Source: Nitrobacter vulgaris (GTDB lineage Bacteria; Pseudomonadota; Alphaproteobacteria; Rhizobiales; Xanthobacteraceae). From it: 64,000 bases of DNA. A program made the translations under genes and the position numbers. The DNA is taken from NCBI RefSeq assembly GCF_002028545.1, contig NZ_MWPQ01000031.1:1-64000 (forward strand). The letters are read 5' to 3'. The stretch's first letter is position 1. Each line of letters starts with the position of its first letter. Shown here piece after piece: positions 1-64,000 of the stretch. The notes beneath the pieces are model-generated. The model worked only from the letters and a program-made list of their open reading frames with translations, made no database searches and was not told the origin of the DNA.

Positions 1-1
1 C

Positions 2-115
2 GCGATGGAAGTGCACCTGATCGTGCCGATCGCGATGGAGGAGAAGCTGCGCTTCGCCATCCGCGAGGGCGGACGTACCGTCGGAGCAGGCGTCGTGGCC
101 AGCATCATCGAGTAA
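2..115 (+). CDS. tuf: Elongation factor Tu, C-terminal end (partial)
   Basis: Only the last 37 codons are in the window; the gene starts upstream. The readable peptide includes [20 protein letters not shown] and ends VVASIIE, which is the C-terminal beta-barrel end of EF-Tu. EF-Tu delivers aminoacyl-tRNA to the ribosome as a GTP complex. It lies directly upstream of rpsJ, the usual order in alphaproteobacterial str-S10 clusters, so the gene is assigned from both sequence and context. No other family fits. Confidence 0.95.
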
Positions 116-129
116 GGAACGAGAGAATT

Positions 130-196
130 GCGAATAGCGAGTGGCGAATAGAACATCTTCTATTTCGCTATTCGCTACTCACTACTCACTATTCGC
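130..196. repeat. Imperfect palindromic repeat, GCGAATAG family (copy 1)
   Basis: Fills most of the tuf-rpsJ gap. The left arm (130-151) is built of GCGAATAGCGAGTGG-type words. The right arm (160-196) reads CTATTTCGCTATTCGC followed by ACTCACT repeats and is largely the reverse complement of the left. A related shorter hairpin lies at 13097-13129. The loop is about 8 nt. No T-run follows, so it is not an intrinsic terminator. Confidence 0.75.
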
Positions 197-217
197 TTTT
201 CAAAGAGAGACACGGCA

Positions 218-526
218 ATGAACGGCCAGAATATCCGCATCCGTCTCAAGGCGTTCGACCATCGGATTCTCGATACGTCGACCCGCGAGATCGTAAATAC
301 CGCGAAACGCACCGGTGCGCAGGTCCGTGGACCGATCCCGCTGCCGACGCGAATCGAGAAGTTTACGGTCAACCGTTCGCCGCACGTCGATAAGAAAAGC
401 CGCGAGCAGTTCGAAATGCGGACGCACAAGCGCCTTCTCGATATCGTCGATCCAACTCCTCAGACTGTCGATGCCTTGATGAAGCTCGATCTGGCTGCAG
501 GCGTCGACGTCGAGATCAAGCTCTGA
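218..526 (+). CDS. rpsJ: 30S ribosomal protein S10 (NusE)
   Basis: 102 aa, the normal S10 length. S10 sits in the 30S head and, as NusE, also joins the NusB antitermination complex. The conserved stretch [16 protein letters not shown] is present around residues 54-69. The ATG at 218 follows a purine-rich AAAGAGAGA. First gene of the S10 block; a 103-nt gap separates it from rplC. Antisense reading frames of similar length are shadows. Confidence 0.98.
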
Positions 527-629
527 ACTCGGCAGCCCGCCGTTTTTTCGGATCAGGGCACGCGGAAGTCGAAACGAAGTTTAGGAACAGTTCGCACATT
601 AGCGGACAGAAAGAACAGGAAGCACGACG

Positions 630-1370
630 ATGCGCTCCGGAGTGATCGCACAAAAGGTCGGGATGACGCGGGTCTTCACAGAGGCCGGCGAGCATATCCC
701 TGTGACCGTGCTGAAGCTGAGCAATTGTCAGGTGTTGGGACACCGGACCGGCGAGAAGAATGGCTACGTTGCGTTGCAGCTCGGGTCGGGCGTGCGCAAG
801 ACGGTCTACCTGCCGAAGTCGGAGCGCGGACAGTTCGCGGTCGCCAAGGTCGAGCCGAAGCGCAAGGTTGCGGAATTCCGTGTGTCCGAAGATGCGCTGA
901 TTCCGGTCGGCGCGGAAATCCAGGCGGACCATTTCGTGGTCGGCCAGTTCGTCGATGTCACCGGAACCTCGGTCGGTAAAGGGTTCGCCGGCGGCATGAA
1001 GCGCTGGAACTTCGGTGGTCTGCGCGCTACGCACGGTGTTTCGGTCTCGCATCGTTCGATCGGTTCGACTGGCGGACGTCAGGATCCGGGCAAGACCTTC
1101 AAGAACAAGAAGATGCCCGGTCACATGGGTGTTGACCGCATCACAACGTTGAATTTGCGCGTGGTGAAGACCGACGTCGAGCGCGGCCTGATCCTGGTCG
1201 AGGGCGCCGTTCCGGGCTCCAAGGGCGGCTGGATCGCGGTGCGCGACGCGGTGAAGAAGCCGTTGCCCAAGGAAGCGCCGCAACCAGGCAAGTTCAAGGT
1301 TGCAGGCGGCGCGCAGGCTGCGGACGACAAAGTCACGGCGGATGTCCCGGCCGAGAAGGAGGGGGCATAA
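630..1370 (+). CDS. rplC: 50S ribosomal protein L3
   Basis: 246 aa, longer than the roughly 210 aa of E. coli L3 because of a C-terminal tail after about residue 215 that is rich in Ala, Lys and Glu, as is usual in this order. L3 reaches the peptidyl-transferase centre. The loop [19 protein letters not shown] carries the conserved Gln corresponding to the PrmB methylation site. The start at 630 is preceded by AACAGGAAG. The stop is one base before the rplD start codon. Confidence 0.98.
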
Positions 1371-1371
1371 C

Positions 1372-1992
1372 ATGGAACTGAACATTACCACCCTCGAAGG
1401 CAAGGCTGCGGGTTCGGTTCAACTATCGGACGGCATCTTCGGGCTCGAGCCGCGCAAGGATCTGATTCAGCGTTGCGTGAACTGGCAGCTCGCCAAGCGT
1501 CAGGCGGGCACCCGCAAGACCAAGGGACGTGCGGAAATCTGGCGTACCGGCAAGAAGCTGTTCAAGCAGAAGGGCACCGGCAACGCCCGTCACGGTTCAG
1601 CCCGCGCGCCCCAGTTCCGCGGCGGCGGCCGCGCGTTCGGGCCGGTCGTTCGTAGTCATGCGCATGATCTGCCCAAGAAGGTGCGCGCGCTGGCGCTGCG
1701 CCATGCTCTATCGGCGAAGGCCAAGGACGGCGGTTTGATTGTCATCGACAGCGTCGAATTGAAGGACGCCAAGACCAAGGCTCTGATGGGTCACTTTTCC
1801 GGCCTCGGTCTGACCAGTGCGCTGATCGTTGACGGCGCGCAGGTTCATGCCGGGTTCGCAACCGCTGTGCGCAATATTCCGAACATCGACGTGCTGCCGA
1901 TCCAGGGCATCAATGTCTACGACATTCTGCGCCGCCAGAAGCTGGTGTTGACCAAGGCGGCGGTTGATGCGTTGGAGGCGCGCTTCAAATGA
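1372..1992 (+). CDS. rplD: 50S ribosomal protein L4
   Basis: 206 aa. An in-frame start upstream at 1300 lies inside rplC; the ATG at 1372 ([10 protein letters not shown]) is chosen because it follows GGAGGGGG at good spacing and gives the family length. L4 lines the exit tunnel, and the extended loop with [19 protein letters not shown] around residues 65-85 is present. In E. coli L4 represses the S10 operon; the sequence does not show whether that holds here. It overlaps rplW by ATGA. Confidence 0.98.
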
Positions 1993-2285
1993 CAATCGAT
2001 GCGAAGCATTACGACGTGATCGTCGCTCCGGTCATTACCGAAAAGGCGACGATGGCCTCCGAGTACAACAAGGTGGTGTTCAAGGTGGCGCGCAAGGCGT
2101 CCAAGCCGCAGATCAAGGAAGCGGTCGAGAAACTGTTCGACGTCAAGGTCAAGAGCGTGAATACGCTGGTGCGCAAGGGCAAGGTAAAGGTCTTCCGCGG
2201 CAACTTAGGCTCGCAGTCGGATGTCAAGCGCGCGGTTGTGACCCTCGAAGAGGGCCACCGCATTGACGTCACTACCGGACTCTGA
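1989..2285 (+). CDS. rplW: 50S ribosomal protein L23
   Basis: 98 aa, normal length. L23 lies at the tunnel exit and is the docking site for trigger factor and SRP. The N-terminal half contains APVITEKAT and YNKVVFKV, and the conserved [14 protein letters not shown] follows. The start overlaps the rplD stop (ATGA), implying translational coupling. A 28-nt gap leads to rplB. Confidence 0.98.
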
Positions 2286-2313
2286 GGCGGAAACGGCTTT
2301 AAGGCGATAGATT

Positions 2314-3147
2314 ATGGCACTTAAGACATACAATCCCACGACGCCGGGCCAGCGCCAGTTGGTGATGGTCGATCGCTCGGCCCTTTACAAGGGCAAGCCG
2401 GTCAAGACGCTGACCGAGGGCAAGCGCGGCAAGGGCGGCCGCAACAATACTGGGCGCATCACCGTTCGGTTCCGCGGCGGCGGCCACAAGCAGGCCTATC
2501 GCAACGTCGATTTCAAGCGCGGCAAGACGGACGTGCCGGCGGTCGTCGAGCGGCTCGAGTATGATCCGAACCGCACTGCGTTCATCGCGCTGATCAAGTA
2601 TCAGGACGGCGAGCAGGCTTATATCCTTGCGCCGCAGCGTCTGGCTGTCGGCGACACCGTCGTCGCGGGGAATTATGTTGACGTCAAGCCGGGTAATGTC
2701 ATGCCGCTCGGCAACATGCCTGTCGGCACGATCGTCCACAATGTCGAGATGAAGATCGGCAAAGGTGGTCAGCTTGCACGTTCCGCTGGCACCTATGCTC
2801 AGATCGTCGGCCGCGATCAGGACTATGTCATCCTGCGTCTGAATTCGGGCGAGCAGCGTCTGGTGCACGGCCGCTGCCGCGGCGCCATCGGCGCGGTATC
2901 GAATCCGGATCATATGAACACCTCGATCGGCAAGGCGGGCCGCACCCGCTGGATGGGTCGCCGTCCGCATAACCGCGGCGTGGTCATGAACCCAATCGAC
3001 CATCCGCATGGCGGCGGCGAAGGCCGTACCTCCGGTGGCCGTCATCCCGTGACGCCGTGGGGCAAGCCGACCAAAGGCAAGAAGACCCGTTCAAACAAGT
3101 CGACCAACAAGTTCATTCTCATCAGCCGCCACAAGCGGAAGAAGTAG
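2314..3147 (+). CDS. rplB: 50S ribosomal protein L2
   Basis: 277 aa, normal length. L2 is needed for subunit association and peptidyl-transferase activity. The functionally important histidine region [21 protein letters not shown]-like loop is intact near residues 229-249, and the N-terminal [16 protein letters not shown] is typical. The C-terminus ends in a basic HKRKK. Followed after 15 nt by rpsS. Confidence 0.98.
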
Positions 3148-3162
3148 TAAGGAAAGCCGGAC

Positions 3163-3441
3163 ATGGTTCGTTCAGTCTGGAAAGGCCCGTTTGTTGAAGG
3201 CTCCCTGCTCAAGAAGGCAGATGTCGCGCGGGCGAGCGGCCGTCATGACGTCATCAAGATCTGGAGCCGCCGTTCGACCATTCTGCCGCAATTCGTCGGT
3301 TTGGTGTTCGGCGTCTACAACGGTCAGAAGCACGTGCCGGTGTCGGTCAACGAGGAGATGGTCGGTCACAAGTTCGGTGAGTTTTCGCCGACTCGTACGT
3401 TCCATGGCCACTCGGGCGACAAGAAAGCCAAGAGGGCTTGA
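3163..3441 (+). CDS. rpsS: 30S ribosomal protein S19
   Basis: 92 aa, normal length. S19 pairs with S13 in the 30S head and contacts the A-site finger bridge. Begins [11 protein letters not shown] and ends [20 protein letters not shown] followed by a basic tail, both family hallmarks. The start is preceded by AAGGAAAG. Nine bases separate it from rplV. Confidence 0.98.
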
Positions 3442-3450
3442 GGTTAAGTC

Positions 3451-3837
3451 ATGAGCAAACCAAAGCGCGAACGGAGCCTCCCGGAAAACGAGGCCAAGGC
3501 GATCGCCCGGATGCTTCGGGTGAGCCCGCAGAAGCTCAACCTGGTTGCGCAACTGATCCGGGGCCGCAAGGCGTCCGCGGCGCTCGCGGACCTGCAGTTT
3601 TCGCGCAAGCGGATCGCGGTCGACGTAAAGAAGTGTCTGGAATCGGCGATCGCCAATGCGGAGAACAACCACGACCTCGACGTCGACGAGTTGATCGTAT
3701 CGGAGGCGTTTGTCGGCAACGGCATGGTGATGAAGCGTTTCGCGCCGCGCGGCCGTGGCCGTTCGGGCCGTATCTATAAACCGTTCTCGCAACTGACAAT
3801 CGTGGTGCGTCAGGTCGAGGCCGAGGCGAGCGCTTAA
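3451..3837 (+). CDS. rplV: 50S ribosomal protein L22
   Basis: 128 aa. L22 lines the exit tunnel; its beta-hairpin is the site of macrolide-resistance changes in other bacteria. The hairpin region [18 protein letters not shown] is intact near residues 91-108, and the core includes [16 protein letters not shown]. The ATG at 3451 follows TTGAGGTTAAGTC. A long antisense frame (3536-4750) crosses this and the next two genes and is a shadow. Confidence 0.98.
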
Positions 3838-3856
3838 AGAGGCGCGGGAGAAAACG

Positions 3857-4552
3857 ATGGGTCAGAAGATCAATCCAATCGGGCTGCGTCTGGGTATCAA
3901 CCGGACCTGGGATTCCCGTTGGTATGCCGGCAAGAGCGAGTACGGCAGGCTGCTGCACGAGGATGTCAAGATCCGCGAACTCCTGCACAAGGAACTCAAG
4001 CAGGCGGCCGTTGCCCGCATCGTGATCGAGCGTCCGCATAAAAAGTGCCGCGTGACGATCCATTCGGCGCGCCCCGGTGTCGTGATCGGAAAGAAGGGCG
4101 CCGATATCGATAAGCTTCGCAAAAGGGTTGCTGACATCACCTCGTCCGACGTGGTCCTCAACATCGTCGAAATTCGCAAGCCGGAACTCGATGCCACGCT
4201 GGTCGCCGAATCGATCGCGCAGCAGCTTGAGCGTCGCGTCGCATTCCGCCGCGCGATGAAGCGCGCCGTGCAGTCGGCGATGCGTCTCGGCGCCGAAGGC
4301 ATTCGGATCAATTGCTCGGGCCGTCTCGGCGGCGCCGAAATCGCCCGCATGGAGTGGTATCGCGAAGGCCGTGTGCCGCTGCACACGCTGCGCGCTGATG
4401 TGGACTACGGCGTTGCTACCGCGTTCACGACGTTCGGCACCTGCGGCGTCAAGGTCTGGATATTCAAGGGCGAGATCCTCGAGCACGATCCGATGGCTCA
4501 GGACAAGCGCCTGGCCGGCGACGACAGCCGTCCGCGCCGCGACGCGGCTTGA
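3857..4552 (+). CDS. rpsC: 30S ribosomal protein S3
   Basis: 231 aa, normal length. S3 forms part of the mRNA entry channel. The type II KH domain shows its GxxG loop as GKKG in [17 protein letters not shown] (about residues 75-91). The S3 C-terminal domain includes [12 protein letters not shown]-like and [20 protein letters not shown] sequences. Start preceded by GGCGCGGGAG. Followed by rplP after a 27-nt gap. Confidence 0.98.
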
Positions 4553-4579
4553 ACGAGAGAAGGTTTGAGGGCGTAAGCC

Positions 4580-4993
4580 ATGATGCAACCGAAGAAGACC
4601 AAGTTCCGGAAGGCACACAAGGGCCGCATCCACGGCGTCGCGTCGTCGGGCGCGACACTTGCGTTCGGCCAGTTCGGCCTGAAGGCAATGGCGCCCGAGC
4701 GCATCACGGCGCGCCAGATCGAAGCCGCGCGGCGAGCGCTGACGCGCCACATGAAGCGCGCGGGACGCGTTTGGATCCGCGTTTTTCCGGACGTGCCCGT
4801 ATCGAAGAAGCCTGCCGAGGTCCGCATGGGCTCAGGCAAGGGCGCGCCGGAATTGTGGGTGGTACGGGTCAAGCCGGGCCGGGTTCTTTTCGAGATCGAT
4901 GGCGTGGCCGCGCAGACCGCCAAGGAAGCACTGACTCTCGCCGCCGCCAAGCTGCCGATCAAAACGCGCTTCGTCGCGCGCATCGCGGAGTAA
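4580..4993 (+). CDS. rplP: 50S ribosomal protein L16
   Basis: 137 aa, normal length. L16 organises the A-site region of the 50S subunit. [19 protein letters not shown] is the classic N-terminus, and [20 protein letters not shown] is the conserved core that carries the arginine hydroxylated by YcfD in E. coli. The alternate start upstream is not favoured because this ATG gives the exact family N-terminus. Five bases separate it from rpmC. Confidence 0.98.
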
Positions 4994-4998
4994 CCGAC

Positions 4999-5205
4999 AT
5001 GGCAGGAATGAAGACCGCCGACATCCGCGCGATGACCCCCGACCAGATGGACGACGCCGTCGCCAATCTGAAGAAGGAGCGGTTCAATCTGCGCTTCCAG
5101 CGAGCCACCGGACAGCTTGAGAACACTTCGCGGTTGCGTGAAGCCCGCCGCGATATTGCACGGATCAAGACCATCGCCGCGCAAAAGCGCGACGCGAAGA
5201 AATAA
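4999..5205 (+). CDS. rpmC: 50S ribosomal protein L29
   Basis: 68 aa, normal for L29, a small all-helical protein at the tunnel exit. The longer open frame beginning at 4549 runs through rplP out of frame; the start at 4999 gives [16 protein letters not shown], and [19 protein letters not shown] is the family signature. Located between rplP and rpsQ as in nearly all bacteria. Confidence 0.97.
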
Positions 5206-5215
5206 GGGGTCCGAG

Positions 5216-5464
5216 ATGCCAAAACGTACGCTGCAGGGCGTGGTCGTCAGCGACAAGCAAGCCAAGACGGTTGTGGTGCGTGTCGATCGCCGCTTTACCC
5301 ATCCGATCTACAAGAAGACCATTCGCCGCTCGAAAAACTATCACGCGCACGACGAGAACAATGAGTTCAAGCCGGGTGACATGGTGTGGATCGAGGAAAG
5401 CAAGCCGATCTCGAAATTGAAGCGCTGGACCGTGGTTCGGGGCGAACAGAAGAAAACTGCTTAA
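5216..5464 (+). CDS. rpsQ: 30S ribosomal protein S17
   Basis: 82 aa. An OB-fold primary 16S rRNA binder. [19 protein letters not shown] begins at the ATG at 5216; the open frame extends upstream to 5117, but that would run inside rpm[17 protein letters not shown] is the conserved loop. Preceded by AAGGGGTCCGAG. A 39-nt gap leads to rplN. Confidence 0.97.
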
Positions 5465-5503
5465 GCGCGATTTTGCGCATCAGAAAGAGGACAAGGTGCA
5501 TCA

Positions 5504-5872
5504 ATGATTCAGATGCAGACCAACCTCGACGTGGCCGATAATTCAGGCGCACGCCGTGTCATGTGCATCAAAGTGCTTGGAGGCTCCAAGCGCCGCTATG
5601 CAACGGTGGGCGACATCATCGTCGTGTCGATCAAGGAAGCCATCCCGCGCGGGAAGGTGAAGAAGGGCGACGTCATGAAGGCGGTGGTGGTGCGGGTATC
5701 CAAGGATATCCGCCGCGCGGACGGTTCGGTGATCCGTTTTGACCGCAATGCGGCCGTTCTGATCAACAACCAGTCCGAGCCTGTCGGCACCCGCATTTTT
5801 GGGCCGGTGCCGCGCGAGCTACGTGCCAAGAACCACATGAAAATCATATCGCTGGCGCCGGAGGTGCTGTGA
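5504..5872 (+). CDS. rplN: 50S ribosomal protein L14
   Basis: 122 aa, the invariant L14 length. It sits at the subunit interface. [17 protein letters not shown] is the family N-terminus, and [18 protein letters not shown] the C-terminal signature. The start is preceded by AAAGAGGACAAGG. Its stop overlaps the rplX start (TGATG). Confidence 0.98.
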
Positions 5873-6186
5873 TGGCTGCCAAGATCCGGAAGGGCGACAA
5901 GGTTATCGTATTGTCGGGCCGCGACAAGGGTCGCACCGGCGAGGTGTTCGAGGTGCGCCCCGCGGAGGGCAGGGCGCTGGTGCGCGGCGTTAACATGGTG
6001 AAGCGCCACCAGAAGCAGAGCCAGAACCAGGAGGGCGGCATCATTTCGAAGGAGTCGCCGGTCCACCTGTCAAACATCGCGATCGTCGGCAAGGACGGAA
6101 AGCCGACCCGCGTCGGTTTCAAGATTCAGGCAGACGGCACCAAGGTGCGTGTCGCCAAGCGTTCGGGAGCGGAGATCGATGGCTGA
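5872..6186 (+). CDS. rplX: 50S ribosomal protein L24
   Basis: 104 aa. A KOW-motif protein that nucleates 50S assembly: [20 protein letters not shown] at residues 5-24 is the KOW segment. ATG at 5872 is chosen over the in-frame GTG at 5869 because it gives the usual N-terminus and overlaps the rplN stop. The end overlaps rplE by 8 nt. Confidence 0.97.
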
Positions 6187-6736
6187 AACAGCTTACGTGC
6201 CGCGCCTGCGCGCGGAATATGACAAGAGCATCCGCGCCAGACTCACCGAGGAGTTCGGCTACGTCAATGTCATGCAGGTGCCGCGTCTCGACAAGGTGGT
6301 TCTCAATATGGGAATCGGCGAGGCCGTGAACGACCGCAAAAAGGCCGAGACGGCGGCTGGTGACCTGGCGCTGATCGCCGGCCAGAAGGCGGTCGTGACC
6401 TATTCGCGTGTCGCAATCGCGACCTACAAGCTGCGTGAAAACCAGCCGATCGGCTGCAAGGTGACGCTGCGCAAGGCGAAGATGTACGAGTTCATCGACC
6501 GCCTGGTAAACGTCGCGCTGCCGCGCGTGCGCGACTTCCGCGGTCTCAATCCGAAGAGCTTCGACGGTCGCGGCAATTATTCGCTCGGCATCAAGGAACA
6601 CATCATTTTCCCCGAAATCGACTTCGACAAGGTCGGGGAGAGCTGGGGCATGGACGTCACGGTCTGCACGACGGCGCAGACGGATGACGAGGCTCGGGCG
6701 CTGCTGACTGCATTCAATTTTCCGTTCCGGCAGTGA
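6179..6736 (+). CDS. rplE: 50S ribosomal protein L5
   Basis: 185 aa. L5 binds 5S rRNA and contacts P-site tRNA. The start at 6179 ([16 protein letters not shown]) lies inside the last codons of rplX; a farther start at 6149 would add residues from the rplX frame region. [17 protein letters not shown] and [17 protein letters not shown] are the conserved segments. A 43-nt gap precedes rpsN. Confidence 0.97.
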
Positions 6737-6779
6737 GACGCTGAGAAGCGCTCAGACGCGGAAAGGCAAGGAGCCAAGC

Positions 6780-7085
6780 ATGGCAAAGAAGAGTTCGATC
6801 GAGAAGAACAACCGGCGCAGGCGGATGGCTGGGAACGCGGCTGCGAAGCGCGCGCGGCTGAAGGCCATCATCTCCGACAAGACCAAGCCGATGGAGGAAC
6901 GGTTCGCAGCCACTCTGAAGCTTGCCGAAATGCCGCGCAATTCGTCGGCGACGCGTATCCGCAACCGCTGCGAACTGACCGGACGTCCCCGTTCGAACTA
7001 CCGCAAGAACAAGCTGAGTCGCATCGCGCTGCGCGAGCTTGGCTCCAGAGGCCTGGTTCCCGGCCTCGTGAAGTCGAGCTGGTAA
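6780..7085 (+). CDS. rpsN: 30S ribosomal protein S14 (zinc-independent type)
   Basis: 101 aa, the long cysteine-free form of S14; no CxxC pairs are present, so it does not need zinc. [16 protein letters not shown] starts the protein and [19 protein letters not shown] is the conserved C-terminal part. Start preceded by AAGGAGCCAAGC, a strong ribosome binding site. Followed by rpsH after 13 nt. Confidence 0.97.
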
Positions 7086-7098
7086 GGAGGGTCGCCAG

Positions 7099-7497
7099 AT
7101 GTCCACGCACGATCCGATCAGCGATCTCATCACCCGCATCCGCAATGCGCAGATGCGCAACAAGCCCAAGGTTTCGACCCCGGGCTCCAAGATGCGAGCT
7201 AACGTGCTCGAAGTCCTCAAGAGCGAGGGCTATATCCGCGGCTACGCCAGCGTCGAGCATTCCTCGGGCCGCAGCGAGCTTGAGATCGAGTTGAAGTATT
7301 TCGACGGCGAACCCGTGATCCGCGAGATCGAGCGGGTCTCCAAGCCGGGGCGGCGTGTTTACGCCTCCGTGAAAAATCTACCGCGCGTCAACAACGGGCT
7401 GGGGATTTCGGTGCTGTCGACGCCGAAGGGAATCATGGCCGACCACGACGCGCGTGACGCGAATGTGGGCGGCGAAGTTCTCTTCACGGTGTTCTGA
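7099..7497 (+). CDS. rpsH: 30S ribosomal protein S8
   Basis: 132 aa, normal length. S8 binds helix 21 of 16S rRNA and in E. coli represses the spc operon. [18 protein letters not shown] is the N-terminal signature; [19 protein letters not shown] is the C-terminal one. An AAGGAGGG site lies upstream of the ATG. Confidence 0.98.
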
Positions 7498-7512
7498 GGA
7501 AGGAATTAAGCC

Positions 7513-8046
7513 ATGTCACGCATCGGCAAGAGGCCAGTCACGGTGCCATCCGGTGTCACTGCGACCGTCGAAGGGCAGACCGTCAAGATGAAGGGGCCGA
7601 AAGGCCAGCTTCAGTTCGTCGTCCATGACGATGTCGAGGTGAAGCTCGAGGATGGCGCGGTGAAGGTCGCGCCGCGATACGAGACCAAGCGGGCGCAGGC
7701 GCTGTATGGTACAGCGCGCGCGCAAGTCGCAAATCTTGTCGACGGCGTCACGAAGGGATTCGAGAAGAAGCTCGAGATCGTCGGCGTCGGCTATCGCGCC
7801 GCGTTGCAAGGCAAGTCATTGCAGCTCGCGCTCGGCTATAGCCACGATGTCAATTACGCGGTCCCCGAGGGGATTACGATTGCTGTGCCGAAGCCGACTG
7901 AAATCACGATCACGGGTAATGACGCGCAGCGCGTTGGTCAGGTCGCGGCCGAAATCCGTGGCTATCGTCCGCCGGAGCCTTACAAGGGCAAGGGCGTGAA
8001 GTACGCCAACGAAACGATCTTCCGCAAGGAAGGAAAGAAGAAGTAA
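7513..8046 (+). CDS. rplF: 50S ribosomal protein L6
   Basis: 177 aa, normal length. A two-domain 23S rRNA binder near the GTPase-associated centre. [15 protein letters not shown] opens the protein, and [19 protein letters not shown] is the diagnostic C-terminus. Preceded by GAGGAAGG. Followed by rplR 11 nt later. Confidence 0.98.
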
Positions 8047-8057
8047 CGGAGCCGGTC

Positions 8058-8420
8058 ATGTCGAAACTGAAGATTACGAATGCCCGGCGCAAGCAACGCG
8101 TGAGGCTGTCGTTGCGTCGCACCGCAAATGGCAGACCGCGGCTGTCGGTGTTCCGCTCGTCGAAGCACATATATGCCCAAGTCATTGACGACCTGAAGGG
8201 CGAGACGCTGGCCTCGGCGTCCTCGCTCGAAAAGGTGATGCGCGGTACGGGCAACACGGGCGCCAATATCGAAGCGGCCAAAGCGGTTGGCAAACTGTTG
8301 GCGGAGCGGGCGGTGAAGAACGGCGTCAAGGAAGTGGTCTTCGATCGCGGCGGCTATCTCTATCACGGTCGCGTCAAGGCGCTGGCCGATGCCGCTCGCG
8401 AAAGCGGTTTGAGCTTCTAA
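8058..8420 (+). CDS. rplR: 50S ribosomal protein L18
   Basis: 120 aa. L18 binds 5S rRNA together with L5 and L25. [18 protein letters not shown] is the family segment near residue 30-47, and [22 protein letters not shown] is the C-terminal one. A palindromic repeat fills part of the 111-nt gap before rpsE. Confidence 0.98.
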
Positions 8421-8468
8421 GCGCGTATTCTGCAAAAGCGGGATCCGGTTTTGCAACAAGAATGCGTG
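8421..8468. repeat. Palindromic repeat unit in the rplR-rpsE gap (family B)
   Basis: The left arm begins GCGCGTATTCTGCAAAAGCG and the right arm GGTTTTGCAACAAGAATGCG is largely its reverse complement, around a GGATCC centre. It resembles the second module of the compound repeats at 11441-11547 and 60562-60673 (shared TTTTGC and GCGCGTATTC words). No T-run follows, so it is not a standard terminator. Confidence 0.7.
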
Positions 8469-8531
8469 TCTTGAAATTGATATCGAACGAATAGGACAGG
8501 GGCGAAGCCTCACAAGGATCGGAAAAACACC

Positions 8532-9107
8532 ATGGCAGGTGAACGCGAACGCGGCGGACGCGAACGGAGCAGAGATCGCGAGGAGCGCGACAGCGAGTTC
8601 GTTGACAAGCTTGTCCACATCAATCGTGTGGCGAAGGTCGTCAAGGGCGGCAAGCGCTTCGGTTTCGCGGCGTTGGTCGTGATCGGCGACCAGAAGGGCC
8701 GGGTTGGCTTCGGTCACGGCAAGGCGCGCGAAGTTCCGGAGGCAATCCGCAAGGCGACGGAGTCGGCAAAGCGCAATCTGACGCGCGTGGCGCTGCGCGA
8801 GGGCCGGACGCTGCATCACGACATCGCAGGCCGCCACGGCGCAGGCCGCGTTTATCTGCGCGCAGCACCAGCCGGCACCGGCATCATCGCCGGCGGCCCG
8901 ATGCGCGCGGTGTTTGAGACGCTCGGCATCCAGGACGTGGTGGCGAAGTCGATTGGCTCGTCCAATCCCTACAATATGATTCGCGCGACGTTCGACGCGC
9001 TGAAGCATCAGGATTCACCGCGCTCGGTTTCCGCCCGCCGCAATATCAAGGTTTCCACGCTGCAATCGCGCCGTGTGGGCGGTGATGCGGAGGCTGTTGC
9101 CGAATAA
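8532..9107 (+). CDS. rpsE: 30S ribosomal protein S5
   Basis: 191 aa, longer than E. coli S5 (167) through an Arg/Glu-rich N-terminal extension typical of this group. S5 helps form the mRNA entry channel and affects decoding fidelity. [20 protein letters not shown] is the S5 N-terminal domain signature, and [20 protein letters not shown] the C-terminal one. Start ATG 8532 follows AAGGATCGG. Confidence 0.98.
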
Positions 9108-9185
9108 GCGGAGTCCGGGCTGGGGCCGGCGGTTGCCACCTGCCCAATCCGACCGCCGGGCAAGACAGGATTTGGAGTGACGACG

Positions 9186-9380
9186 ATGGCTAAGGCCGCA
9201 AAGACAATCAAGGTCGAGCAGACCGGCAGCGCAATCCGCCGCCACCACTCACAACGCTCGACATTGGTCGGGCTTAAGCTCAACAAGATCGGTCGGACCG
9301 CGGAGTTGCAGGATACGCCTGAAATTCGCGGCATGATCGAGAAGGTTCGACACATCGTCCGTGTAATCGACGAGACGTAA
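9186..9380 (+). CDS. rpmD: 50S ribosomal protein L30
   Basis: 64 aa, normal for bacterial L30. ATG 9186 ([15 protein letters not shown]) preferred over the in-frame start at 9177 because it matches the family N-terminus. [20 protein letters not shown] is the conserved core. The 120-nt gap that follows contains a REP-like palindrome. Confidence 0.96.
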
Positions 9381-9393
9381 TAATTTGCTATTT

Positions 9394-9480
9394 ATGCCCG
9401 GCCTGTGCCGGGGGTCCACGGCTTGGAGTGCGCCGGGTTCGGCAAAAGACGTGGAAGGCCGGGACGATCCTGGCACGACG
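9394..9480. repeat. REP-like palindromic element in the rpmD-rplO gap
   Basis: Begins ATGCCCGGCCTGTGCCGGGG, then GTCCACG; the far side reads CGTGGAAGGCCGGGACGATC followed by CTGGCACGAC. The two halves are inverted with respect to each other and would fold into a long GC-rich structure with internal CCGGC hairpins. Sequences of this style are dispersed in Bradyrhizobiaceae intergenic DNA; only one copy is in this window. Confidence 0.65.
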
Positions 9481-9500
9481 AACACGATGAGGACGCGACC

Positions 9501-9986
9501 ATGAAACTTTGCGATATCGCCGACAACGCAGGCTCGCGCAAGAAGCGCATGCGGATCGGCCGGGGTATCGGCTCCGGAAAGGGCAAGACCGGCGGCCGTG
9601 GCGGCAAGGGACAGACGGCGCGCTCGGGTGTGCGCATCAAAGGCTTCGAGGGAGGCCAGATGCCGCTGCACCGGCGGTTGCCGAAGCGCGGCTTCAACAA
9701 TATCTTCCGGGTGGAATTTGCCGAAATCAATCTTGACCGGCTCCAGGCCGCAATTGATGCCGGGTCGATCAATGCCAAGGAGACCGTTAACGCCGAGTCG
9801 CTGGTGAAATCCGGCGTGGTGCGTCGCGCCAAGGGTGGCGTCCGCCTGCTTGGCCGAGGCGAGATCAAGGCGAAACTGACTATCGAGGTTCACGGCGCCT
9901 CGAAGTCCGCGATCACGGCGGTCGAGAAGGCCGGCGGCACAGTGAAAATCCTTGCGCCGAAGAAGGACGAAGGTGAGGCAGCCTAA
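9501..9986 (+). CDS. rplO: 50S ribosomal protein L15
   Basis: 161 aa, normal length. L15 is a late-assembly 50S protein. [20 protein letters not shown] followed by the Gly-rich [18 protein letters not shown] segment identifies it. The reading frame is open back to 9405, but ATG 9501 gives the family start. Followed after 116 nt by secY. Confidence 0.97.
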
Positions 9987-10102
9987 CGTCTGCGTCATCG
10001 CCCGCTTTGGCGCACGACAGGAACCATGAGAGGTTTGGCGTCTGCCGGCTGGCCCGTTCTGGCGGAGCGTGACGGCACCATTGGTGCGGGAGAAGGCTGA
10101 AT

Positions 10103-11434
<1,332 letters not shown>

Positions 11435-11771
11435 CGTGAAGCGTTCTTGCTCATCGGAATCGGTCAGTGAGAAGAAATGCTTTCAGTCAATAACCTGCGC
11501 GTGTTCTGCTTGCGATGATGGTATCCACTTTTGCGGAATGCGTGTCAGATCCGCCAAGCGTATCGCTTTCGTGCCCCGGCGTTCTTCGTTTGGGGTCGCA
11601 TACGATCGCCGCGACATATCTGCCTCCTGCTATTCTTGTCCGAGGCATTGATCGCTTGCTCCGGGGTGCCGTATTAGTTGCCGGAAGGGCGCAGGTCGTA
11701 TTTTGCGGTGTGCCCGATATCGAAGCGCAGGTGCGCGGCTGCCCGTTCACCCGGCGATGGGGCAATTCTTT
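11435..11771. other. secY-adk intergenic region
   Basis: 337 nt. The first third is a compound palindromic repeat (separate entry). The remainder, 11548-11771, has no open frame of protein-like composition. I see no convincing -35/-10 pair or terminator, so adk may be read from the upstream operon. Confidence 0.5.
11441..11547. repeat. Compound two-module palindromic repeat (family B, copy 1)
   Basis: Two adjacent palindromic modules separated by a linker containing TCAGTCAATAAC. Module 2 contains GGTATCCACTTTTGCGGAAT. The arrangement and linker match 60562-60673, where the linker is CTCAATCAATAAC and module 2 has the same ATCCACTTTTGCGGAATRCG run. This copy is more degenerate in module 1. 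It lies immediately after secY and precedes adk. Confidence 0.75.
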
Positions 11772-12392
11772 ATGAGACTGATTCTTCTCGGGCCGCCGGG
11801 GGCGGGAAAAGGAACGCAGGCGCAACGTCTGGTTCATCACTACGGAATCATTCAGCTTTCTACGGGCGACATGCTGCGCGCCGCCGTCGCCGCCGGTACG
11901 CCGGTCGGCCTCAAGGCCAAGGACATCATGGCGAGCGGGGGGCTGGTCCCGGACGATGTCGTCATCGGCATCATTTCCGACCGGCTGGAACAGGCGGACG
12001 CGAAGACGGGATTCATCCTCGACGGCTTTCCGCGCACCGTCCCACAGGCCGAGGCACTGGATCGTCTGCTCCAATCCAAAAATCTCGCACTCGATGCCGT
12101 GGTTGAGCTTCGCGTCGACGAAAGTGCGCTACTGCAGCGCGTTGAAAGCCGTGTCGCGGAAATGACGGCGCGGGGGGAACAGGTGCGGGCCGATGATAGG
12201 CCGGAGGTGCTCTCGAAGCGGCTGGTCAGCTACCGCGGGCTGACCGAGCCGCTCATTCGCTACTATTCGGAGCGCGGCAAGCTGCTGACGGTTGACGGCA
12301 TGATGGCTATCGATGACGTCACGCGGGATATTCGCCGCGTCCTGAGACGGTCGGGAGTTCCGATGTCAAAGTTCGGCATCCGCCGGTGGTAA
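11772..12392 (+). CDS. adk: Adenylate kinase (short-LID type)
   Basis: 206 aa. Catalyses ATP + AMP = 2 ADP in the cytosol. The P-loop is GPPGAGKGT at residues 7-15, the AMP-binding STGDMLR follows, and DGFPRT is present near residue 84. The LID domain is the short form: between VESRVAEM and [11 protein letters not shown] only about ten residues replace the usual LID, and no zinc cysteines occur. The ATG at 11772 gives [10 protein letters not shown], the normal N-terminus; upstream in-frame starts do not. Confidence 0.96.
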
Positions 12393-12537
12393 GCGGGCCA
12401 GAATCGACCTAAAGGCGAGAAAAACCAGTAAATGATGGTCCCAGGCGGGCCCTTGGGAATGGGGAACGAGCACGGTGAGGTGAGCAAAAATTGGCGGCTC
12501 AAAAGTCACGAAAGAGCGAGCAAAAGTGGCGGGACGG

Positions 12538-12566
12538 TTGACGAAATGCCACCAAGTCCTTAATAA
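12538..12566 (+). promoter_or_regulatory. Candidate sigma-70 promoter for rpsM-rpsK-rpoA-rplQ
   Basis: TTGACG at 12538-12543, a 17-nt spacer, then TAATAA at 12561-12566. The -35 is close to consensus and the -10 is weak. The predicted transcript start is near 12573, giving a leader of about 135 nt. Inferred from sequence only. Confidence 0.4.
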
Positions 12567-12592
12567 ACAAGCATCCAGCGGATCGTTTCAGA

Positions 12593-12630
12593 CGATGCCG
12601 GACCCTAAGATAACTGAGGGTCAGGCGTCG
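12593..12630 (+). promoter_or_regulatory. Strong hairpin in the rpsM leader
   Basis: GCCGGACCCT (12597-12606) pairs with AGGGTCAGGC (12617-12626) with one mismatch, and CGAT/GTCG extends the stem to about 14 bp with a 10-nt loop. No U-run follows. The 3' arm segment TCAGGCG (12621-12627) can instead pair with CGCCTGA at 12651-12657, so two exclusive folds are possible. Confidence 0.6.
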
Positions 12631-12709
12631 TGTTTGTGTTTGAGGATACCCGCCTGAAATATCGAAGGAAAGGCCGGCTCACCGCGAGTCGGCAACAGGA
12701 GAGAAGTCT

Positions 12710-13078
12710 GTGGCCCGTATTGCCGGCGTGAATATCCCAACCAACAAGCGCGTCGTCATCGCGCTTCAATACATCCATGGCATTGGTCAGAAGAATGCCG
12801 CCGAGATCGTCGAGAAGGTCAAGATTCCGGTCGATCGCCGGGTCTCGCAACTGACCGATCAGGAAGTACTTCAGATTCGGGAAGTCATCGATCGCGACTA
12901 TCTCGTCGAAGGCGATCTTCGCCGTGAGGTCGGCATCAACATCAAGCGGCTGATGGATCTCGGTTGTTATCGCGGCTTGCGTCATCGTCGCGGACTGCCG
13001 GTGCGCGGTCAGCGCACCCATACTAACGCGCGTACCCGCAAGGGGCCGGCCAAGTCGATTGCCGGCAAGAAAAAGTAA
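12710..13078 (+). CDS. rpsM: 30S ribosomal protein S13
   Basis: 122 aa, normal length. S13 is a head protein contacting P-site tRNA. The start codon is GTG ([15 protein letters not shown]), placed after AACAGGAGAGAAG. Conserved HTH-like [13 protein letters not shown] and the basic C-terminus [20 protein letters not shown] are intact. First gene of the alpha block; rpsD, which is in this operon in E. coli, is absent. Confidence 0.97.
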
Positions 13079-13096
13079 GAGCGCGGATAGGAAATT

Positions 13097-13129
13097 GCGA
13101 ACAGCGAATAGATTCTGATCGCTATTCGC
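13097..13129. repeat. Imperfect palindromic repeat, GCGAATAG family (copy 2)
   Basis: GCGAACAGCGAATAG (13097-13111), short loop, then CGCTATTCGC (13120-13129); the outer ten bases pair with one mismatch. It shares the GCGAATAG vocabulary of the element at 130-196. It lies in the 108-nt rpsM-rpsK gap. Confidence 0.65.
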
Positions 13130-13186
13130 ATCGTCGGTGGAGCCGCTGGCATTACGGCGGCGTTGAGATCACAGGAAAGGCTGACA

Positions 13187-13576
13187 ATGGGTAAGGAAGC
13201 TACACGCGTTCGCCGCCGCGAGCGCAAGAACATCGCGTCCGGCATCGCGCATGTCAATTCGTCGTTCAACAACACCACCATCACCATCACCGATGCGCAG
13301 GGCAATACGATCGCCTGGTCATCGGCCGGGACGATGGGTTTTAAGGGATCACGCAAGTCGACCCCTTACGCGGCGCAGGTGGCGGCGGAAGATGTTTCCA
13401 AGAAGGCGCAGGAGCACGGCATGCGCACCCTTGAGGTCGAGGTAGCTGGTCCGGGTTCGGGTCGCGAATCGGCGCTGCGCGCGCTGCAGGCTGCGGGCTT
13501 CACCGTTACCTCGATCCGCGATGTGACCACGATTCCTCATAACGGTTGCCGTCCGCGCAAGCGCCGGCGCGTTTGA
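13187..13576 (+). CDS. rpsK: 30S ribosomal protein S11
   Basis: 129 aa, normal length. S11 lines the mRNA exit channel on the platform. ATG 13187 ([15 protein letters not shown]) chosen over the in-frame start at 13163, which has no family support; AGGAAAGG precedes it. [19 protein letters not shown] and the C-terminal [16 protein letters not shown] are diagnostic. Confidence 0.98.
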
Positions 13577-13670
13577 TATTCGACAGCGGCGGTTTGTTGT
13601 TCCGCCAATTCGAGGTTTTTATCTTTGCGCGGATTGATCCGCGTCCTCCAACGCCAGCGATGTTGATGGC

Positions 13671-14702
13671 ATGGGTGAAACAGTGACGATCCAGAAAAAT
13701 TGGCAAGAGCTCATTCGGCCGAACAAGCTGCAGGTCGTTCCCGGCAGCGATCCCTCGCGCTTTGCAACCCTGATTGCCGAGCCGCTTGAGCGCGGTTTTG
13801 GCCAGACACTCGGTAACGCGCTACGCCGAATCCTGCTGTCCTCGCTGCAAGGCGCCGCGGTGCAGTCGGTACACATCGATGGCGTTCTACACGAATTCTC
13901 CTCGATCGCGGGCGTTCGCGAGGACGTCACCGACATCGTGCTGAATATCAAGGACATCGCGATCAAGATGCAGGGGGAAGGCCCCAAGCGCATGGTCGTG
14001 AAGAAGCAAGGTCCCGGCAGCGTCACCGCAGGTGACATCCAGACCGTCGGCGACATCGTGGTGCTTAATCCCGACCTTCAGATCTGCACCCTCGACGATG
14101 GCGCCGAGATTCGCATGGAATTCACGGTTGCCTCCGGCAAGGGTTATGTTGCCGCCGAGCGTAATCGGCCCGAGGATGCGCCGATCGGACTGATACCGGT
14201 TGATAGCCTGTATTCGCCGGTGCGCAAGGTATCCTACAAGGTCGAAAACACTCGCGAGGGTCAGATTCTCGACTACGACAAACTGACCATGACCATCGAA
14301 ACGAATGGCGGGGTGACGCCCGAGGATGCCGTGGCCTTCGCCGCGCGTATTCTGCAAGATCAACTCAATGTCTTCGTCAACTTCGAGGAGCCGCGCAAGG
14401 AAGTCGCCACCGAGATCATTCCGGATCTGGCGTTCAATCCTGCCTTCCTCAAGAAAGTGGATGAACTGGAGCTGTCGGTACGTTCCGCAAATTGCTTGAA
14501 GAACGACAACATCGTTTACATCGGCGATCTGGTGCAGAAGTCGGAAGCGGAGATGCTGCGCACCCCGAATTTCGGGCGCAAGTCGCTGAATGAGATCAAG
14601 GAAGTGCTGGCCCAGATGGGTCTGCATCTCGGCATGGAAGTGCCGGGCTGGCCGCCGGAAAATATAGATGAGCTGGCAAAACGCTTCGAGGACCATTACT
14701 GA
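13671..14702 (+). CDS. rpoA: RNA polymerase subunit alpha
   Basis: 343 aa, normal for alphaproteobacteria. The N-terminal dimerisation domain (about 1-235) includes [20 protein letters not shown]; the C-terminal domain (about 255-343) that contacts UP elements and activators includes [20 protein letters not shown]. The 94-nt gap before it holds two small dyads: GGCGG/CCGCC at 13588-13606 and CGCGGAT/ATCCGCG at 13628-13643. Followed by rplQ. Confidence 0.98.
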
Positions 14703-14818
14703 GTGATCTCTTCCCCGGAGTGGGGGAGAGAAACCCAAAATAGGGCGAACGCAGGCAGCCCACCTGAGCAGCGCGACCGCCGAGCAGTCGCAACCGGACA
14801 AGACTGAGGATCACATCA

Positions 14819-15232
14819 ATGCGTCATGGTAAGGTTCACCGGAAGCTCAATCGCACCGCGGAGCATCGCAAGGCAATGTTTGCCAATATGGCGGCGGCGC
14901 TTATCAAGCATGAGCAGATTGTCACCACGCTGCCGAAGGCAAAAGAACTACGTCCGATCGTCGAAAAACTGGTGACCCTCGGCAAGAAGGGTGGCCTCGA
15001 CAAGCGCCGTCAGGCGATCAGCGAGATGCGCGACGTCGATCAGGTGAAGAAGCTGTTCGACGTGTTGGCGCCGCGCTACAAGGACCGTCATGGTGGGTAT
15101 ACCCGCATTATCAAGGCCGGCTTCCGATACGGCGATAACGCGCCGATGGCAGTGATCGAGTTCGTCGATCGCGACGTCGATGCCAAGGGCCAGGATTCCG
15201 GGCCGGTGCAGGAAGCTTCGGAAGCCGCGTAA
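14819..15232 (+). CDS. rplQ: 50S ribosomal protein L17
   Basis: 137 aa, slightly longer than E. coli L17 by an acidic C-terminal tail. [20 protein letters not shown] is diagnostic; [20 protein letters not shown] is the conserved C-terminal part. Last gene of the alpha block, followed by an intrinsic terminator. Confidence 0.98.
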
Positions 15233-15259
15233 GCTCGACCTCTTTTAAAACTTAGAAAG

Positions 15260-15288
15260 GCGGCGCATCGTGGGGCGCCGCTTTTTTG
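15260..15288 (+). terminator. Rho-independent terminator after rplQ
   Basis: GCGGCGC (15260-15266) pairs with GCGCCGC (15275-15281) and is followed directly by six T residues at 15282-15287. It closes the ribosomal protein superoperon 28 nt after the rplQ stop codon. Confidence 0.9.
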
Positions 15289-15596
15289 TTGGTTCGAGCC
15301 TGCCCTAGAGAGCGTTTCGAGCGAAGTGGACACCGGTTCGCGTAGGTGCGCACGCTAAAAGGCTTCCATTACGGGGATGCGGCAGGTGGTTCCGATTTGT
15401 GCGGCACTTCGCGGCGTCTGTGATGGACTCGCGATGTGTGTGGTTGTGCTGTCGCGACGATCATGTGCGTGCAGACGATGACATGGCGTTCTGTCTTGGC
15501 ATCCGCGCGACGTCGCGGACGTGAAAAAAGCGTCTTTTGCTTCTCTTGAAGGTTAGCGAAGCCTATATCTGCGGTCCTGACCCCGGGAGTGAATTC
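15289..15596. other. Intergenic region between rplQ and the Do-type protease gene
   Basis: 308 nt. It holds a family B palindromic unit (15307-15357) and otherwise no protein-like frame. A TATATC at 15562-15567 could be a -10 element, but no good -35 lies 16-18 nt upstream. GGGAGTGAATTC just before 15597 is the likely ribosome binding region. Confidence 0.45.
15307..15357. repeat. Palindromic repeat unit (family B)
   Basis: GAGAGCGTTTCGAGCGAAGT then GGACACCGGTTCGCG and GTGCGCACGCT. The arms AGCGTTT..CGAGCGAA and TTCGCG..ACGCT are inverted around a GTGGACACC core. The same GCGAAG/TTCGCG and GCGTTTTC words flank tRNA-Pro. Confidence 0.65.
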
Positions 15597-16991
15597 ATGA
15601 CGTCGTTCCGCCTGTTCGCCCCGCTATTCCTCGCTCTGACGATGCCGGCGCCTGGTCATGCTCAGGACCGCCACGTTCCGGCCTCCCAGGCCGAATTGCG
15701 GCTTTCCTATGCACCGATCGTGCAGCGGGTGACGCCGGCTGTCGTCAATGTCTATGCCGCCAAGGTGATCCAGCATCGCCATCCATTGCTCGAGGATCCG
15801 GTCTTCCGCCGGTTCTTTGGCGTTCCGGGCGGGCAGCCGGAACAGATGCAGCGCTCGCTCGGCTCAGGCGTGATGGTCGATCCGTCCGGCCTTGTCGTGA
15901 CAAACAATCACGTGATTGAGGGTGCCGACCAGGTCAAGATCGCGCTGCCGGACAAGCGCGAGTTCGAGGCCGAGATCGTGCTCAAGGACACGCGGACCGA
16001 CCTTGCGGTCCTGCGGCTGAAGGATGTGCATGAGAAGTTCCCGACGCTCGATTTCGCGAATTCGGATGAGTTGCAGGTCGGAGACCTCGTCATGGCGATT
16101 GGGAACCCATTCGGCGTCGGGCAGACTGTGACGCACGGCATTGTTTCGGCGTTGGCGCGCACGCAGGTGGGAATTACAGACTATCAGTTCTTCATCCAGA
16201 CCGATGCGGCGATCAATCCGGGAAACTCGGGTGGGGCGCTGGTTGACATCACGGGTCGTCTCGCAGGTATCAACACCGCAATTTTCTCGCGCTCCGGAGG
16301 GTCGCAGGGCATCGGCTTCGCCATTCCGGCAAACATGGTGCGGGTTGTCGTGGCATCCGCCAAGAATGGTGGCAAGGCGGTGCAGCGGCCCTGGCTCGGA
16401 GCGCGGCTGCAAACGATAACCCCGGAGATTGCCGAAACCATCGGCCTCAAGGCGCCGGCCGGTGCGCTGGTGGCCAGCGTTGCGGTTGGAAGTCCGGCGG
16501 CGCGTGCCGGTCTCAAACTATCCGACCTGATCGTCTTGATCGACGGACAGCCTGTCGAGGACCCCAATGCGTTTGACTATCGGTTTGCGACGCGTCCGCT
16601 CGGCGGCACATCGCAATTGGAAGTCCAACGCAATGGGAGGCCGATCAAGCTTACCGTTCCGCTCGAGGCGGCGCCGGACACCGGTCGCGACGAGTTGGCG
16701 ATCACCGCGCCATCACCATTTCAAGGCGCCAAGGTTGCGAATATCTCGCCGGCGCTGGCCGACGAACTTCATCTCGATTACGGTGCCGAAGGGGTCGTGG
16801 TCATCGCATTGGCGGACAATGGAATGGCCGCGAATGTCGGCTTCAGGAAAGGCGACATCATCCTCGCGGTCAACAACAAGAAGATCGTTAAGACGGCCGA
16901 TCTCGAACAGGCCGTTCGCGAAGCGAGGCGGCTCTGGCGTATCACGCTGATGCGTGGAGGCCAGCAGATTCAAGTCATGCTAGGCGGATGA
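15597..16991 (+). CDS. Do/DegP-family periplasmic serine protease
   Basis: 464 aa. ATG 15597 is chosen over the in-frame start at 15537 because it opens with a signal peptide (MTSFRLFAPLFLALTMPAPG, cleavage after GHA). The trypsin-like domain has the triad His105 (TNNHVIEG), Asp135 (TRTDLAVL) and Ser211 (NPGNSGGAL). Two PDZ domains follow, about 275-360 and 375-460. Such HtrA proteins degrade or refold misfolded envelope proteins. It overlaps the next gene by ATGA, suggesting co-expression with rarA. Exact orthology within the degP/degQ/mucD group is not resolved. Confidence 0.93.
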   Translation: MTSFRLFAPLFLALTMPAPGHAQDRHVPASQAELRLSYAPIVQRVTPAVVNVYAAKVIQHRHPLLEDPVFRRFFGVPGGQPEQMQRSLGSGVMVDPSGLVVTNNHVIEGADQVKIALPDKREFEAEIVLKDTRTDLAVLRLKDVHEKFPTLDFANSDELQVGDLVMAIGNPFGVGQTVTHGIVSALARTQVGITDYQFFIQTDAAINPGNSGGALVDITGRLAGINTAIFSRSGGSQGIGFAIPANMVRVVVASAKNGGKAVQRPWLGARLQTITPEIAETIGLKAPAGALVASVAVGSPAARAGLKLSDLIVLIDGQPVEDPNAFDYRFATRPLGGTSQLEVQRNGRPIKLTVPLEAAPDTGRDELAITAPSPFQGAKVANISPALADELHLDYGAEGVVVIALADNGMAANVGFRKGDIILAVNNKKIVKTADLEQAVREARRLWRITLMRGGQQIQVMLGG

Positions 16992-18319
16992 GCCCGAACC
17001 GCCAGCGCGCCTCCAACAGCCTGTTCTCCGCGGCGGGTCTGGAACGTGATGCGCCGCATCCACTGCCGGACAAGCTGCGACCGCAGACGCTGTCGGACGT
17101 GGTCGGGCAGGATCACATTCTTGGATTGGACGGCGCGCTGACCCGGATGCTGGAAACCCGCACGCTAGGCTCGCTCATCTTCTGGGGACCGCCGGGGACC
17201 GGCAAGACGACAGTGGCGCGGCTGCTGGCGAATGCGACCGCGCTGCATTTCGAGCAACTGTCGGCGGTGTTCTCCGGTGTCGCCGATCTGAAGAAGGCGT
17301 TCGATGCCGCCCGCGCGCGCCGCGAGTCGGGGACGGGAACGCTCCTGTTCGTCGATGAGGTTCATCGTTTCAATCGCGCGCAACAGGATTCGTTTCTGCC
17401 TGTCATGGAGGACGGAACCGTCATTTTGGTCGGTGCGACCACTGAGAACCCATCGTTCGAACTGAACGCGGCGTTGTTGTCGCGGGCTCGCGTGCTTGTG
17501 TTCCGTTCGCTCGACTGGGAGGCGATCGAGAAATTGTTCGCTCGCGCCGAACAGGTCGAGGGCAAGCCGTTGCCGCTCGATGCTGAGGCGCGCTCGGCGC
17601 TGGTGCGCATGGCCGACGGCGACGGCCGCGCGGCGCTGACGCTGGTCGAGGAGGTCTGGCGGTCGGCGCGCGAGGGCGAGGTCTTCAATGCCGAGCAGTT
17701 GCAGGGCGTGCTGCAGCGCCGCGCGCCGATCTACGACAAATCCGCCGACGGCCACTACAACTTGATTTCTGCCTTGCACAAGTCGGTGCGCGGCTCCGAT
17801 CCCGATGCGGCGCTGTACTATCTGGCGCGGATGCTCGAGGCCGGCGAGGACCCGTTATTTCTCGCGCGCCGCGTGGTGCGAATGGCAGTCGAGGATATCG
17901 GGCTGGCGGATCCGCAGGCGCTGGTGATCTGCAACGCGGCCAAGGATGCCTATGATTTTCTCGGCTCACCGGAAGGCGAACTCGCGATCGCGCAGGCGGT
18001 GATCTATCTGGCCACCGCGCCGAAGTCCAACGCCGCCTACAAAGCGTTCGGCGCGGCGATGCGCGTCGCGAAGGACGCCGGCTCTCTCTTGCCGCCGAAG
18101 CACATCCTCAACGCGCCGACCGGTCTGATGAAATCCGAAGGTTACGGCGGCGGCTACCAATACGATCACGACATGCCCGATGCGTTTTCCGGACAGGATT
18201 ACTTCCCGGAGATGCTCGGCCGCCGGACTTTCTATGATCCGCCGGATCGGGGGTTCGAGCGCGAAATCCGCAAGCGCATGGACTACTGGGCGAAACTGCG
18301 CCGGGAGCGCTCGTCGTGA
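16988..18319 (+). CDS. rarA: Replication-associated recombination protein A (RarA/MgsA)
   Basis: 443 aa, normal length. A clamp-loader-like AAA+ ATPase acting at stalled replication forks. Walker A is WGPPGTGKTT (about 59-68) and Walker B LLFVDEVHRFNRAQQD (about 119-134); sensor region GATTENPSFELNAALLSR follows. The C-terminal tetramerisation region includes YDKSADGHYNLISALHKSVRG. Translationally coupled to the upstream protease gene. Confidence 0.96.
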   Translation: MSPNRQRASNSLFSAAGLERDAPHPLPDKLRPQTLSDVVGQDHILGLDGALTRMLETRTLGSLIFWGPPGTGKTTVARLLANATALHFEQLSAVFSGVADLKKAFDAARARRESGTGTLLFVDEVHRFNRAQQDSFLPVMEDGTVILVGATTENPSFELNAALLSRARVLVFRSLDWEAIEKLFARAEQVEGKPLPLDAEARSALVRMADGDGRAALTLVEEVWRSAREGEVFNAEQLQGVLQRRAPIYDKSADGHYNLISALHKSVRGSDPDAALYYLARMLEAGEDPLFLARRVVRMAVEDIGLADPQALVICNAAKDAYDFLGSPEGELAIAQAVIYLATAPKSNAAYKAFGAAMRVAKDAGSLLPPKHILNAPTGLMKSEGYGGGYQYDHDMPDAFSGQDYFPEMLGRRTFYDPPDRGFEREIRKRMDYWAKLRRERSS

Positions 18320-18429
18320 CGACTTCATCGACGTCAACACGCTGTCGATCCACGGTCGTAAGGCTGTTTCAAAAAGCGGAGTGGCTTATGACGCTCCGAC
18401 AAGGTGCGAGGCGTAAACAGGTGCAGGCG

Positions 18430-19125
18430 ATGCGAAGACATATTACCCGATGGCTGTTGGCACTGGTGCTGCTTGGCATCACGAACGCGGCGCGCGCCGA
18501 GATGGTCGAAGTTGCGCCGGGCGTGACGGTGACGAAGAAGACGTTCTCGGCGCGGATTGACGAACAGCCGTTCTATGGTTTCTCGGAGAAAACTCCCGAA
18601 CAGCAAAAGACCGATGCCGACTTTCTGGCGGCGTCGGATGAGATGGGTTCGCGCGAGGCGGTTTCCGCTGCAGCTATTGAGCGGGGCTGGGCTCATATCG
18701 ATCGCGGTGACCTGTCAGAAGCGGCAAAACGATTCAATCAGGCTTGGCTGCTTGCCCCTGAGCGGAGCGAGATCTACCAAGGCTTTGCGGTGATCACGGC
18801 GGCGCGCTTCGGCGATCTCGAATACGCCGAAGAGCTGTTCAAGATTGCGTTGCGACAACCGAAGCCGCGGCGAACGCTGAAAGCTGATTACGGGCGCTTG
18901 CTGTTGAAGGCCAAGCGTCCGGCCGAGGCAAAAACGATCCTGGAGGAAGGCGTGCGCGACGCGCCGGAATTCGCCGATGGATGGGTCAGCCTTGGACTTG
19001 CGCGGTTGCAGACGGACGACGCCGCGGGCGCATGTGCGGCCGCAGGCGAAGCCAACAAACTCAAGCTTTCGCGCGGGGCGATGATCGACCTCGTGTTACT
19101 GAAGAGGCAGGGGGCTTGCCCATAG
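18430..19125 (+). CDS. Secreted tetratricopeptide-repeat protein
   Basis: 231 aa from ATG 18430. The frame is open back to a GTG at 18316 overlapping the rarA stop, but the first 38 codons lack family character while MRRHITRWLLALVLLGITNA reads as a signal peptide ending ARA. The mature part has TPR-like helices (AIERGWAHIDRGDLSEAAKRF; AEELFKIALRQPKPRRTLKA; GWVSLGLARLQTDDAAGACA). Such proteins are usually periplasmic adaptors; the partner is unknown. The start is uncertain. Confidence 0.75.
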   Translation: MRRHITRWLLALVLLGITNAARAEMVEVAPGVTVTKKTFSARIDEQPFYGFSEKTPEQQKTDADFLAASDEMGSREAVSAAAIERGWAHIDRGDLSEAAKRFNQAWLLAPERSEIYQGFAVITAARFGDLEYAEELFKIALRQPKPRRTLKADYGRLLLKAKRPAEAKTILEEGVRDAPEFADGWVSLGLARLQTDDAAGACAAAGEANKLKLSRGAMIDLVLLKRQGACP

Positions 19126-19305
19126 CGATCGGATGCTTCGCGATTTCACCGTGACGCTGCCGGGCTTCTGCGCTACCCACACTTGTGGGTGAACAGAGTG
19201 TAATTTGAAAAGTGGAGCCGTTTTCGAAGATCGTGCTCGATCAGACGAATATGACTAAGGCTTAAAGTTGAGTCGAGGCAGAAGAACTAAACTCCAGAGG
19301 AACTA
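19126..19305. other. Intergenic region upstream of the rluC-like gene
   Basis: 180 nt. Contains a small perfect hairpin ACCCAC-ACTT-GTGGGT (19175-19190) without a T-run, and a degenerate family B repeat around 19203-19240 (TTGAAAAGTGGAGCCGTTTT then CGAAGATCGTGCTCGA). No reliable promoter was recognised. Confidence 0.45.
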
Positions 19306-20559
19306 ATGAGCCGGCGAGTCAGGCGACCGTTAGCGAAGTCCGGCGGTCGCGGGAGCGAACGCGTTAAAGGCGCTTCGGCCAGGAGCGATTCGGCCAAAGT
19401 TGCTCGTCCAGAAAAAGGGACGAGCCGGAAAGGTCGTGGCGTCGCTGAGCGATCATCGGGCGAGCGGTGGCAGGGGACTCGGCCGGGCAGGCCGCAGCGC
19501 GCAGGTACGCCGGCCGACACTGCATGTTTCGCCGAAAAGCCGACTAAACCCGAACCAGCGCTTCTGCCGACAAAGGTCCAGACTGTCGCGGTGACGGCCG
19601 ATGAAGCCAACATGCGCGTCGACCGCTTTCTTGAAGCACGCTTTCCCGGTCTGTCATTCTCCCACATTCAGCGCATTGTCCGCAAAGGCGAGTTGCGCGT
19701 GAACGGCAAGCGCGCCGACAGCAAGGATCGCATAGGCGAAGGCGACAAGGTCCGCATCCCTCCGCTCAAGCTCGACACGCCGAAGACCACGGCTCATCTG
19801 TCCGAGGCCGAGGCAAAGACACGCGACGAATTGCAGAAGATGGTGCTGTTCGAAGATGCGGACGTCATGGTGCTGAACAAGCCGGCCGGGCTTGCGGTGC
19901 AGGGCGGATCCGGCCTGTCGCGGCACATCGACGGGATGCTGGAAACGATGCGCGACGCAAAAGGGCAGCGACCGCGCCTCGTGCACCGGCTGGATCGTGA
20001 GACGGCCGGCTGTCTGCTGGTGGCCAAGACGCGTTTCGCGGCCACGGCGCTGACCGGCGCGTTCCGCCAGCGTTCAGCGCGCAAGATTTACTGGGCTCTG
20101 GTCGCGGGCGTACCAAAGCCGAAGCAGGGCCGTATCTCGACCTATCTTGCCAAGGAAGAGAATGAGGAGGAGTCGATCATGCGGGTCGCCTCGCATGGCG
20201 ACGAGGGCGCGAGCCATGCGGTGACCTACTACGCGGTGGTGGAAACCTCGGCGCAGAAGCTCGCCTGGGTGTCGCTGAAGCCTGTCACGGGCCGGACCCA
20301 TCAACTCCGCGCGCACATGGCGCATATCAATCACGCCATCGTCGGCGATCCAAAGTATTTCAACAAGGAAAACTGGCAATTGCCTGGAGGTCTTCAGAAA
20401 CGGCTGCACCTGCTGGCGCGCCGCATCGTGATTCCGCATCCGCGGGGCGGCGTCATAGACGTTACGGCGCCGCTGCCGCCACACATGTTGCAATCCTGGA
20501 ATCTGCTCGGTCTTGAAGCCGACCGGTTCGATCCGATCGAGCACGCGCCGGAGGAGTAG
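19306..20559 (+). CDS. RluC/RluD-type 23S rRNA pseudouridine synthase
   Basis: 417 aa, about 90 longer than E. coli RluC. The N-terminal 95 residues are Arg/Lys/Gly-rich and look disordered; an S4 RNA-binding domain follows (MRVDRFLEARFPGLSFSHIQ, about 105-165), then the RluA-family catalytic domain with HRLDRETAG, whose Asp is the nucleophile. The C-terminal part contains RTHQLRAHMAHI. It isomerises uridines in 23S rRNA; which positions cannot be read from the sequence. An Atp12 gene follows after about 50 nt. Confidence 0.9.
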   Translation: MSRRVRRPLAKSGGRGSERVKGASARSDSAKVARPEKGTSRKGRGVAERSSGERWQGTRPGRPQRAGTPADTACFAEKPTKPEPALLPTKVQTVAVTADEANMRVDRFLEARFPGLSFSHIQRIVRKGELRVNGKRADSKDRIGEGDKVRIPPLKLDTPKTTAHLSEAEAKTRDELQKMVLFEDADVMVLNKPAGLAVQGGSGLSRHIDGMLETMRDAKGQRPRLVHRLDRETAGCLLVAKTRFAATALTGAFRQRSARKIYWALVAGVPKPKQGRISTYLAKEENEEESIMRVASHGDEGASHAVTYYAVVETSAQKLAWVSLKPVTGRTHQLRAHMAHINHAIVGDPKYFNKENWQLPGGLQKRLHLLARRIVIPHPRGGVIDVTAPLPPHMLQSWNLLGLEADRFDPIEHAPEE

Positions 20560-20609
20560 GTCCGTGCCGTTGCGTCGGGGCCGACCTCAGGGCGATATGA
20601 GAGTATGCC

Positions 20610-21395
20610 ATGCGTGAATTGTTTGACGAAGATCTTGGCTCCTCGTCGCTCAACCCGGAAGAATCGATACGCAACTCTGCGCGAGCCGGGCACCGCAACC
20701 GTTTCTATACCTCCGCGAGCGTGAGGGAGACGCCGGAAGGGTTCGCCGTCCTGCTCGACGACAGGCCGGTTCGCACGCCGTCACGTAACGTGCTGGCGGC
20801 GCCTGCACGCGAGATTGCCGAGACCATGGCCGCGGAATGGGAGGCGCAACGGGACGTCATCAACCCCATGACCATGCCGCTAACGCGGCTCGCCAACAGC
20901 ATCATCGACGGCGTAACCGGTCGTGTCGACGCAGTGGTTGAGGATATTGCCAAGTATCTCGAAACGGACCTCCTGTTCTATCGCGCCGGCCATCCCGACG
21001 CGCTGGTGGCTCGCGAAACCGCACATTGGGACCGCGTGCTTTTCTGGGCCGCCGAAACATTGGAAGCGCGTTTCATCCTGACCGAAGGCATCGTGCATGT
21101 CCATCAACCGGCTCAGGCGGTCGCAGCCGCGCGCAAGGCGCTACCGTCAGACCCTTGGGTGGTTGGGGCGTTGCATATCGTGACGACGTTGACCGGCTCC
21201 GTGCTGCTCGCTCTCGCTTTAATGGCCGGGCGGCTGGATGCGGACGAGGTCTGGGCCGCCGCCCACGTCGATGAGGACTGGAACAGCGAGCAATGGGGGG
21301 TCGATGAGGAGGCGGCCGTCCAGAGGGCGTCGCGTTTGGTCGATTTCCGGGCCGCGGCTGCCGTCCTTCGGGCGCGGGCTGGACCAATCGGTTAA
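20610..21395 (+). CDS. ATP12-family F1-ATPase assembly chaperone
   Basis: 261 aa. In mitochondria Atp12 binds the F1 alpha subunit before hexamer assembly, and alphaproteobacterial homologues are presumed to do the same in the cytosol. Family segments visible are FAVLLDDRPVRTPSRNVLA, the AAEWEAQRDVINPMTMPLTR core and DWNSEQWGVDEEA near the C-terminus. It lies just downstream of the pseudouridine synthase gene, a common pairing in this group. Confidence 0.92.
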   Translation: MRELFDEDLGSSSLNPEESIRNSARAGHRNRFYTSASVRETPEGFAVLLDDRPVRTPSRNVLAAPAREIAETMAAEWEAQRDVINPMTMPLTRLANSIIDGVTGRVDAVVEDIAKYLETDLLFYRAGHPDALVARETAHWDRVLFWAAETLEARFILTEGIVHVHQPAQAVAAARKALPSDPWVVGALHIVTTLTGSVLLALALMAGRLDADEVWAAAHVDEDWNSEQWGVDEEAAVQRASRLVDFRAAAAVLRARAGPIG

Positions 21396-21443
21396 GGAGA
21401 GGTTTAGACACAGAAGTTAGCCTGACGGGTAAAACGAGGCTTC

Positions 21444-23108
21444 ATGGCGATCTCGATCAACCCGATTTTCCCGGTCATTGCGGCGCAAGGCGCAGCAAAC
21501 GAAGCCGTGCTGCAGCCCGGCAGGGTGATTGACGTAAAGGTCCAGGGAATCCTTGCCAACAATCTCGTCCGTATTGCCATCGCCGATCTGGCGATCGAGG
21601 TGCTGTCGGAAATTCCGCTTCAAGTCGGCCAGACCCTGCGGTTAGCGGTCTCGCAGACCGCGCAAGGGCTTCGGCTTGCGGTTGTGGATCAGGGCTCATC
21701 GGGTACGCATGCTGCCGGACCGGCGGATGCGTTGACACTGACGCCGGATGCTGCGGCTGCAACGATAAGCGCCAAGGCTCCTCCGGCTCCCCTCCTGACG
21801 GCGCTGGAAGCTCTCTCGGTATCGTCCGCGGCGCAAGCGGCGGCGGCGCGGCAAGGCAGCCTTTCGCCGCTCTACGCCAACCTGCTGGCAGCCGCCGGCT
21901 CTGGCAGTCTGCCCCCTAACGTGCGACAGGTTCTGGACCGGCTGCTCACTTTGCGGCCTGGTCTCGATCCGGGTCTTACGGGGAGCGATATCAAGACCGC
22001 GTTCCGTAACTCCGGCCTTTTTCTCGAAGCCTCGCTGGCGGCCGGCTTGAAGACGGGGCAGCCTGCCGCCTCGGCCAATACGCTACCCGATATGAAGGCT
22101 GCACTGCTTGTGCTCCGTGAGGCGCTTTCGATCTCGGTCGGGGACATGTCTCGCGGTGCGCCGCCCGCCGTGGGCGCAGGATCTCAACAAGCGCAGCAGG
22201 CAGCTTCGCCGATGGCATCGAGCGCGCCGCCGCTGTCGCCGGATATCGACGCACAGGATGTGTATCTGCCGCAGGCGCGCCTGGCTGTAACCGATGATCC
22301 GGATACGCCTGCGAACCAGACATTATTTTCCCGAGTATCGGATGCAGGGCTTCGCGCCGCCACGGCGGGTGCAGCCCTGAACGTTCTGCAGGAGGTACTT
22401 CAGGATCGAGGGATCAGCAACGATCCCGGCGCGGCCCTCGGACCCGACGGCGATCCGGCGGCCGCTACGCAGCCGTTCAGGAATGGGCCAGCGAACGGCC
22501 CCACTGAGAACCATGTCTTTGTCGTGCGTACCAGCATGCCGTCGCCGCCCTTTGGCGGCGCATTGCCAACCGCGCAGCCCGTCGCGTTGCCGGGATTGTC
22601 ATCGGCTGCATCGTCGGAAGAGATCGCGCGACGACTGCTTGATGATACTGATGCTGCGATTTCCCGTCAGGTGTTGTTGCAGATCGCCTCGCTTCCGGAT
22701 CGCGTCGATACCGCGGGAGCGCGGCTCGATCAGACCACGCCGCGCTGGAATTTCGAGATTCCATTTGCTGTCGCAACCGGCACGGCCATTGCGCAGTTTG
22801 AGGTTTCGCGCGACGCCGCCGGTCACAATACAGAAACAGCGACGCGGGTCTGGCGCGCACGATTTTCAGTCGACGTTGAACCCGCAGGGCCGGTTCACGC
22901 GCTGGTGTCGCTGGCCGGGGAAACCATGACGGTGCGGCTCTGGGCCGAGCGTCCTTCCACCGCGAGCCGGTTGCGCGCCGGCGCCTCGCAACTCACTCAG
23001 GCATTAAGCGGCGCAGAATTGCAGCCGGGAGATATCATCATCCGCGAGGGAGCGCCGCCGCAGCCGAAGCCCGCGCCGGCCGGCCACTTTCTGGATCGCG
23101 CCCTATGA
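21444..23108 (+). CDS. FliK-like hook-length-control-domain protein
   Basis: 554 aa, Ala/Pro/Ser-rich with low-complexity stretches between about 100 and 350. The C-terminal region (about 430-540), including VHALVSLAGETMTVRLWAER and QLTQALSGAELQPGDIIIRE, resembles the Flg_hook/FliK C-terminal domain, which in flagellar systems binds the FlhB cytoplasmic domain. It overlaps the next gene, an FlhB-C-like protein, by ATGA. No other flagellar genes are nearby. Assignment rests on remembered family features and the gene pair. Confidence 0.7.
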   Translation: MAISINPIFPVIAAQGAANEAVLQPGRVIDVKVQGILANNLVRIAIADLAIEVLSEIPLQVGQTLRLAVSQTAQGLRLAVVDQGSSGTHAAGPADALTLTPDAAAATISAKAPPAPLLTALEALSVSSAAQAAAARQGSLSPLYANLLAAAGSGSLPPNVRQVLDRLLTLRPGLDPGLTGSDIKTAFRNSGLFLEASLAAGLKTGQPAASANTLPDMKAALLVLREALSISVGDMSRGAPPAVGAGSQQAQQAASPMASSAPPLSPDIDAQDVYLPQARLAVTDDPDTPANQTLFSRVSDAGLRAATAGAALNVLQEVLQDRGISNDPGAALGPDGDPAAATQPFRNGPANGPTENHVFVVRTSMPSPPFGGALPTAQPVALPGLSSAASSEEIARRLLDDTDAAISRQVLLQIASLPDRVDTAGARLDQTTPRWNFEIPFAVATGTAIAQFEVSRDAAGHNTETATRVWRARFSVDVEPAGPVHALVSLAGETMTVRLWAERPSTASRLRAGASQLTQALSGAELQPGDIIIREGAPPQPKPAPAGHFLDRAL

Positions 23109-23374
23109 GTGTGGAGATCAAGGATCAAGTCGCCATCGCCCTCCACTATGACAAAGGCAGCGGCGCGCCGCGTGTGGTCGCCAAGGGCAGGGGAACGCTC
23201 GGCACGAAGATCATCGAGGTGGCCAAGGAGAACGACATCCCGATCGAGGAAAACGAAGTGCTGGCCGGCGCGCTGTCGCATGTCGAACTCGGCGACGAGA
23301 TTCCAGCCGAATTGTATAAGGCTGTTGCGGAGGTATTGGTGTTCGTGCTGCGGATGTCGGCGCGCGCGCCGTGA
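23105..23374 (+). CDS. FlhB C-terminal-domain-like protein (FhlB/EscU-type)
   Basis: 89 aa with no membrane segments. VAIALHYDKGSGAPRVVAKG resembles the FlhB/EscU cytoplasmic domain just after its autocleavage site, and IIEVAKENDIPIEENEVLAG and ELYKAVAEVLVFVL continue that fold. The NPTH autocleavage motif itself is absent. It is stand-alone, like YlqH of Bacillus, and coupled to the FliK-like gene. Function outside a flagellum is not established. Confidence 0.8.
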   Translation: MSVEIKDQVAIALHYDKGSGAPRVVAKGRGTLGTKIIEVAKENDIPIEENEVLAGALSHVELGDEIPAELYKAVAEVLVFVLRMSARAP

Positions 23375-23471
23375 TAGGTGGTGGCGCCTCCGCGCCGCGC
23401 TGTTGGTGACAGCCTTAAAAACGGCAGTTAGGGTCTAATCCAAGTTTACTGAACCAGACCCAGGCAGGGCT

Positions 23472-25004
23472 ATGAAAGACATCCTCCAAACGCTCGACGC
23501 CCGGCGGATGGCCGCAAAGCGTGGCGGTGGCGAGAAGCGCATCGAAGCCCAGCACAAGCGCGGTAAGCTGACGGCTCGTGAGCGCATCGAGATTTTGCTC
23601 GACAAAGACTCGTTCGAAGAATTCGACATGTTCGTCGAGCATCGTTCGATCGAATTCGGCATGGAGAAATCGAAAGTGCCGGGCGACGGCGTGGTGACCG
23701 GATGGGGCACCATCAATGGCCGCAAGATTTTCATGTTCGCGAAAGACTTCACCGTATTCGGCGGCTCGCTGTCGGAGACGCATGCGCTGAAGATCACGAA
23801 AATCCAGGACATGGCATTGAAGGCCAAGGCACCGATCATCGGTCTTTATGATGCTGGTGGCGCGCGCATTCAGGAGGGCGTCGCAGCGCTGGCCGGTTAC
23901 TCCTATGTCTTTCGCCGCAATGTGCAGGCCTCGGGAGTGATCCCGCAGATCAGCGTCATCATGGGGCCGTGCGCGGGCGGCGATGTCTATTCGCCTGCCA
24001 TGACCGACTTCATCTTCATGGTGAAGAACACGAGCTACATGTTCGTTACTGGCCCCGATGTGGTGAAGACAGTCACCAATGAGGTGGTGTCCGCGGAAGA
24101 ACTCGGCGGCGCCAGCGTGCATGCCACCAAGTCGTCGATTGCCGATGGCGCGTTCGAAAACGATGTCGAGGCGATCTTGCAGATGCGGCGCCTGATCGAT
24201 TTCCTGCCGAGCAACAACACCGACGGTGTTCCGGAATGGCCGAGTTTCGATGATATCGAGCGCACCGACGACTCGCTCAATACGCTGGTGCCGGACAATC
24301 CCAACAAGCCTTACGATATCAAGGAACTGATCCTGAAGGTCGTGGACGAGGGCGACTTCTTCGAGATCGCGGAAACGTTCGCGAAAAACATTGTCACCGG
24401 CTTCGGCCGCATTGCCGGGCGCACGGTGGGCTTCGTCGCCAACCAGCCGATGGTGCTGGCCGGCGTGCTCGACTCGGATGCGTCACGCAAGGCCGCGCGC
24501 TTTGTTCGCTTTTGCGATGCCTTCAATATTCCGATTGTGACCTTCGTGGACGTGCCGGGCTTTTTGCCGGGCACCGCGCAGGAATACGGCGGGCTGATCA
24601 AGCACGGCGCGAAGCTCTTGTTCGCCTATTCGCAATGTACGGTGCCGCTCGTCACAGTCATCACGCGAAAGGCCTACGGCGGCGCGTTCGACGTGATGGC
24701 ATCAAAAGAGATCGGCGCCGACGTGAACTACGCCTGGCCGACCGCTCAGATCGCGGTGATGGGCGCCAAGGGCGCGGTTGAGATCATCTTCCGCGGCGAT
24801 ATCGGCGACGCGGAGAAGATCGCCGCGCGCACGAAGGAGTACGAGGATCGATTCCTGTCGCCGTTTATCGCCGCCGAGCGAGGCTACATCGACGACGTCA
24901 TCATGCCGCACTCGACCCGCAAGCGCATCGCTCGCGCGCTGGCGATGCTGCGTGACAAGCACGTCGACGCGCCCATGAAGAAGCATGACAATATTCCGTT
25001 GTGA
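23472..25004 (+). CDS. pccB: Propionyl-CoA carboxylase beta subunit
   Basis: 510 aa, normal length. Carboxyltransferase subunit that moves CO2 from biotin to propionyl-CoA to form (S)-methylmalonyl-CoA. [20 protein letters not shown]-like N-terminal sequence and two crotonase-like halves are visible: [20 protein letters not shown] with [17 protein letters not shown], and [20 protein letters not shown] with [15 protein letters not shown]. The biotin-carboxylase partner pccA is not in the window. A GGGTCT/AGACCC inverted repeat (23431-23461) lies just upstream. Confidence 0.95.
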
Positions 25005-25131
25005 ATAATCTCGCTCAACGCTTCCGCCTAACGCCGGCCTGGTTGCTTTCAGGGCAAAGCGGACGTCAACCATTCCACAACCCTCGCCGATACCGTCGAA
25101 AATGACCCATAGCGGACTTCTTTGATCCAGA

Positions 25132-25145
25132 TCAATCAAAACGCT
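25132..25145. promoter_or_regulatory. FNR/FixK-type binding site upstream of the DUF1254 gene
   Basis: TTGATCCAGATCAA, an exact match to the TTGAT-N4-ATCAA consensus. The site centre is about 69 nt upstream of the ATG at 25208. If it acts as a class II site at -41.5, transcription would begin near 25180, with GATTGT at 25165-25170 in about the -10 position. Site recognition is direct from sequence; function is inferred. Confidence 0.7.
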
Positions 25146-25207
25146 GTAGTCGCTGATTGTCTGGCCACGCCATCCGTCGCCGTCCTGGGATATTGAGGAG
25201 GAGCTCC

Positions 25208-26635
25208 ATGAAGTGTCTATCGTCGCTTGCTGCGGTATTGTCGGGTTTAACTCTCATGGTCTCGACATTGACCCCGAGCGCTGCCCAATCGATTTCCGCG
25301 GACGAGGCACACGCTATCGCTACGGAGGCGTATGTCTACTTCTATCCGCTCGTGACGATGGACGTGACGCGCAAGCAGCTCAACAATTCCGATCCGAAGA
25401 CCGGAAGTATCGGCGGTCCTCCCAACACTTTCGATAATATCCAGGCCTACCCCACTGCGGATATGAGGGCAGTGGTGCGACCCAACTTTGACACGTTGTA
25501 CTCGAGCGCCTGGCTGGACCTGACCAGCGAGCCCATGATCGTTTCGGTTCCGGATACCGGTGGCCGTTACTACCTGCTGCCGATGCTCGACATGTGGACC
25601 GATGTGTTTGCGTCGCCAGGATCGCGCACGACAGGCACCAAGGCGGCCAATTTCCTGGTTGCGCCTCCGGGCTGGAATGGAAGCGTGCCGGAGGGTGTCA
25701 CGCGCATCAATGCGCCGACGCCCCATGTCTGGATAATCGGTCGCACCAGGACGGATGGTCCCGCCGACTATGCTTCAGTCCACGAAGTGCAGAAGGGCTA
25801 CAAGATCACGCCGCTGTCGGGATGGGGCAAACCCCCGGTCGCCGTTACGCAAACCATCGACCCCAGCGTCGATGTCAAGACTCCGCCGAAGGCGCAGGTT
25901 GATACGATGGCGGGCGATAAGTTCTTTGCGTATGCAGCCGAACTGCTCAAAGCCAACCCGCCGCACATCACCGATGAACCGATCATCGCGCGCATGAAGC
26001 GGATCGGCCTCGAACCGGGCAAGAGCTTCGATATTACCAAAGTTGATGCAACCACACGCAAAGCCATCGAAGACGCGCCGACACAGGGTCTAAAGCTGAT
26101 GGCATGGAAGCTCCCGACATTGGCGCGCGTAGCAAACCACTGGTCCATGAATACTGATACGATGGGTGTCTACGGGACTTATTATCTGAAGCGTGCAATC
26201 GTGGCTCAGGCTGGACTTGGTGCCAATCTGCCGGAAGATGCGATCTATCCGCTCAGCGTTGGCGATGAAAACGGCAAGCCGCTCGACGGTGCAAACAAGT
26301 ACACCATCCACTTCGCCAAAGACGCGGTGCCGCCGGTCGACGCATTCTGGTCAGTCACCCTGTACGATAACGAAGGATTCCAGGTTGCGAATCCGGTTAA
26401 TCGTTTTGCGGTGAGCAGCTGGATGCCGTTCAAGCGCGACGCCGACGGGTCGCTGACGCTCTACATCCAGAACGCAAATCCCGGCAGCGATCACGAAGCC
26501 AACTGGCTGCCTGCGCCTAAAGGCCCGTTCAACCTCACCATGCGTCTCTATGCGCCGAAATCGGAGGCGTTGACCGGCGTATGGAATCCGCCGACCATCA
26601 AGTCGGTGGATGGTGACATCATGGGCCGGCGGTGA
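25208..26635 (+). CDS. Secreted DUF1254/DUF1214 protein
   Basis: 475 aa from ATG 25208, preceded by GAGGAGGAGCTCC, a strong ribosome binding site; an in-frame start at 25157 lies upstream of it. The signal peptide is MKCLSSLAAVLSGLTLMVST, cleaved near SAAQS. DUF1254 occupies roughly 40-190 (YVYFYPLVTMDVTRKQL; RPNFDTLYSSAWLDL) and DUF1214 the C-terminus (AFWSVTLYDNEGFQVANPVN; SDHEANWLPAPKGPFNLTMR). Biochemical function of the family is unknown. The upstream FNR/FixK-like box suggests oxygen-dependent expression. Confidence 0.9.
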   Translation: MKCLSSLAAVLSGLTLMVSTLTPSAAQSISADEAHAIATEAYVYFYPLVTMDVTRKQLNNSDPKTGSIGGPPNTFDNIQAYPTADMRAVVRPNFDTLYSSAWLDLTSEPMIVSVPDTGGRYYLLPMLDMWTDVFASPGSRTTGTKAANFLVAPPGWNGSVPEGVTRINAPTPHVWIIGRTRTDGPADYASVHEVQKGYKITPLSGWGKPPVAVTQTIDPSVDVKTPPKAQVDTMAGDKFFAYAAELLKANPPHITDEPIIARMKRIGLEPGKSFDITKVDATTRKAIEDAPTQGLKLMAWKLPTLARVANHWSMNTDTMGVYGTYYLKRAIVAQAGLGANLPEDAIYPLSVGDENGKPLDGANKYTIHFAKDAVPPVDAFWSVTLYDNEGFQVANPVNRFAVSSWMPFKRDADGSLTLYIQNANPGSDHEANWLPAPKGPFNLTMRLYAPKSEALTGVWNPPTIKSVDGDIMGRR

Positions 26636-26680
26636 CGGCAGATACTGGAGCGGACGTGGTCCGAATTAATTAAGGATGCG

Positions 26681-27154
26681 CTACTTCGCGCTCAGCAGCT
26701 TAAACAGCGGCGCGAGGTAGCTGATTTCCTGGCCCGATGTTGGCGTGGTGCGGCTGATGAAGTCGAAGATCTTGCCGTCCTTCAGGCCGTAATTGGCGAG
26801 CCGGGTCACCTGGCGGTTCTTGTCGAAATAGATCGCGATCACACGCTGATCGATGACGCTCTGCTGCATGAAGGCGACCTTCCGCTCGGCGCGCTGCGAG
26901 ATGTAATAAAACACCTCGCCGTTCAGCGTCGCGACCGTGGATGGGGTTCCCATTACGATCAGCACCTGATCCTGGCTTGCGCCGATCTGGATTTGCTCGA
27001 GCGCGCCGGGGGGGAGGATATAGCCCTTCTGAAAGGTTTCGCCGGTGCAGCCGGCCATGACCGCGCACACCAGCGTGGCGGCGAGCGTCGCGCGCAGACG
27101 AGGGCGTCGCGTCGCGGCGTATCCGGGTGCTTTCTTCGGGACTGACACTGTCAT
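26681..27154 (-). CDS. bamE: Outer-membrane assembly lipoprotein BamE (OmlA/SmpA family)
   Basis: 157 aa on the minus strand. Part of the BAM complex that inserts beta-barrel proteins into the outer membrane. The lipobox VMAGC lies at about residues 31-35 after a hydrophobic stretch. The SmpA/OmlA domain follows: EQIQIGASQDQVLIVMGTPS and EVFYYISQRAERKVAF. It is divergent from the CBP3-like gene, with about 105 nt between the starts, an arrangement frequent in Rhizobiales. Confidence 0.92.
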   Translation of the reverse strand: MTVSVPKKAPGYAATRRPRLRATLAATLVCAVMAGCTGETFQKGYILPPGALEQIQIGASQDQVLIVMGTPSTVATLNGEVFYYISQRAERKVAFMQQSVIDQRVIAIYFDKNRQVTRLANYGLKDGKIFDFISRTTPTSGQEISYLAPLFKLLSAK

Positions 27155-27259
27155 TCCGGGACGACCTCATCCTCTTGCATCGCGCGCGCGGTTGACGTAC
27201 CCGGCAACGGTCCCTGATTGCAACAACGGACCCCCTGCGGGCAGTCTTTCGGTACCCAC

Positions 27260-27799
27260 ATGCGCTGGCCGTTCAATCGCTTCAAAAAACAGTTCCCCGC
27301 GCCGTCGCGGCGCACCATTGAAGCGATCTATGGCACGATCGTGGCGCAAGCGCGAGAGCCCTTGTTTTATCAGGCGTATGGAGTCCCGGACTCCGTGAAT
27401 GGCCGCTTCGATCTGGTTCTGCTGCATTTGTGGATGGTCCTTCGGCAACTGAGGTCGGGGCCTGACGAGGCTCTTCGGCAGGCCCTGTTCGATCATTTCT
27501 GCAGTGACATGGACGCCAACCTGCGCGAGATGGGCGTTGGCGATCTAAGCGTTCCGAAGCGCATGCAAGCCTTCGGAGAAGCCTTTTATGGTCGCTCGGC
27601 CGCCTACGATCGAGCCCTGGCCGAGGGCCCCGAGCTGCTGGCGCTGGCGCTCGACAAGAATATCTATAGTGGCGGAAACATCGAAAGCGCGCGACGGCTT
27701 GCCGCCTATACGGCGGACGCGATCGCCGCGCTCGCTTGTGGTGATTACGCGACGTCGACGGGAGACTTGCAATTTCCGGACCTCGCACAACGGAAATGA
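27260..27799 (+). CDS. Ubiquinol-cytochrome c chaperone (CBP3-like)
   Basis: 179 aa from ATG 27260; the longer frame from 27218 overlaps the divergent promoter region and lacks family sequence. Homologous to the CBP3 chaperone that assists cytochrome b/bc1 assembly. Key stretches are RRTIEAIYGTIVAQAREPLF, FDLVLLHLWMVLRQL and FCSDMDANLREMGVGDLSVP. Followed 10 nt later by the yceD-like gene. Confidence 0.9.
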   Translation: MRWPFNRFKKQFPAPSRRTIEAIYGTIVAQAREPLFYQAYGVPDSVNGRFDLVLLHLWMVLRQLRSGPDEALRQALFDHFCSDMDANLREMGVGDLSVPKRMQAFGEAFYGRSAAYDRALAEGPELLALALDKNIYSGGNIESARRLAAYTADAIAALACGDYATSTGDLQFPDLAQRK

Positions 27800-27809
27800 A
27801 AGAGCAGGC

Positions 27810-28397
27810 ATGATCGCTAAGGACAGGTCGGATATGGCTCCAAATCCCTGGAGCTCGCGGATCGCGGTTGCGCAGATTCCGGAAACCGGCCTTCATCGTG
27901 ATATCGAGGCCGATCAGAATGTGCGTATGGCATTGGCGAAGACTGCTGGCTTGCGCGACATCGAGTTTGCCCGGGCATCGTTCGATCTGACTCCGGGGCG
28001 CGACGACAGCGTACATGTGCAGGGCAGGGTATCGGCGCGTGTCGGACAGACCTGCGTGGTGTCGCTCGATCCGATTGAGAACGATATCGTCGAGGAGGTC
28101 GACCTCATCTTTGTGCCGGAAAGTCAGGTTCGCGAGTTCGCCGCGCCCGTCAATGATGACGACGATATCAGGGAGATTCCGGATTCCCCCGAACCCATTA
28201 TCAATGGTGTCATTGATCTCGGGCGCCTCGCGACCGACGTCTTGTTTCTGGGAATCGATCCGTATCCGCGGAAATCCGATGCCGTTTTCGTCGCGCCTGC
28301 GAGCGCGGCGGATCCTGAGGATCATCCCTTCGCTGCTCTGAAGAAGCTGAAAATCGATCCGAGCCCGCCCGGCAAGAAGAAACCGGCGCGCGATTAA
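27810..28397 (+). CDS. YceD/DUF177-family protein
   Basis: 195 aa from ATG 27810 (MIAKDRSDMAPNPWSSRI), matching the end of the preceding gene after 10 nt. DUF177 proteins are linked to 23S rRNA accumulation and ribosome assembly. Conserved here are GRVSARVGQTCVVSLDPIEN and the PEPIINGVIDLGRLATDVLF motif. In many bacteria rpmF follows; here plsX-fabH follow instead, after a 242-nt AT-rich gap. Confidence 0.88.
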   Translation: MIAKDRSDMAPNPWSSRIAVAQIPETGLHRDIEADQNVRMALAKTAGLRDIEFARASFDLTPGRDDSVHVQGRVSARVGQTCVVSLDPIENDIVEEVDLIFVPESQVREFAAPVNDDDDIREIPDSPEPIINGVIDLGRLATDVLFLGIDPYPRKSDAVFVAPASAADPEDHPFAALKKLKIDPSPPGKKKPARD

Positions 28398-28639
28398 GGA
28401 CGGAATTCTGGATGTAATTTATGGAAAATCAAAGCAACAGCATTGAAAATAAGTAGTTTTATTTAATTCCTGATGTCTCGTTTTAACTTGCAAAACTACA
28501 GGAATCGGGGGGTTCGGATATTGTATCGAGGCGGGGACACGTTATTGTCGCGACCGCGCCGGATAAAGCACCGCGCACTGCCGTCCGTGTTTGGCCGCGC
28601 GTCTCAAGACTTCAAAAGATCAGGGTTTCCGGGACTTCC
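28398..28639. other. AT-rich intergenic region upstream of plsX
   Basis: 242 nt. The first 100 nt are markedly AT-rich (AATTTATGGAAAATCAAAGC; AAGTAGTTTTATTTAATTCC) compared with flanking genes. This is consistent with a promoter or UP element for plsX-fabH, but no clean -35/-10 pair was identified. The plsX ribosome binding site is weak (GGGACTTCC). Confidence 0.45.
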
Positions 28640-29701
28640 ATGCCGAAAAAGGTTCGAATCGCGCTTGACGCCATGGGGGGCGACATCGGCGCATCGGTGG
28701 TCATTCCGGGCGCTGCGATTTTCCTGAACCGTCATGCCGACACCGAGTTTCTGCTTTACGGCGACAACGCTCTGATCGAAGCGCAACTCGCTGCGTACCC
28801 TGCGGTGAGGGCGATATCCCGGGTCATCCACACCGATGTCGCCGTCGGCATGCACGAAAAGCCGAGCCAGGCGCTGCGTCGCGGCCGCAAGACTTCGTCG
28901 ATGTGGCTCGCGATCGATGCGGTGAAGAAAGGCGAGGCCGACGTTGCGGTGTCCGCCGGCAATACTGGCGCGTTGATGGCGATGGCGCGATTCAATCTGC
29001 GGACGCTGCCCGGCATCGATCGCCCCGCGATCGCGGCGACATGGCCAACCATGCGCGGCGATTCCGTGGTGCTTGATCTCGGCGCCACGATCGGAGGCGA
29101 TGCGCACCATCTGACGACGCTTGCGATCATGGGCAGCGCCATGGCGCGTGTTCTATTCGACCTGGAGCGGCCGACGGTCGGCCTCCTCAATATCGGCGTC
29201 GAGGAAATTAAGGGCGGGGAGGAGATTCGGGAAGCTGCGGAACTGCTGCGGGCAATGGAACTGCCGCAGCTCGAATTCATCGGCTTTGTTGAAGGCGACG
29301 GGATCGGCAAGGGGGCGGCGGACGTTATCGTGACGGAGGGTTTCAGCGGCAATATCGCGCTGAAGGCTGCCGAAGGAACGGCGCGGCAGATCAGCGAATT
29401 CCTGCGGGCGGCTCTGTCGCGAACATGGGCTTCAAAGCTCGGCTATCTTCTGGCCCGGGGCGCGTTCAAGGCGCTCAAGGAAAAGCTGGATCCGAACAGA
29501 TCCAATGGCGGCGTATTCCTCGGACTTAACGGAATCGTGGTCAAGAGTCATGGTGGAACCGACGCCGAGGGTTTTGCTTACGCGGTCGACGTTGGCTATG
29601 AGATGGTTCGTTACGATCTCCTGACCAAGATCAATCAAACGCTCAACCGCCACGGCCACACCCTTGCTTCGGCGTCGGCAGTGCAGGAGGCTATCTCTTG
29701 A
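28640..29701 (+). CDS. plsX: Phosphate acyltransferase PlsX
   Basis: 353 aa, normal length. Converts acyl-ACP and phosphate to acyl-phosphate for phospholipid synthesis at the membrane. [20 protein letters not shown] at the N-terminus, [14 protein letters not shown] near 113-126 and [20 protein letters not shown] are family signatures. The stop TGA overlaps the TTG start of fabH, giving translational coupling. Confidence 0.97.
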
Positions 29702-30675
29702 CTGCGATACGTTCGGTCGTGCTCGGCTGCGGCTCCTATCTGCCGCAAAGGGTGCTGACCAATGCTGAACTGGCCACCAAGGTTGATACCTCGGACGAGT
29801 GGATCGTCCAGCGGACCGGTATTCGAGAGCGCCACATTGCCGCGGAAGGGGAGTTCACGTCACATCTCGCCATCCATGCGGCGAATGCTGCGCTGGCTCA
29901 TGCCGGCATCGATGCGCAGTCGATTGACCTGATCGTGCTGGCGACGTCGACGCCGGACCATACGTTTCCGGCGACGGCGGTCGCGGTTCAGAACGGGCTT
30001 GGCATTACTCACGGTGCCGCCTTCGATCTTCAGGCCGTCTGTTCCGGGTTCGTGTTTGCGTTGGCCACCGCCGACAATTTCCTTCGTTCTGGCGCGTTCA
30101 AGCGCGCGCTGGTGATTGGCGCGGAAACTTTCTCGCGAATTCTGGATTGGACCGATCGCGGGACCTGCGTTCTGTTCGGCGACGGGGCCGGCGCGGTCGT
30201 GCTGGAAGCTCAGGAGCAGCCGGGCAAGCCCTCGGATCGCGGTATTCTGACGACACATCTGCGCTCGGACGGCCGTCATCAATCAAAACTTTATGTCGAT
30301 GGCGGACCATCCTCGACCCGGACCGTGGGCTATCTGCGGATGGAGGGCCGTGAGGTATTCAAGCATGCCGTCGGCATGATTACAGACGTCATTGTCGATG
30401 CATTCAATGCGTCCGGCACGAGCGCGGACGACATCAACTGGTTCGTTCCACATCAGGCCAACAAGCGAATCATCGATGCGTCAGCTCATAAGCTGCATAT
30501 CGCGCCGGAAAAAGTCGTCCTGACCGTCGATCGCCACGGCAACACCTCCGCTGCATCTATTCCGCTGGCATTGTCGGTCGCGGTCGCAGACGGACGCATC
30601 AAAAGCGGCGATCTGGTCTTGCTCGAGGCGATGGGCGGAGGCTTTACCTGGGGCTCGGCCCTCGTGCGATGGTAA
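29698..30675 (+). CDS. fabH: 3-oxoacyl-ACP synthase III
   Basis: 325 aa, normal length. Condenses acetyl-CoA with malonyl-ACP to start fatty acid synthesis. Catalytic Cys115 lies in [10 protein letters not shown]; the His and Asn of the triad are in [10 protein letters not shown] and [11 protein letters not shown]. The start codon is TTG, supported by GGAGG about 7 nt upstream and overlap with the plsX stop; it gives [20 protein letters not shown], the family N-terminus. Confidence 0.97.
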
Positions 30676-30737
30676 GACTTGAATCAAAGCCGTCGCCCAA
30701 TGCTGTCATCTATCATGCGAAAGCATCATGTGATAGG

Positions 30738-30766
30738 TTGACCCTGGGCCGTTAAACTCTTAATTT
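30738..30766 (+). promoter_or_regulatory. Candidate promoter of ihfA
   Basis: TTGACC (30738-30743), a 17-nt spacer, TAATTT (30761-30766), about 38 nt before the ihfA ATG. The -35 is good and the -10 is weak. A CTATCATGC/GCATCATGTGATAG partial dyad lies just upstream (about 30710-30735). Confidence 0.45.
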
Positions 30767-30803
30767 CAGTTACAAATTGTTCGCCGGGAGCTTGGGGCAG
30801 GCG

Positions 30804-31124
30804 ATGACCGAAACCGGAAAAACAGTCACGCGCGTCGACCTCTGCGAAGCAGTCTACAAAAAAGTAGGACTGTCGCGCACCGAGTCGTCTGCGTTTGTCG
30901 AACTCGTTCTCAAGGAGATCACCGACTGCCTGGAGAAGGGCGAGACGGTGAAGTTGTCATCCTTTGGATCGTTCATGGTGCGCAAGAAAGGCCAGCGTAT
31001 CGGCCGCAATCCCAAGACCGGCACCGAGGTGCCGATCTCTCCGCGTCGCGTGATGGTCTTCAAGCCGTCGGCTATTCTGAAGCAGCGGATCAACAGCAAC
31101 GGCGCCGGCGCCAAAACCGACTAA
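30804..31124 (+). CDS. ihfA: Integration host factor subunit alpha
   Basis: 106 aa from ATG 30804 ([20 protein letters not shown]); the upstream in-frame start at 30777 falls at the promoter. A DNA-bending HU/IHF protein. The DNA-contacting arm shows [20 protein letters not shown] around residues 63-82. Followed after 38 nt by a merR-type gene, the conserved fabH-ihfA-merR order of alphaproteobacteria. Confidence 0.96.
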
Positions 31125-31162
31125 ACCGGCGTTCGGCGCACGATTGGCAGAGGAGCGAGCCT

Positions 31163-31759
31163 TTGAACAAGGCACCGGATGCTTTTCGGACGATTAGCGA
31201 GGTCGCCGACGATCTCGATATCCCCCAGCATGTCCTGCGGTTCTGGGAAACCCGGTTCTCGCAGATCAAGCCGATGAAGCGCAGTGGCGGCCGGCGCTAC
31301 TATCGTCCGGACGATGTCGATCTGCTTCGCGGCATTCGCCATCTGTTGTACAGCGAGGGTTACACCATCCGCGGCGTGCAACGGATTCTGAAAGAGCACG
31401 GCATCAAATCAGTGCAGAGCCTGACCGAGGGGTCGTCTGCCGCGGCTTTCGGCGCGATCGAGGACGATATCCGCAACACTCTCGGCGCAGTCGATGAGGA
31501 GGACGAGTCCGGCTACGAGACCGAGGACGCAGACGACGACGAGGATGTCGACGACAGTTCGTCTCGCGCGCGAGAGCCGGGTGTGCATAAGCCGCTACGG
31601 CACGATCTCGACGACGTGCTCTGGTCCGGTCCCGACAGTGGGGCGATTCCGGGCGTGGGCGCCACCGCGATCGAGCTTGCGAAACTAAAGGATGTGTTGG
31701 CTGAACTTGTTGCCTGCAGGCAACTATTGGACGACGCACTCAGCGAGGGTGAGCCGTAG
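31163..31759 (+). CDS. MerR-family transcriptional regulator
   Basis: 198 aa. The TTG start is supported by AGAGGAGCGAG upstream and by the usual N-terminus [18 protein letters not shown]. The winged helix-turn-helix spans about 10-80 ([39 protein letters not shown]). The central region is Asp/Glu-rich (about 110-135) and the C-terminal helix could dimerise. No effector cysteines as in metal-sensing MerR proteins. Its targets are unknown. Confidence 0.9.
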
Positions 31760-31798
31760 CTTTTGTTGACGCATTTTCTTTATAAGACCCCGTATCAC

Positions 31799-31818
31799 TT
31801 CGCTTGAAAACGCTATAA
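31799..31818. repeat. Left arm of the inverted repeat flanking tRNA-Pro
   Basis: TTCGCTTGAAAACGCTATAA. Apart from a 3-nt gap it is the reverse complement of the segment at 31923-31945 on the other side of the tRNA gene. The words match family B repeats elsewhere in the window. Its right end supplies most of a TATAAT hexamer. Confidence 0.7.
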
Positions 31819-31819
31819 T
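31814..31819 (+). promoter_or_regulatory. Candidate -10 element of tRNA-Pro
   Basis: A perfect TATAAT, 21 nt before the tRNA 5' end, so initiation near 31826 would give a short leader. No consensus -35 lies 16-18 nt upstream (CGTATC at 31791). The hexamer overlaps the end of the left repeat arm. Confidence 0.5.
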
Positions 31820-31840
31820 GGAAACGTGGCCGTAACGGCA

Positions 31841-31918
31841 CGGAGCGTAGCGCAGCCCGGTTAGCGCACTAGTCTGGGAGACTAGGGGTCGGAGGTTCAA
31901 ATCCTCTCGCTCCGACCA
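31841..31918 (+). tRNA. tRNA-Pro (anticodon GGG)
   Basis: 78 nt including an encoded CCA. The acceptor stem CGGAGCG (31841-31847) pairs with CGCTCCG (31908-31914). The anticodon stem CTAGT/ACTAG encloses the loop CTGGGAG with anticodon GGG at 31876-31878. The T arm contains GGTTCAAATCC. It reads CCC and CCU codons. It lies between merR and the saccharopine-dehydrogenase-like gene and is bracketed by an inverted repeat. Confidence 0.97.
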
Positions 31919-31922
31919 CCAT

Positions 31923-31945
31923 TTATAGCGTTTTCTTCACGCGAA
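31923..31945. repeat. Right arm of the inverted repeat flanking tRNA-Pro
   Basis: Starts TTATAGCGTTTTCTTCACGC and ends GAA, opposite in orientation to 31799-31818. It begins 5 nt after the tRNA CCA end. It could pair with the left arm in single-stranded DNA or in a long transcript. Confidence 0.7.
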
Positions 31946-32002
31946 GCGGCATCGTCCTCGGATTACACTTGAAGACAGGCTTTCGTTCGAACCGCTATAT
32001 CG

Positions 32003-32050
32003 AGCATGATCTTAGCCGAATCCGGTTTTCACCCTTCAGAATCATGCTTT
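32003..32050. repeat. Palindromic repeat unit (family B, GAGCATGAT type)
   Basis: Left arm GAGCATGATCTTAGCCGAAT, core CCGGTTTTCACC, right arm TTCAGAATCATGCTTT. The outer GCATGAT/ATCATGC pair perfectly. This is the GCATGATC form of the palindromes found in related genomes, placed 25 nt before the start at 32075. Confidence 0.7.
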
Positions 32051-32074
32051 AAGCAGGACATTTTCGGGAAGGCC

Positions 32075-33256
32075 ATGACATCGTCGTCAGCGGAGTTCGA
32101 TATCATTGTCTACGGCGCAAGCGGGTTCACCGGCCGGCTCGTCGCGGAATACCTTGCTGCCAAATATGGCGGTGGCGATCTGAAGTGGGCCATCGCGGGA
32201 CGCGACCTCGACAAGCTGGCGTCGGTACGCGAAGCCATCGGCGCCCCCCGCGATCTCCCGCTGATCGCCGCGGACGCCGAAAACCCCGCGTCACTCAGGA
32301 CCATGGCTGGCCGGACGGCCTCGGTGCTGAGTACGGTCGGACCTTATCAGCTCTACGGTTCCGGTCTCGTCGCCGCCTGCGCGGCGAGCGGCACAGACTA
32401 TCTTGACCTCTGCGGCGAGCCGATCTGGATGCGGCAGATGATCGACGCGCACGAGGCGGAGGCGCGCAGGAGCGGTGCGCGGATCGTGTTCTCCTGCGGG
32501 TACGATTCGCTGCCGTTCGAACTCGGCGTGTTCTTTCTTCAGCAGGCTGCAAAGCAGAGGTTCGGATCGAGCGTCGCCCGCGTCAAGGGCCGCGTACGTA
32601 AGATGAAGGGCACGTTTTCCGGCGGCACCGCCGCGAGCATGAAGGCGATCTTCGCCGCGGCTGCCAACGATCCAAGTCTGTTGCCGAAACTGCGCGATCC
32701 TTTCGTGCTGACGCCGGGGTTTGAGGGGCCGAAGCAGCCGCCGGGTAACAAGCCGTTGTTCGATGAGGATCTGGGGGTGTGGGTGGCGCCGTTCGTGATG
32801 GCCAACATCAACACCCGCAATGTGCATCGGTCGAATTTCCTGCTCGGGTTCCCGTACGGCAGGGATTTCGTCTATGACGAAATGGTGATCGCAGGGCCGA
32901 AGGAGACCGGCGAGGCGACCGCAAAAGCCATCATCGCCGCCAACAACAAACTCGGCGCGCAGGGTGGCCCCAAACCGGGCGAGGGACCATCGAAGGAAGA
33001 GCGCGAGAACGGCCATTTCGATCTTCTCTTCTTCGGCATCGGCTCCGACGGGCGGCAATTGAAGGCGGTCGTGACCGGTGATCGCGATCCCGGCTACGGA
33101 TCGACTTCCAAGATGATCGCGGAATGCGCAATCTGTCTGCGAAGCGACGCAGCGGACGTCGCCGGTGGCTTCTGGACGCCGGGCGCTGCGATGAAGGAGG
33201 CCTTGATTAAACGGCTCGTCGACCACGCGGGGCTGACGTTCGCGATCGAGCCGTAA
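32075..33256 (+). CDS. Saccharopine-dehydrogenase-like NAD(P)-binding oxidoreductase
   Basis: 393 aa from ATG 32075; the longer frame from 32006 would run through a palindromic repeat. The N-terminal Rossmann fold is clear: FDIIVYGASGFTGRLVAEYL at residues 8-27. FSCGYDSLPFELGVFFLQQA and GTFSGGTAASMKAIFAAA are typical of the trans-acting enoyl reductase/saccharopine dehydrogenase group (compare Rv2953). The substrate cannot be told; lipid-related reductases are the closest known members. Confidence 0.85.
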   Translation: MTSSSAEFDIIVYGASGFTGRLVAEYLAAKYGGGDLKWAIAGRDLDKLASVREAIGAPRDLPLIAADAENPASLRTMAGRTASVLSTVGPYQLYGSGLVAACAASGTDYLDLCGEPIWMRQMIDAHEAEARRSGARIVFSCGYDSLPFELGVFFLQQAAKQRFGSSVARVKGRVRKMKGTFSGGTAASMKAIFAAAANDPSLLPKLRDPFVLTPGFEGPKQPPGNKPLFDEDLGVWVAPFVMANINTRNVHRSNFLLGFPYGRDFVYDEMVIAGPKETGEATAKAIIAANNKLGAQGGPKPGEGPSKEERENGHFDLLFFGIGSDGRQLKAVVTGDRDPGYGSTSKMIAECAICLRSDAADVAGGFWTPGAAMKEALIKRLVDHAGLTFAIEP

Positions 33257-33648
33257 CCTCACATCGCCCAGGCTCGGGAAGTTACGAGCCACAAATTCAG
33301 TGAGTGCAGAGCGTCAAACCGCAAACCAGCAAAGAGTCCTGCTCGCGAACATATAGAAGCAGTTTAAGTCAGCAAGCGAACACCCCAGCCTTTTCCGACC
33401 AACACCAAGATGACCGCGTCAGGGTTTCCGGTGGCGTCTGAATCAGGTTTTCAAACCAGCGCGTCCTCAACACCCGCCTGCGCGGCAAGGAAAGCAGGCT
33501 TCGTTTGCGCCGATTACCTCCAGTGTGACGTTACCTGACCAAGGATAACACCGCATTTTATGTAGTGGCTAGGCCGGACGGGAGCGAAGCGGCCGGCAAA
33601 ACCCAAGACCCGTGTCGGAGATTTCCGATCGTACGGCCCCGGTGAGCC
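33257..33648. other. Intergenic region between convergent genes
   Basis: 392 nt between the reductase (+) and the polysaccharide polymerase (-). No coding frame of convincing composition, no tRNA and no T-tailed hairpin on either strand were recognised. A GC-rich stretch near 33570-33598 (GCCGGACGGGAGCGAAGCGG) has short inverted GCCGG/CCGGC arms. Confidence 0.4.
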
Positions 33649-34914
33649 TTATTGCAGCGCCTGTCGAAGGGAAGGCTGCCGGTCACTGGCCATGTACTGG
33701 TGGGTTGCCGCGAACATGCCCCACATCATGCCGAGCATCAGCCAGAAATGGCGCCAATGATCGGTGTCGATCACGAAGCTCTCGCCGACAGTTCCCAGAA
33801 ATGCCGTGAAGACGGCAAGATAAGTGCGTTGCCAGGGAACTCGCACGAAAATATATCGAAAGCCCAGGATGACGGTGATGAAGATCAGCACCGGATAGCA
33901 AATTCCGGAAATCCACCCGCCCGACATGAAAGCGTTCAGATACGAGTTGTGAGTGTCTTCCGGAAAGAACCGCGTGAACTGCAGCGGGCCGATTCCGAGC
34001 GGTAGGTCCAGCGCCATCTGGAAGCCCAGAATGTGCCGGCCGAAGCGGCCAAAACGACCCTCGTCGTAGCTCTGGTCGAAACTCGCACGTTGCTTGAACA
34101 GGCTTTCGACCGAATCGAGGGACAGCAGAATTGCCAGCAGCAGTGCAATCGCAGCGGCTGCGATCACCGCGGTCACAACCAGCCGCGACCGCTGTTTTCT
34201 TGATGGGCTGGTCAGGAACATCAGGACCAGCATCACAGCCGACGTGAGCACGAACTGGCCCCAGGCAGCGCGTGAAAAGGCCAACAGCAACGCAAGACTC
34301 ATGATCCCGAGCGCAATCGCGCTGCGAGCAGCCTTTCCGAACCGATCCGAGACGACGCTTTGCAGCACGAACAATGCTGGCAAGATCAGGAACGCGGACA
34401 GCACGTTCGGATCCTTAAAGGTACCTCGCGCGCGACCATAAAGGGTCAGCACGTCATGTTCGCCTGGCACCAGATGAAAATAGCCCGCGACACCAGCTAC
34501 CGACGCAATAACCGCGCCGACGATCAGGCCACGCCGCATCAGGTCAAGCCGCGCCTCTGTATCTTCCGAGAAAACCAGCGCGAAGAAAATGACCGTCACC
34601 GCCATGTACCACGATGTCATGATCCAATTCACGATCGGAGTCTTGTCCATCAGGTGTATGGCGCAGATCGTGTAGCCGATATTGATGAGAAAGAGCAGCA
34701 TGAGCAGGGGAACGAAGGCGAGCCGCATTCGTAGGCCGGTTGCGAAGAACACGACCATTGCCGCCAGAGTCGCAAACTCGTAGGGGCTGGGTTCGATGTA
34801 AACGATCGCGCCGCCAGCTCCCACTGCCCACAACAGCGCGCGTTGGAGCGCGGCAACGCCAGGTGCTTGCGTCGATGACCGGAGCCAACTGTCAACTGCT
34901 GCAGGATACGCCAT
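33649..34914 (-). CDS. O-antigen polymerase/ligase-family (Wzy/WaaL-like) membrane protein
   Basis: 421 aa, about ten to twelve hydrophobic segments. The family motif GRARGTFKDPNVLSAFLILP (about 161-180) and THNSYLNAFMSGGWISG near 307-323 mark the O-antigen ligase/polymerase domain. It likely polymerises or transfers repeat units of the polysaccharide made by this locus. Same strand as the following three genes (reading upstream). Wzy versus WaaL cannot be separated by sequence alone. Confidence 0.85.
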   Translation of the reverse strand: MAYPAAVDSWLRSSTQAPGVAALQRALLWAVGAGGAIVYIEPSPYEFATLAAMVVFFATGLRMRLAFVPLLMLLFLINIGYTICAIHLMDKTPIVNWIMTSWYMAVTVIFFALVFSEDTEARLDLMRRGLIVGAVIASVAGVAGYFHLVPGEHDVLTLYGRARGTFKDPNVLSAFLILPALFVLQSVVSDRFGKAARSAIALGIMSLALLLAFSRAAWGQFVLTSAVMLVLMFLTSPSRKQRSRLVVTAVIAAAAIALLLAILLSLDSVESLFKQRASFDQSYDEGRFGRFGRHILGFQMALDLPLGIGPLQFTRFFPEDTHNSYLNAFMSGGWISGICYPVLIFITVILGFRYIFVRVPWQRTYLAVFTAFLGTVGESFVIDTDHWRHFWLMLGMMWGMFAATHQYMASDRQPSLRQALQ

Positions 34915-34947
34915 TACACTTTCGCAAACTCAACGTGCCAGGCCGGA

Positions 34948-36480
34948 TCAATAAGCGTTTTCGGATTTCAACAGCGCCAGCGGCGTCTTGAACAGGATAT
35001 AAAGATCGAGCAGCACCGACCAGTTCTCGATGTAATAGAGGTCAAACTCGACACGCTTCTGGATCTTTTCCTCGTTGTCGATCTCGCCGCGCCAGCCATT
35101 GATCTGCGCCCATCCCGTGATTCCCGGCTTCACGCGGTGACGCGCGAAATAGCCGTCAACGGCCTCATCGAACAGCCGCGTCTGTAATTTGCCCTGTACG
35201 GCATGGGGACGTGGTCCAACAAGGGAGAGGTTGCCCTTGAAGACGACGTTGAAGAGTTGCGGTAATTCGTCCAGGCTGGTTTTGCGGATGAATCGTCCGA
35301 CCCGGGTGACGCGACTGTCGTTCTTGGTCACGACCTTCGTAGCCATGGGATCGGCCTGATCGTGAAACAACGAGCGGAATTTGAGGACTTCGATTCTCTC
35401 GTTGTTGAAGCCGAAGCGTTTCTGACGAAAGAGCACAGGGCCGGGACTATCCAGCTTGATCGCGAGCGCGACCAGCACCATCACTGGCGAGGTGAGTAGC
35501 AAAATGAAACCACCGATGAGCCTATCGAACAGCCATTTCATCACCATATCCCAGTCGGTGATCGGGGCTTCGAAGACGTCAAGCATCGGAATCGCGCCGA
35601 GAAAGGAATAGGCGCGGGGGCGAAAGCGCAGTTGGTTTGTATGCGCTGATAATCTGATATCAACCGGAAGCACCCACAGCTTCTTCAACATCGCGAGGAT
35701 CCGCGTTTCCGCCGAGATCGGGAGCGCGAACAGCACGAGATCAAGCCGGGTACGCCGCGCGAATTCAAGCACGTCGTCGACCTTGCCGAGCTTGGGACTA
35801 CCGGCACAGGTGTCGAGCGCGCGCGAGTCGTTACGGTCATCGAACACGCCCAGAATCTCGATGTCGGAGTCTTCCTGCGCTCGCAACGCGTTGATCAGAT
35901 TTTCTCCGTTCATGTCCGCGCCGATGATAACGGTGCGGCGTTCCAGTCGGCCGTCGCGTGCCCAGCGGCGGATCATGGTGCGCAGCAGAAGCCGCCCGGC
36001 AATGAGGCCGGCGAGACCAGCAAGGAAAAATGCGACCAGCCAGAGCCGCGAGACGGAATCGCCGAGCTTGACGAAGAACGAGGCGCAAATGAACAACAGG
36101 AAAACGAACGCCCAAGATGAACTCATCCGCGTTATCTGCCGCAACTGGCTACGAAAAACCTGGATGTCGTAGATGTCCGCAGCCTGGAAACACACGACCG
36201 CGGTGGCGGACATGGCGAGGATTGATGCGATGAAGCTCCAGCTAAAACCGTCGATGCGAGCTACGTATCCGAGGTAAAGCGCGATGCCGATCAGGCTCAG
36301 CAGCAAGAAATCTGCGGCACGAACGATGCCGGTGATGATGACGGGTGAATAGGCCGGCCGTACCTTTTGATTGGTGACGGCAAGCGCCGCCGGTGACAGC
36401 CGTCGCCGACGCTCCACAGGTATTCCAAAGCCGCTGCTCGCTGCTGAATCGGTCCTCGAGCGAGCGTTGAAAAGGTCCAT
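34948..36480 (-). CDS. Undecaprenyl-phosphate sugar phosphotransferase (WcaJ-like)
   Basis: 510 aa. Several N-terminal membrane segments, a Rossmann-like CoA-binding-type domain ([20 protein letters not shown], about 178-197), then the C-terminal bacterial sugar transferase domain: [36 protein letters not shown] and [13 protein letters not shown]. The family starts exopolysaccharide repeat units by moving a hexose-1-phosphate, usually glucose, to undecaprenyl phosphate at the inner membrane. It sits between the polymerase and glycosyltransferase genes. Confidence 0.93.
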
Positions 36481-36588
36481 GTCCTCAAGTCCACATCACG
36501 CCGCACATGCAGCAAGCGTTTTCAGAGCGACTTAAGGACTAAATCGGGAAGATTTGGTTTCGCGCAACTCCCGGCATTTCAGAAATGG

Positions 36589-37722
36589 TTAACGTCTCGC
36601 AAACGTCTCACGGTAACCTGCCATAACGCCCTCGACCATCGCATTCTGTGAGAAATGCATGAGGATGCGCTCGCGCAACGATATTGCGCGCGCGGCGGCG
36701 GCCGCAGGGTCATTCAATGCGGCCTCTATGGCATCCGCCAAGGCAGTGACGACGCCGGGGGCGAATAGTGCGTCGGTGTACGAGTCGAAAATTTCCGGGA
36801 TGCCGCCGACGTTCGCCGCGATCATGGGAATGCCTGCTGCCGCTGCTTCGATCACGACGTATGGCATGGAGTCGCCGCGCGACGGCACGATCAGCAATCG
36901 GCCTTTCGAGAATCCGTAGCGAGCCTTGACGTGTCCAATGAAGCGGACCGTTTCCCCAAGATTGAGGCGCTCGACCTGGGCTTTCAGCGCTCCTGTTTCC
37001 TCGCCGTCGCCTGCAAGCGTGAGCGTGAGGCGTCTACCGCTGTCCCGCAAACGCGCCACCGCGTCGATCAGTAGGTCCGCACCCTTGATATGTCTGAACT
37101 CGCCGACATAGACAATATCGGTCGCATCGTCGGCTAGCATAACGGGATCAAATTCGCCGGACGTTACGCCGTTGAAGACGCATTTCACCAGTCCGGCCGG
37201 GATGCCGACGATCCGCTGATAGGTATTCCGCGCGAATGCGCTCTCGAACAGAAACAGGTCGGTGCGGTTCATCAGCGCGCGTTCGAGGCGGCTGTAAAAC
37301 ATTCCCTTCATGGTCGTCGACGGGAAGTGCAGGGATCCGCCGTGCGGTGTGTAGACGCGGATTGTGCCTTTCGATGAGCCCTTAAGCCGCACGAAGGCGC
37401 CGGCCTTGGCGCCGTGTCCGTGGAGGACATTCGGCTTCAACTTCCGCACCAGCGCGGCGAACTGCGTCCACGCAAACAGGTCGCTAGGATGCGGGTTCCG
37501 GCGGATCGGAATACGGTGGATACCGAGTTTCATTCGCGGGGCGATCTCTGCGAAAGCTGCAGCTGCGCGCTCGCCGCCGGTGAGGCTGTCGGCGACGATG
37601 CCGACGAGATGTCCGCGATCGGCCTGTCCGTTTGCGACATCGAGAATATGCCGAATGATCCCGCCCACCGGCGCGCGAACGGCATGAAGAATGCGGAGCG
37701 GTCGATCAGGTGGCTCCGTCAT
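36589..37722 (-). CDS. GT4-family glycosyltransferase
   Basis: 377 aa with a GT-B fold. N-terminal LRILHAVRAPVGGIIRHILD is typical of GT4 enzymes that add sugars to lipid-linked repeat units; the C-terminal nucleotide-sugar domain includes IVYVGEFRHIKGADLLIDAV and VPSRGDSMPYVVIEAAAAGI. The usual EX7E motif reads D-x7-E here (D in GDSMP). Only 3 nt separate it from the export gene, so they are surely co-transcribed. Donor and acceptor unknown. Confidence 0.9.
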   Translation of the reverse strand: MTEPPDRPLRILHAVRAPVGGIIRHILDVANGQADRGHLVGIVADSLTGGERAAAAFAEIAPRMKLGIHRIPIRRNPHPSDLFAWTQFAALVRKLKPNVLHGHGAKAGAFVRLKGSSKGTIRVYTPHGGSLHFPSTTMKGMFYSRLERALMNRTDLFLFESAFARNTYQRIVGIPAGLVKCVFNGVTSGEFDPVMLADDATDIVYVGEFRHIKGADLLIDAVARLRDSGRRLTLTLAGDGEETGALKAQVERLNLGETVRFIGHVKARYGFSKGRLLIVPSRGDSMPYVVIEAAAAGIPMIAANVGGIPEIFDSYTDALFAPGVVTALADAIEAALNDPAAAAARAISLRERILMHFSQNAMVEGVMAGYRETFARR

Positions 37723-37725
37723 GCC

Positions 37726-38340
37726 TCAGAACCAGCGTTCGTCGACGAGGACGGTGTCGCCGGGGCTGAGCGGCGTAGCGGGGGGGACGCTGATGCGGAC
37801 GGTTCCGCGGGCATCGGTGTGGGTGACGATGACGAGGTCGCGTCTGGCGCGGGGGGAAAAGCCGCCGGCGATGGCGACGGCGCTTTCGACCGTCATATTC
37901 GGCACGAACGGATACTGGCCGGGAGCCGCCACCTCGCCAAGAATGAAGAACGGCCGGTAGGCCTCGACCTCGGCGGCGACGTAAGGCTGGCGGATGTAGC
38001 CGTTGCGCAGCCGCGCGGCGATGGCGGCGGACAGTTCAGCCGGCGTGCGGCCGCGCGCGGTGACGGCGCCGATCAGCGGCATGGTGATGCTGCCGCCGGC
38101 ACCGACCAGATAGGTGTTGGTGAGGCCCTCCTGGCCGTAGACCACGATGCGCAGCCGGTCGCCGGCATCGAGCCGGTAGGCGGGATCGTGCACAACCGGC
38201 GGCGGCGACGCCATCCGCCCTCCATAGGCCAGCGCATCGAGAGCGTTGTGCGGACGGACCATCGCCGTCGGCTGCCGCATGCATCCCGACAACGCCAGCG
38301 CGGTCAGCAGGCACAGAGTGACGGCGCACACGTTTCGCAT
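37726..38340 (-). CDS. Wza-type polysaccharide export lipoprotein
   Basis: 204 aa. Lipobox LALSGC (about residues 15-20) after a signal sequence marks an outer-membrane-linked lipoprotein. A Poly_export domain follows (AYRLDAGDRLRIVVYGQEGL) and SLBB-like segments (FFILGEVAAPGQYPFVPNMT; LSPGDTVLVDERWF). It is shorter than E. coli Wza, lacking the C-terminal membrane helix region. First gene of the minus-strand group; divergent from the Wzc-like gene. Confidence 0.92.
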   Translation of the reverse strand: MRNVCAVTLCLLTALALSGCMRQPTAMVRPHNALDALAYGGRMASPPPVVHDPAYRLDAGDRLRIVVYGQEGLTNTYLVGAGGSITMPLIGAVTARGRTPAELSAAIAARLRNGYIRQPYVAAEVEAYRPFFILGEVAAPGQYPFVPNMTVESAVAIAGGFSPRARRDLVIVTHTDARGTVRISVPPATPLSPGDTVLVDERWF

Positions 38341-38587
38341 CGGGCATCCATGAAATATCCAAATCCACTAAAGGCTTTTGTGGTTAATAAATCGTAATCG
38401 AAGACGTCGCGACGCACCCGGTGGAACCCGCTTGGCAGGCGTGGTTAACTCGGCAGAAACTATAATCGACTGTAATCGTCCCGTTCGGCTGAGTGGTCCT
38501 ATTCAAGGCTCCAACATTTGCCTCCGGTTCAGTGGGCGAGTGTCAGATTCACCCGAAAGCGCTCTAAGCGTCCAGCGGGAGTAAGCA

Positions 38588-40753
38588 ATGCGGTTTGCGT
38601 TCTGGCGTGCTGTCAAGAACACGATGTCGGATCTGGAGACTAAATCCGGGGCGATATCTTCGTCAGGTCCGGCGGCGTCCGAAACCGTGCCGAATCCGGA
38701 GTCCGGTGACCTCGATCTGCGCTCGATCTGGCGGGTGCTGCTGCGCAAAAAGCGCTTGATCATCATCCCAACGCTTCTCGCCTTCGCGCTTTCGCTTCTT
38801 ATCGTCAATCTGATCACACCCAGATACAAGTCCGAAGCCCGCATCCTGATCGATGGGCGCGAGAACGTTTTTTTACGCCCGACCGGGGAGCGTAACGAAG
38901 AGCGCAACGCGCTCGATCCGGAAGCCGTCGCCAGCCAGGTGCAACTGGTGCTGTCACGCGATCTTGCCCGCGAGGTCATCAAAAAGAACAAGCTCGCGGA
39001 GAATCCGGAATTCGATCCGGTGTTGCGCGGCGTGTCGCCGATCAAGTCGCTGCTTGCGCTGTTCGGAATTGGCCGCGACCCGCTTCGGATGACACCGGAA
39101 GAGCGCGTGCTGGAATCCTACTACGACCGACTGACCGCCTACGCCGTCGATAAATCCCGCGTGATCGTCATTGAATTCCAATCGCATGATCCGGAGCTCG
39201 CAGCCCGCATCGCGAATTCCATCGCGGACGGATATCTCGTCTTGCAACTGAACGCGCGTCAGGAGCAGGCGAAGGCTGCAGGTCAATGGTTGTCCGGAGA
39301 AATCGACAATTTGCGCAAGAAGGTCGCCGACGCCGAGTCGCGGGTGGAGGAATTCCGGTCTAAATCCAGCCTTTTCATCGGCACCAACAACACTTCGCTG
39401 TCGAACCAGCAACTGGGTGAAATCAATACCCAACTGAACAACGCGCGTGCGCTGAAGTCTGACGCGGAATCGAAATCGCGACTGATCCGCGGGATGCTTC
39501 AGACCGGCAAATCGATCGAAGCCTCGGAAGTTCTCAATTCGGAACTGATCCGCCGCCTTTCGGAACAGCGCGTGACGCTGCGCGCACAACTGGCGGAGCA
39601 GTCGTCGACCCTGCTCGACCGGCATCCGCGGATCAGGGAATTGAAGGCCCAGCTTGCGGATCTCGATCGTCAGTTGCGCGAGGAGGCGGACAAGATCTCG
39701 CGGTCGCTGGAAAACGACGCCCGCATTGCCAGCGGCCGGGTCGAGAGTCTCAACACTAGTCTCGATCAGTTGAAGAAGCTGGCGACGTCTTCCAACGGGG
39801 ACGATGTCAAGCTGCGTGCGCTGGAGCGCGAAGCCAAGGCGCAGCGTGACCTGCTGGAATCGTATCTCGCAAAATACCGCGAAGCTACCACGCGAGAAAA
39901 CATTGATACGGCACCGTCCGATGGCCGCGTTATTTCGCGGGCCATCGTCTCGAACACGCCGGCTTACCCGAAGAAGCTGCCAATCGTCTTGATCGCCACG
40001 CTGGCGACCCTGATGCTGGCCGCGGGCACTATCGCGACCGGCGAGCTGCTGCGCATCACTTCGCCGCGAAACCTGGCAGCAGTTAACTCCGGCCTAGCGT
40101 TGCCTGCTGCGCCGAGGATACGCGAGTTCCGCGTTGATCCCGCGCCGGCAGCGGACCTGGCAGAGATCGATCATCTCGCGAATGACCTGCGAGCGGCAGG
40201 CGAAGCGGCGCACAGAATCACGGTTATGGGTACCGGCGAGAACGAGAGCATCATGCTCGCGGCGCTCGCGCTCGCGCGCCTGTTGACCAATAGTGCCAAG
40301 GTAGTCCTGGTCGACCTTTCTCCGTCATCGTCGGCGTTGACGGCGACTTCGGTCGATCCGGCGGCGCCTGGGTTGGCTGACCTGATGCTGGGTGAGACGT
40401 CTTTCGGACAGGTGATCACCCGCGACCGGCTCTCGCCGCTCCATCTTGTCGGCGCCGGGCGTTCTGATGCCGATCGCTCGCTGCTGCAATCGCCGCGCCT
40501 TGCAATTGCGCTCGATGCTCTGTTGGGCGTCTACGATCACGTGCTGCTCGTCGCGGGCACTGCAACTGACCTCCCGGCGAAACTCCTGACGGAGCAGGCG
40601 CGCGCGATCGTCGTTCCCGACCCGTCGATGAACGCGGATGCGCGGATGCGGATGAGTAGCCAACTCAAGGCTATCGGCTTTACGACAGTGACGATGCTTG
40701 ATCCGGCATCACTACGCTCGGACACTCAGCTCGGCCCTCGCGAGGCGGCTTGA
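38588..40753 (+). CDS. Wzc/GumC-like chain-length protein with degenerate kinase domain
   Basis: 721 aa. The Wzz domain (about 35-130, with TM helix LIIIPTLLAFALSLLIVNLI and RYKSEARILIDGRENVFLRP) is followed by a coiled-coil periplasmic part, a second TM (about 455-480) and a cytoplasmic BY-kinase-like domain. In that domain the Walker A position reads VMGTGENESIMLAALALARL without the Lys, Walker B is DHVLLVAG without Asp, and there is no C-terminal Tyr cluster. It likely acts as a structural export/chain-length partner. GGGAGTAAGC precedes the ATG. Confidence 0.9.
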   Translation: MRFAFWRAVKNTMSDLETKSGAISSSGPAASETVPNPESGDLDLRSIWRVLLRKKRLIIIPTLLAFALSLLIVNLITPRYKSEARILIDGRENVFLRPTGERNEERNALDPEAVASQVQLVLSRDLAREVIKKNKLAENPEFDPVLRGVSPIKSLLALFGIGRDPLRMTPEERVLESYYDRLTAYAVDKSRVIVIEFQSHDPELAARIANSIADGYLVLQLNARQEQAKAAGQWLSGEIDNLRKKVADAESRVEEFRSKSSLFIGTNNTSLSNQQLGEINTQLNNARALKSDAESKSRLIRGMLQTGKSIEASEVLNSELIRRLSEQRVTLRAQLAEQSSTLLDRHPRIRELKAQLADLDRQLREEADKISRSLENDARIASGRVESLNTSLDQLKKLATSSNGDDVKLRALEREAKAQRDLLESYLAKYREATTRENIDTAPSDGRVISRAIVSNTPAYPKKLPIVLIATLATLMLAAGTIATGELLRITSPRNLAAVNSGLALPAAPRIREFRVDPAPAADLAEIDHLANDLRAAGEAAHRITVMGTGENESIMLAALALARLLTNSAKVVLVDLSPSSSALTATSVDPAAPGLADLMLGETSFGQVITRDRLSPLHLVGAGRSDADRSLLQSPRLAIALDALLGVYDHVLLVAGTATDLPAKLLTEQARAIVVPDPSMNADARMRMSSQLKAIGFTTVTMLDPASLRSDTQLGPREAA

Positions 40754-40775
40754 TCGGTCGCCGCGCGGGGGGGTG

Positions 40776-41969
40776 TCAGCGATGCATTATCCCGCGCAAC
40801 ATCTCGGCCGACCGCTTCAGCGCCGGCGTCTGCTTCACGAAGCGTTTGGCACGGGCCAGTGAAGACATGCCAATGGCAGCCATTCTGCCCCGTGTGGTGA
40901 GCGGCAGGTAGCTGTCGAAGATTGGCTCGTCGCTTTTGCAGAACAGGCGCTTGTAGTCGTCCGATCCGATTCCGAGGTCGAGCGAGGTGTAGCCGCGCCC
41001 AGCATAATGATCGATGATATCGCGCATCAGGATCAGGCCGGGACTGTAGCGGGCGCTTTCCGACATGGTGTAGGTGTTGAACATCATCGAGAAGCGGTGT
41101 CCGTCCGCGACGCCAGCGAAGATCGCGATCACCTCGGCATCGCATTCGAGGCCATGGACCTCGATGGCGCGCCCGCCATCCGTCAGCGGTGTCAGGCAAG
41201 CCGCGCGTAGGAAACTCTCGACGCCCGTCTCGGCGAACACGTTCGGAAGCTTCTGCGCGGCCATTCGCAGCGGCTTGATTGCGAAGAACGCATCACAAAT
41301 CCGCTTAATCTCGGTGTCCGTCGACGCCATACAATAGCGATAGCCGGGCAGTGTTTCGAGCTTGCGTTCCTTGCCTTTGAGCCGACGTCGAAATGAGTTG
41401 CTGATGCGCGCCGACGGCGGCGCTCCCGGCGAAAATATCATCAACGGACAGCCGTTGGCAGAGGGCTGGCTCGGCAAGAGCGCCATTGGATTTTGCAGGT
41501 CGCGCCAGTGCCGCGGCTGCCGCGTGAATGCCAGCACGTCGATTCTGATTGGAAGCTCGCCGATTCCTCGAACCAGCGCGTCGAGATCCGCACGCGTGGC
41601 GGAGGCCGCGAAATCCTGCTGCCAGAGCGCCATGTTGAAAGTCGTGTGCTTGCCGCCCATGAACCGTGCGACACGAACGCCACTTTCCGTGCCCAATACG
41701 AGCGGGAGCAGCAGGAGTGGTTGTCGCTGAGCGTCGAAGGCGACGATAATGCTGGGTGGAAGTTGCTTGTCGGTTCCGACGTGTCGCTGCCAGGCAGACA
41801 GGAAGTCGAATCGCTGATAGGGCGTCGAAAACTGCGACACCTCGAGATTGCGCCAGATCGGCTCGGCTTCGCGTAGATCCTGGAGGATTTCGAGATGCGC
41901 GATACGCCGTTCGCCTGATCGTAGCTGTGACTTCGCGGTCGGACTTTCGATCAGAGCCGCCATGGTCAT
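40776..41969 (-). CDS. CelD/BcsL-like GNAT acetyltransferase
   Basis: 397 aa from the ATG at 41969; a TTG six codons upstream is possible. The C-terminal two thirds match the GNAT/FemAB-like fold of CelD-type proteins found in polysaccharide loci: SNSFRRRLKGKERKLETLPG, FAGVADGHRFSMMFNTYTMS and YSPGLILMRDIIDHYAGRGY followed by SLDLGIGSDDYKRLFCKSDE. Probably modifies the polysaccharide or a lipid intermediate. Convergent with the Wzc-like gene, 22 nt away. Confidence 0.85.
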   Translation of the reverse strand: MTMAALIESPTAKSQLRSGERRIAHLEILQDLREAEPIWRNLEVSQFSTPYQRFDFLSAWQRHVGTDKQLPPSIIVAFDAQRQPLLLLPLVLGTESGVRVARFMGGKHTTFNMALWQQDFAASATRADLDALVRGIGELPIRIDVLAFTRQPRHWRDLQNPMALLPSQPSANGCPLMIFSPGAPPSARISNSFRRRLKGKERKLETLPGYRYCMASTDTEIKRICDAFFAIKPLRMAAQKLPNVFAETGVESFLRAACLTPLTDGGRAIEVHGLECDAEVIAIFAGVADGHRFSMMFNTYTMSESARYSPGLILMRDIIDHYAGRGYTSLDLGIGSDDYKRLFCKSDEPIFDSYLPLTTRGRMAAIGMSSLARAKRFVKQTPALKRSAEMLRGIMHR

Positions 41970-42162
41970 TGCTGAGCCTGTTATCAATTTTTTGTTAGCT
42001 TTTGGTCTGGGCGGACTTTCGCATAAAAGATGTCAACAAAGAGTAATGGCCATATGCGAGCGGCGAGAAGGGGTTCCCGTAGGCATTCGCGTCGAAGGCG
42101 ATGGATCGAAGACCCGGACTGTGGGCTTGCGCTCGCCGCCGGGGAGGTGACCGTGAGACGCT

Positions 42163-42369
42163 TCACGCGTCGGGTTTCGCCATCCAACTCACGATAGGCA
42201 TAGCCGGCAAGACCCAGCCGAGTCCGGCGACAACATAGAAGATCGCCTGGTAGAGACCGGATGCCGCGAGCCACGGCATTTGCGCAACCGCCATGCCCAG
42301 CAGCGACCAGACGACGACCAGCACGAGCAAAGCGATCGTGCCGAGGAATTTCCGGGTGCGTATCCGCAT
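42163..42369 (-). CDS. DUF2842 small membrane protein
   Basis: 68 aa. Two hydrophobic segments (FLGTIALLVLVVVWSLLGMA and LYQAIFYVVAGLGWVLPAMP) and the closing SWMAKPD are characteristic of the alphaproteobacterial DUF2842 family, whose role is unknown. Divergent from ctaA, with about 96 nt between starts. Confidence 0.88.
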   Translation of the reverse strand: MRIRTRKFLGTIALLVLVVVWSLLGMAVAQMPWLAASGLYQAIFYVVAGLGWVLPAMPIVSWMAKPDA

Positions 42370-42465
42370 ACCTTAAAGTGCAACTCGTGACCGGGACGAG
42401 GCTTGCGCCGGGGCTGCGGTGGACTATAAAGGGCACGAAAAATACCTTCAACTGTGGCTTTTTTG

Positions 42466-43548
42466 ATGACCCGTCCGATCGCAAAAAAGGAATTCCATCT
42501 GCGCGCCGTGCGCGGGTGGCTTGTGTTCATAGCGCTGCTGATTGCCGCGATGGTGTTGGTCGGAGGCGCGACGCGGCTGACTGAATCCGGTCTCTCGATC
42601 GTCGAATGGAAGCCCGTGACCGGCACGCTGCCTCCACTCTCGCAAGAGGAATGGGCCCAGGCCTTCGAGGGCTACAAGCAGATACCGCAGTATAGCGAGA
42701 TGAACGCGGGCATGACGCTCGATCAGTTCAAGACGATCTTCTGGTGGGAGTGGAGCCATCGTCTGCTGGGACGCTTTATAGGTATCGCGTTCCTGTTGCC
42801 GTTTCTCTGGTTCATGTGGCGCGGCGCGCTGCCGTCGGATCTTAAGCGGCGGCTCTGGATCATTTTCGGTCTTGGCGGACTTCAGGGCGCGGTCGGCTGG
42901 TGGATGGTCGCGTCCGGCCTCACCAAGCGCATCGAGGTTTCACAGTACCGTCTCGCGACCCATCTGGTGCTGGCTCTGCTGATTTTCGCGGCCATCGTCT
43001 GGACCGTGCGGCGATTGTCGGATCGTCCAACGTTGCTGTCGCCGATGCGGTTGCGCGTGACCAGCGGCATACTGCTGGTGCTCGTTTTTGTGCAGCTCTA
43101 TTTCGGAGCGCTGGTTGCCGGATTGCGCGCCGGCAAGGTCTTCAACACCTGGCCCGACATCGACGGATCGTTCATTCCGTCCTCCGCGCGGCTGTTTTTC
43201 GAACAACCGTGGTGGCGCAATCTGTTCGACAATACGCTCACGGTGCAGTTCGAGCATCGCATGATGGCGTATACGCTGTTTGCGATTGCTGTTTTTCATC
43301 TGATTGATGCGCTCGTGTCGCGGGCAAGTTCCGCCGTCGTTCGCGGTGCGCTTTGGCTCGCCGCAGCAATGACGCTACAGGCGACGCTTGGTATCCTGAC
43401 CCTCCTGCACGAGGTTCCGATCCCGCTCGCGCTGGTGCATCAGGGGGTTGCGATCCTCGTCCTCACGCTCGCGGTTGTTCAGGCGGAACGGTTGATGGCC
43501 GGTAACACGGCGCTGGAAGGGCAACGACTGCGCGTGGCGGCGGGATAA
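42466..43548 (+). CDS. ctaA: Heme A synthase
   Basis: 360 aa from ATG 42466; a GTG four codons upstream (42454) is an alternative, and neither has a clear ribosome binding site. CtaA oxidises heme O to heme A for aa3-type oxidases in the inner membrane. About eight helices; conserved [40 protein letters not shown] and the second half [20 protein letters not shown] and [10 protein letters not shown] supply the heme-binding histidines. Confidence 0.94.
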
Positions 43549-43835
43549 GACCGGTCCTGGTGGGCATTCCGCGCGACCTGGTTTTCTGTTTTGGTCCGTA
43601 CGAGATCGCAAGTCGGCTGCTCGCGAGTTTGAGGCCGCATGACTCCGGGCTATGCTGAAGCGGCTACGATTGATTAAAATCGTCACCTTAACCTCAACCT
43701 GACACAAAGCCGAATATCTGGCGCTATGCGGATTCGCGAATTTGCATCATGATGTCGGAGTCATAGTCAGCATCGATAACGCGGAAACCGCAAAATTCTC
43801 TCCCGGTCGTTGGCGGGTCTGAATTGGGGTCAATC
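43549..43835. promoter_or_regulatory. Upstream region of the NarK-like gene
   Basis: 287 nt with two perfect palindromes, ATTCGCGAAT (43732-43741) and CATCATGATG (43745-43754), and a degenerate FNR-like site TTGATTAAAATCGT (43670-43683; eight of ten informative bases). This is a plausible regulatory region; no clear -35/-10 pair was found. Confidence 0.35.
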
Positions 43836-45092
43836 ATGGCGAGATCTGGCAATCTGTCGGTCCTGCTCATCAGCACCTGGGCCTTCACCGTCTGCTTCGC
43901 TGTCTGGATGATGTTCGGCGTGATCGGCATCCCGATCCGCGCGCAGCTTGGGCTTGGTTCGACCGAGTTCGGTCTCCTCACGGCGACACCCGTCCTCACC
44001 GGTGCGATATTTCGTTTGCCATTGGGCATCTGGACCGACCGCTTCGGCGGACGGATCATCATGCTGCTGTTGCTGATTGCCTGCGCGATCCCGCTTTGGC
44101 TGTCCGCCTATGCGACCGCGCTTTGGCATTTTTTGCTGCTCGGATTGGCGCTCGGTCTCGTCGGCGCTTCATTTTCGGTCGGCACACCTTACGTCGCGCG
44201 CTTCTTTCCTAAAGAGAGCCGCGGTTTCGCGATGGGCTTCTTCGGTGCAGGAACAATCGGCGCGGCGCTCAACATGTTCGTCGCGCCGTGGCTGATCGAT
44301 GCCTATGGGTGGCAGATGGTTCCCAAGGTCTATGCAGTCGCGCTGCTGGTCACGGCGCTTTTGTTCTGGGTGTTGTCCAAGCCTGATCCTGGCGTTGGCG
44401 GTCCAGTCGCATCGATGTGGCAGCAGTTGTCCGTGCTGCGCAATCCGCGGGTTTGGAAATACTGCCAGTACTACTCGATCGTCTTCGGCGGCTTCACCGC
44501 GCTGTCGATCTGGATGCCGCAATATTTCAAGACGGAGTATGGCTTCACCATCGCGCAGGCCTCGCTTCTCGCCGCCTGCTTCTCGCTCCCCGGCGGCGCC
44601 TTCCGCGCCCTCGGCGGTTGGTTGTCGGACCGTTTCGGCGCTCATAATGTGACGTGGTGGGTGCTGTGGGTTGCCTGGGTCTGCCTGTTCCTGCTGTCCT
44701 ATCCCAAGACCGACCTGATCGTGCACACGATCCGCGATCCCCTGAGTTTCAGCATCGCTCTGCCGTCGTGGTTCTTCACGATGCTTCTCTTCACGCTCGG
44801 CATCGCCTTTGCCTGCGGCATGGCTTCGACGTTCAAATATATCGGCGACGACTTTCCCGACAGCATGGGCGCGGTGTCCGGCATTGTCGGCATGGCGGGC
44901 GGCCTCGGCGGTTTCCTGCTGCCGATCACGTTCGGTGCGATCCTGGACTGGCTCGGCATCAATTCGAGCTGCTTCATGCTGCTCTACGGCATCATCTGGG
45001 TGTCGCTGACCCTCAATTATCTGACCGAAGTCCGGCAGGCGCCGGTCATGGGAGAAAAGTCACGATCTGCGGCAACGGACTTATCGCGTTAA
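43836..45092 (+). CDS. MFS transporter, NarK nitrate/nitrite family
   Basis: 418 aa, 12 predicted helices. ATG 43836 (MARSGNLSVLLISTWAFTVC) preferred over a TTG four codons upstream. LGIWTDRFGGRIIML is the loop 2-3 signature. A NarK-like nitrate signature is recognisable in the C-terminal half (SGIVGMAGGLGGFLLPITFG), while the first one is altered (GFFGAGTIGAALNMFVAPWL, T where N is usual). No nitrate reductase gene is in the window. Nitrate/nitrite exchange or uptake is inferred from the family. Confidence 0.85.
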   Translation: MARSGNLSVLLISTWAFTVCFAVWMMFGVIGIPIRAQLGLGSTEFGLLTATPVLTGAIFRLPLGIWTDRFGGRIIMLLLLIACAIPLWLSAYATALWHFLLLGLALGLVGASFSVGTPYVARFFPKESRGFAMGFFGAGTIGAALNMFVAPWLIDAYGWQMVPKVYAVALLVTALLFWVLSKPDPGVGGPVASMWQQLSVLRNPRVWKYCQYYSIVFGGFTALSIWMPQYFKTEYGFTIAQASLLAACFSLPGGAFRALGGWLSDRFGAHNVTWWVLWVAWVCLFLLSYPKTDLIVHTIRDPLSFSIALPSWFFTMLLFTLGIAFACGMASTFKYIGDDFPDSMGAVSGIVGMAGGLGGFLLPITFGAILDWLGINSSCFMLLYGIIWVSLTLNYLTEVRQAPVMGEKSRSAATDLSR

Positions 45093-45175
45093 AGCCTGAT
45101 CCCAAAGAACAGAGTTTGATACAACGCAGTTGAATCGGAGCTCAGGTTGGGCAGCAGACGACCATATGCACTTCT

Positions 45176-46453
45176 TCACGCCATGGCCTGATCGAGGTCG
45201 GCCATCAGATCTTCTTTGTCCTCGATGCCGATTGACAGGCGAACGACATCGGGTCCGGCACCGGCTTTGGTCTTAGCCGCATCGTCGAGTTGGCTGTGCG
45301 TGGTCGATGACGGATGGATAACAAGCGATCGGGTATCGCCGATATTGGCAAGGTGCGAGAACAGCTTGAGTTTCGATACCAGATTGACGCCGGCGTCGTA
45401 TCCGCCTTTCAGGCTGAACGTGAAGACCGCGCCCGCTCCCTTGGGCGAATACTTGCGGGCAAGGGTATTGTACTTGTCGCCGGGCAATCCAGCGTAGTTG
45501 ACGGCCGCGACCGCAGGGTGGACGGCCAGCCATTCAGCGATCGCCTGCGTATTCTCGCAATGTTTCTGCATCCGTAACGGCAGCGTTTCGATACCCGTCA
45601 GGATCATGAATGCATTAAACGGCGAAAGCGCCGAGCCGAGATCGCGCAGGCCAAGCGCACGGCAAGCAATCGCGAATGCGAAATTTCCGAATGTCTCCTG
45701 TATCCGGATTCCATGATACTCCGGACGCGGTTCGCTCAGCATTGGAAACTTGTTGTCCTTCGACCAGTCGAATGTACCTGCATCGACGATGATGCCGCCA
45801 AGCGAGTTGCCATGGCCGCCGAGGAATTTTGTGAGCGAATGAACCACGATATCGGCGCCGTGTTCGATCGGCCGGATCAGGTATGGGCTCGCCATCGTAT
45901 TGTCGACGATCAGGGGGACACCGGCCTTGCGTGCCACGGTGGCGACGGCTTCGATATCGGTGATTGAGCCCCGCGGATTGGCGATGGATTCGATGAAGAT
46001 CGCCCGTGTTCGCGGCGTGACCGCTTGTTCAAAAGTCTCGACGTCGTCCGGATCGGCCCACGCCACGTTCCAGCCAAAGCTCTTGAATGCATGCGTGAAC
46101 TGATTGATCGTCCCGCCATAGAGCTTGCGCGCCGCGATGACCTCATCACCGGGCTTCATGAGTTGCTGAAGCGTGATGACCTGCGCGGCGTGTCCCGAGG
46201 CTACCGCGAGCGCTGCAGTGCCGCCTTCGAGCGCGGCGACTCGCTCTTCCAGCACTGCGTTGGTCGGATTGCCGATGCGGGTATAGATGTTGCCGAATGC
46301 CTGCAATCCGAACAGCGAGGCCGCGTGCTCGGCATCGTTGAACACGAACGAGGTGGTCTGATAGATCGGCGTCGCGCGTGCGCCGGTGGTCGGATCAGGC
46401 TGAGCGCCGGCATGGACAGCAAGCGTTGCAAAGCCTGGGATGCGATCGGTCAT
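45176..46453 (-). CDS. metY: O-acetylhomoserine sulfhydrylase (MetY family)
   Basis: 425 aa from ATG 46453 (MTDRIPGFATLAVHAGAQPD); an in-frame start 11 codons upstream is less likely. A PLP enzyme that makes homocysteine (or methionine) from O-acetylhomoserine and sulfide. The PLP lysine lies in VHSLTKFLGGHGNSLGG, and SGHAAQVITLQQLMKPGDEV and DNTMASPYLIRPIEHGADIV are family segments. The length, greater than that of cystathionine lyases, favours MetY. Convergent with the NarK-like gene. Confidence 0.93.
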   Translation of the reverse strand: MTDRIPGFATLAVHAGAQPDPTTGARATPIYQTTSFVFNDAEHAASLFGLQAFGNIYTRIGNPTNAVLEERVAALEGGTAALAVASGHAAQVITLQQLMKPGDEVIAARKLYGGTINQFTHAFKSFGWNVAWADPDDVETFEQAVTPRTRAIFIESIANPRGSITDIEAVATVARKAGVPLIVDNTMASPYLIRPIEHGADIVVHSLTKFLGGHGNSLGGIIVDAGTFDWSKDNKFPMLSEPRPEYHGIRIQETFGNFAFAIACRALGLRDLGSALSPFNAFMILTGIETLPLRMQKHCENTQAIAEWLAVHPAVAAVNYAGLPGDKYNTLARKYSPKGAGAVFTFSLKGGYDAGVNLVSKLKLFSHLANIGDTRSLVIHPSSTTHSQLDDAAKTKAGAGPDVVRLSIGIEDKEDLMADLDQAMA

Positions 46454-46870
46454 CTCGTGTCCTGTGTACTCGGTCGAATGTGACACGGTGGATGCTGATG
46501 GGATCGCGGGTCGCCGTCAAGGCGCTGCCTCAAGCGTCGGCTTTTTCCGCGCGTCGCGACGGTGGCCGCGATGCTTTAAACCAAAATCACGTGCTCACGC
46601 CGAGCCGCTCCTTGTTGAAAGTCCCGCGGATATGCTGTCGTCGGAGGCATCGTGACTCATCTGGTGGTCCAGAACAGATCATGAGGTTTTGCGTTAGCTC
46701 CAACTCGGCAAGCTAGTGGTCGGGAAGGGAACGCTATTCTGGCACGTCGCCCGATCCAACCACATGCGACATCTACCTATTCTCTTCCGAACACTTGGAA
46801 ATTTCACAGGTAATATAGAACCGTTTTCATAAGTATATGATTATTATATAGAAATACCTTATTAGGGGCG

Positions 46871-46899
46871 TTGACTAGAGATGGTCGCTTCTCTAGAAT
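46871..46899 (+). promoter_or_regulatory. Promoter of rplM-rpsI
   Basis: TTGACT (46871-46876), exactly 17 nt, TAGAAT (46894-46899): five of six matches in each element. It lies behind an AT-rich tract (46795-46862) that could act as an UP element. Predicted start near 46906, giving a leader of about 45 nt to the rplM ATG. Confidence 0.75.
46875..46896. promoter_or_regulatory. Perfect dyad inside the rplM promoter
   Basis: CTAGAGA (46875-46881), 8-nt spacer, TCTCTAG (46890-46896). The arms cover the end of the -35 and the start of the -10 hexamer, the position expected of a repressor operator or a MerR-type site. No regulator is assigned. Confidence 0.6.
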
Positions 46900-46950
46900 C
46901 CCAATGGTTCGGTGCGTGGGCGCCGAGGTTTCTTTTCACGGATCTCTCAC

Positions 46951-47415
46951 ATGAAAACGTTCTCGGCTAAGCCCGCCGAAGTGACGAAGAAATGGGTGCT
47001 GATCGACGCCAGCGGACTGGTGGTCGGACGGCTCGCCACACTCGTTGCGATGCGGCTGCGTGGTAAGCATCTGCCGATCTATACGCCGCATGTCGATTGC
47101 GGCGACAATGTCATCATCATCAATGCCGCCAAGGTGGTTCTCACCGGCCGCAAGCGTGACAACAAGGTCTATTACAATCACACCGGATATATTGGCGGCA
47201 TCAAGCAGCGCACTGCGAAGTCGATCCTCGAGGGTCGCTTCCCGGAGCGCGTCATCGAGAAGGCCATTGAACGTATGATCCCGCGTGGACCGCTGGGACG
47301 CGTGCAGCTTGGCAATCTCCGTGTCTACGCCGGCGCGGAGCATCCGCATGAGGCCCAGCAGCCGGAAGTCGTCGATATCGGCGCAATGAACCGCAAGAAC
47401 AAGAGGGCCGCATAA
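46951..47415 (+). CDS. rplM: 50S ribosomal protein L13
   Basis: 154 aa from ATG 46951 ([20 protein letters not shown]); the frame is open to 46912, which lies in the leader. L13 is an early 50S assembly protein. Signatures are [20 protein letters not shown] and [20 protein letters not shown]. Followed 2 nt later by rpsI, as in most bacteria. Confidence 0.97.
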
Positions 47416-47417
47416 TT

Positions 47418-47894
47418 ATGTCCGATACCATGCAGTCTCTCGATCAGTTGTCGTCGCTGAAGTCGGCCGAGTCGGAAGCGCCGAAGCACACCAAGAAAGT
47501 CGATAAGTACGGCCGTGCTTACGCCACCGGCAAGCGCAAGGACGCGGTTGCCCGCGTCTGGATCAAGCCGGGCGCCGGAAAAATTCTCGTCAACGCCCGA
47601 GAGGTCGACATTTACTTCGCGCGTCCTGTGCTGCGAATGATGATTCAGCAGCCGCTTGTTGCCGCCGCGCGCGCCGGTCAATATGACGTGGTCTGCACCG
47701 TCGCCGGCGGCGGCCTGTCTGGTCAAGCGGGAGCTGTCCGTCACGGTTTGTCCAAGGCATTGACAAACTTCGAGCCCGAATTGCGTAGCGTACTCAAGAA
47801 GGGTGGCTTCCTGACCCGCGATTCCCGCGTGGTTGAGCGCAAGAAGTACGGCAAGGCGAAAGCCCGCCGCTCATTCCAGTTCTCGAAACGCTAA
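47418..47894 (+). CDS. rpsI: 30S ribosomal protein S9
   Basis: 158 aa, about 28 longer than E. coli S9 by an N-terminal extension ([20 protein letters not shown]) typical of alphaproteobacteria. S9's C-terminal tail reaches P-site tRNA; it ends RRSFQFSKR as expected. [19 protein letters not shown] is the family start. Confidence 0.97.
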
Positions 47895-47915
47895 AGGCGC
47901 AATTGGATCGTTCAT

Positions 47916-47948
47916 GGCATTCGCTGCTGCTTGGTGGCAGCGAATGCC
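47916..47948. terminator. Long perfect hairpin after rpsI (possible terminator)
   Basis: GGCATTCGCTGC (47916-47927), 9-nt loop, GCAGCGAATGCC (47937-47948): a perfect 12-bp stem 22 nt after the rpsI stop. Only GGTTCTC follows, so it lacks a U-run and may act with Rho or as a 3' end stabiliser. Confidence 0.5.
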
Positions 47949-48032
47949 GGTTCTCGGAATCCAACGCGATGATCCCTTCCGGGGCCGGAGAGGGTATATC
48001 GGGCTCCTCAAGAAGCCTGTTATGCTTGCGGG

Positions 48033-49046
48033 ATGAAGCTGGCTTCGTCGCCGTCTGGGAAGAGAATCGGCGTGGTTCCACGTCTGCTGGTTCTCGCGCG
48101 ATGCGCATTCGCCATCACGCTGCTGGTGCCAAGTGCCCTAGCGCAGGTCGGCGCGGAGACAGCGGCTGATCCCGGACCTGCCGTCAAGGCCGACAAGACA
48201 AATCAAGACAAAACCGACAAGACCGATAAGGCAGATCAAGACACGCGCGAATCGATCTGTCTGATGGTCGAGTCGGCGGCGAAGGCCGAGAGCTTGCCGC
48301 TGGAATTTTTCGCGCGCGTGATCTGGCAAGAAAGCCGGTTTCAGCCCGACGCGGTGGGACCGTTGACGCGCAGCGGTCAGCACGCCCAGGGCATTGCGCA
48401 GTTTATGCCGGGGACGGCAAATGAGCGACGGCTGCTCGATCCGTTCGATCCGGTACAGGCTCTGCCGAAATCAGCCGAATACCTGAACGAGTTGCGCGGG
48501 CAGTTCGGCAATCTGGGATTGGCGGCCGCAGCCTATAATGCCGGACCGCGCCGGGTGCAGGACTGGCTTGACGGCAAGGGGGGCATGCCGGCGGAGACGC
48601 GCAACTACGTTGTCGCGATCACGGGATCGCCGGTTGAGGACTGGGCTGCCGCCGGTAGGAGCGGCACGCTACCAGCGCAGCCATCGACGACGAGTTGCCG
48701 TGAGTTGATGGCGTTGTTGACGCGCGCGCCCAATCCTTTCGTTTCGGAGCTTGAACAGCATGTGAAGCTCGGTGCCGACAAGTTATGGGGCGTACAACTC
48801 GCAGCCGGCTTCAGCCGCGTCCGCGCCATGGCCATGTACGCACGAGCCATCCGGCGGCTTGGCGCCGTGATCGGCGACCGCGATCCGAGTCTTTTGGGTT
48901 CGATATGGCGCAGCCGCGGTACCCGGACATTCTATCAGGTGCGGATCGGGGCCGATACCCGCCCGGAAGCCGATGGTCTATGCAAACAGATTCGGCGTGC
49001 TGGCGGCGCCTGCCTCGTGCTGCGAAACCCGCACGTGAAAGGTTAA
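48033..49046 (+). CDS. Lytic transglycosylase (SLT family) with SPOR-like C-terminus
   Basis: 337 aa. N-terminal signal segment (LLVLARCAFAITLLVPSALA), then a Lys/Asp-rich linker of KTD-type repeats (about 52-71), then the SLT domain with catalytic Glu100 in VIWQESRFQPDAVG, GIAQFMPGTANERRL and AAAAYNAGPRRVQDWL. The last 60 residues (RTFYQVRIGADTRPEADGLC) resemble a SPOR repeat that would bind denuded peptidoglycan. It cleaves glycan strands in the periplasm. Confidence 0.88.
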   Translation: MKLASSPSGKRIGVVPRLLVLARCAFAITLLVPSALAQVGAETAADPGPAVKADKTNQDKTDKTDKADQDTRESICLMVESAAKAESLPLEFFARVIWQESRFQPDAVGPLTRSGQHAQGIAQFMPGTANERRLLDPFDPVQALPKSAEYLNELRGQFGNLGLAAAAYNAGPRRVQDWLDGKGGMPAETRNYVVAITGSPVEDWAAAGRSGTLPAQPSTTSCRELMALLTRAPNPFVSELEQHVKLGADKLWGVQLAAGFSRVRAMAMYARAIRRLGAVIGDRDPSLLGSIWRSRGTRTFYQVRIGADTRPEADGLCKQIRRAGGACLVLRNPHVKG

Positions 49047-49176
49047 ACCCGGCATCCACGGCGGTGCGCGACGCCGTTCGGCACGCGCCCCCTGCGTCAT
49101 CAGGGCGAGATTGGTTATACTTGGCGGTGAATAACGATCGGGATCGTGATATCAGGGATGCGAGGAGCTAACGGCG

Positions 49177-49668
49177 ATGGTGCGAGAAAGCGAAGTCAGG
49201 GCAGGAGAGGTCGTCGTCGAGCTACCGCCGCCGACGGACGCCGGCCTGGTGTTCATTGGCCGTATTCGTACGCCGTGGACATCCCGTCTGAAGACCCCGC
49301 GTCAAGGGCGTGAAGACGGCCCGGTTTGCCGTCTCGAGATTTTTGATCCCTGGAAGCCTGCATTGCAGGGGCTCGAGAAGTACGAGAGCATCGAGGTGAT
49401 TTACTGGCTGCACCTGTCGCGCCGCGACATCGTGCTACAGACCCCAAAAAGCAGTGGCGCAACCCACGGTACGTTTTCGTTACGATCCCCGGTGCGTCCC
49501 AATCCGCTGGGAACGTCGCTGGTCAAGCTGGTCGGTATCGAGGGATCAACCGTGCTGGTGCGCGGACTGGATTGTCTCGACGAAACGCCGCTGATCGACA
49601 TCAAGCCGAACCGCTGCCAATTCACGCCGATTGCTCCGCCGCAGGATGGCGATTTCGAAACCGGCTGA
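49177..49668 (+). CDS. trmO: TrmO-type tRNA methyltransferase (TsaA domain)
   Basis: 163 aa. SAM-dependent N6-methylation of t6A37 in tRNA-Thr is the known TrmO reaction. The signature SLRSPVRPNPLGTSLVKLVG and the DCLDETPLIDIKP motif are present; the N-terminal part contains FIGRIRTPW. The protein is shorter than E. coli TrmO (about 235), consisting essentially of the TsaA/UPF0066 domain. The start, ATG 49177, could be one of several. Confidence 0.85.
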   Translation: MVRESEVRAGEVVVELPPPTDAGLVFIGRIRTPWTSRLKTPRQGREDGPVCRLEIFDPWKPALQGLEKYESIEVIYWLHLSRRDIVLQTPKSSGATHGTFSLRSPVRPNPLGTSLVKLVGIEGSTVLVRGLDCLDETPLIDIKPNRCQFTPIAPPQDGDFETG

Positions 49669-49735
49669 CGGTTCAGTTCTCCCGCACGCCGGGATCAGAG
49701 CTTGTCATGACTTCCCGATGCCTGTGCTCAGGAGG

Positions 49736-50980
49736 TCATGAGATGCCATCGTCGCCGGTCTTGCGAAATGGGCCGGCCTCCGTAAGTTCGCTGGCCGCTG
49801 CGGCGACATACTGACGTTCGCGATTGAGGTAGTCACCCACCGCGCGGCGCAGCCCCGGATCGGCAATATAGTGCGCCGAGTAGGTGGTCTGCGGAAGATA
49901 ACCGCGCGCGATCTTATGCTCGCCTTGAGCGCCAGCCTCTACGGTTTTCAAGCGACGATGGATGGCAAAATCGATCGCCTGATAATAACAGACCTCGAAA
50001 TGCAGAAAAGGATGATGCTCGATGGCGCCCCAGTGTCGTCCAAACAGCGTGTCCGAGCCGATGAAGTTGATGGCGCCCGCGATCCAGCGGCCGTTACGCC
50101 GGGCCATGATCAGAGCGATATCCCGGCCCATGTTTTCCCCGATCAGGGAGTAGAACGGCCGGGTCAAATAGGGCCGGCCCCACTTGCGCGATCCCGTTTC
50201 CATATAGAATTGAAAGAAAGCGTCCCAGATTTCCTCTGTGAGATCGCTGCCGGTGAGGACGTGGATGGTGATGCCGTTGGCCAGCGCATCGCGACGTTCA
50301 CGGCGGATCGCCTTGCGGTGTCGCGAGTTGAGGCTGGCGAGGAAATCCTCGAAACTGGAATAGCCGTTATTCTGCCAATGAAACTGCTGGTCGGTACGCT
50401 GGAGGAATCCGTTCTCTGCGAGGAACGTCCATTCTTCCTTGCGGGCAAAAGTGACGTGGACCGACGACGTGCGGGTCGCGTCACACAAGCCGACGAGGCC
50501 ACCGGCCAGCGCGGCGCAGACGGCCGCTTGGTCGCTGCCGGGGCAGATCAGAAGCCGCGGACCGGTAGCCGGCGTAAACGGAACCGAAGCCAGAAGCTTG
50601 GGATAATAGCGCCCCCCGGCGCTTTCGTAGGCATTTGCCCAGCCGTGATCGAAGACATATTCACCCTGCGAGTGTGACTTCAAATAGCAGGGAACGAGAC
50701 CTACGATTGCTCCATTTTGGCGCGCAATCAAATGGCGCGGCCCCCAACCGGTTCGGGAGCAAGCCGAGTTGGATTCTTCAAGAGCTAAGAAAAAGGCATG
50801 CGAAACAAATGGATTGTATGTTTCTTTTGAACTTGAAAATGAATTTTGAGGTGGCGCTGAGATCGCACCGCCGGGCGCTCCGCTAGGAGCGACCGCCGGA
50901 TTGGCGCAAGCATCCCAGTCGCCAGCCGGAATTTCGCTGACGGATCCAACGGCTGCGAGCGATATTTCGGATGACGACAT
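49736..50980 (-). CDS. DUF482 GNAT-family (FemAB-like) protein
   Basis: 414 aa. The family, often annotated as peptidogalycan biosynthesis protein, has no proven reaction. Typical stretches are YNPFVSHAFFLALEESNSAC, ARQNGAIVGLVPCYLKSHSQ, the ARKEEWTFLAENGFLQRTDQ region and FEVCYYQAIDFAIHRRLKTV followed by EAGAQGEHKIARGYLP. A Pro/Ser/Ala-rich insertion lies near residues 28-55. Start at an ATG. Confidence 0.88.
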   Translation of the reverse strand: MSSSEISLAAVGSVSEIPAGDWDACANPAVAPSGAPGGAISAPPQNSFSSSKETYNPFVSHAFFLALEESNSACSRTGWGPRHLIARQNGAIVGLVPCYLKSHSQGEYVFDHGWANAYESAGGRYYPKLLASVPFTPATGPRLLICPGSDQAAVCAALAGGLVGLCDATRTSSVHVTFARKEEWTFLAENGFLQRTDQQFHWQNNGYSSFEDFLASLNSRHRKAIRRERRDALANGITIHVLTGSDLTEEIWDAFFQFYMETGSRKWGRPYLTRPFYSLIGENMGRDIALIMARRNGRWIAGAINFIGSDTLFGRHWGAIEHHPFLHFEVCYYQAIDFAIHRRLKTVEAGAQGEHKIARGYLPQTTYSAHYIADPGLRRAVGDYLNRERQYVAAAASELTEAGPFRKTGDDGIS

Positions 50981-51137
50981 CAGGGGTTGAACTGGTCCTA
51001 TAGTGTTTCCGAGCGAAGAAGCAGACGCCGGATTATCGCGAAAAAATTTGTCAAATCAAACCTATGGAGACACCTTTGATTCCATCACACGACATCAGAG
51101 GTTGGACGCGATGTAGACGAGAACAAGGGTCGCCGGA

Positions 51138-51890
51138 TCATGTGTTCGGGTGGAAACCCTCGAAGATCATCTGATCGGCGTGTCTTGCGGCACGAGCGCG
51201 CTGTTCCGCAGTGCGCACCGTCCACGTCAGCAAGGGACATCTGAAAATGTTTCTTGCAATCCAAGGTGCCAGAGCTGGAAGTTCGTTCACGTTGTAAGCC
51301 ACAAAATGCGGTTGGGTGCGAAAGGCATGACGCAGATGGGTCATCGCGGCGCGCTGGAGCGAGGTAGTCTTCGGCCAGTCGGTCTTCGTGTAATGGCGTT
51401 CGGCGACGATACCGCGCGGGCGCGACGGCATCAATTCGCGCATCGCCATGACCTGATCCGGGTCGAAAGACATACCGGCTGCCGGCCCGTCATAGCCGGA
51501 CAGCACCTCCGCCATGCGTCGCACCAGCCGCGTGCTGCTATCGAAATGACTTTTGACCTCGATCACCAGCGGCACATGGCCGCCGACCATCGCGCAGAGT
51601 TCCGCGAGCGACATCATTCTTTCTGACGTGTGCTTGAAAACGACCCGCTTGAGTTCGGCCACGGTCTGGGTCTGCAAGGCTCCCGATCCCTCGGTCAGTC
51701 GGCCAAGTTCATCGTCATGGTGGACCATGGCCTCGCCGTCGGCGGTAAGCTGGATATCCACCTCGATGCTGAAGTTTCCGGCGATGGCCGCCCGGATCGC
51801 CTCAGGCATGTTCTCCACGATGCCACGCGCATGGTCATGCAGGCCGCGGTGGGCGATCGGGCGTGCTGTCAGCCAGTCGGGTGCGCGCAT
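51138..51890 (-). CDS. Glycerophosphodiester phosphodiesterase
   Basis: 250 aa, a cytosolic TIM-barrel GDPD. PIAHRGLHDHARGIVENMPE carries the catalytic His-Arg, SIEVDIQLTADGEAMVHHDD the metal-binding Glu-Asp and second His. It hydrolyses glycerophosphodiesters to glycerol-3-phosphate and alcohol. The ATG lies 5 nt after the stop of the RidA-family gene, so the two form an operon read right to left. Confidence 0.92.
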   Translation of the reverse strand: MRAPDWLTARPIAHRGLHDHARGIVENMPEAIRAAIAGNFSIEVDIQLTADGEAMVHHDDELGRLTEGSGALQTQTVAELKRVVFKHTSERMMSLAELCAMVGGHVPLVIEVKSHFDSSTRLVRRMAEVLSGYDGPAAGMSFDPDQVMAMRELMPSRPRGIVAERHYTKTDWPKTTSLQRAAMTHLRHAFRTQPHFVAYNVNELPALAPWIARNIFRCPLLTWTVRTAEQRARAARHADQMIFEGFHPNT

Positions 51891-51895
51891 CAGAG

Positions 51896-52363
51896 TCAGG
51901 CGACTTCGAACAGACCTTCGATTTCGACCGCCGCATCTGCGGGAAGGGAGGCGACGCCGACGGTGCTGCGTGAATGGCGGCCCTTGTCGCCAAACGCTGC
52001 AACCATCAGATCCGATGCGCCATTCAACACCTTGGGTCCATCGAGAAAATCGGGAGCGGAGTTGACGAAGCCGCCCAGTCTGACGACGCGGACAACCTTA
52101 TCGAGATCGCCGAGCGCGGCTTTGACTTGCGCCAGCAGATTGAGGGCGCAGCCGCGCGCAGCGGCGTTGCCTTCTTCAACGGTAACGCCTGCGCCCAGCT
52201 TGCCCTTCGCGATCAAGTTGCCGTCGGAATCGAGGCAGAGCTGTCCGGATACGAACAGCAGGTTACCGGTACGGACAAAGCCGACGTAATTCGCCACGGG
52301 CGATGCTGGTTCATGCAGGGTGATGCCCTGCGCGGCCAACTTCTGCTCAATCACTCCCGCCAT
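51896..52363 (-). CDS. RidA-family (YjgF/YER057c/UK114) protein
   Basis: 155 aa from ATG 52363 (MAGVIEQKLAAQGITLHEPA); an alternative start lies 11 codons upstream. The family deaminates reactive enamines/imines. This is the longer subclass with NYVGFVRTGNLLFVSGQLCL and CALNLLAQVKAALGDLDKVV; the canonical catalytic Arg of RidA is not obvious in the C-terminal part (SRSTVGVASLPADAAVEIEG, R near 137). Co-transcribed with the phosphodiesterase gene. Confidence 0.88.
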   Translation of the reverse strand: MAGVIEQKLAAQGITLHEPASPVANYVGFVRTGNLLFVSGQLCLDSDGNLIAKGKLGAGVTVEEGNAAARGCALNLLAQVKAALGDLDKVVRVVRLGGFVNSAPDFLDGPKVLNGASDLMVAAFGDKGRHSRSTVGVASLPADAAVEIEGLFEVA

Positions 52364-52584
52364 GTCAGACCCCCCAGTAATGGATGTTCCACTCAAAATC
52401 CGTTGAGGAGCCTATCTCGCCTATCGTCGTACGACATGCAAGCCAATGCCGAGTTCGGGCAAGTATCTGACGGGCGATCAAACTTTCGGGATAGGCCGCA
52501 AAATCGCAGTGTGCGGCCGTACCTCCCCAGTTGCAGCGCAATGGAGCGGTGACTATGGTCGGATTTGGTCCATCGAGAGACGAT

Positions 52585-53472
52585 ATGCGCCATCATTTCC
52601 ATCGCTCCGCCTTGTGGCTTTGGTCAGGGTTTCTGGCGGCGACCGTAGCCGCTGCCTTCCTGCCGACATCTGGTGATGCCGCGCACGCCGCTGCCGGCGT
52701 TCCGTTTTTATCCCACCAGGCTCTGTATAATTTGAGCCTGGCGAAGTCTCGTGGCAGCACGTCCCTGGACAGCGCCCGCGGACGAATCCTTTACAAGTTT
52801 TCCGGAAGCACTTGCGAGGGCTATACGTCTGATTTCAGGCAAGTTTCAGAAATGGACAACGGCGAAGGTAAAACCACGCTGAGCGATATGCAGTCCACGA
52901 GCTGGGAGGACGCGGAGGGAAGGACTTACCGTTTCAAGATCATGACTCGCATGAACGATGACGATCAGAGCGAGGTTGACGGAGTCGCTGAGCGCACCGG
53001 TGACAAGATTACCGTGAAACTGAAACGGCCGTCGACCAAAACGTTCACCGTCGACGGCAAGGCGGTGTTTCCGACCGAACAGATCCAGCGGATCATCGCG
53101 GCTGCAAAAGAAGGAAAGTCGATGCTCGAGCTAACCGTGTATGACGGAGCCGACAACGGTGAGAAAGTCTACAACACTTTTTCGGTTATCGGAAAGCCCA
53201 TACGGGGGGAAGCGACGAGATCGTCGCCCGATCCATCGACCACCCATAGTCAGATGAAGACCCTGACGCGATGGCCCGTCACTGTCAGCTACTACGAACG
53301 CGACGCTGCACGTACCGGCGGTGAACAGATCCCGAATTACTCCATGTCTTTCGAGCTGTTCGAGGATGGCGTGTCGCGGGCGTTGGTGCTCGACTACAAT
53401 GATTTCGTGATTTCCGGGACGATGGATAAATTCGACGTCAGCGATGTCAGGAGTGCCAGGCCCTGCAAGTGA
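52585..53472 (+). CDS. eipB: Envelope integrity protein EipB (DUF1849)
   Basis: 295 aa from ATG 52585, which opens a signal sequence (WLWSGFLAATVAAAFLPTSG, cleavage near AHA); in-frame starts at 52531 and 52555 are alternatives. DUF1849 features are LSHQALYNLSLAKSRGSTSL, GRILYKFSGSTCEGYTSDFR and SWEDAEGRTYRFKI. In Brucella EipB is a periplasmic beta-spiral protein needed for envelope integrity. Two cysteines (in STCEGY and ARPCK at the C-terminus) could form the disulfide known for EipB. Confidence 0.87.
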   Translation: MRHHFHRSALWLWSGFLAATVAAAFLPTSGDAAHAAAGVPFLSHQALYNLSLAKSRGSTSLDSARGRILYKFSGSTCEGYTSDFRQVSEMDNGEGKTTLSDMQSTSWEDAEGRTYRFKIMTRMNDDDQSEVDGVAERTGDKITVKLKRPSTKTFTVDGKAVFPTEQIQRIIAAAKEGKSMLELTVYDGADNGEKVYNTFSVIGKPIRGEATRSSPDPSTTHSQMKTLTRWPVTVSYYERDAARTGGEQIPNYSMSFELFEDGVSRALVLDYNDFVISGTMDKFDVSDVRSARPCK

Positions 53473-53559
53473 TGTCAGGCAAAAGATATTCACGGATGCT
53501 CCCGAACGATGGCTTCCGGGTATTTTGGGAATATGAGCCAGTCTTTTACTGACGTTGTC

Positions 53560-54852
53560 TTATTGCTGACGTGGTTTTTCGGGTCCTTCATAGGCCAGGC
53601 CGCGGATTACGGCCGCGCTCCCGAACTTCTTGCGAAGGTCATCCATTGCCCGCTCAGCATGAGCTGAGCGAAGATCCAGCATATCGGCCACGTTAGCTTG
53701 CGATTCCGCCCGGAGCGCGCTGACGCCTATTCCCATCAGGCGGAAAGCTGTGCCATCGATTTCCTTCGTCAGCATTTCTCGGCACATTGCGAAAATCTTT
53801 ACCGCAAGCTGCGTCGAAACGGGGATTGATTGCGAACGGGTCCGTTGCCGGAAATCGGCGGTCTTGAGTTTCAGCGTGATGGTCGATCCCGCTAGCTCAC
53901 TTGCCTTCAGTCGCGAGGAGACCTTCTCCGACAGCCGCCAGAGGAACCGTTCGAGCGTGGCGAAATCGCGGATGTTGGACTCGAACGTTGTTTCGCTCGA
54001 GATGGTCTTGGCGCCGCGATCTGCGATCACCCGCCGGTCGTCGATGCCCCGTGCCAGCCGCCACAATTGGCGACCCTCGGCCGGAAACTGCTTCATCATT
54101 TCCATTTCGTTGGCACGCTGCAGATCGCCGATTGTCCGAAAGCCGCGTTCCGACAGACGCTCCTGGGTGGCCGGACCGACGCCGAACATGAAACTTACAG
54201 GTTTGTCCGCGAGCATAATGCACGCTTCGTCCTGATCGAGCGCCGTGAATCCGCGGGGCTTATCGAGGTCAGAGGCGATCTTAGCGAGGAACTTATTGCA
54301 CGACAGTCCGACCGATACCGTGATGCCGAGTTCGCGCTCGACGTCAGTTGCAAATTTCGCCAGCACCTTGGCTGGAATCATGCCGTGAACACGCCGGGTG
54401 CCGCTCAGGTCGAGAAAGGCTTCGTCGATCGACAGCGGCTCTACCAGCGGCGTCAGCGCCTGCATGGTGGTGCGCACCTCACGACCGACCCGCACATACT
54501 TCGCCATGTCGGGCGGAACCACGGTCGCAAAGGGGCAAAGCGCAAGGGCCTTGAACATCGGCATTGCAGAATGCACGCCATACGTCCGAGCAGTATAGCA
54601 GGCGGCCAGAACCACGCCGCGCCGACCACCGCCTACGATTACGGGTTTGTCTGCTAAGGCCGGGTTGTCCCGCTTTTCGACCGTTGCGTAGAACGCGTCG
54701 CAATCGATGTGGGCGAGGGCCAGTGCCGGTAGCGTCCGATGTCGCACCAGCCGGGGTGAGCCACACGCGCTGCAACGGGGCGCCGTAAAGCTGAGGTCAT
54801 CAAGACAATCGCGGCAAAAGCATAAGGGACCATCCGACGGACCTGCGGTCAC
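53560..54852 (-). CDS. dinB: DNA polymerase IV with N-terminal zinc-ribbon-like segment
   Basis: 430 aa, GTG start. A Y-family translesion polymerase. HIDCDAFYATVEKRDNP and PLSIDEAFLDLSGT carry the catalytic Asp/Asp-Glu residues; helix-hairpin-helix and little-finger domains follow. The first 35 residues hold CFCRDC and CSAC, a CxxC-x10-CxxC pattern that could bind zinc. No beta-clamp motif was identified with confidence. It overlaps the DUF3572 gene by GTGA. No LexA box was found upstream. Confidence 0.93.
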   Translation of the reverse strand: MTAGPSDGPLCFCRDCLDDLSFTAPRCSACGSPRLVRHRTLPALALAHIDCDAFYATVEKRDNPALADKPVIVGGGRRGVVLAACYTARTYGVHSAMPMFKALALCPFATVVPPDMAKYVRVGREVRTTMQALTPLVEPLSIDEAFLDLSGTRRVHGMIPAKVLAKFATDVERELGITVSVGLSCNKFLAKIASDLDKPRGFTALDQDEACIMLADKPVSFMFGVGPATQERLSERGFRTIGDLQRANEMEMMKQFPAEGRQLWRLARGIDDRRVIADRGAKTISSETTFESNIRDFATLERFLWRLSEKVSSRLKASELAGSTITLKLKTADFRQRTRSQSIPVSTQLAVKIFAMCREMLTKEIDGTAFRLMGIGVSALRAESQANVADMLDLRSAHAERAMDDLRKKFGSAAVIRGLAYEGPEKPRQQ

Positions 54853-55151
54853 GGGACGTCGCGTTTCTGAAAGGATTCGCTGAGCGCCAGCCGGGCGGCT
54901 GCGATAGTGGTGGGATGATGTCCGGAAAACTCCGAAAATGCCTCCACGGTTGCGTCATCGCGCAGCATGAAATCGAGCACGCCGGTGAGGAAGTGCGGAT
55001 CGGAGGCAGAGCTGCGCAGAGTTTGAGGACCAATTCCGGTCTCGGCTAGAAATCGGCCTAAAATTTCGGCGTCGGCCGCGACAAACGAAAGGGCCTGAAT
55101 TGCTACCAATTCAGCTGCTTCGCGCGGGTTTTGCACACGCTTTGTCGTCAC
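54849..55151 (-). CDS. DUF3572 protein
   Basis: 100 aa, GTG start (MTTKRVQNPREAAELVAIQA). An all-helical small protein of alphaproteobacteria with unknown role; segments ALSFVAADAEILGRFLAETG and DPHFLTGVLDFMLRDDATVE are typical. Its stop overlaps the dinB start, so both are read as one operon. The gene precedes the divergent divK promoter region. Confidence 0.87.
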   Translation of the reverse strand: MTTKRVQNPREAAELVAIQALSFVAADAEILGRFLAETGIGPQTLRSSASDPHFLTGVLDFMLRDDATVEAFSEFSGHHPTTIAAARLALSESFQKRDVP

Positions 55152-55291
55152 GACCGTTTGCCTTTCCGTAACCTATCAATTCTACTTTGGAACCAGCATG
55201 ACCGAGTCCCGAAACCTTCAAACAAGTGCTAATCCGCTCGCATAAAGATCGTCTTACGTCTTAACAGCTTAGAGCGAATTCTAGTGCAAAT

Positions 55292-55305
55292 CTAACTCCA
55301 GTTAG
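55292..55305. promoter_or_regulatory. Dyad in the divK upstream region
   Basis: CTAACTCCAGTTAG, a perfect 6-bp-arm inverted repeat with a 2-nt centre, 75-88 nt before the divK start. Possible operator; it does not match the CtrA consensus (TTAA-N7-TTAA). Confidence 0.4.
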
Positions 55306-55379
55306 CGGATAAGTATTGCTGTGCCGGCATGTTTTCGCTCACCAGCGTGGATGAGCACCGAGTCGACTGGAGGGCCAGG

Positions 55380-55745
55380 GTGGCCAAGACGGTCCTGATT
55401 GTGGAAGACAACGAGCTTAACATGAAGCTCTTTCGCGATCTGTTGGAGGCTCATGGTTACCACACGTCCGGGACCAGCAACGGTTTCGAGGCGCTCGATC
55501 TGGTTCGCAAACTTCGTCCCGATCTGGTCCTCATGGATATTCAGTTGCCGCAGGTGTCCGGTCTCGATGTCACGCGCTGGATCAAAGACGATCCTGAACT
55601 GCGCGCGATCCCCGTTGTTGCTGTGACAGCATTTGCAATGAAAGGCGACGAGGAACGTATCCGCGAGGGCGGCTGCGAGGCTTACCTGTCGAAGCCGATT
55701 TCGGTTGGCAAGTTCATCGAGACCGTCCGCCGGTTCGTGGGTTGA
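55380..55745 (+). CDS. divK: Cell-cycle response regulator DivK
   Basis: 121 aa single receiver domain. GTG 55380 ([20 protein letters not shown]) is chosen over the in-frame ATG at 55329; GGAGGG lies about 6 nt upstream and the length is that of DivK. The phospho-acceptor is Asp53 ([10 protein letters not shown]), with acidic Asp10 and Lys105 (YLSKP) conserved. In Caulobacter DivK acts on DivL/CckA to control CtrA. Ten bases separate it from pleD, the usual divK-pleD operon. Confidence 0.95.
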
Positions 55746-55755
55746 GGAGATAAGA

Positions 55756-57129
55756 GTGTCTGCGCGTGTTCTGGTCGTCGACGACATCCCCGCCAACGTC
55801 CGGCTCCTTGAAGCACGATTGTCGGCGGAATATTTCGACGTCATAACCGCTTCTAATGGCGCGCAAGCACTGGAGACCTGCGCCCGTGCCGAGTACGACA
55901 TCATTCTCCTCGACGTGATGATGCCTGACATGGACGGTTTTGAGGTCTGCCGTCGGCTGAAGGCAAACCCCGCAACCCATTTTATTCCGGTGGTGATGGT
56001 GACGGCGTTGGACAGTCCGTCCGACCGCGTGCGCGGCCTCGAAGCCGGCGCCGATGACTTCCTGACAAAGCCGGTATCGGATGTGATTTTGACCGCAAGG
56101 GTCCGTTCGTTGACGCGCCTGAAGATGATGACCGACGAACTGCGCATGAGGGCCGTGACCTCGCTCGAAATCGGCGTGCAGGCGCCGGAGCGTGAGGCGG
56201 TTGGTGATAGCGGGAAGGGCGGGCGTATCCTGTTGGTCGACGACCGCCCCTCGTCGTACGAGCGGTTGGCATCGATGCTGAGCGCCGAACACACCGTTGA
56301 TATTGAAACCGAACCCTCCGAAGCGCTGTTTCGTGCCGCAGAAAGCAATTACGATCTCCTTATCGTCTCGCTCGGGCTGGAAAATTTCGACGGTTTGCGG
56401 TTGTGCAGTCAAGCGCGCTCGCTGGAGCGGACGCGACACGTTCCGATTCTGGCTGTTGCTGATGCCGACGGCAACGGACGATTGCTGCGTGGTCTTGAGA
56501 TTGGCATCAATGATTATTTGATGCGGCCGATCGACAAGAATGAGTTACTTGCCCGCGCGCGCACGCAAGTTCGCCGCCGCCGCTACACCGGTCACCTGCG
56601 TGACAGCATGCAGAGTTCGATCGAAATGGCTGTCACGGACGGACTGACCGGGCTGCACAACCGACGTTACATGGAAAGCCATCTGGCGACGCTGGCCGAG
56701 CAGGCCTCGCTGCGGGGCAAGTCATTAGCGCTCATGATGCTCGATATAGATTACTTCAAGTCGATCAATGATAGCTACGGTCATGATGCCGGTGACGATG
56801 TTCTGCGAGAGTTCGCGCTGCGAATCCGCAAAACCATTCGAGGCATCGATCTCGCCTGCCGTTACGGCGGAGAGGAGTTCGTGGTCGTGATGCCGGAGGC
56901 CGATCTGCATGTCGCGAGCATGGTGGCCGAACGTCTGCGCCGCGCGATTGCTGGCGAACCGTTTTCCGTCCACAAGGGGATGAAGCGGATCAAGGTGACC
57001 ATCTCAATCGGACTATCAACCCTGGAGCGGAAGGGGGAGCCTGTCTCTGACGTTCTCAAGCGCGCCGATGTCGCGCTTTACCGCGCCAAGCATGACGGCC
57101 GAAACCGCGTCGTGGCGGAGGCGGCGTAG
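55756..57129 (+). CDS. pleD: Response regulator/diguanylate cyclase PleD
   Basis: 457 aa. GTG 55756 (MSARVLVVDDIPANVRLLEA) matches the family start. Receiver 1 has Asp53 (DIILLDVMMPDMDG). Receiver 2 (about 155-270) is degenerate at the acceptor (LLIVSLGLENFDG). The C-terminal GGDEF domain has an active-site GGEEF near 370 and an inhibitory site RGID five residues before it, so it should make c-di-GMP with product feedback. Controls polar development together with DivK. Confidence 0.96.
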   Translation: MSARVLVVDDIPANVRLLEARLSAEYFDVITASNGAQALETCARAEYDIILLDVMMPDMDGFEVCRRLKANPATHFIPVVMVTALDSPSDRVRGLEAGADDFLTKPVSDVILTARVRSLTRLKMMTDELRMRAVTSLEIGVQAPEREAVGDSGKGGRILLVDDRPSSYERLASMLSAEHTVDIETEPSEALFRAAESNYDLLIVSLGLENFDGLRLCSQARSLERTRHVPILAVADADGNGRLLRGLEIGINDYLMRPIDKNELLARARTQVRRRRYTGHLRDSMQSSIEMAVTDGLTGLHNRRYMESHLATLAEQASLRGKSLALMMLDIDYFKSINDSYGHDAGDDVLREFALRIRKTIRGIDLACRYGGEEFVVVMPEADLHVASMVAERLRRAIAGEPFSVHKGMKRIKVTISIGLSTLERKGEPVSDVLKRADVALYRAKHDGRNRVVAEAA

Positions 57130-57438
57130 TCATTATATCAATGCGATTTTGATCCCGCGTGTGGTGCATCGTCGAACCAACGATCGGTCGCAGCTTTCTT
57201 CTCCGGCACTATGAAATGCGTCTTGGCCATCGGTCGCGACCCGCGCGACGGTGACGAGGCACGATGTGCGCGGCGCCCTTTTTGAAGGTGACGAGCGTAT
57301 GGGCGGGGGCGTGGCGCTCGGCTGAGCCCCGGTGGCAGCAACGCCAGCCGTGACGCCGAAGGTGGCATCAAGCCAATGCAAAACGGAGCCCGAAAGCTCC
57401 GCTCAATTCACCGCCGATGAAGCGATCTTACGTGATCG
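57130..57438. other. Intergenic region between pleD and rpmG
   Basis: 309 nt between convergent genes. Besides the rpmG terminator (57380-57401), no gene is firmly supported. A short minus-strand frame (about 30 aa from an ATG near 57229, MAKTHFIVPEKK) has basic/acidic coding-like composition but no recognised homologue. Confidence 0.4.
57380..57401 (-). terminator. Rho-independent terminator of rpmG
   Basis: On the minus strand CGGAGC-TTTCGG-GCTCCG is followed by TTTT (plus strand AAAA at 57380-57383). It lies 38 nt beyond the rpmG stop codon. Confidence 0.8.
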
Positions 57439-57606
57439 TCACTTGATCTTGGCTTCGCGGAATTCGACGTGTTTGCGCGCGACCGGATCGTATTTTTTCT
57501 TGACCAGCTTGTCGGTCATGGTGCGCGAATTCTTTTTAGCTACGTAATAGAAGCCTGTGTCAGCACTGGAAACCAGCTTGACCTTGATGGTGACCGCCTT
57601 GGCCAT
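57439..57606 (-). CDS. rpmG: 50S ribosomal protein L33
   Basis: 55 aa. Translation of the minus strand from ATG 57606 gives [20 protein letters not shown] and continues to [19 protein letters not shown], a complete L33. It lacks the CxxC pairs, so it is the zinc-independent type, like the S14 in this window. Monocistronic, ended by a hairpin terminator. Confidence 0.95.
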
Positions 57607-57723
57607 GTGCAAACCCTTGATGTCGGGAAACGGAAAAGCCGGCCCGCATCAGGCCTGCATTTGGCCGGCAAACTAGACTCGAAACATCGAAAGTCAAGGA
57701 TTTCGAGGCTGGTAACGTAAAAA

Positions 57724-57999
57724 TCAGTCCACGACGGGCACACTCGCTCCCCGAGGGCAGGTGTTACGGTTTTCAAAGCCGTCCTGCGTGAGTCCATTAC
57801 ATTTAAGCTCTTCAATCGGTGTCATAGGTATTGTCAGTTTTTGTGTATTTCTCGGATTTTGTTCATTTAATTCTATGAAAGGCAGGAGAATTGAAGATAT
57901 GAGCTTCAACTGCGGCTGGTTCGGCTCTTCAAGATAATCGGAAGTGTCAAGTGTGGCTCCAACGCCCCAGACGTAGAGTTTCCGCTGAAACGGCCCCAA
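57724..57999 (-). CDS. Hypothetical AT-rich small ORF
   Basis: 91 aa if read from the TTG at 57999, which has AAGGA about 7 nt upstream. The C-terminal two thirds look protein-like (LKLISSILLPFIELNEQNPR; TIPMTPIEELKCNGLTQDGF) and are encoded by DNA far more AT-rich than the surroundings. No family recognised. It could equally be a fragment of an acquired gene, or noncoding. A longer frame to 58224 overlaps the TolC gene and is unlikely. Confidence 0.3.
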   Translation of the reverse strand: MGPFQRKLYVWGVGATLDTSDYLEEPNQPQLKLISSILLPFIELNEQNPRNTQKLTIPMTPIEELKCNGLTQDGFENRNTCPRGASVPVVD

Positions 58000-58100
58000 A
58001 GGGGTTTCCTTAGTACCCCGACGACGAATATGTTTCGCACGGGGACAAGCGACTTGAGGGGATGATCCGGCGTGGAGGCTCCGCCTTAACGTCTGATAAG

Positions 58101-59531
58101 ATGAAGAATGGAACTTCGCGGATGGGTGGTGTGAGACTGGTGGCCGGAGCTGCTGTGTTGGCTCTTGCGACCGTGTGGCCGGGGGTGGCGACACGGGTTT
58201 TCGCGGATACCATCGAGTCCGCACTAGTGCGAGCCTATCAGAGCAATCCTCAACTCAACGCTCAGCGCGCCTCGGTTCGCGTTACCGATGAGAGCGTGCC
58301 CCAAGCCCTGTCGGGCTATCGGCCCAAAGTCGCCGTAACCACGAGCGGCGGCTTTCAACATACCGACATTACCTTTAGCCAAGGTCTGCCGGGTCAGGGA
58401 AATGTACTGGGGAGGATCAAGGGTAATCAGACACCATTCGCTGTCGGCGCCACGGCTTCACAGACGCTATTCGACGGTTTCCAGACTGCAAATAGAACCC
58501 GTGCTGCGGAAGGACAGGTTTCGGCCGCGCGCGAGGGATTAAGGGTTCTCGAGCAGACCGTACTACTCGCTGCCGCAACCATCTATATGGACTATCTGCG
58601 GGATTCCGCCATTGTGGAAGTTCAGCGCAGCAATGTCCGCGTGCTTGAGGAGACGCTGAAGCAGACGCGTGATCGTTTTAATGTCGGCGAGGTGACCCGC
58701 ACCGACGTGGCGCAATCGGAAGCGCAACTCGCCTCCGGTCGCACCCAGCTTATGGCCGCTGAATCCACCCTCACGACCACGCGCGCGAATTTTCAGCGCA
58801 TCATCGGCAACGAACCGGGGCAATTGGCACCGGGGTCGCCGGTCGATCGCTTCCTGCCTCCAACGCTCGCAGGTGCCGTGGATCTCGGCCTTATCCAAAA
58901 TCCCAATGTGACCGCAGCGATGTATGGCATCGACGTCAGTCACTTGCTGGTCAAGGTTGCGGAGGGGGCGCTGTTCCCGAGCGTGATCCTTCAGGCCAAT
59001 GTGCAACAGGGCCAAAACCAGCAGCTCACGGTGCCGAAACAGCTCCTAGCATCTGCGATCGCACAGGTATCGGTGCCGATCTATCAGGGTGGCGCTGAAT
59101 ATTCGCTGATCCGCCAGTCCAAGGAAACGCTGGCGCAACAACGTCTCACCCTCGAGTTGGTCCGCACCCAGGCACGCGCCAGCGTAGTGCAGGCGTGGGG
59201 CCAGCTCGTCGCGACCAAATTGCAGGTGAAGTCGGCGCAGGCACAGGTTGAGGCATCCGAGATTGCGGTCAACGGCATCCGCGAAGAGGCCAAGGCCGGG
59301 CAACGGACCACGTTCGACGTGTTGGTCGCGCAACAGACGCTCGTCAGCGCGCGCGTTGCGCTGGTGACTGCTCAACACGATCGCGTGGTTGCCTCTTATG
59401 CGGTTTTGAATGCCGTTGGTCGGCTGTCGCCGCAGGTGCTTAAGCTAAACACCACGGTGTACGATCCGAGTGTCCACTACCATCAGGTTCGCGACAGTTG
59501 GGTGGGTATGCGTACGCCGGATGGACAGTGA
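58101..59531 (+). CDS. tolC: TolC-family outer-membrane efflux protein
   Basis: 476 aa from ATG 58101; ATG 58062 is possible but its ribosome binding site would touch the start. Signal sequence VRLVAGAAVLALATVWPGVA, cleaved near VFA. OEP repeats follow: SALVRAYQSNPQLNAQRASV, VGATASQTLFDGFQTANRTR, FNVGEVTRTDVAQSEAQLAS and the second half ISVPIYQGGAEYSLIRQSKE-like region. The trimeric channel-tunnel serves type I secretion or RND efflux. No partner pump genes are adjacent. Confidence 0.92.
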   Translation: MKNGTSRMGGVRLVAGAAVLALATVWPGVATRVFADTIESALVRAYQSNPQLNAQRASVRVTDESVPQALSGYRPKVAVTTSGGFQHTDITFSQGLPGQGNVLGRIKGNQTPFAVGATASQTLFDGFQTANRTRAAEGQVSAAREGLRVLEQTVLLAAATIYMDYLRDSAIVEVQRSNVRVLEETLKQTRDRFNVGEVTRTDVAQSEAQLASGRTQLMAAESTLTTTRANFQRIIGNEPGQLAPGSPVDRFLPPTLAGAVDLGLIQNPNVTAAMYGIDVSHLLVKVAEGALFPSVILQANVQQGQNQQLTVPKQLLASAIAQVSVPIYQGGAEYSLIRQSKETLAQQRLTLELVRTQARASVVQAWGQLVATKLQVKSAQAQVEASEIAVNGIREEAKAGQRTTFDVLVAQQTLVSARVALVTAQHDRVVASYAVLNAVGRLSPQVLKLNTTVYDPSVHYHQVRDSWVGMRTPDGQ

Positions 59532-59818
59532 TCGCGCCGACGGCGGCCGCGTTCACAGTCCGTTGCTTGCAATCAGTTGTTGCCATGCCATACCTTGACG
59601 CAAGGGCATGAAGCGATTCGGGCGATAGTCGGCGTTTATCTATCGGTCTTGCCGCGGAAGTTCGCGCGGAGAATTGATATTGTCACCGGTTCACAACGCT
59701 TTCTCGGGGAACAAATCCGGTTGCGATCGAAATCGGCGGCCGCATCTGGAGCCGGAAAAATCCTTTTTCGCTTGAGGCCAATGCGCTGGCCAGGATCGTG
59801 ACAGATGTGGAGTTGGAC
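59532..59818. other. Intergenic region upstream of popZ
   Basis: 287 nt. No protein-like frame. A minus-strand frame across it (59636-60139) is a shadow of popZ. No clear -35/-10 pair was identified. Confidence 0.35.
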
Positions 59819-60475
59819 ATGACGCAGCCTGCAAAGGTCCAAGAGCCCTCTATGGAGGAGATTCTGGCGTCGATCCGCCGCATTATAGCGGACGATGAGA
59901 AGCCCGCGGCGGCTGGAAAGACCGTCGTTGCTGACGCAGCTGTAGCAAAACCTGGATCTGTCAGTTCGGTCCCTAAGCCGGCACCTTCCGCAAACGCTGA
60001 CGGCGCCAACAGCCAAGACGATATTGACGCGATGCTTGCGAACTTCGACGTCGCAACCGCCGAGGAGGAAGTCCGGCCCGCCCAGGCTGAGGAGGTGTTT
60101 GAACTGACGGATGAGATGGCCATGCCGAATGCAACGCAAGCCGCTTTTCAGAAGATCGAGCCTCAGGACGATTTGGAGTTCGCCGAGATTGCGCAGGTTC
60201 CGGCTATGCCGCCGGATCCAGCCACCGTGGCTCGACCGTCCAGTCTAAATGCCGCAGCAGCGGAAATTCTGTCGCATTCGACGGTTTCCGCCGTCGAAAC
60301 GGCCTTCAGCTCGCTTGCCAGTACGGTGCTGACGAATAACGCCCGCACCCTTGAGGACCTCGTCAAGGAGATGCTGCGCCCGATGCTGAAGTCCTGGCTC
60401 GATGACAACCTGCCGGGGCTGGTGGAACGCATCGTCAAGGCTGAAATCGAGCGGGTCTCGCGCGGTCGTCCGTAA
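59819..60475 (+). CDS. popZ: Polar organizing protein PopZ (DUF2497)
   Basis: 218 aa from ATG 59819; the GTG at 59798 is less likely. The N-terminal helix QEPSMEEILASIRRIIADDE, an acidic Pro/Ala-rich middle (about 35-150) and the C-terminal helices ARTLEDLVKEMLRPMLKSWL and DNLPGLVERIVKAEIERVSR match PopZ. In alphaproteobacteria PopZ forms a polar hub anchoring the chromosome and cell-cycle regulators. Located directly upstream of valS, as in many Rhizobiales. Confidence 0.92.
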   Translation: MTQPAKVQEPSMEEILASIRRIIADDEKPAAAGKTVVADAAVAKPGSVSSVPKPAPSANADGANSQDDIDAMLANFDVATAEEEVRPAQAEEVFELTDEMAMPNATQAAFQKIEPQDDLEFAEIAQVPAMPPDPATVARPSSLNAAAAEILSHSTVSAVETAFSSLASTVLTNNARTLEDLVKEMLRPMLKSWLDDNLPGLVERIVKAEIERVSRGRP

Positions 60476-60788
60476 TCCATTCCCGTAGCCGGGAAAGCCG
60501 CGGCCATTGGAGCGGGGAAAGTCCCGCCCTCCTGACGTCCTTGAGCTCACATCTGCGCTCCAGAGCATTTTCCGGCTAAGTGGAATCCGGTTAGCCGTAA
60601 GAAAATGCTCTCAATCAATAACTCGCGCGTATTCCGATCGCAAAACCGGTATCCACTTTTGCGGAATACGCGCTGAGGCCGGTTTATTCGGCGATCTTGT
60701 TGACTTGATACGCCCTGGAGGGCTTTTAGCGGTCAGAGGATATATTCCGTGAATTGACCTGAAACGCCCCGACGGTGATTGCATTGCC
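60476..60788. other. popZ-valS intergenic region
   Basis: 313 nt. The centre is occupied by the intact compound palindromic repeat (60562-60673). The last 110 nt contain TTGACT near 60702 but no good -10 at 17 nt (CTTTTA). No T-box-like leader was recognised upstream of valS. Confidence 0.45.
60562..60673. repeat. Compound two-module palindromic repeat (family B, copy 2)
   Basis: Module 1 (60562-60611): AGAGCATTTTCCGGCTAAGT ... GAAAATGCTCT, perfect outer arms. Linker CAATCAATAACTC. Module 2 (60625-60673): GCGCGTATTCCG ... CGGAATACGCGC with inner CAAAACCGGTATCCACTTTT. Both modules and the linker correspond to 11441-11547. Confidence 0.85.
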
Positions 60789-63647
60789 ATGATCGAAAAA
60801 ACCTACCAGCCCTCTGATATTGAAAATCGAATGTCCCGCGTTTGGGAAGAGGCCGGTGCATTCAAAGCCGGCCAGCCTGAACGCCGCGAGGCTGAGCCGT
60901 TCACGATCGTCATTCCGCCGCCGAACGTCACCGGCTCGTTGCACATGGGGCACGCGCTGAACAACACCTTACAGGACGTGCTGTGTCGCTTCGAGCGGAT
61001 GCGTGGCCGCGACGTTTTATGGCAGCCAGGCACCGATCACGCCGGCATCGCGACTCAGATGGTGGTGGAGCGGCAGTTGGCGGAACGGAAGGAGCCCGGC
61101 CGCCGCGACATGGGCCGCGCCAGGTTTCTCGAGCGGGTTTGGCAGTGGAAGGCCGAGAGTGGCGGCGTTATCGTAAACCAGTTGAAACGGCTCGGTGCGT
61201 CCTGCGATTGGTCGCGTGAGCGTTTCACCATGGATGAAGGGCTGTCACGCGCGGTTGCCAAGGTTTTTGTCGAACTGCATCGCGCCGGCTTGATCTACAA
61301 GGATAAGCGGCTGGTTAATTGGGATCCGAAACTTCTCACCGCGATCTCCGATCTCGAGGTGAACCAGGTCGAGGTGAAGGGTAGCCTGTGGCATCTGCGC
61401 TATCCGGTCGAGGGTAAGAACTTTGATCCGAGTGATCCTTCAACCTATGTCGTCGTCGCCACCACACGGCCGGAGACGATGTTGGGCGATACTGCCGTCG
61501 CCGTGCATCCGGACAATGAGAAGCTCGAACACTTGATCGATTGCAACGTCGTGCTGCCTTTGGTCGGCAGGATCATTCCGGTCATCGGCGACGACTACGC
61601 CGATCCGGAGAAGGGCACGGGCGCCGTCAAAATTACTCCGGCCCACGATTTTAATGACTTCGAGGTCGGAAAGCGCCACCGCCTGCCGCAAATCAGTGTG
61701 CTCGATCGCGAAGGCCGGCTGACGCTATCCAACAACGAGGATTTTCTGCGCGGCCTTCCGGCTGGCGCGTTGATTCTGGCTGAAGAATTCGACGGCTTGG
61801 ATCGTTTCGCCGCGCGCAAGGCGATCGTGGCGCGTCTCGAAGAGTTCGGTTTTCTCGACAAGATCGAGCCTCATGTGCACACAGTACCACACGGTGACCG
61901 CTCCGGCACCGTCATCGAACCGTATCTGACTGACCAATGGTACGTTGACGCCAAGGAACTGGCGCGGCCCGCGATGTCCGCCGTTCGTTCGGGCGAAACA
62001 ACATTCGTGCCGAAGAACTGGGAGAAGACCTACTTCGAGTGGATGGAGAACATCCAGCCCTGGTGTATTTCGAGGCAGCTCTGGTGGGGTCATCAGATTC
62101 CGGCCTGGTATGGTCCGGACGGCAAGGTGTTTGTCGCAGAGACGGAGGAAGAAGCGATCGGCCATGCGCTCGGCTTTTACGTTGAGCAAGGTGTCATCAC
62201 CGTCGAGCAAGGCGCCGAAATGGCGAGCGATCCGGCAAAGCGTGATGGCTTCATTACGCGAGACGAAGACGTGCTCGACACCTGGTTTTCTTCGGCGTTG
62301 TGGCCGTTCTCGACGCTCGGCTGGCCCGATGAGACGCCGGAGTTGAAACGTTACTATCCGACCAGCGTGCTCGTCACCGGGTTCGATATCATCTTCTTCT
62401 GGATTGCCCGAATGATGATGATGGGCATCTATTTCATGAAGGAGGCCCCGTTTGCGACCGTTTACATTCACGCGCTCGTTCGCGACGAGAAGGGCGCCAA
62501 GATGTCGAAGTCGAAGGGCAACGTCATTGATCCTCTGCATCTGGTCGATAAATACGGCGCGGATGCGCTGCGCTTCACGCTCGCCGCAATGGCGGTGCAG
62601 GGCCGCGATATCAAGTTGTCTCCGCAGAGGGTCGAAGGCTATCGCAATTTCGCGACCAAGCTTTGGAACGCGTGCCGATTCGCGGAGATGAACGATTGTG
62701 TCGTTCCTGCGCAGTTCGATCCGGCCGCCGCAACTGAAACGCTCAATCGATGGATTGTCCATGAGACTGCGCGCGCGACGTGCGAGGTCACCGAGGCCAT
62801 TGAATCCTCTCGTTTCAATGACGCCGCCGGCACGATCTACCGCTTTGTCTGGAACGTCTACTGCGATTGGTATCTTGAACTCGCAAAGCCTGTAATTTTG
62901 GGCGAGGATGGCCCCGCCAAGTCTGAGACCCGCGCGATGGTCGCTTGGGCCCGCGATGAAATTTTGAAGCTTTTACATCCGTTCATGCCGTTCATCACAG
63001 AGGAGTTATGGACGGTAACTTCGGCGCGGAAGCAATTGCTGACCCTGACGGAGTGGCCAAACAAGGTAGATCTCACCCTCAAGCGGCGGACGCTGATCGC
63101 GGCCGCCGATCCCTTCGCTGGACCAGAGCCGGTGACCGATCTGTTGGAGCCCTATTTCCGCGACGATGCTGCCGAAGCCGAGATCGGTTGGGTGGTCGAT
63201 CTCGTCACAGCCATTCGCTCGGTCCGTGCGGAGATGAACATTCCACCTGCAACCCTGGCGCCGCTGGTGCTCGCAGGCGCATCCGCCGAAAGCAGGGTGC
63301 GGGCGCAGCGCTGGAGTGATGTCATCAAGCGGATGTCCCGGCTTGCGGACATCTCATTCGCAGACCGGGCACCGGCAGGCGCCGTGCAATTGCTGATCCG
63401 CGGCGAAGTTGCCGCGCTGCCGTTAAAAGGCATCGTCGACGTCGCCGCCCAGCGCGCGCGTTTAGAGAAGGAAATCGCCAAGGCTGACGCCGACATCGAT
63501 CGCGTGGGATCCAAGCTTGCAGATCAGAATTTCGTTGCGAACGCGCCCGAAGAAATCGTCGAGGACGAAAAAGAAAAGCGGGAAGCCGCAGTCGCACGCA
63601 AGGCAAAATTTGTCGAGGCTTTGGAGCGTTTGAAGGCCGCTGAGTGA
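60789..63647 (+). CDS. valS: Valyl-tRNA synthetase
   Basis: 952 aa, normal length. A class I synthetase charging tRNA-Val, with editing of Thr. The HIGH box is PPNVTGSLHMGHALN (His52-His55), the CP1 editing domain contains TTRPETMLGDTAVAVHP, and the KMSKS box is KGAKMSKSKGNVIDP. The C-terminal coiled-coil arm (about 880-950, ARLEKEIAKADADIDRVGSK) is complete. Its stop overlaps the next start (GTGA). Confidence 0.98.
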   Translation: MIEKTYQPSDIENRMSRVWEEAGAFKAGQPERREAEPFTIVIPPPNVTGSLHMGHALNNTLQDVLCRFERMRGRDVLWQPGTDHAGIATQMVVERQLAERKEPGRRDMGRARFLERVWQWKAESGGVIVNQLKRLGASCDWSRERFTMDEGLSRAVAKVFVELHRAGLIYKDKRLVNWDPKLLTAISDLEVNQVEVKGSLWHLRYPVEGKNFDPSDPSTYVVVATTRPETMLGDTAVAVHPDNEKLEHLIDCNVVLPLVGRIIPVIGDDYADPEKGTGAVKITPAHDFNDFEVGKRHRLPQISVLDREGRLTLSNNEDFLRGLPAGALILAEEFDGLDRFAARKAIVARLEEFGFLDKIEPHVHTVPHGDRSGTVIEPYLTDQWYVDAKELARPAMSAVRSGETTFVPKNWEKTYFEWMENIQPWCISRQLWWGHQIPAWYGPDGKVFVAETEEEAIGHALGFYVEQGVITVEQGAEMASDPAKRDGFITRDEDVLDTWFSSALWPFSTLGWPDETPELKRYYPTSVLVTGFDIIFFWIARMMMMGIYFMKEAPFATVYIHALVRDEKGAKMSKSKGNVIDPLHLVDKYGADALRFTLAAMAVQGRDIKLSPQRVEGYRNFATKLWNACRFAEMNDCVVPAQFDPAAATETLNRWIVHETARATCEVTEAIESSRFNDAAGTIYRFVWNVYCDWYLELAKPVILGEDGPAKSETRAMVAWARDEILKLLHPFMPFITEELWTVTSARKQLLTLTEWPNKVDLTLKRRTLIAAADPFAGPEPVTDLLEPYFRDDAAEAEIGWVVDLVTAIRSVRAEMNIPPATLAPLVLAGASAESRVRAQRWSDVIKRMSRLADISFADRAPAGAVQLLIRGEVAALPLKGIVDVAAQRARLEKEIAKADADIDRVGSKLADQNFVANAPEEIVEDEKEKREAAVARKAKFVEALERLKAAE

Positions 63648-64000
63648 GTGCTGCTCGGCCGTCATCACTGCGCCCTTTGAGTCTGCTATGGCTTGGGGGC
63701 GTAGGGTTGCGGCTCACGATCCTTGCCGTGCCGCCGGTACTGGCGCTTATCATTTCCGATCTTGCACTGTCAGGAACAGAGGTCGGGATTCTCAATGCCA
63801 TTCCGGTGAGTTTGTTCGCGCTTGTCGCGGTACCCGGATCGCTGCTGATCGCGCGCGTTGGCGCTGTCAGGGCGCTGGTAGTCGGCCTCATGATTGCAGC
63901 GGTCGGATCGGCGCTACGCGGTTTTGCCGTCGGCGCAATGACTCTGTTCGCGGCGACAGCATTGATGGCGGCGGGCGTCGCTGTGATGCAACCGGCGTTT
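63644..64000 (+). CDS. MFS transporter, CynX-like (partial, N-terminal part)
   Basis: 119 codons are present; the gene continues past the window. The GTG start overlaps the valS stop. The translation RPLSLLWLGGVGLRLTILAV, ISDLALSGTEVGILNAIPVS and LIARVGAVRALVVGLMIAAV shows the first four helices and loop 2-3 of a major facilitator. It resembles cyanate/CynX-type transporters; the substrate is not known. Confidence 0.8.
   Translation, partial: MSAARPSSLRPLSLLWLGGVGLRLTILAVPPVLALIISDLALSGTEVGILNAIPVSLFALVAVPGSLLIARVGAVRALVVGLMIAAVGSALRGFAVGAMTLFAATALMAAGVAVMQPAF

Follow-up and report, generated by a model that had tools for sequence, protein, structure and literature searches.

We propose a model for the regulation of a DUF1254/DUF1214 gene of Nitrobacter, which lies in the window analysed here (the whole stretch of 64,000 nucleotides). 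In the model, which we hold with fairly high confidence, the gene would form part of a horizontally acquired single-gene unit that is activated by FixK under low oxygen in the class II manner, with its product being exported. Under low oxygen, a FixK-type regulator of Nitrobacter, of the CRP/FNR family, would bind TTGATCCAGATCAA, whose centre is placed some 41.5 nt ahead of the predicted start of transcription. As a class II activator, FixK bound at this site would contact RNA polymerase, and the activation would lead to the production of the DUF1254/DUF1214 protein, which would then be exported across the inner membrane. We infer the binding, the activation, the oxygen dependence in Nitrobacter and the export. 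The first-pass annotation had proposed a link of this gene to a low-oxygen regulon, and the link is supported by the conservation of the box in the gene's clade, by a second subfamily in Bradyrhizobium, by the class II geometry and by the presence of two FixK-type regulators; the annotation left the box as FNR or FixK type, of which FixK rather than FNR is likely the regulator. It should be kept in mind that the case for a regulatory box rests on the conservation tests, one box alone being weak evidence.

The box is a TTGAT-N4-ATCAA dyad on the forward strand, which matches the consensus exactly and is conserved in orthologues. It was correctly described at first as exact and as lying upstream of the start codon, but its position was noted 10 nt too high (25132-25145 instead of the true 25122-25135), and the distance from its last base to the ATG at 25208 is measured as 72 nt rather than about 69 nt, with the box centre about 80 nt ahead of the ATG. 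The compatibility with class II activation is borne out, with a −10-like hexamer being present at the spacing that an activator centred at −41.5 calls for. This putative −10 element, placed from the class II spacing, is TGTCTG at 25158-25163 on the forward strand (TTGTCT one base earlier), a weak match, and transcription is predicted to start at about 25170. The Shine-Dalgarno-like GAGGAGGAG (25195-25203, forward strand), as read from the sequence, is likely the Shine-Dalgarno of the gene. Per window, 0.04 exact matches to the box are expected by chance with shuffling and 0.05 with a first-order Markov model, and the chance of an exact box within 200 nt before one named gene is 1.6e-4. Two other roles of TTGATCCAGATCAA were considered and rejected: an action on the preceding gene pccB is ruled out by the position downstream of the pccB stop, and an intrinsic terminator is ruled out by eye, as the arms are short and AT-rich and a T run is absent.

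The gene (25208-26635, forward strand) encodes a 475-aa protein that is probably exported and that has both Pfam domains assigned to it before, DUF1254 (E 2.5e-53) and DUF1214 (E 1.7e-35), each above the gathering score. The earlier description of the protein as secreted is backed by a signal-peptide-like N-terminus seen by eye, MKCLSSLAAVLSGLTLMVSTLTPSAAQ, which reads as a Sec-type signal peptide. A search of NCBIfam with the protein returned no family. For the AlphaFold model (mean pLDDT 77), the only good-scoring structural matches are VPA0106, VPA0735 and one Burkholderia protein (6ans), and the structure search gave no function because all three are uncharacterised. Our guess is that the protein probably does some work in the envelope or periplasm that the cell needs when oxygen is limiting.

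The box and the gene together lie in an insert of 1.67 kb (25015-26680, forward strand) that is without a counterpart at the same place in other Nitrobacter genomes. It is flanked, outside the unit, on the left by the gene of a propionyl-CoA carboxylase beta subunit-like carboxyltransferase (pccB, 23472-25004, forward strand) and on the right by that of a BamE-domain protein (bamE, 26681-27154, reverse strand). In two other Nitrobacter loci, L154 and L155, the homology to the window ends at 25014 or 25004 and restarts at 26681 or 26676, and since the homology skips the insert, pccB adjoins bamE there, with the empty-site junction of L154 being clean to within 2 nt. The genome of L155 (G001) has the DUF1254 gene at another place, close to a recombinase-like gene, and in seven of the eight other Nitrobacter genomes a close orthologue was not found. 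Moreover, the G+C content of the insert is 58.0%, versus 60.0% for the window, and its gene has a GC3 of 71%, versus 80% for pccB. The best reading is that the box and the gene form a self-contained, horizontally acquired single-gene unit.

The conservation of the box was followed in a tree sample of 81 sequences, namely 80 named orthologues and the window gene. A search of the orthologue upstream regions, as the first-pass annotation had advised, showed the box to be kept throughout the gene's own clade and to be absent outside Nitrobacteraceae in the sample. The clade (support 99/96) consists of two Nitrobacter and six Bradyrhizobium members, and all eight carry the box in the 300 nt upstream, as an exact match in seven and as TTGATCTAAGTCAA in one, while their gene neighbourhoods differ, several being unrelated. 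If the box is taken as centred at −41.5, TTAGCT, TTGGCT or TGTCTG falls at −12 to −7 in the clade promoters, exactly or displaced by a single base, and the central four bases of the box vary within the clade (CCAG, GTAG, CTAG, CTAA). The box is also present in five more Bradyrhizobium orthologues at 67-73% identity, two of which are a close pair; searches of upstream regions found it neither in most Bradyrhizobium orthologues at 65-71% identity nor in the nearest outgroups, L079 and L080. Across the 81 orthologues the box is present in 13 of 22 Nitrobacteraceae versus 0 of 59 others (Fisher p 1e-9; this p value and the one below overstate independence because the sampled rows are related), and for the flanks this criterion gives a background rate of 0.7% per upstream region. 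The tree needs five changes of box state, at least four of them forced by well-supported branches, as compared with 12.3 for shuffled labels.

The box recurs before a second DUF1254/DUF1214 subfamily, which is 42-48% identical and for which the Pfam assignment was confirmed with L223; several of its members have an RR-containing, twin-arginine-like N-terminus. With at most one mismatch allowed, the box is found in 10 of 20 sampled upstream regions of Bradyrhizobium (genus g24) versus 0 of 20 in the family's other genera (Fisher p 4e-4). The loci inspected look like single-gene units in varied neighbourhoods, with the box mostly 65-75 nt before the start. Two more DUF1254 genes were seen in genome G392, presumably that of B. 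diazoefficiens USDA110. One, near 2.909 Mb, is preceded by TTGACCTGCATCAA at −80, with TATCCT placed as a −10 element would be. The other, near 2.917 Mb, belongs to an operon in which it comes after a sulfatase gene whose start follows an exact TTGATCTGCATCAA. Another sulfatase-like gene further down stands behind this box too, so that the DUF1254 gene near 2.917 Mb is flanked by two such genes with it (L219:559-572 and 5124-5137). A generic link to sulfatases, as this operon might suggest, was rejected, with none seen by eye beside the Nitrobacter gene or the inspected boxed genes of the second subfamily. From gene-number arithmetic we infer that the gene near 2.917 Mb is bll2664. In published arrays bll2664 (DUF1254) rises 3.9-fold in anoxia and drops 2.3-fold in an nnrR mutant, and it was given a weak site at −384 (PMC6710368). 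The arrangement in G392 suggests that bll2664 is driven from the promoter of the sulfatase gene, not from the weak site, which would explain its regulation better.

Candidate regulators are present in the Nitrobacter genome (3.9 Mb). Two FixK-type regulators, L161 and L162, both have the ETVSR recognition-helix motif. L162 has a cysteine, LPMCRRDIGDYLGLTLETVSR, just ahead of the helix-turn-helix, which by our reading would be the FixK2-type residue, C183 in B. diazoefficiens FixK2 (PMC2908626, PMC9104804); the conserved cysteine marks the FixK of Bradyrhizobiaceae (PMC2908626). The L161 protein scores below the cut-off of the NCBIfam Caulobacter FixK family, and a FixJ-like response regulator adjoins its gene, the fixK gene on contig C23. 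A third CRP/FNR protein on contig C1 (L163; L166:1920-2645) is 35% identical to FixK and has N-terminal cysteines, LCRSCDVRHKGMCGAL, and because of this cysteine cluster a true FNR may exist in the genome. A published prediction for this bacterial family gives few FNR targets and a FixK regulon that is well conserved and best defined (PMC2908626), and the observed distribution of boxes matches it.

The genome has 15 exact boxes, compared with 3.2 (first-order) to 5.3 (second-order) expected, so that a good part of them may be chance and a single box is weak evidence. Some seven of these precede plausible starts, those of the DUF1254/DUF1214 gene, a DUF3300 gene, a PPK2 operon, a SulP transporter, an AI-2E-family transporter, a phosphoketolase and a cytochrome b561, while several are inside coding sequence; a box is also present ahead of alcohol dehydrogenase. 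As side observations, contig C23 has a low-oxygen island (L007:3800-17300) with four exact boxes and genes for DUF3300, a histidine kinase, PPK2, SulP, the FixJ-like and FixK-type regulators, acetate kinase and the AI-2E-family transporter, where the DUF3300 gene, whose family likewise has no known function, is preceded by an exact FixK box, with ATTTTT close to where a −10 element would lie (L007:5458). Around the FixK2-type gene on contig C66 (L165, L232) there is a second cluster, with near-consensus boxes and genes for UspA-like, CBS, alcohol dehydrogenase and CoA-ligase/GNAT proteins. On contig C56 an exact box (L009:2555) at the very end of one gene and just before a second, signalling-type gene may be a coding coincidence or the promoter of the second gene.

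Besides the model, three other explanations of TTGATCCAGATCAA are weighed. That it is a chance palindrome having no regulatory role is, in our view, highly improbable: although about 0.05 exact matches are expected per window and several of the 15 genome boxes are inside coding sequence, chance would hardly account for the conservation in the whole clade of eight, the limitation to the family with the extended FixK regulon and the reappearance before the second subfamily. It is very unlikely, too, that the box merely moved along with the gene and is kept by common descent with no present function. In its favour are the mobility of the gene and, for several pairs, an aligned homology that starts about 15-25 nt ahead of the box; however, the two half-sites and the −10 block are preserved amid non-coding DNA that has diverged, the central four bases vary as is expected for a selected site, and the tree calls for about five box-state changes, at least four of them forced.

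A different question is which protein reads a functional box. It could be read mainly by another CRP/FNR protein, of the nitric-oxide responsive NnrR/DNR type or FNR, with the signal perhaps being NO or nitrite. It has been argued that NnrR and FixK2 have a box in common, and bll2664 falls in the nnrR mutant (PMC6710368); moreover, the third CRP/FNR protein (L163, L166) has its N-terminal cysteines, and Nitrobacter lives on nitrite. We nevertheless consider such a reader unlikely, in that the perfect TTGAT-N4-ATCAA fits FixK and FNR targets are predicted to be few in the family (PMC2908626). Activation by FixK under low oxygen is thus the reading that we retain.

The type of regulation is already known, and what is new is the assignment of DUF1254/DUF1214 to FixK control, in more than one subfamily. 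We are inclined to think, with somewhat less confidence than in the model itself, that in Bradyrhizobium and Nitrobacter DUF1254/DUF1214 is a recurrent, mobile part of the low-oxygen programme under FixK, with at least two and probably four subfamilies having been boxed several times independently. If this is true, an exported DUF1254/DUF1214 protein would be useful specifically under oxygen limitation in these two genera. This matters for a widespread family that has solved structures and no known function: the FixK link tells when a phenotype should be sought, namely in microoxic or denitrifying growth and, in Bradyrhizobium, in nodules, and it points to B. diazoefficiens as a tractable host, for which the published arrays back the link partly. 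A literature search for a low-oxygen transcriptome of Nitrobacter found nothing useful.

Finally, we compare the unit with known systems. The Vibrio parahaemolyticus proteins VPA0106 (PDB 3u07) and VPA0735 (2p3y, 3vb9) share the two-domain DUF1254/DUF1214 family and the fold, but are only about 20-28% identical over the structural alignment, and an oxygen link was not found for them. Caulobacter CC_2518 (DUF1254) appears with fixK and fixT in one iron-response table, changing in the same direction (PMC3751524), the co-variation there being with iron. Closer is bll2664, whose identity with the G392 gene is taken from the arithmetic above: it is likewise a DUF1254/DUF1214 gene and, by our reading, behind an exact FixK box, and it is anoxia-induced and nnrR-dependent (PMC6710368), but it is a distant paralogue of the Nitrobacter gene and shares its operon with a sulfatase gene ahead of it. 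For the FixLJ-FixK2 regulon of B. diazoefficiens, the FixK consensus is TTG(A/C)-N6-(T/G)CAA (PMC5582078, PMC9104804), the nosR start is 40.5 bp from the box axis (PMC5582078), and the phosphoketolase-acetate kinase genes are fixK2-dependent (PMC9104804). The Nitrobacter unit differs in its host, which oxidises nitrite, in its target, the mobile DUF1254/DUF1214 gene, and in that its regulation is predicted; the two systems have in common the box, the class II-like distance, a FixK2-type regulator with its cysteine and a phosphoketolase target.
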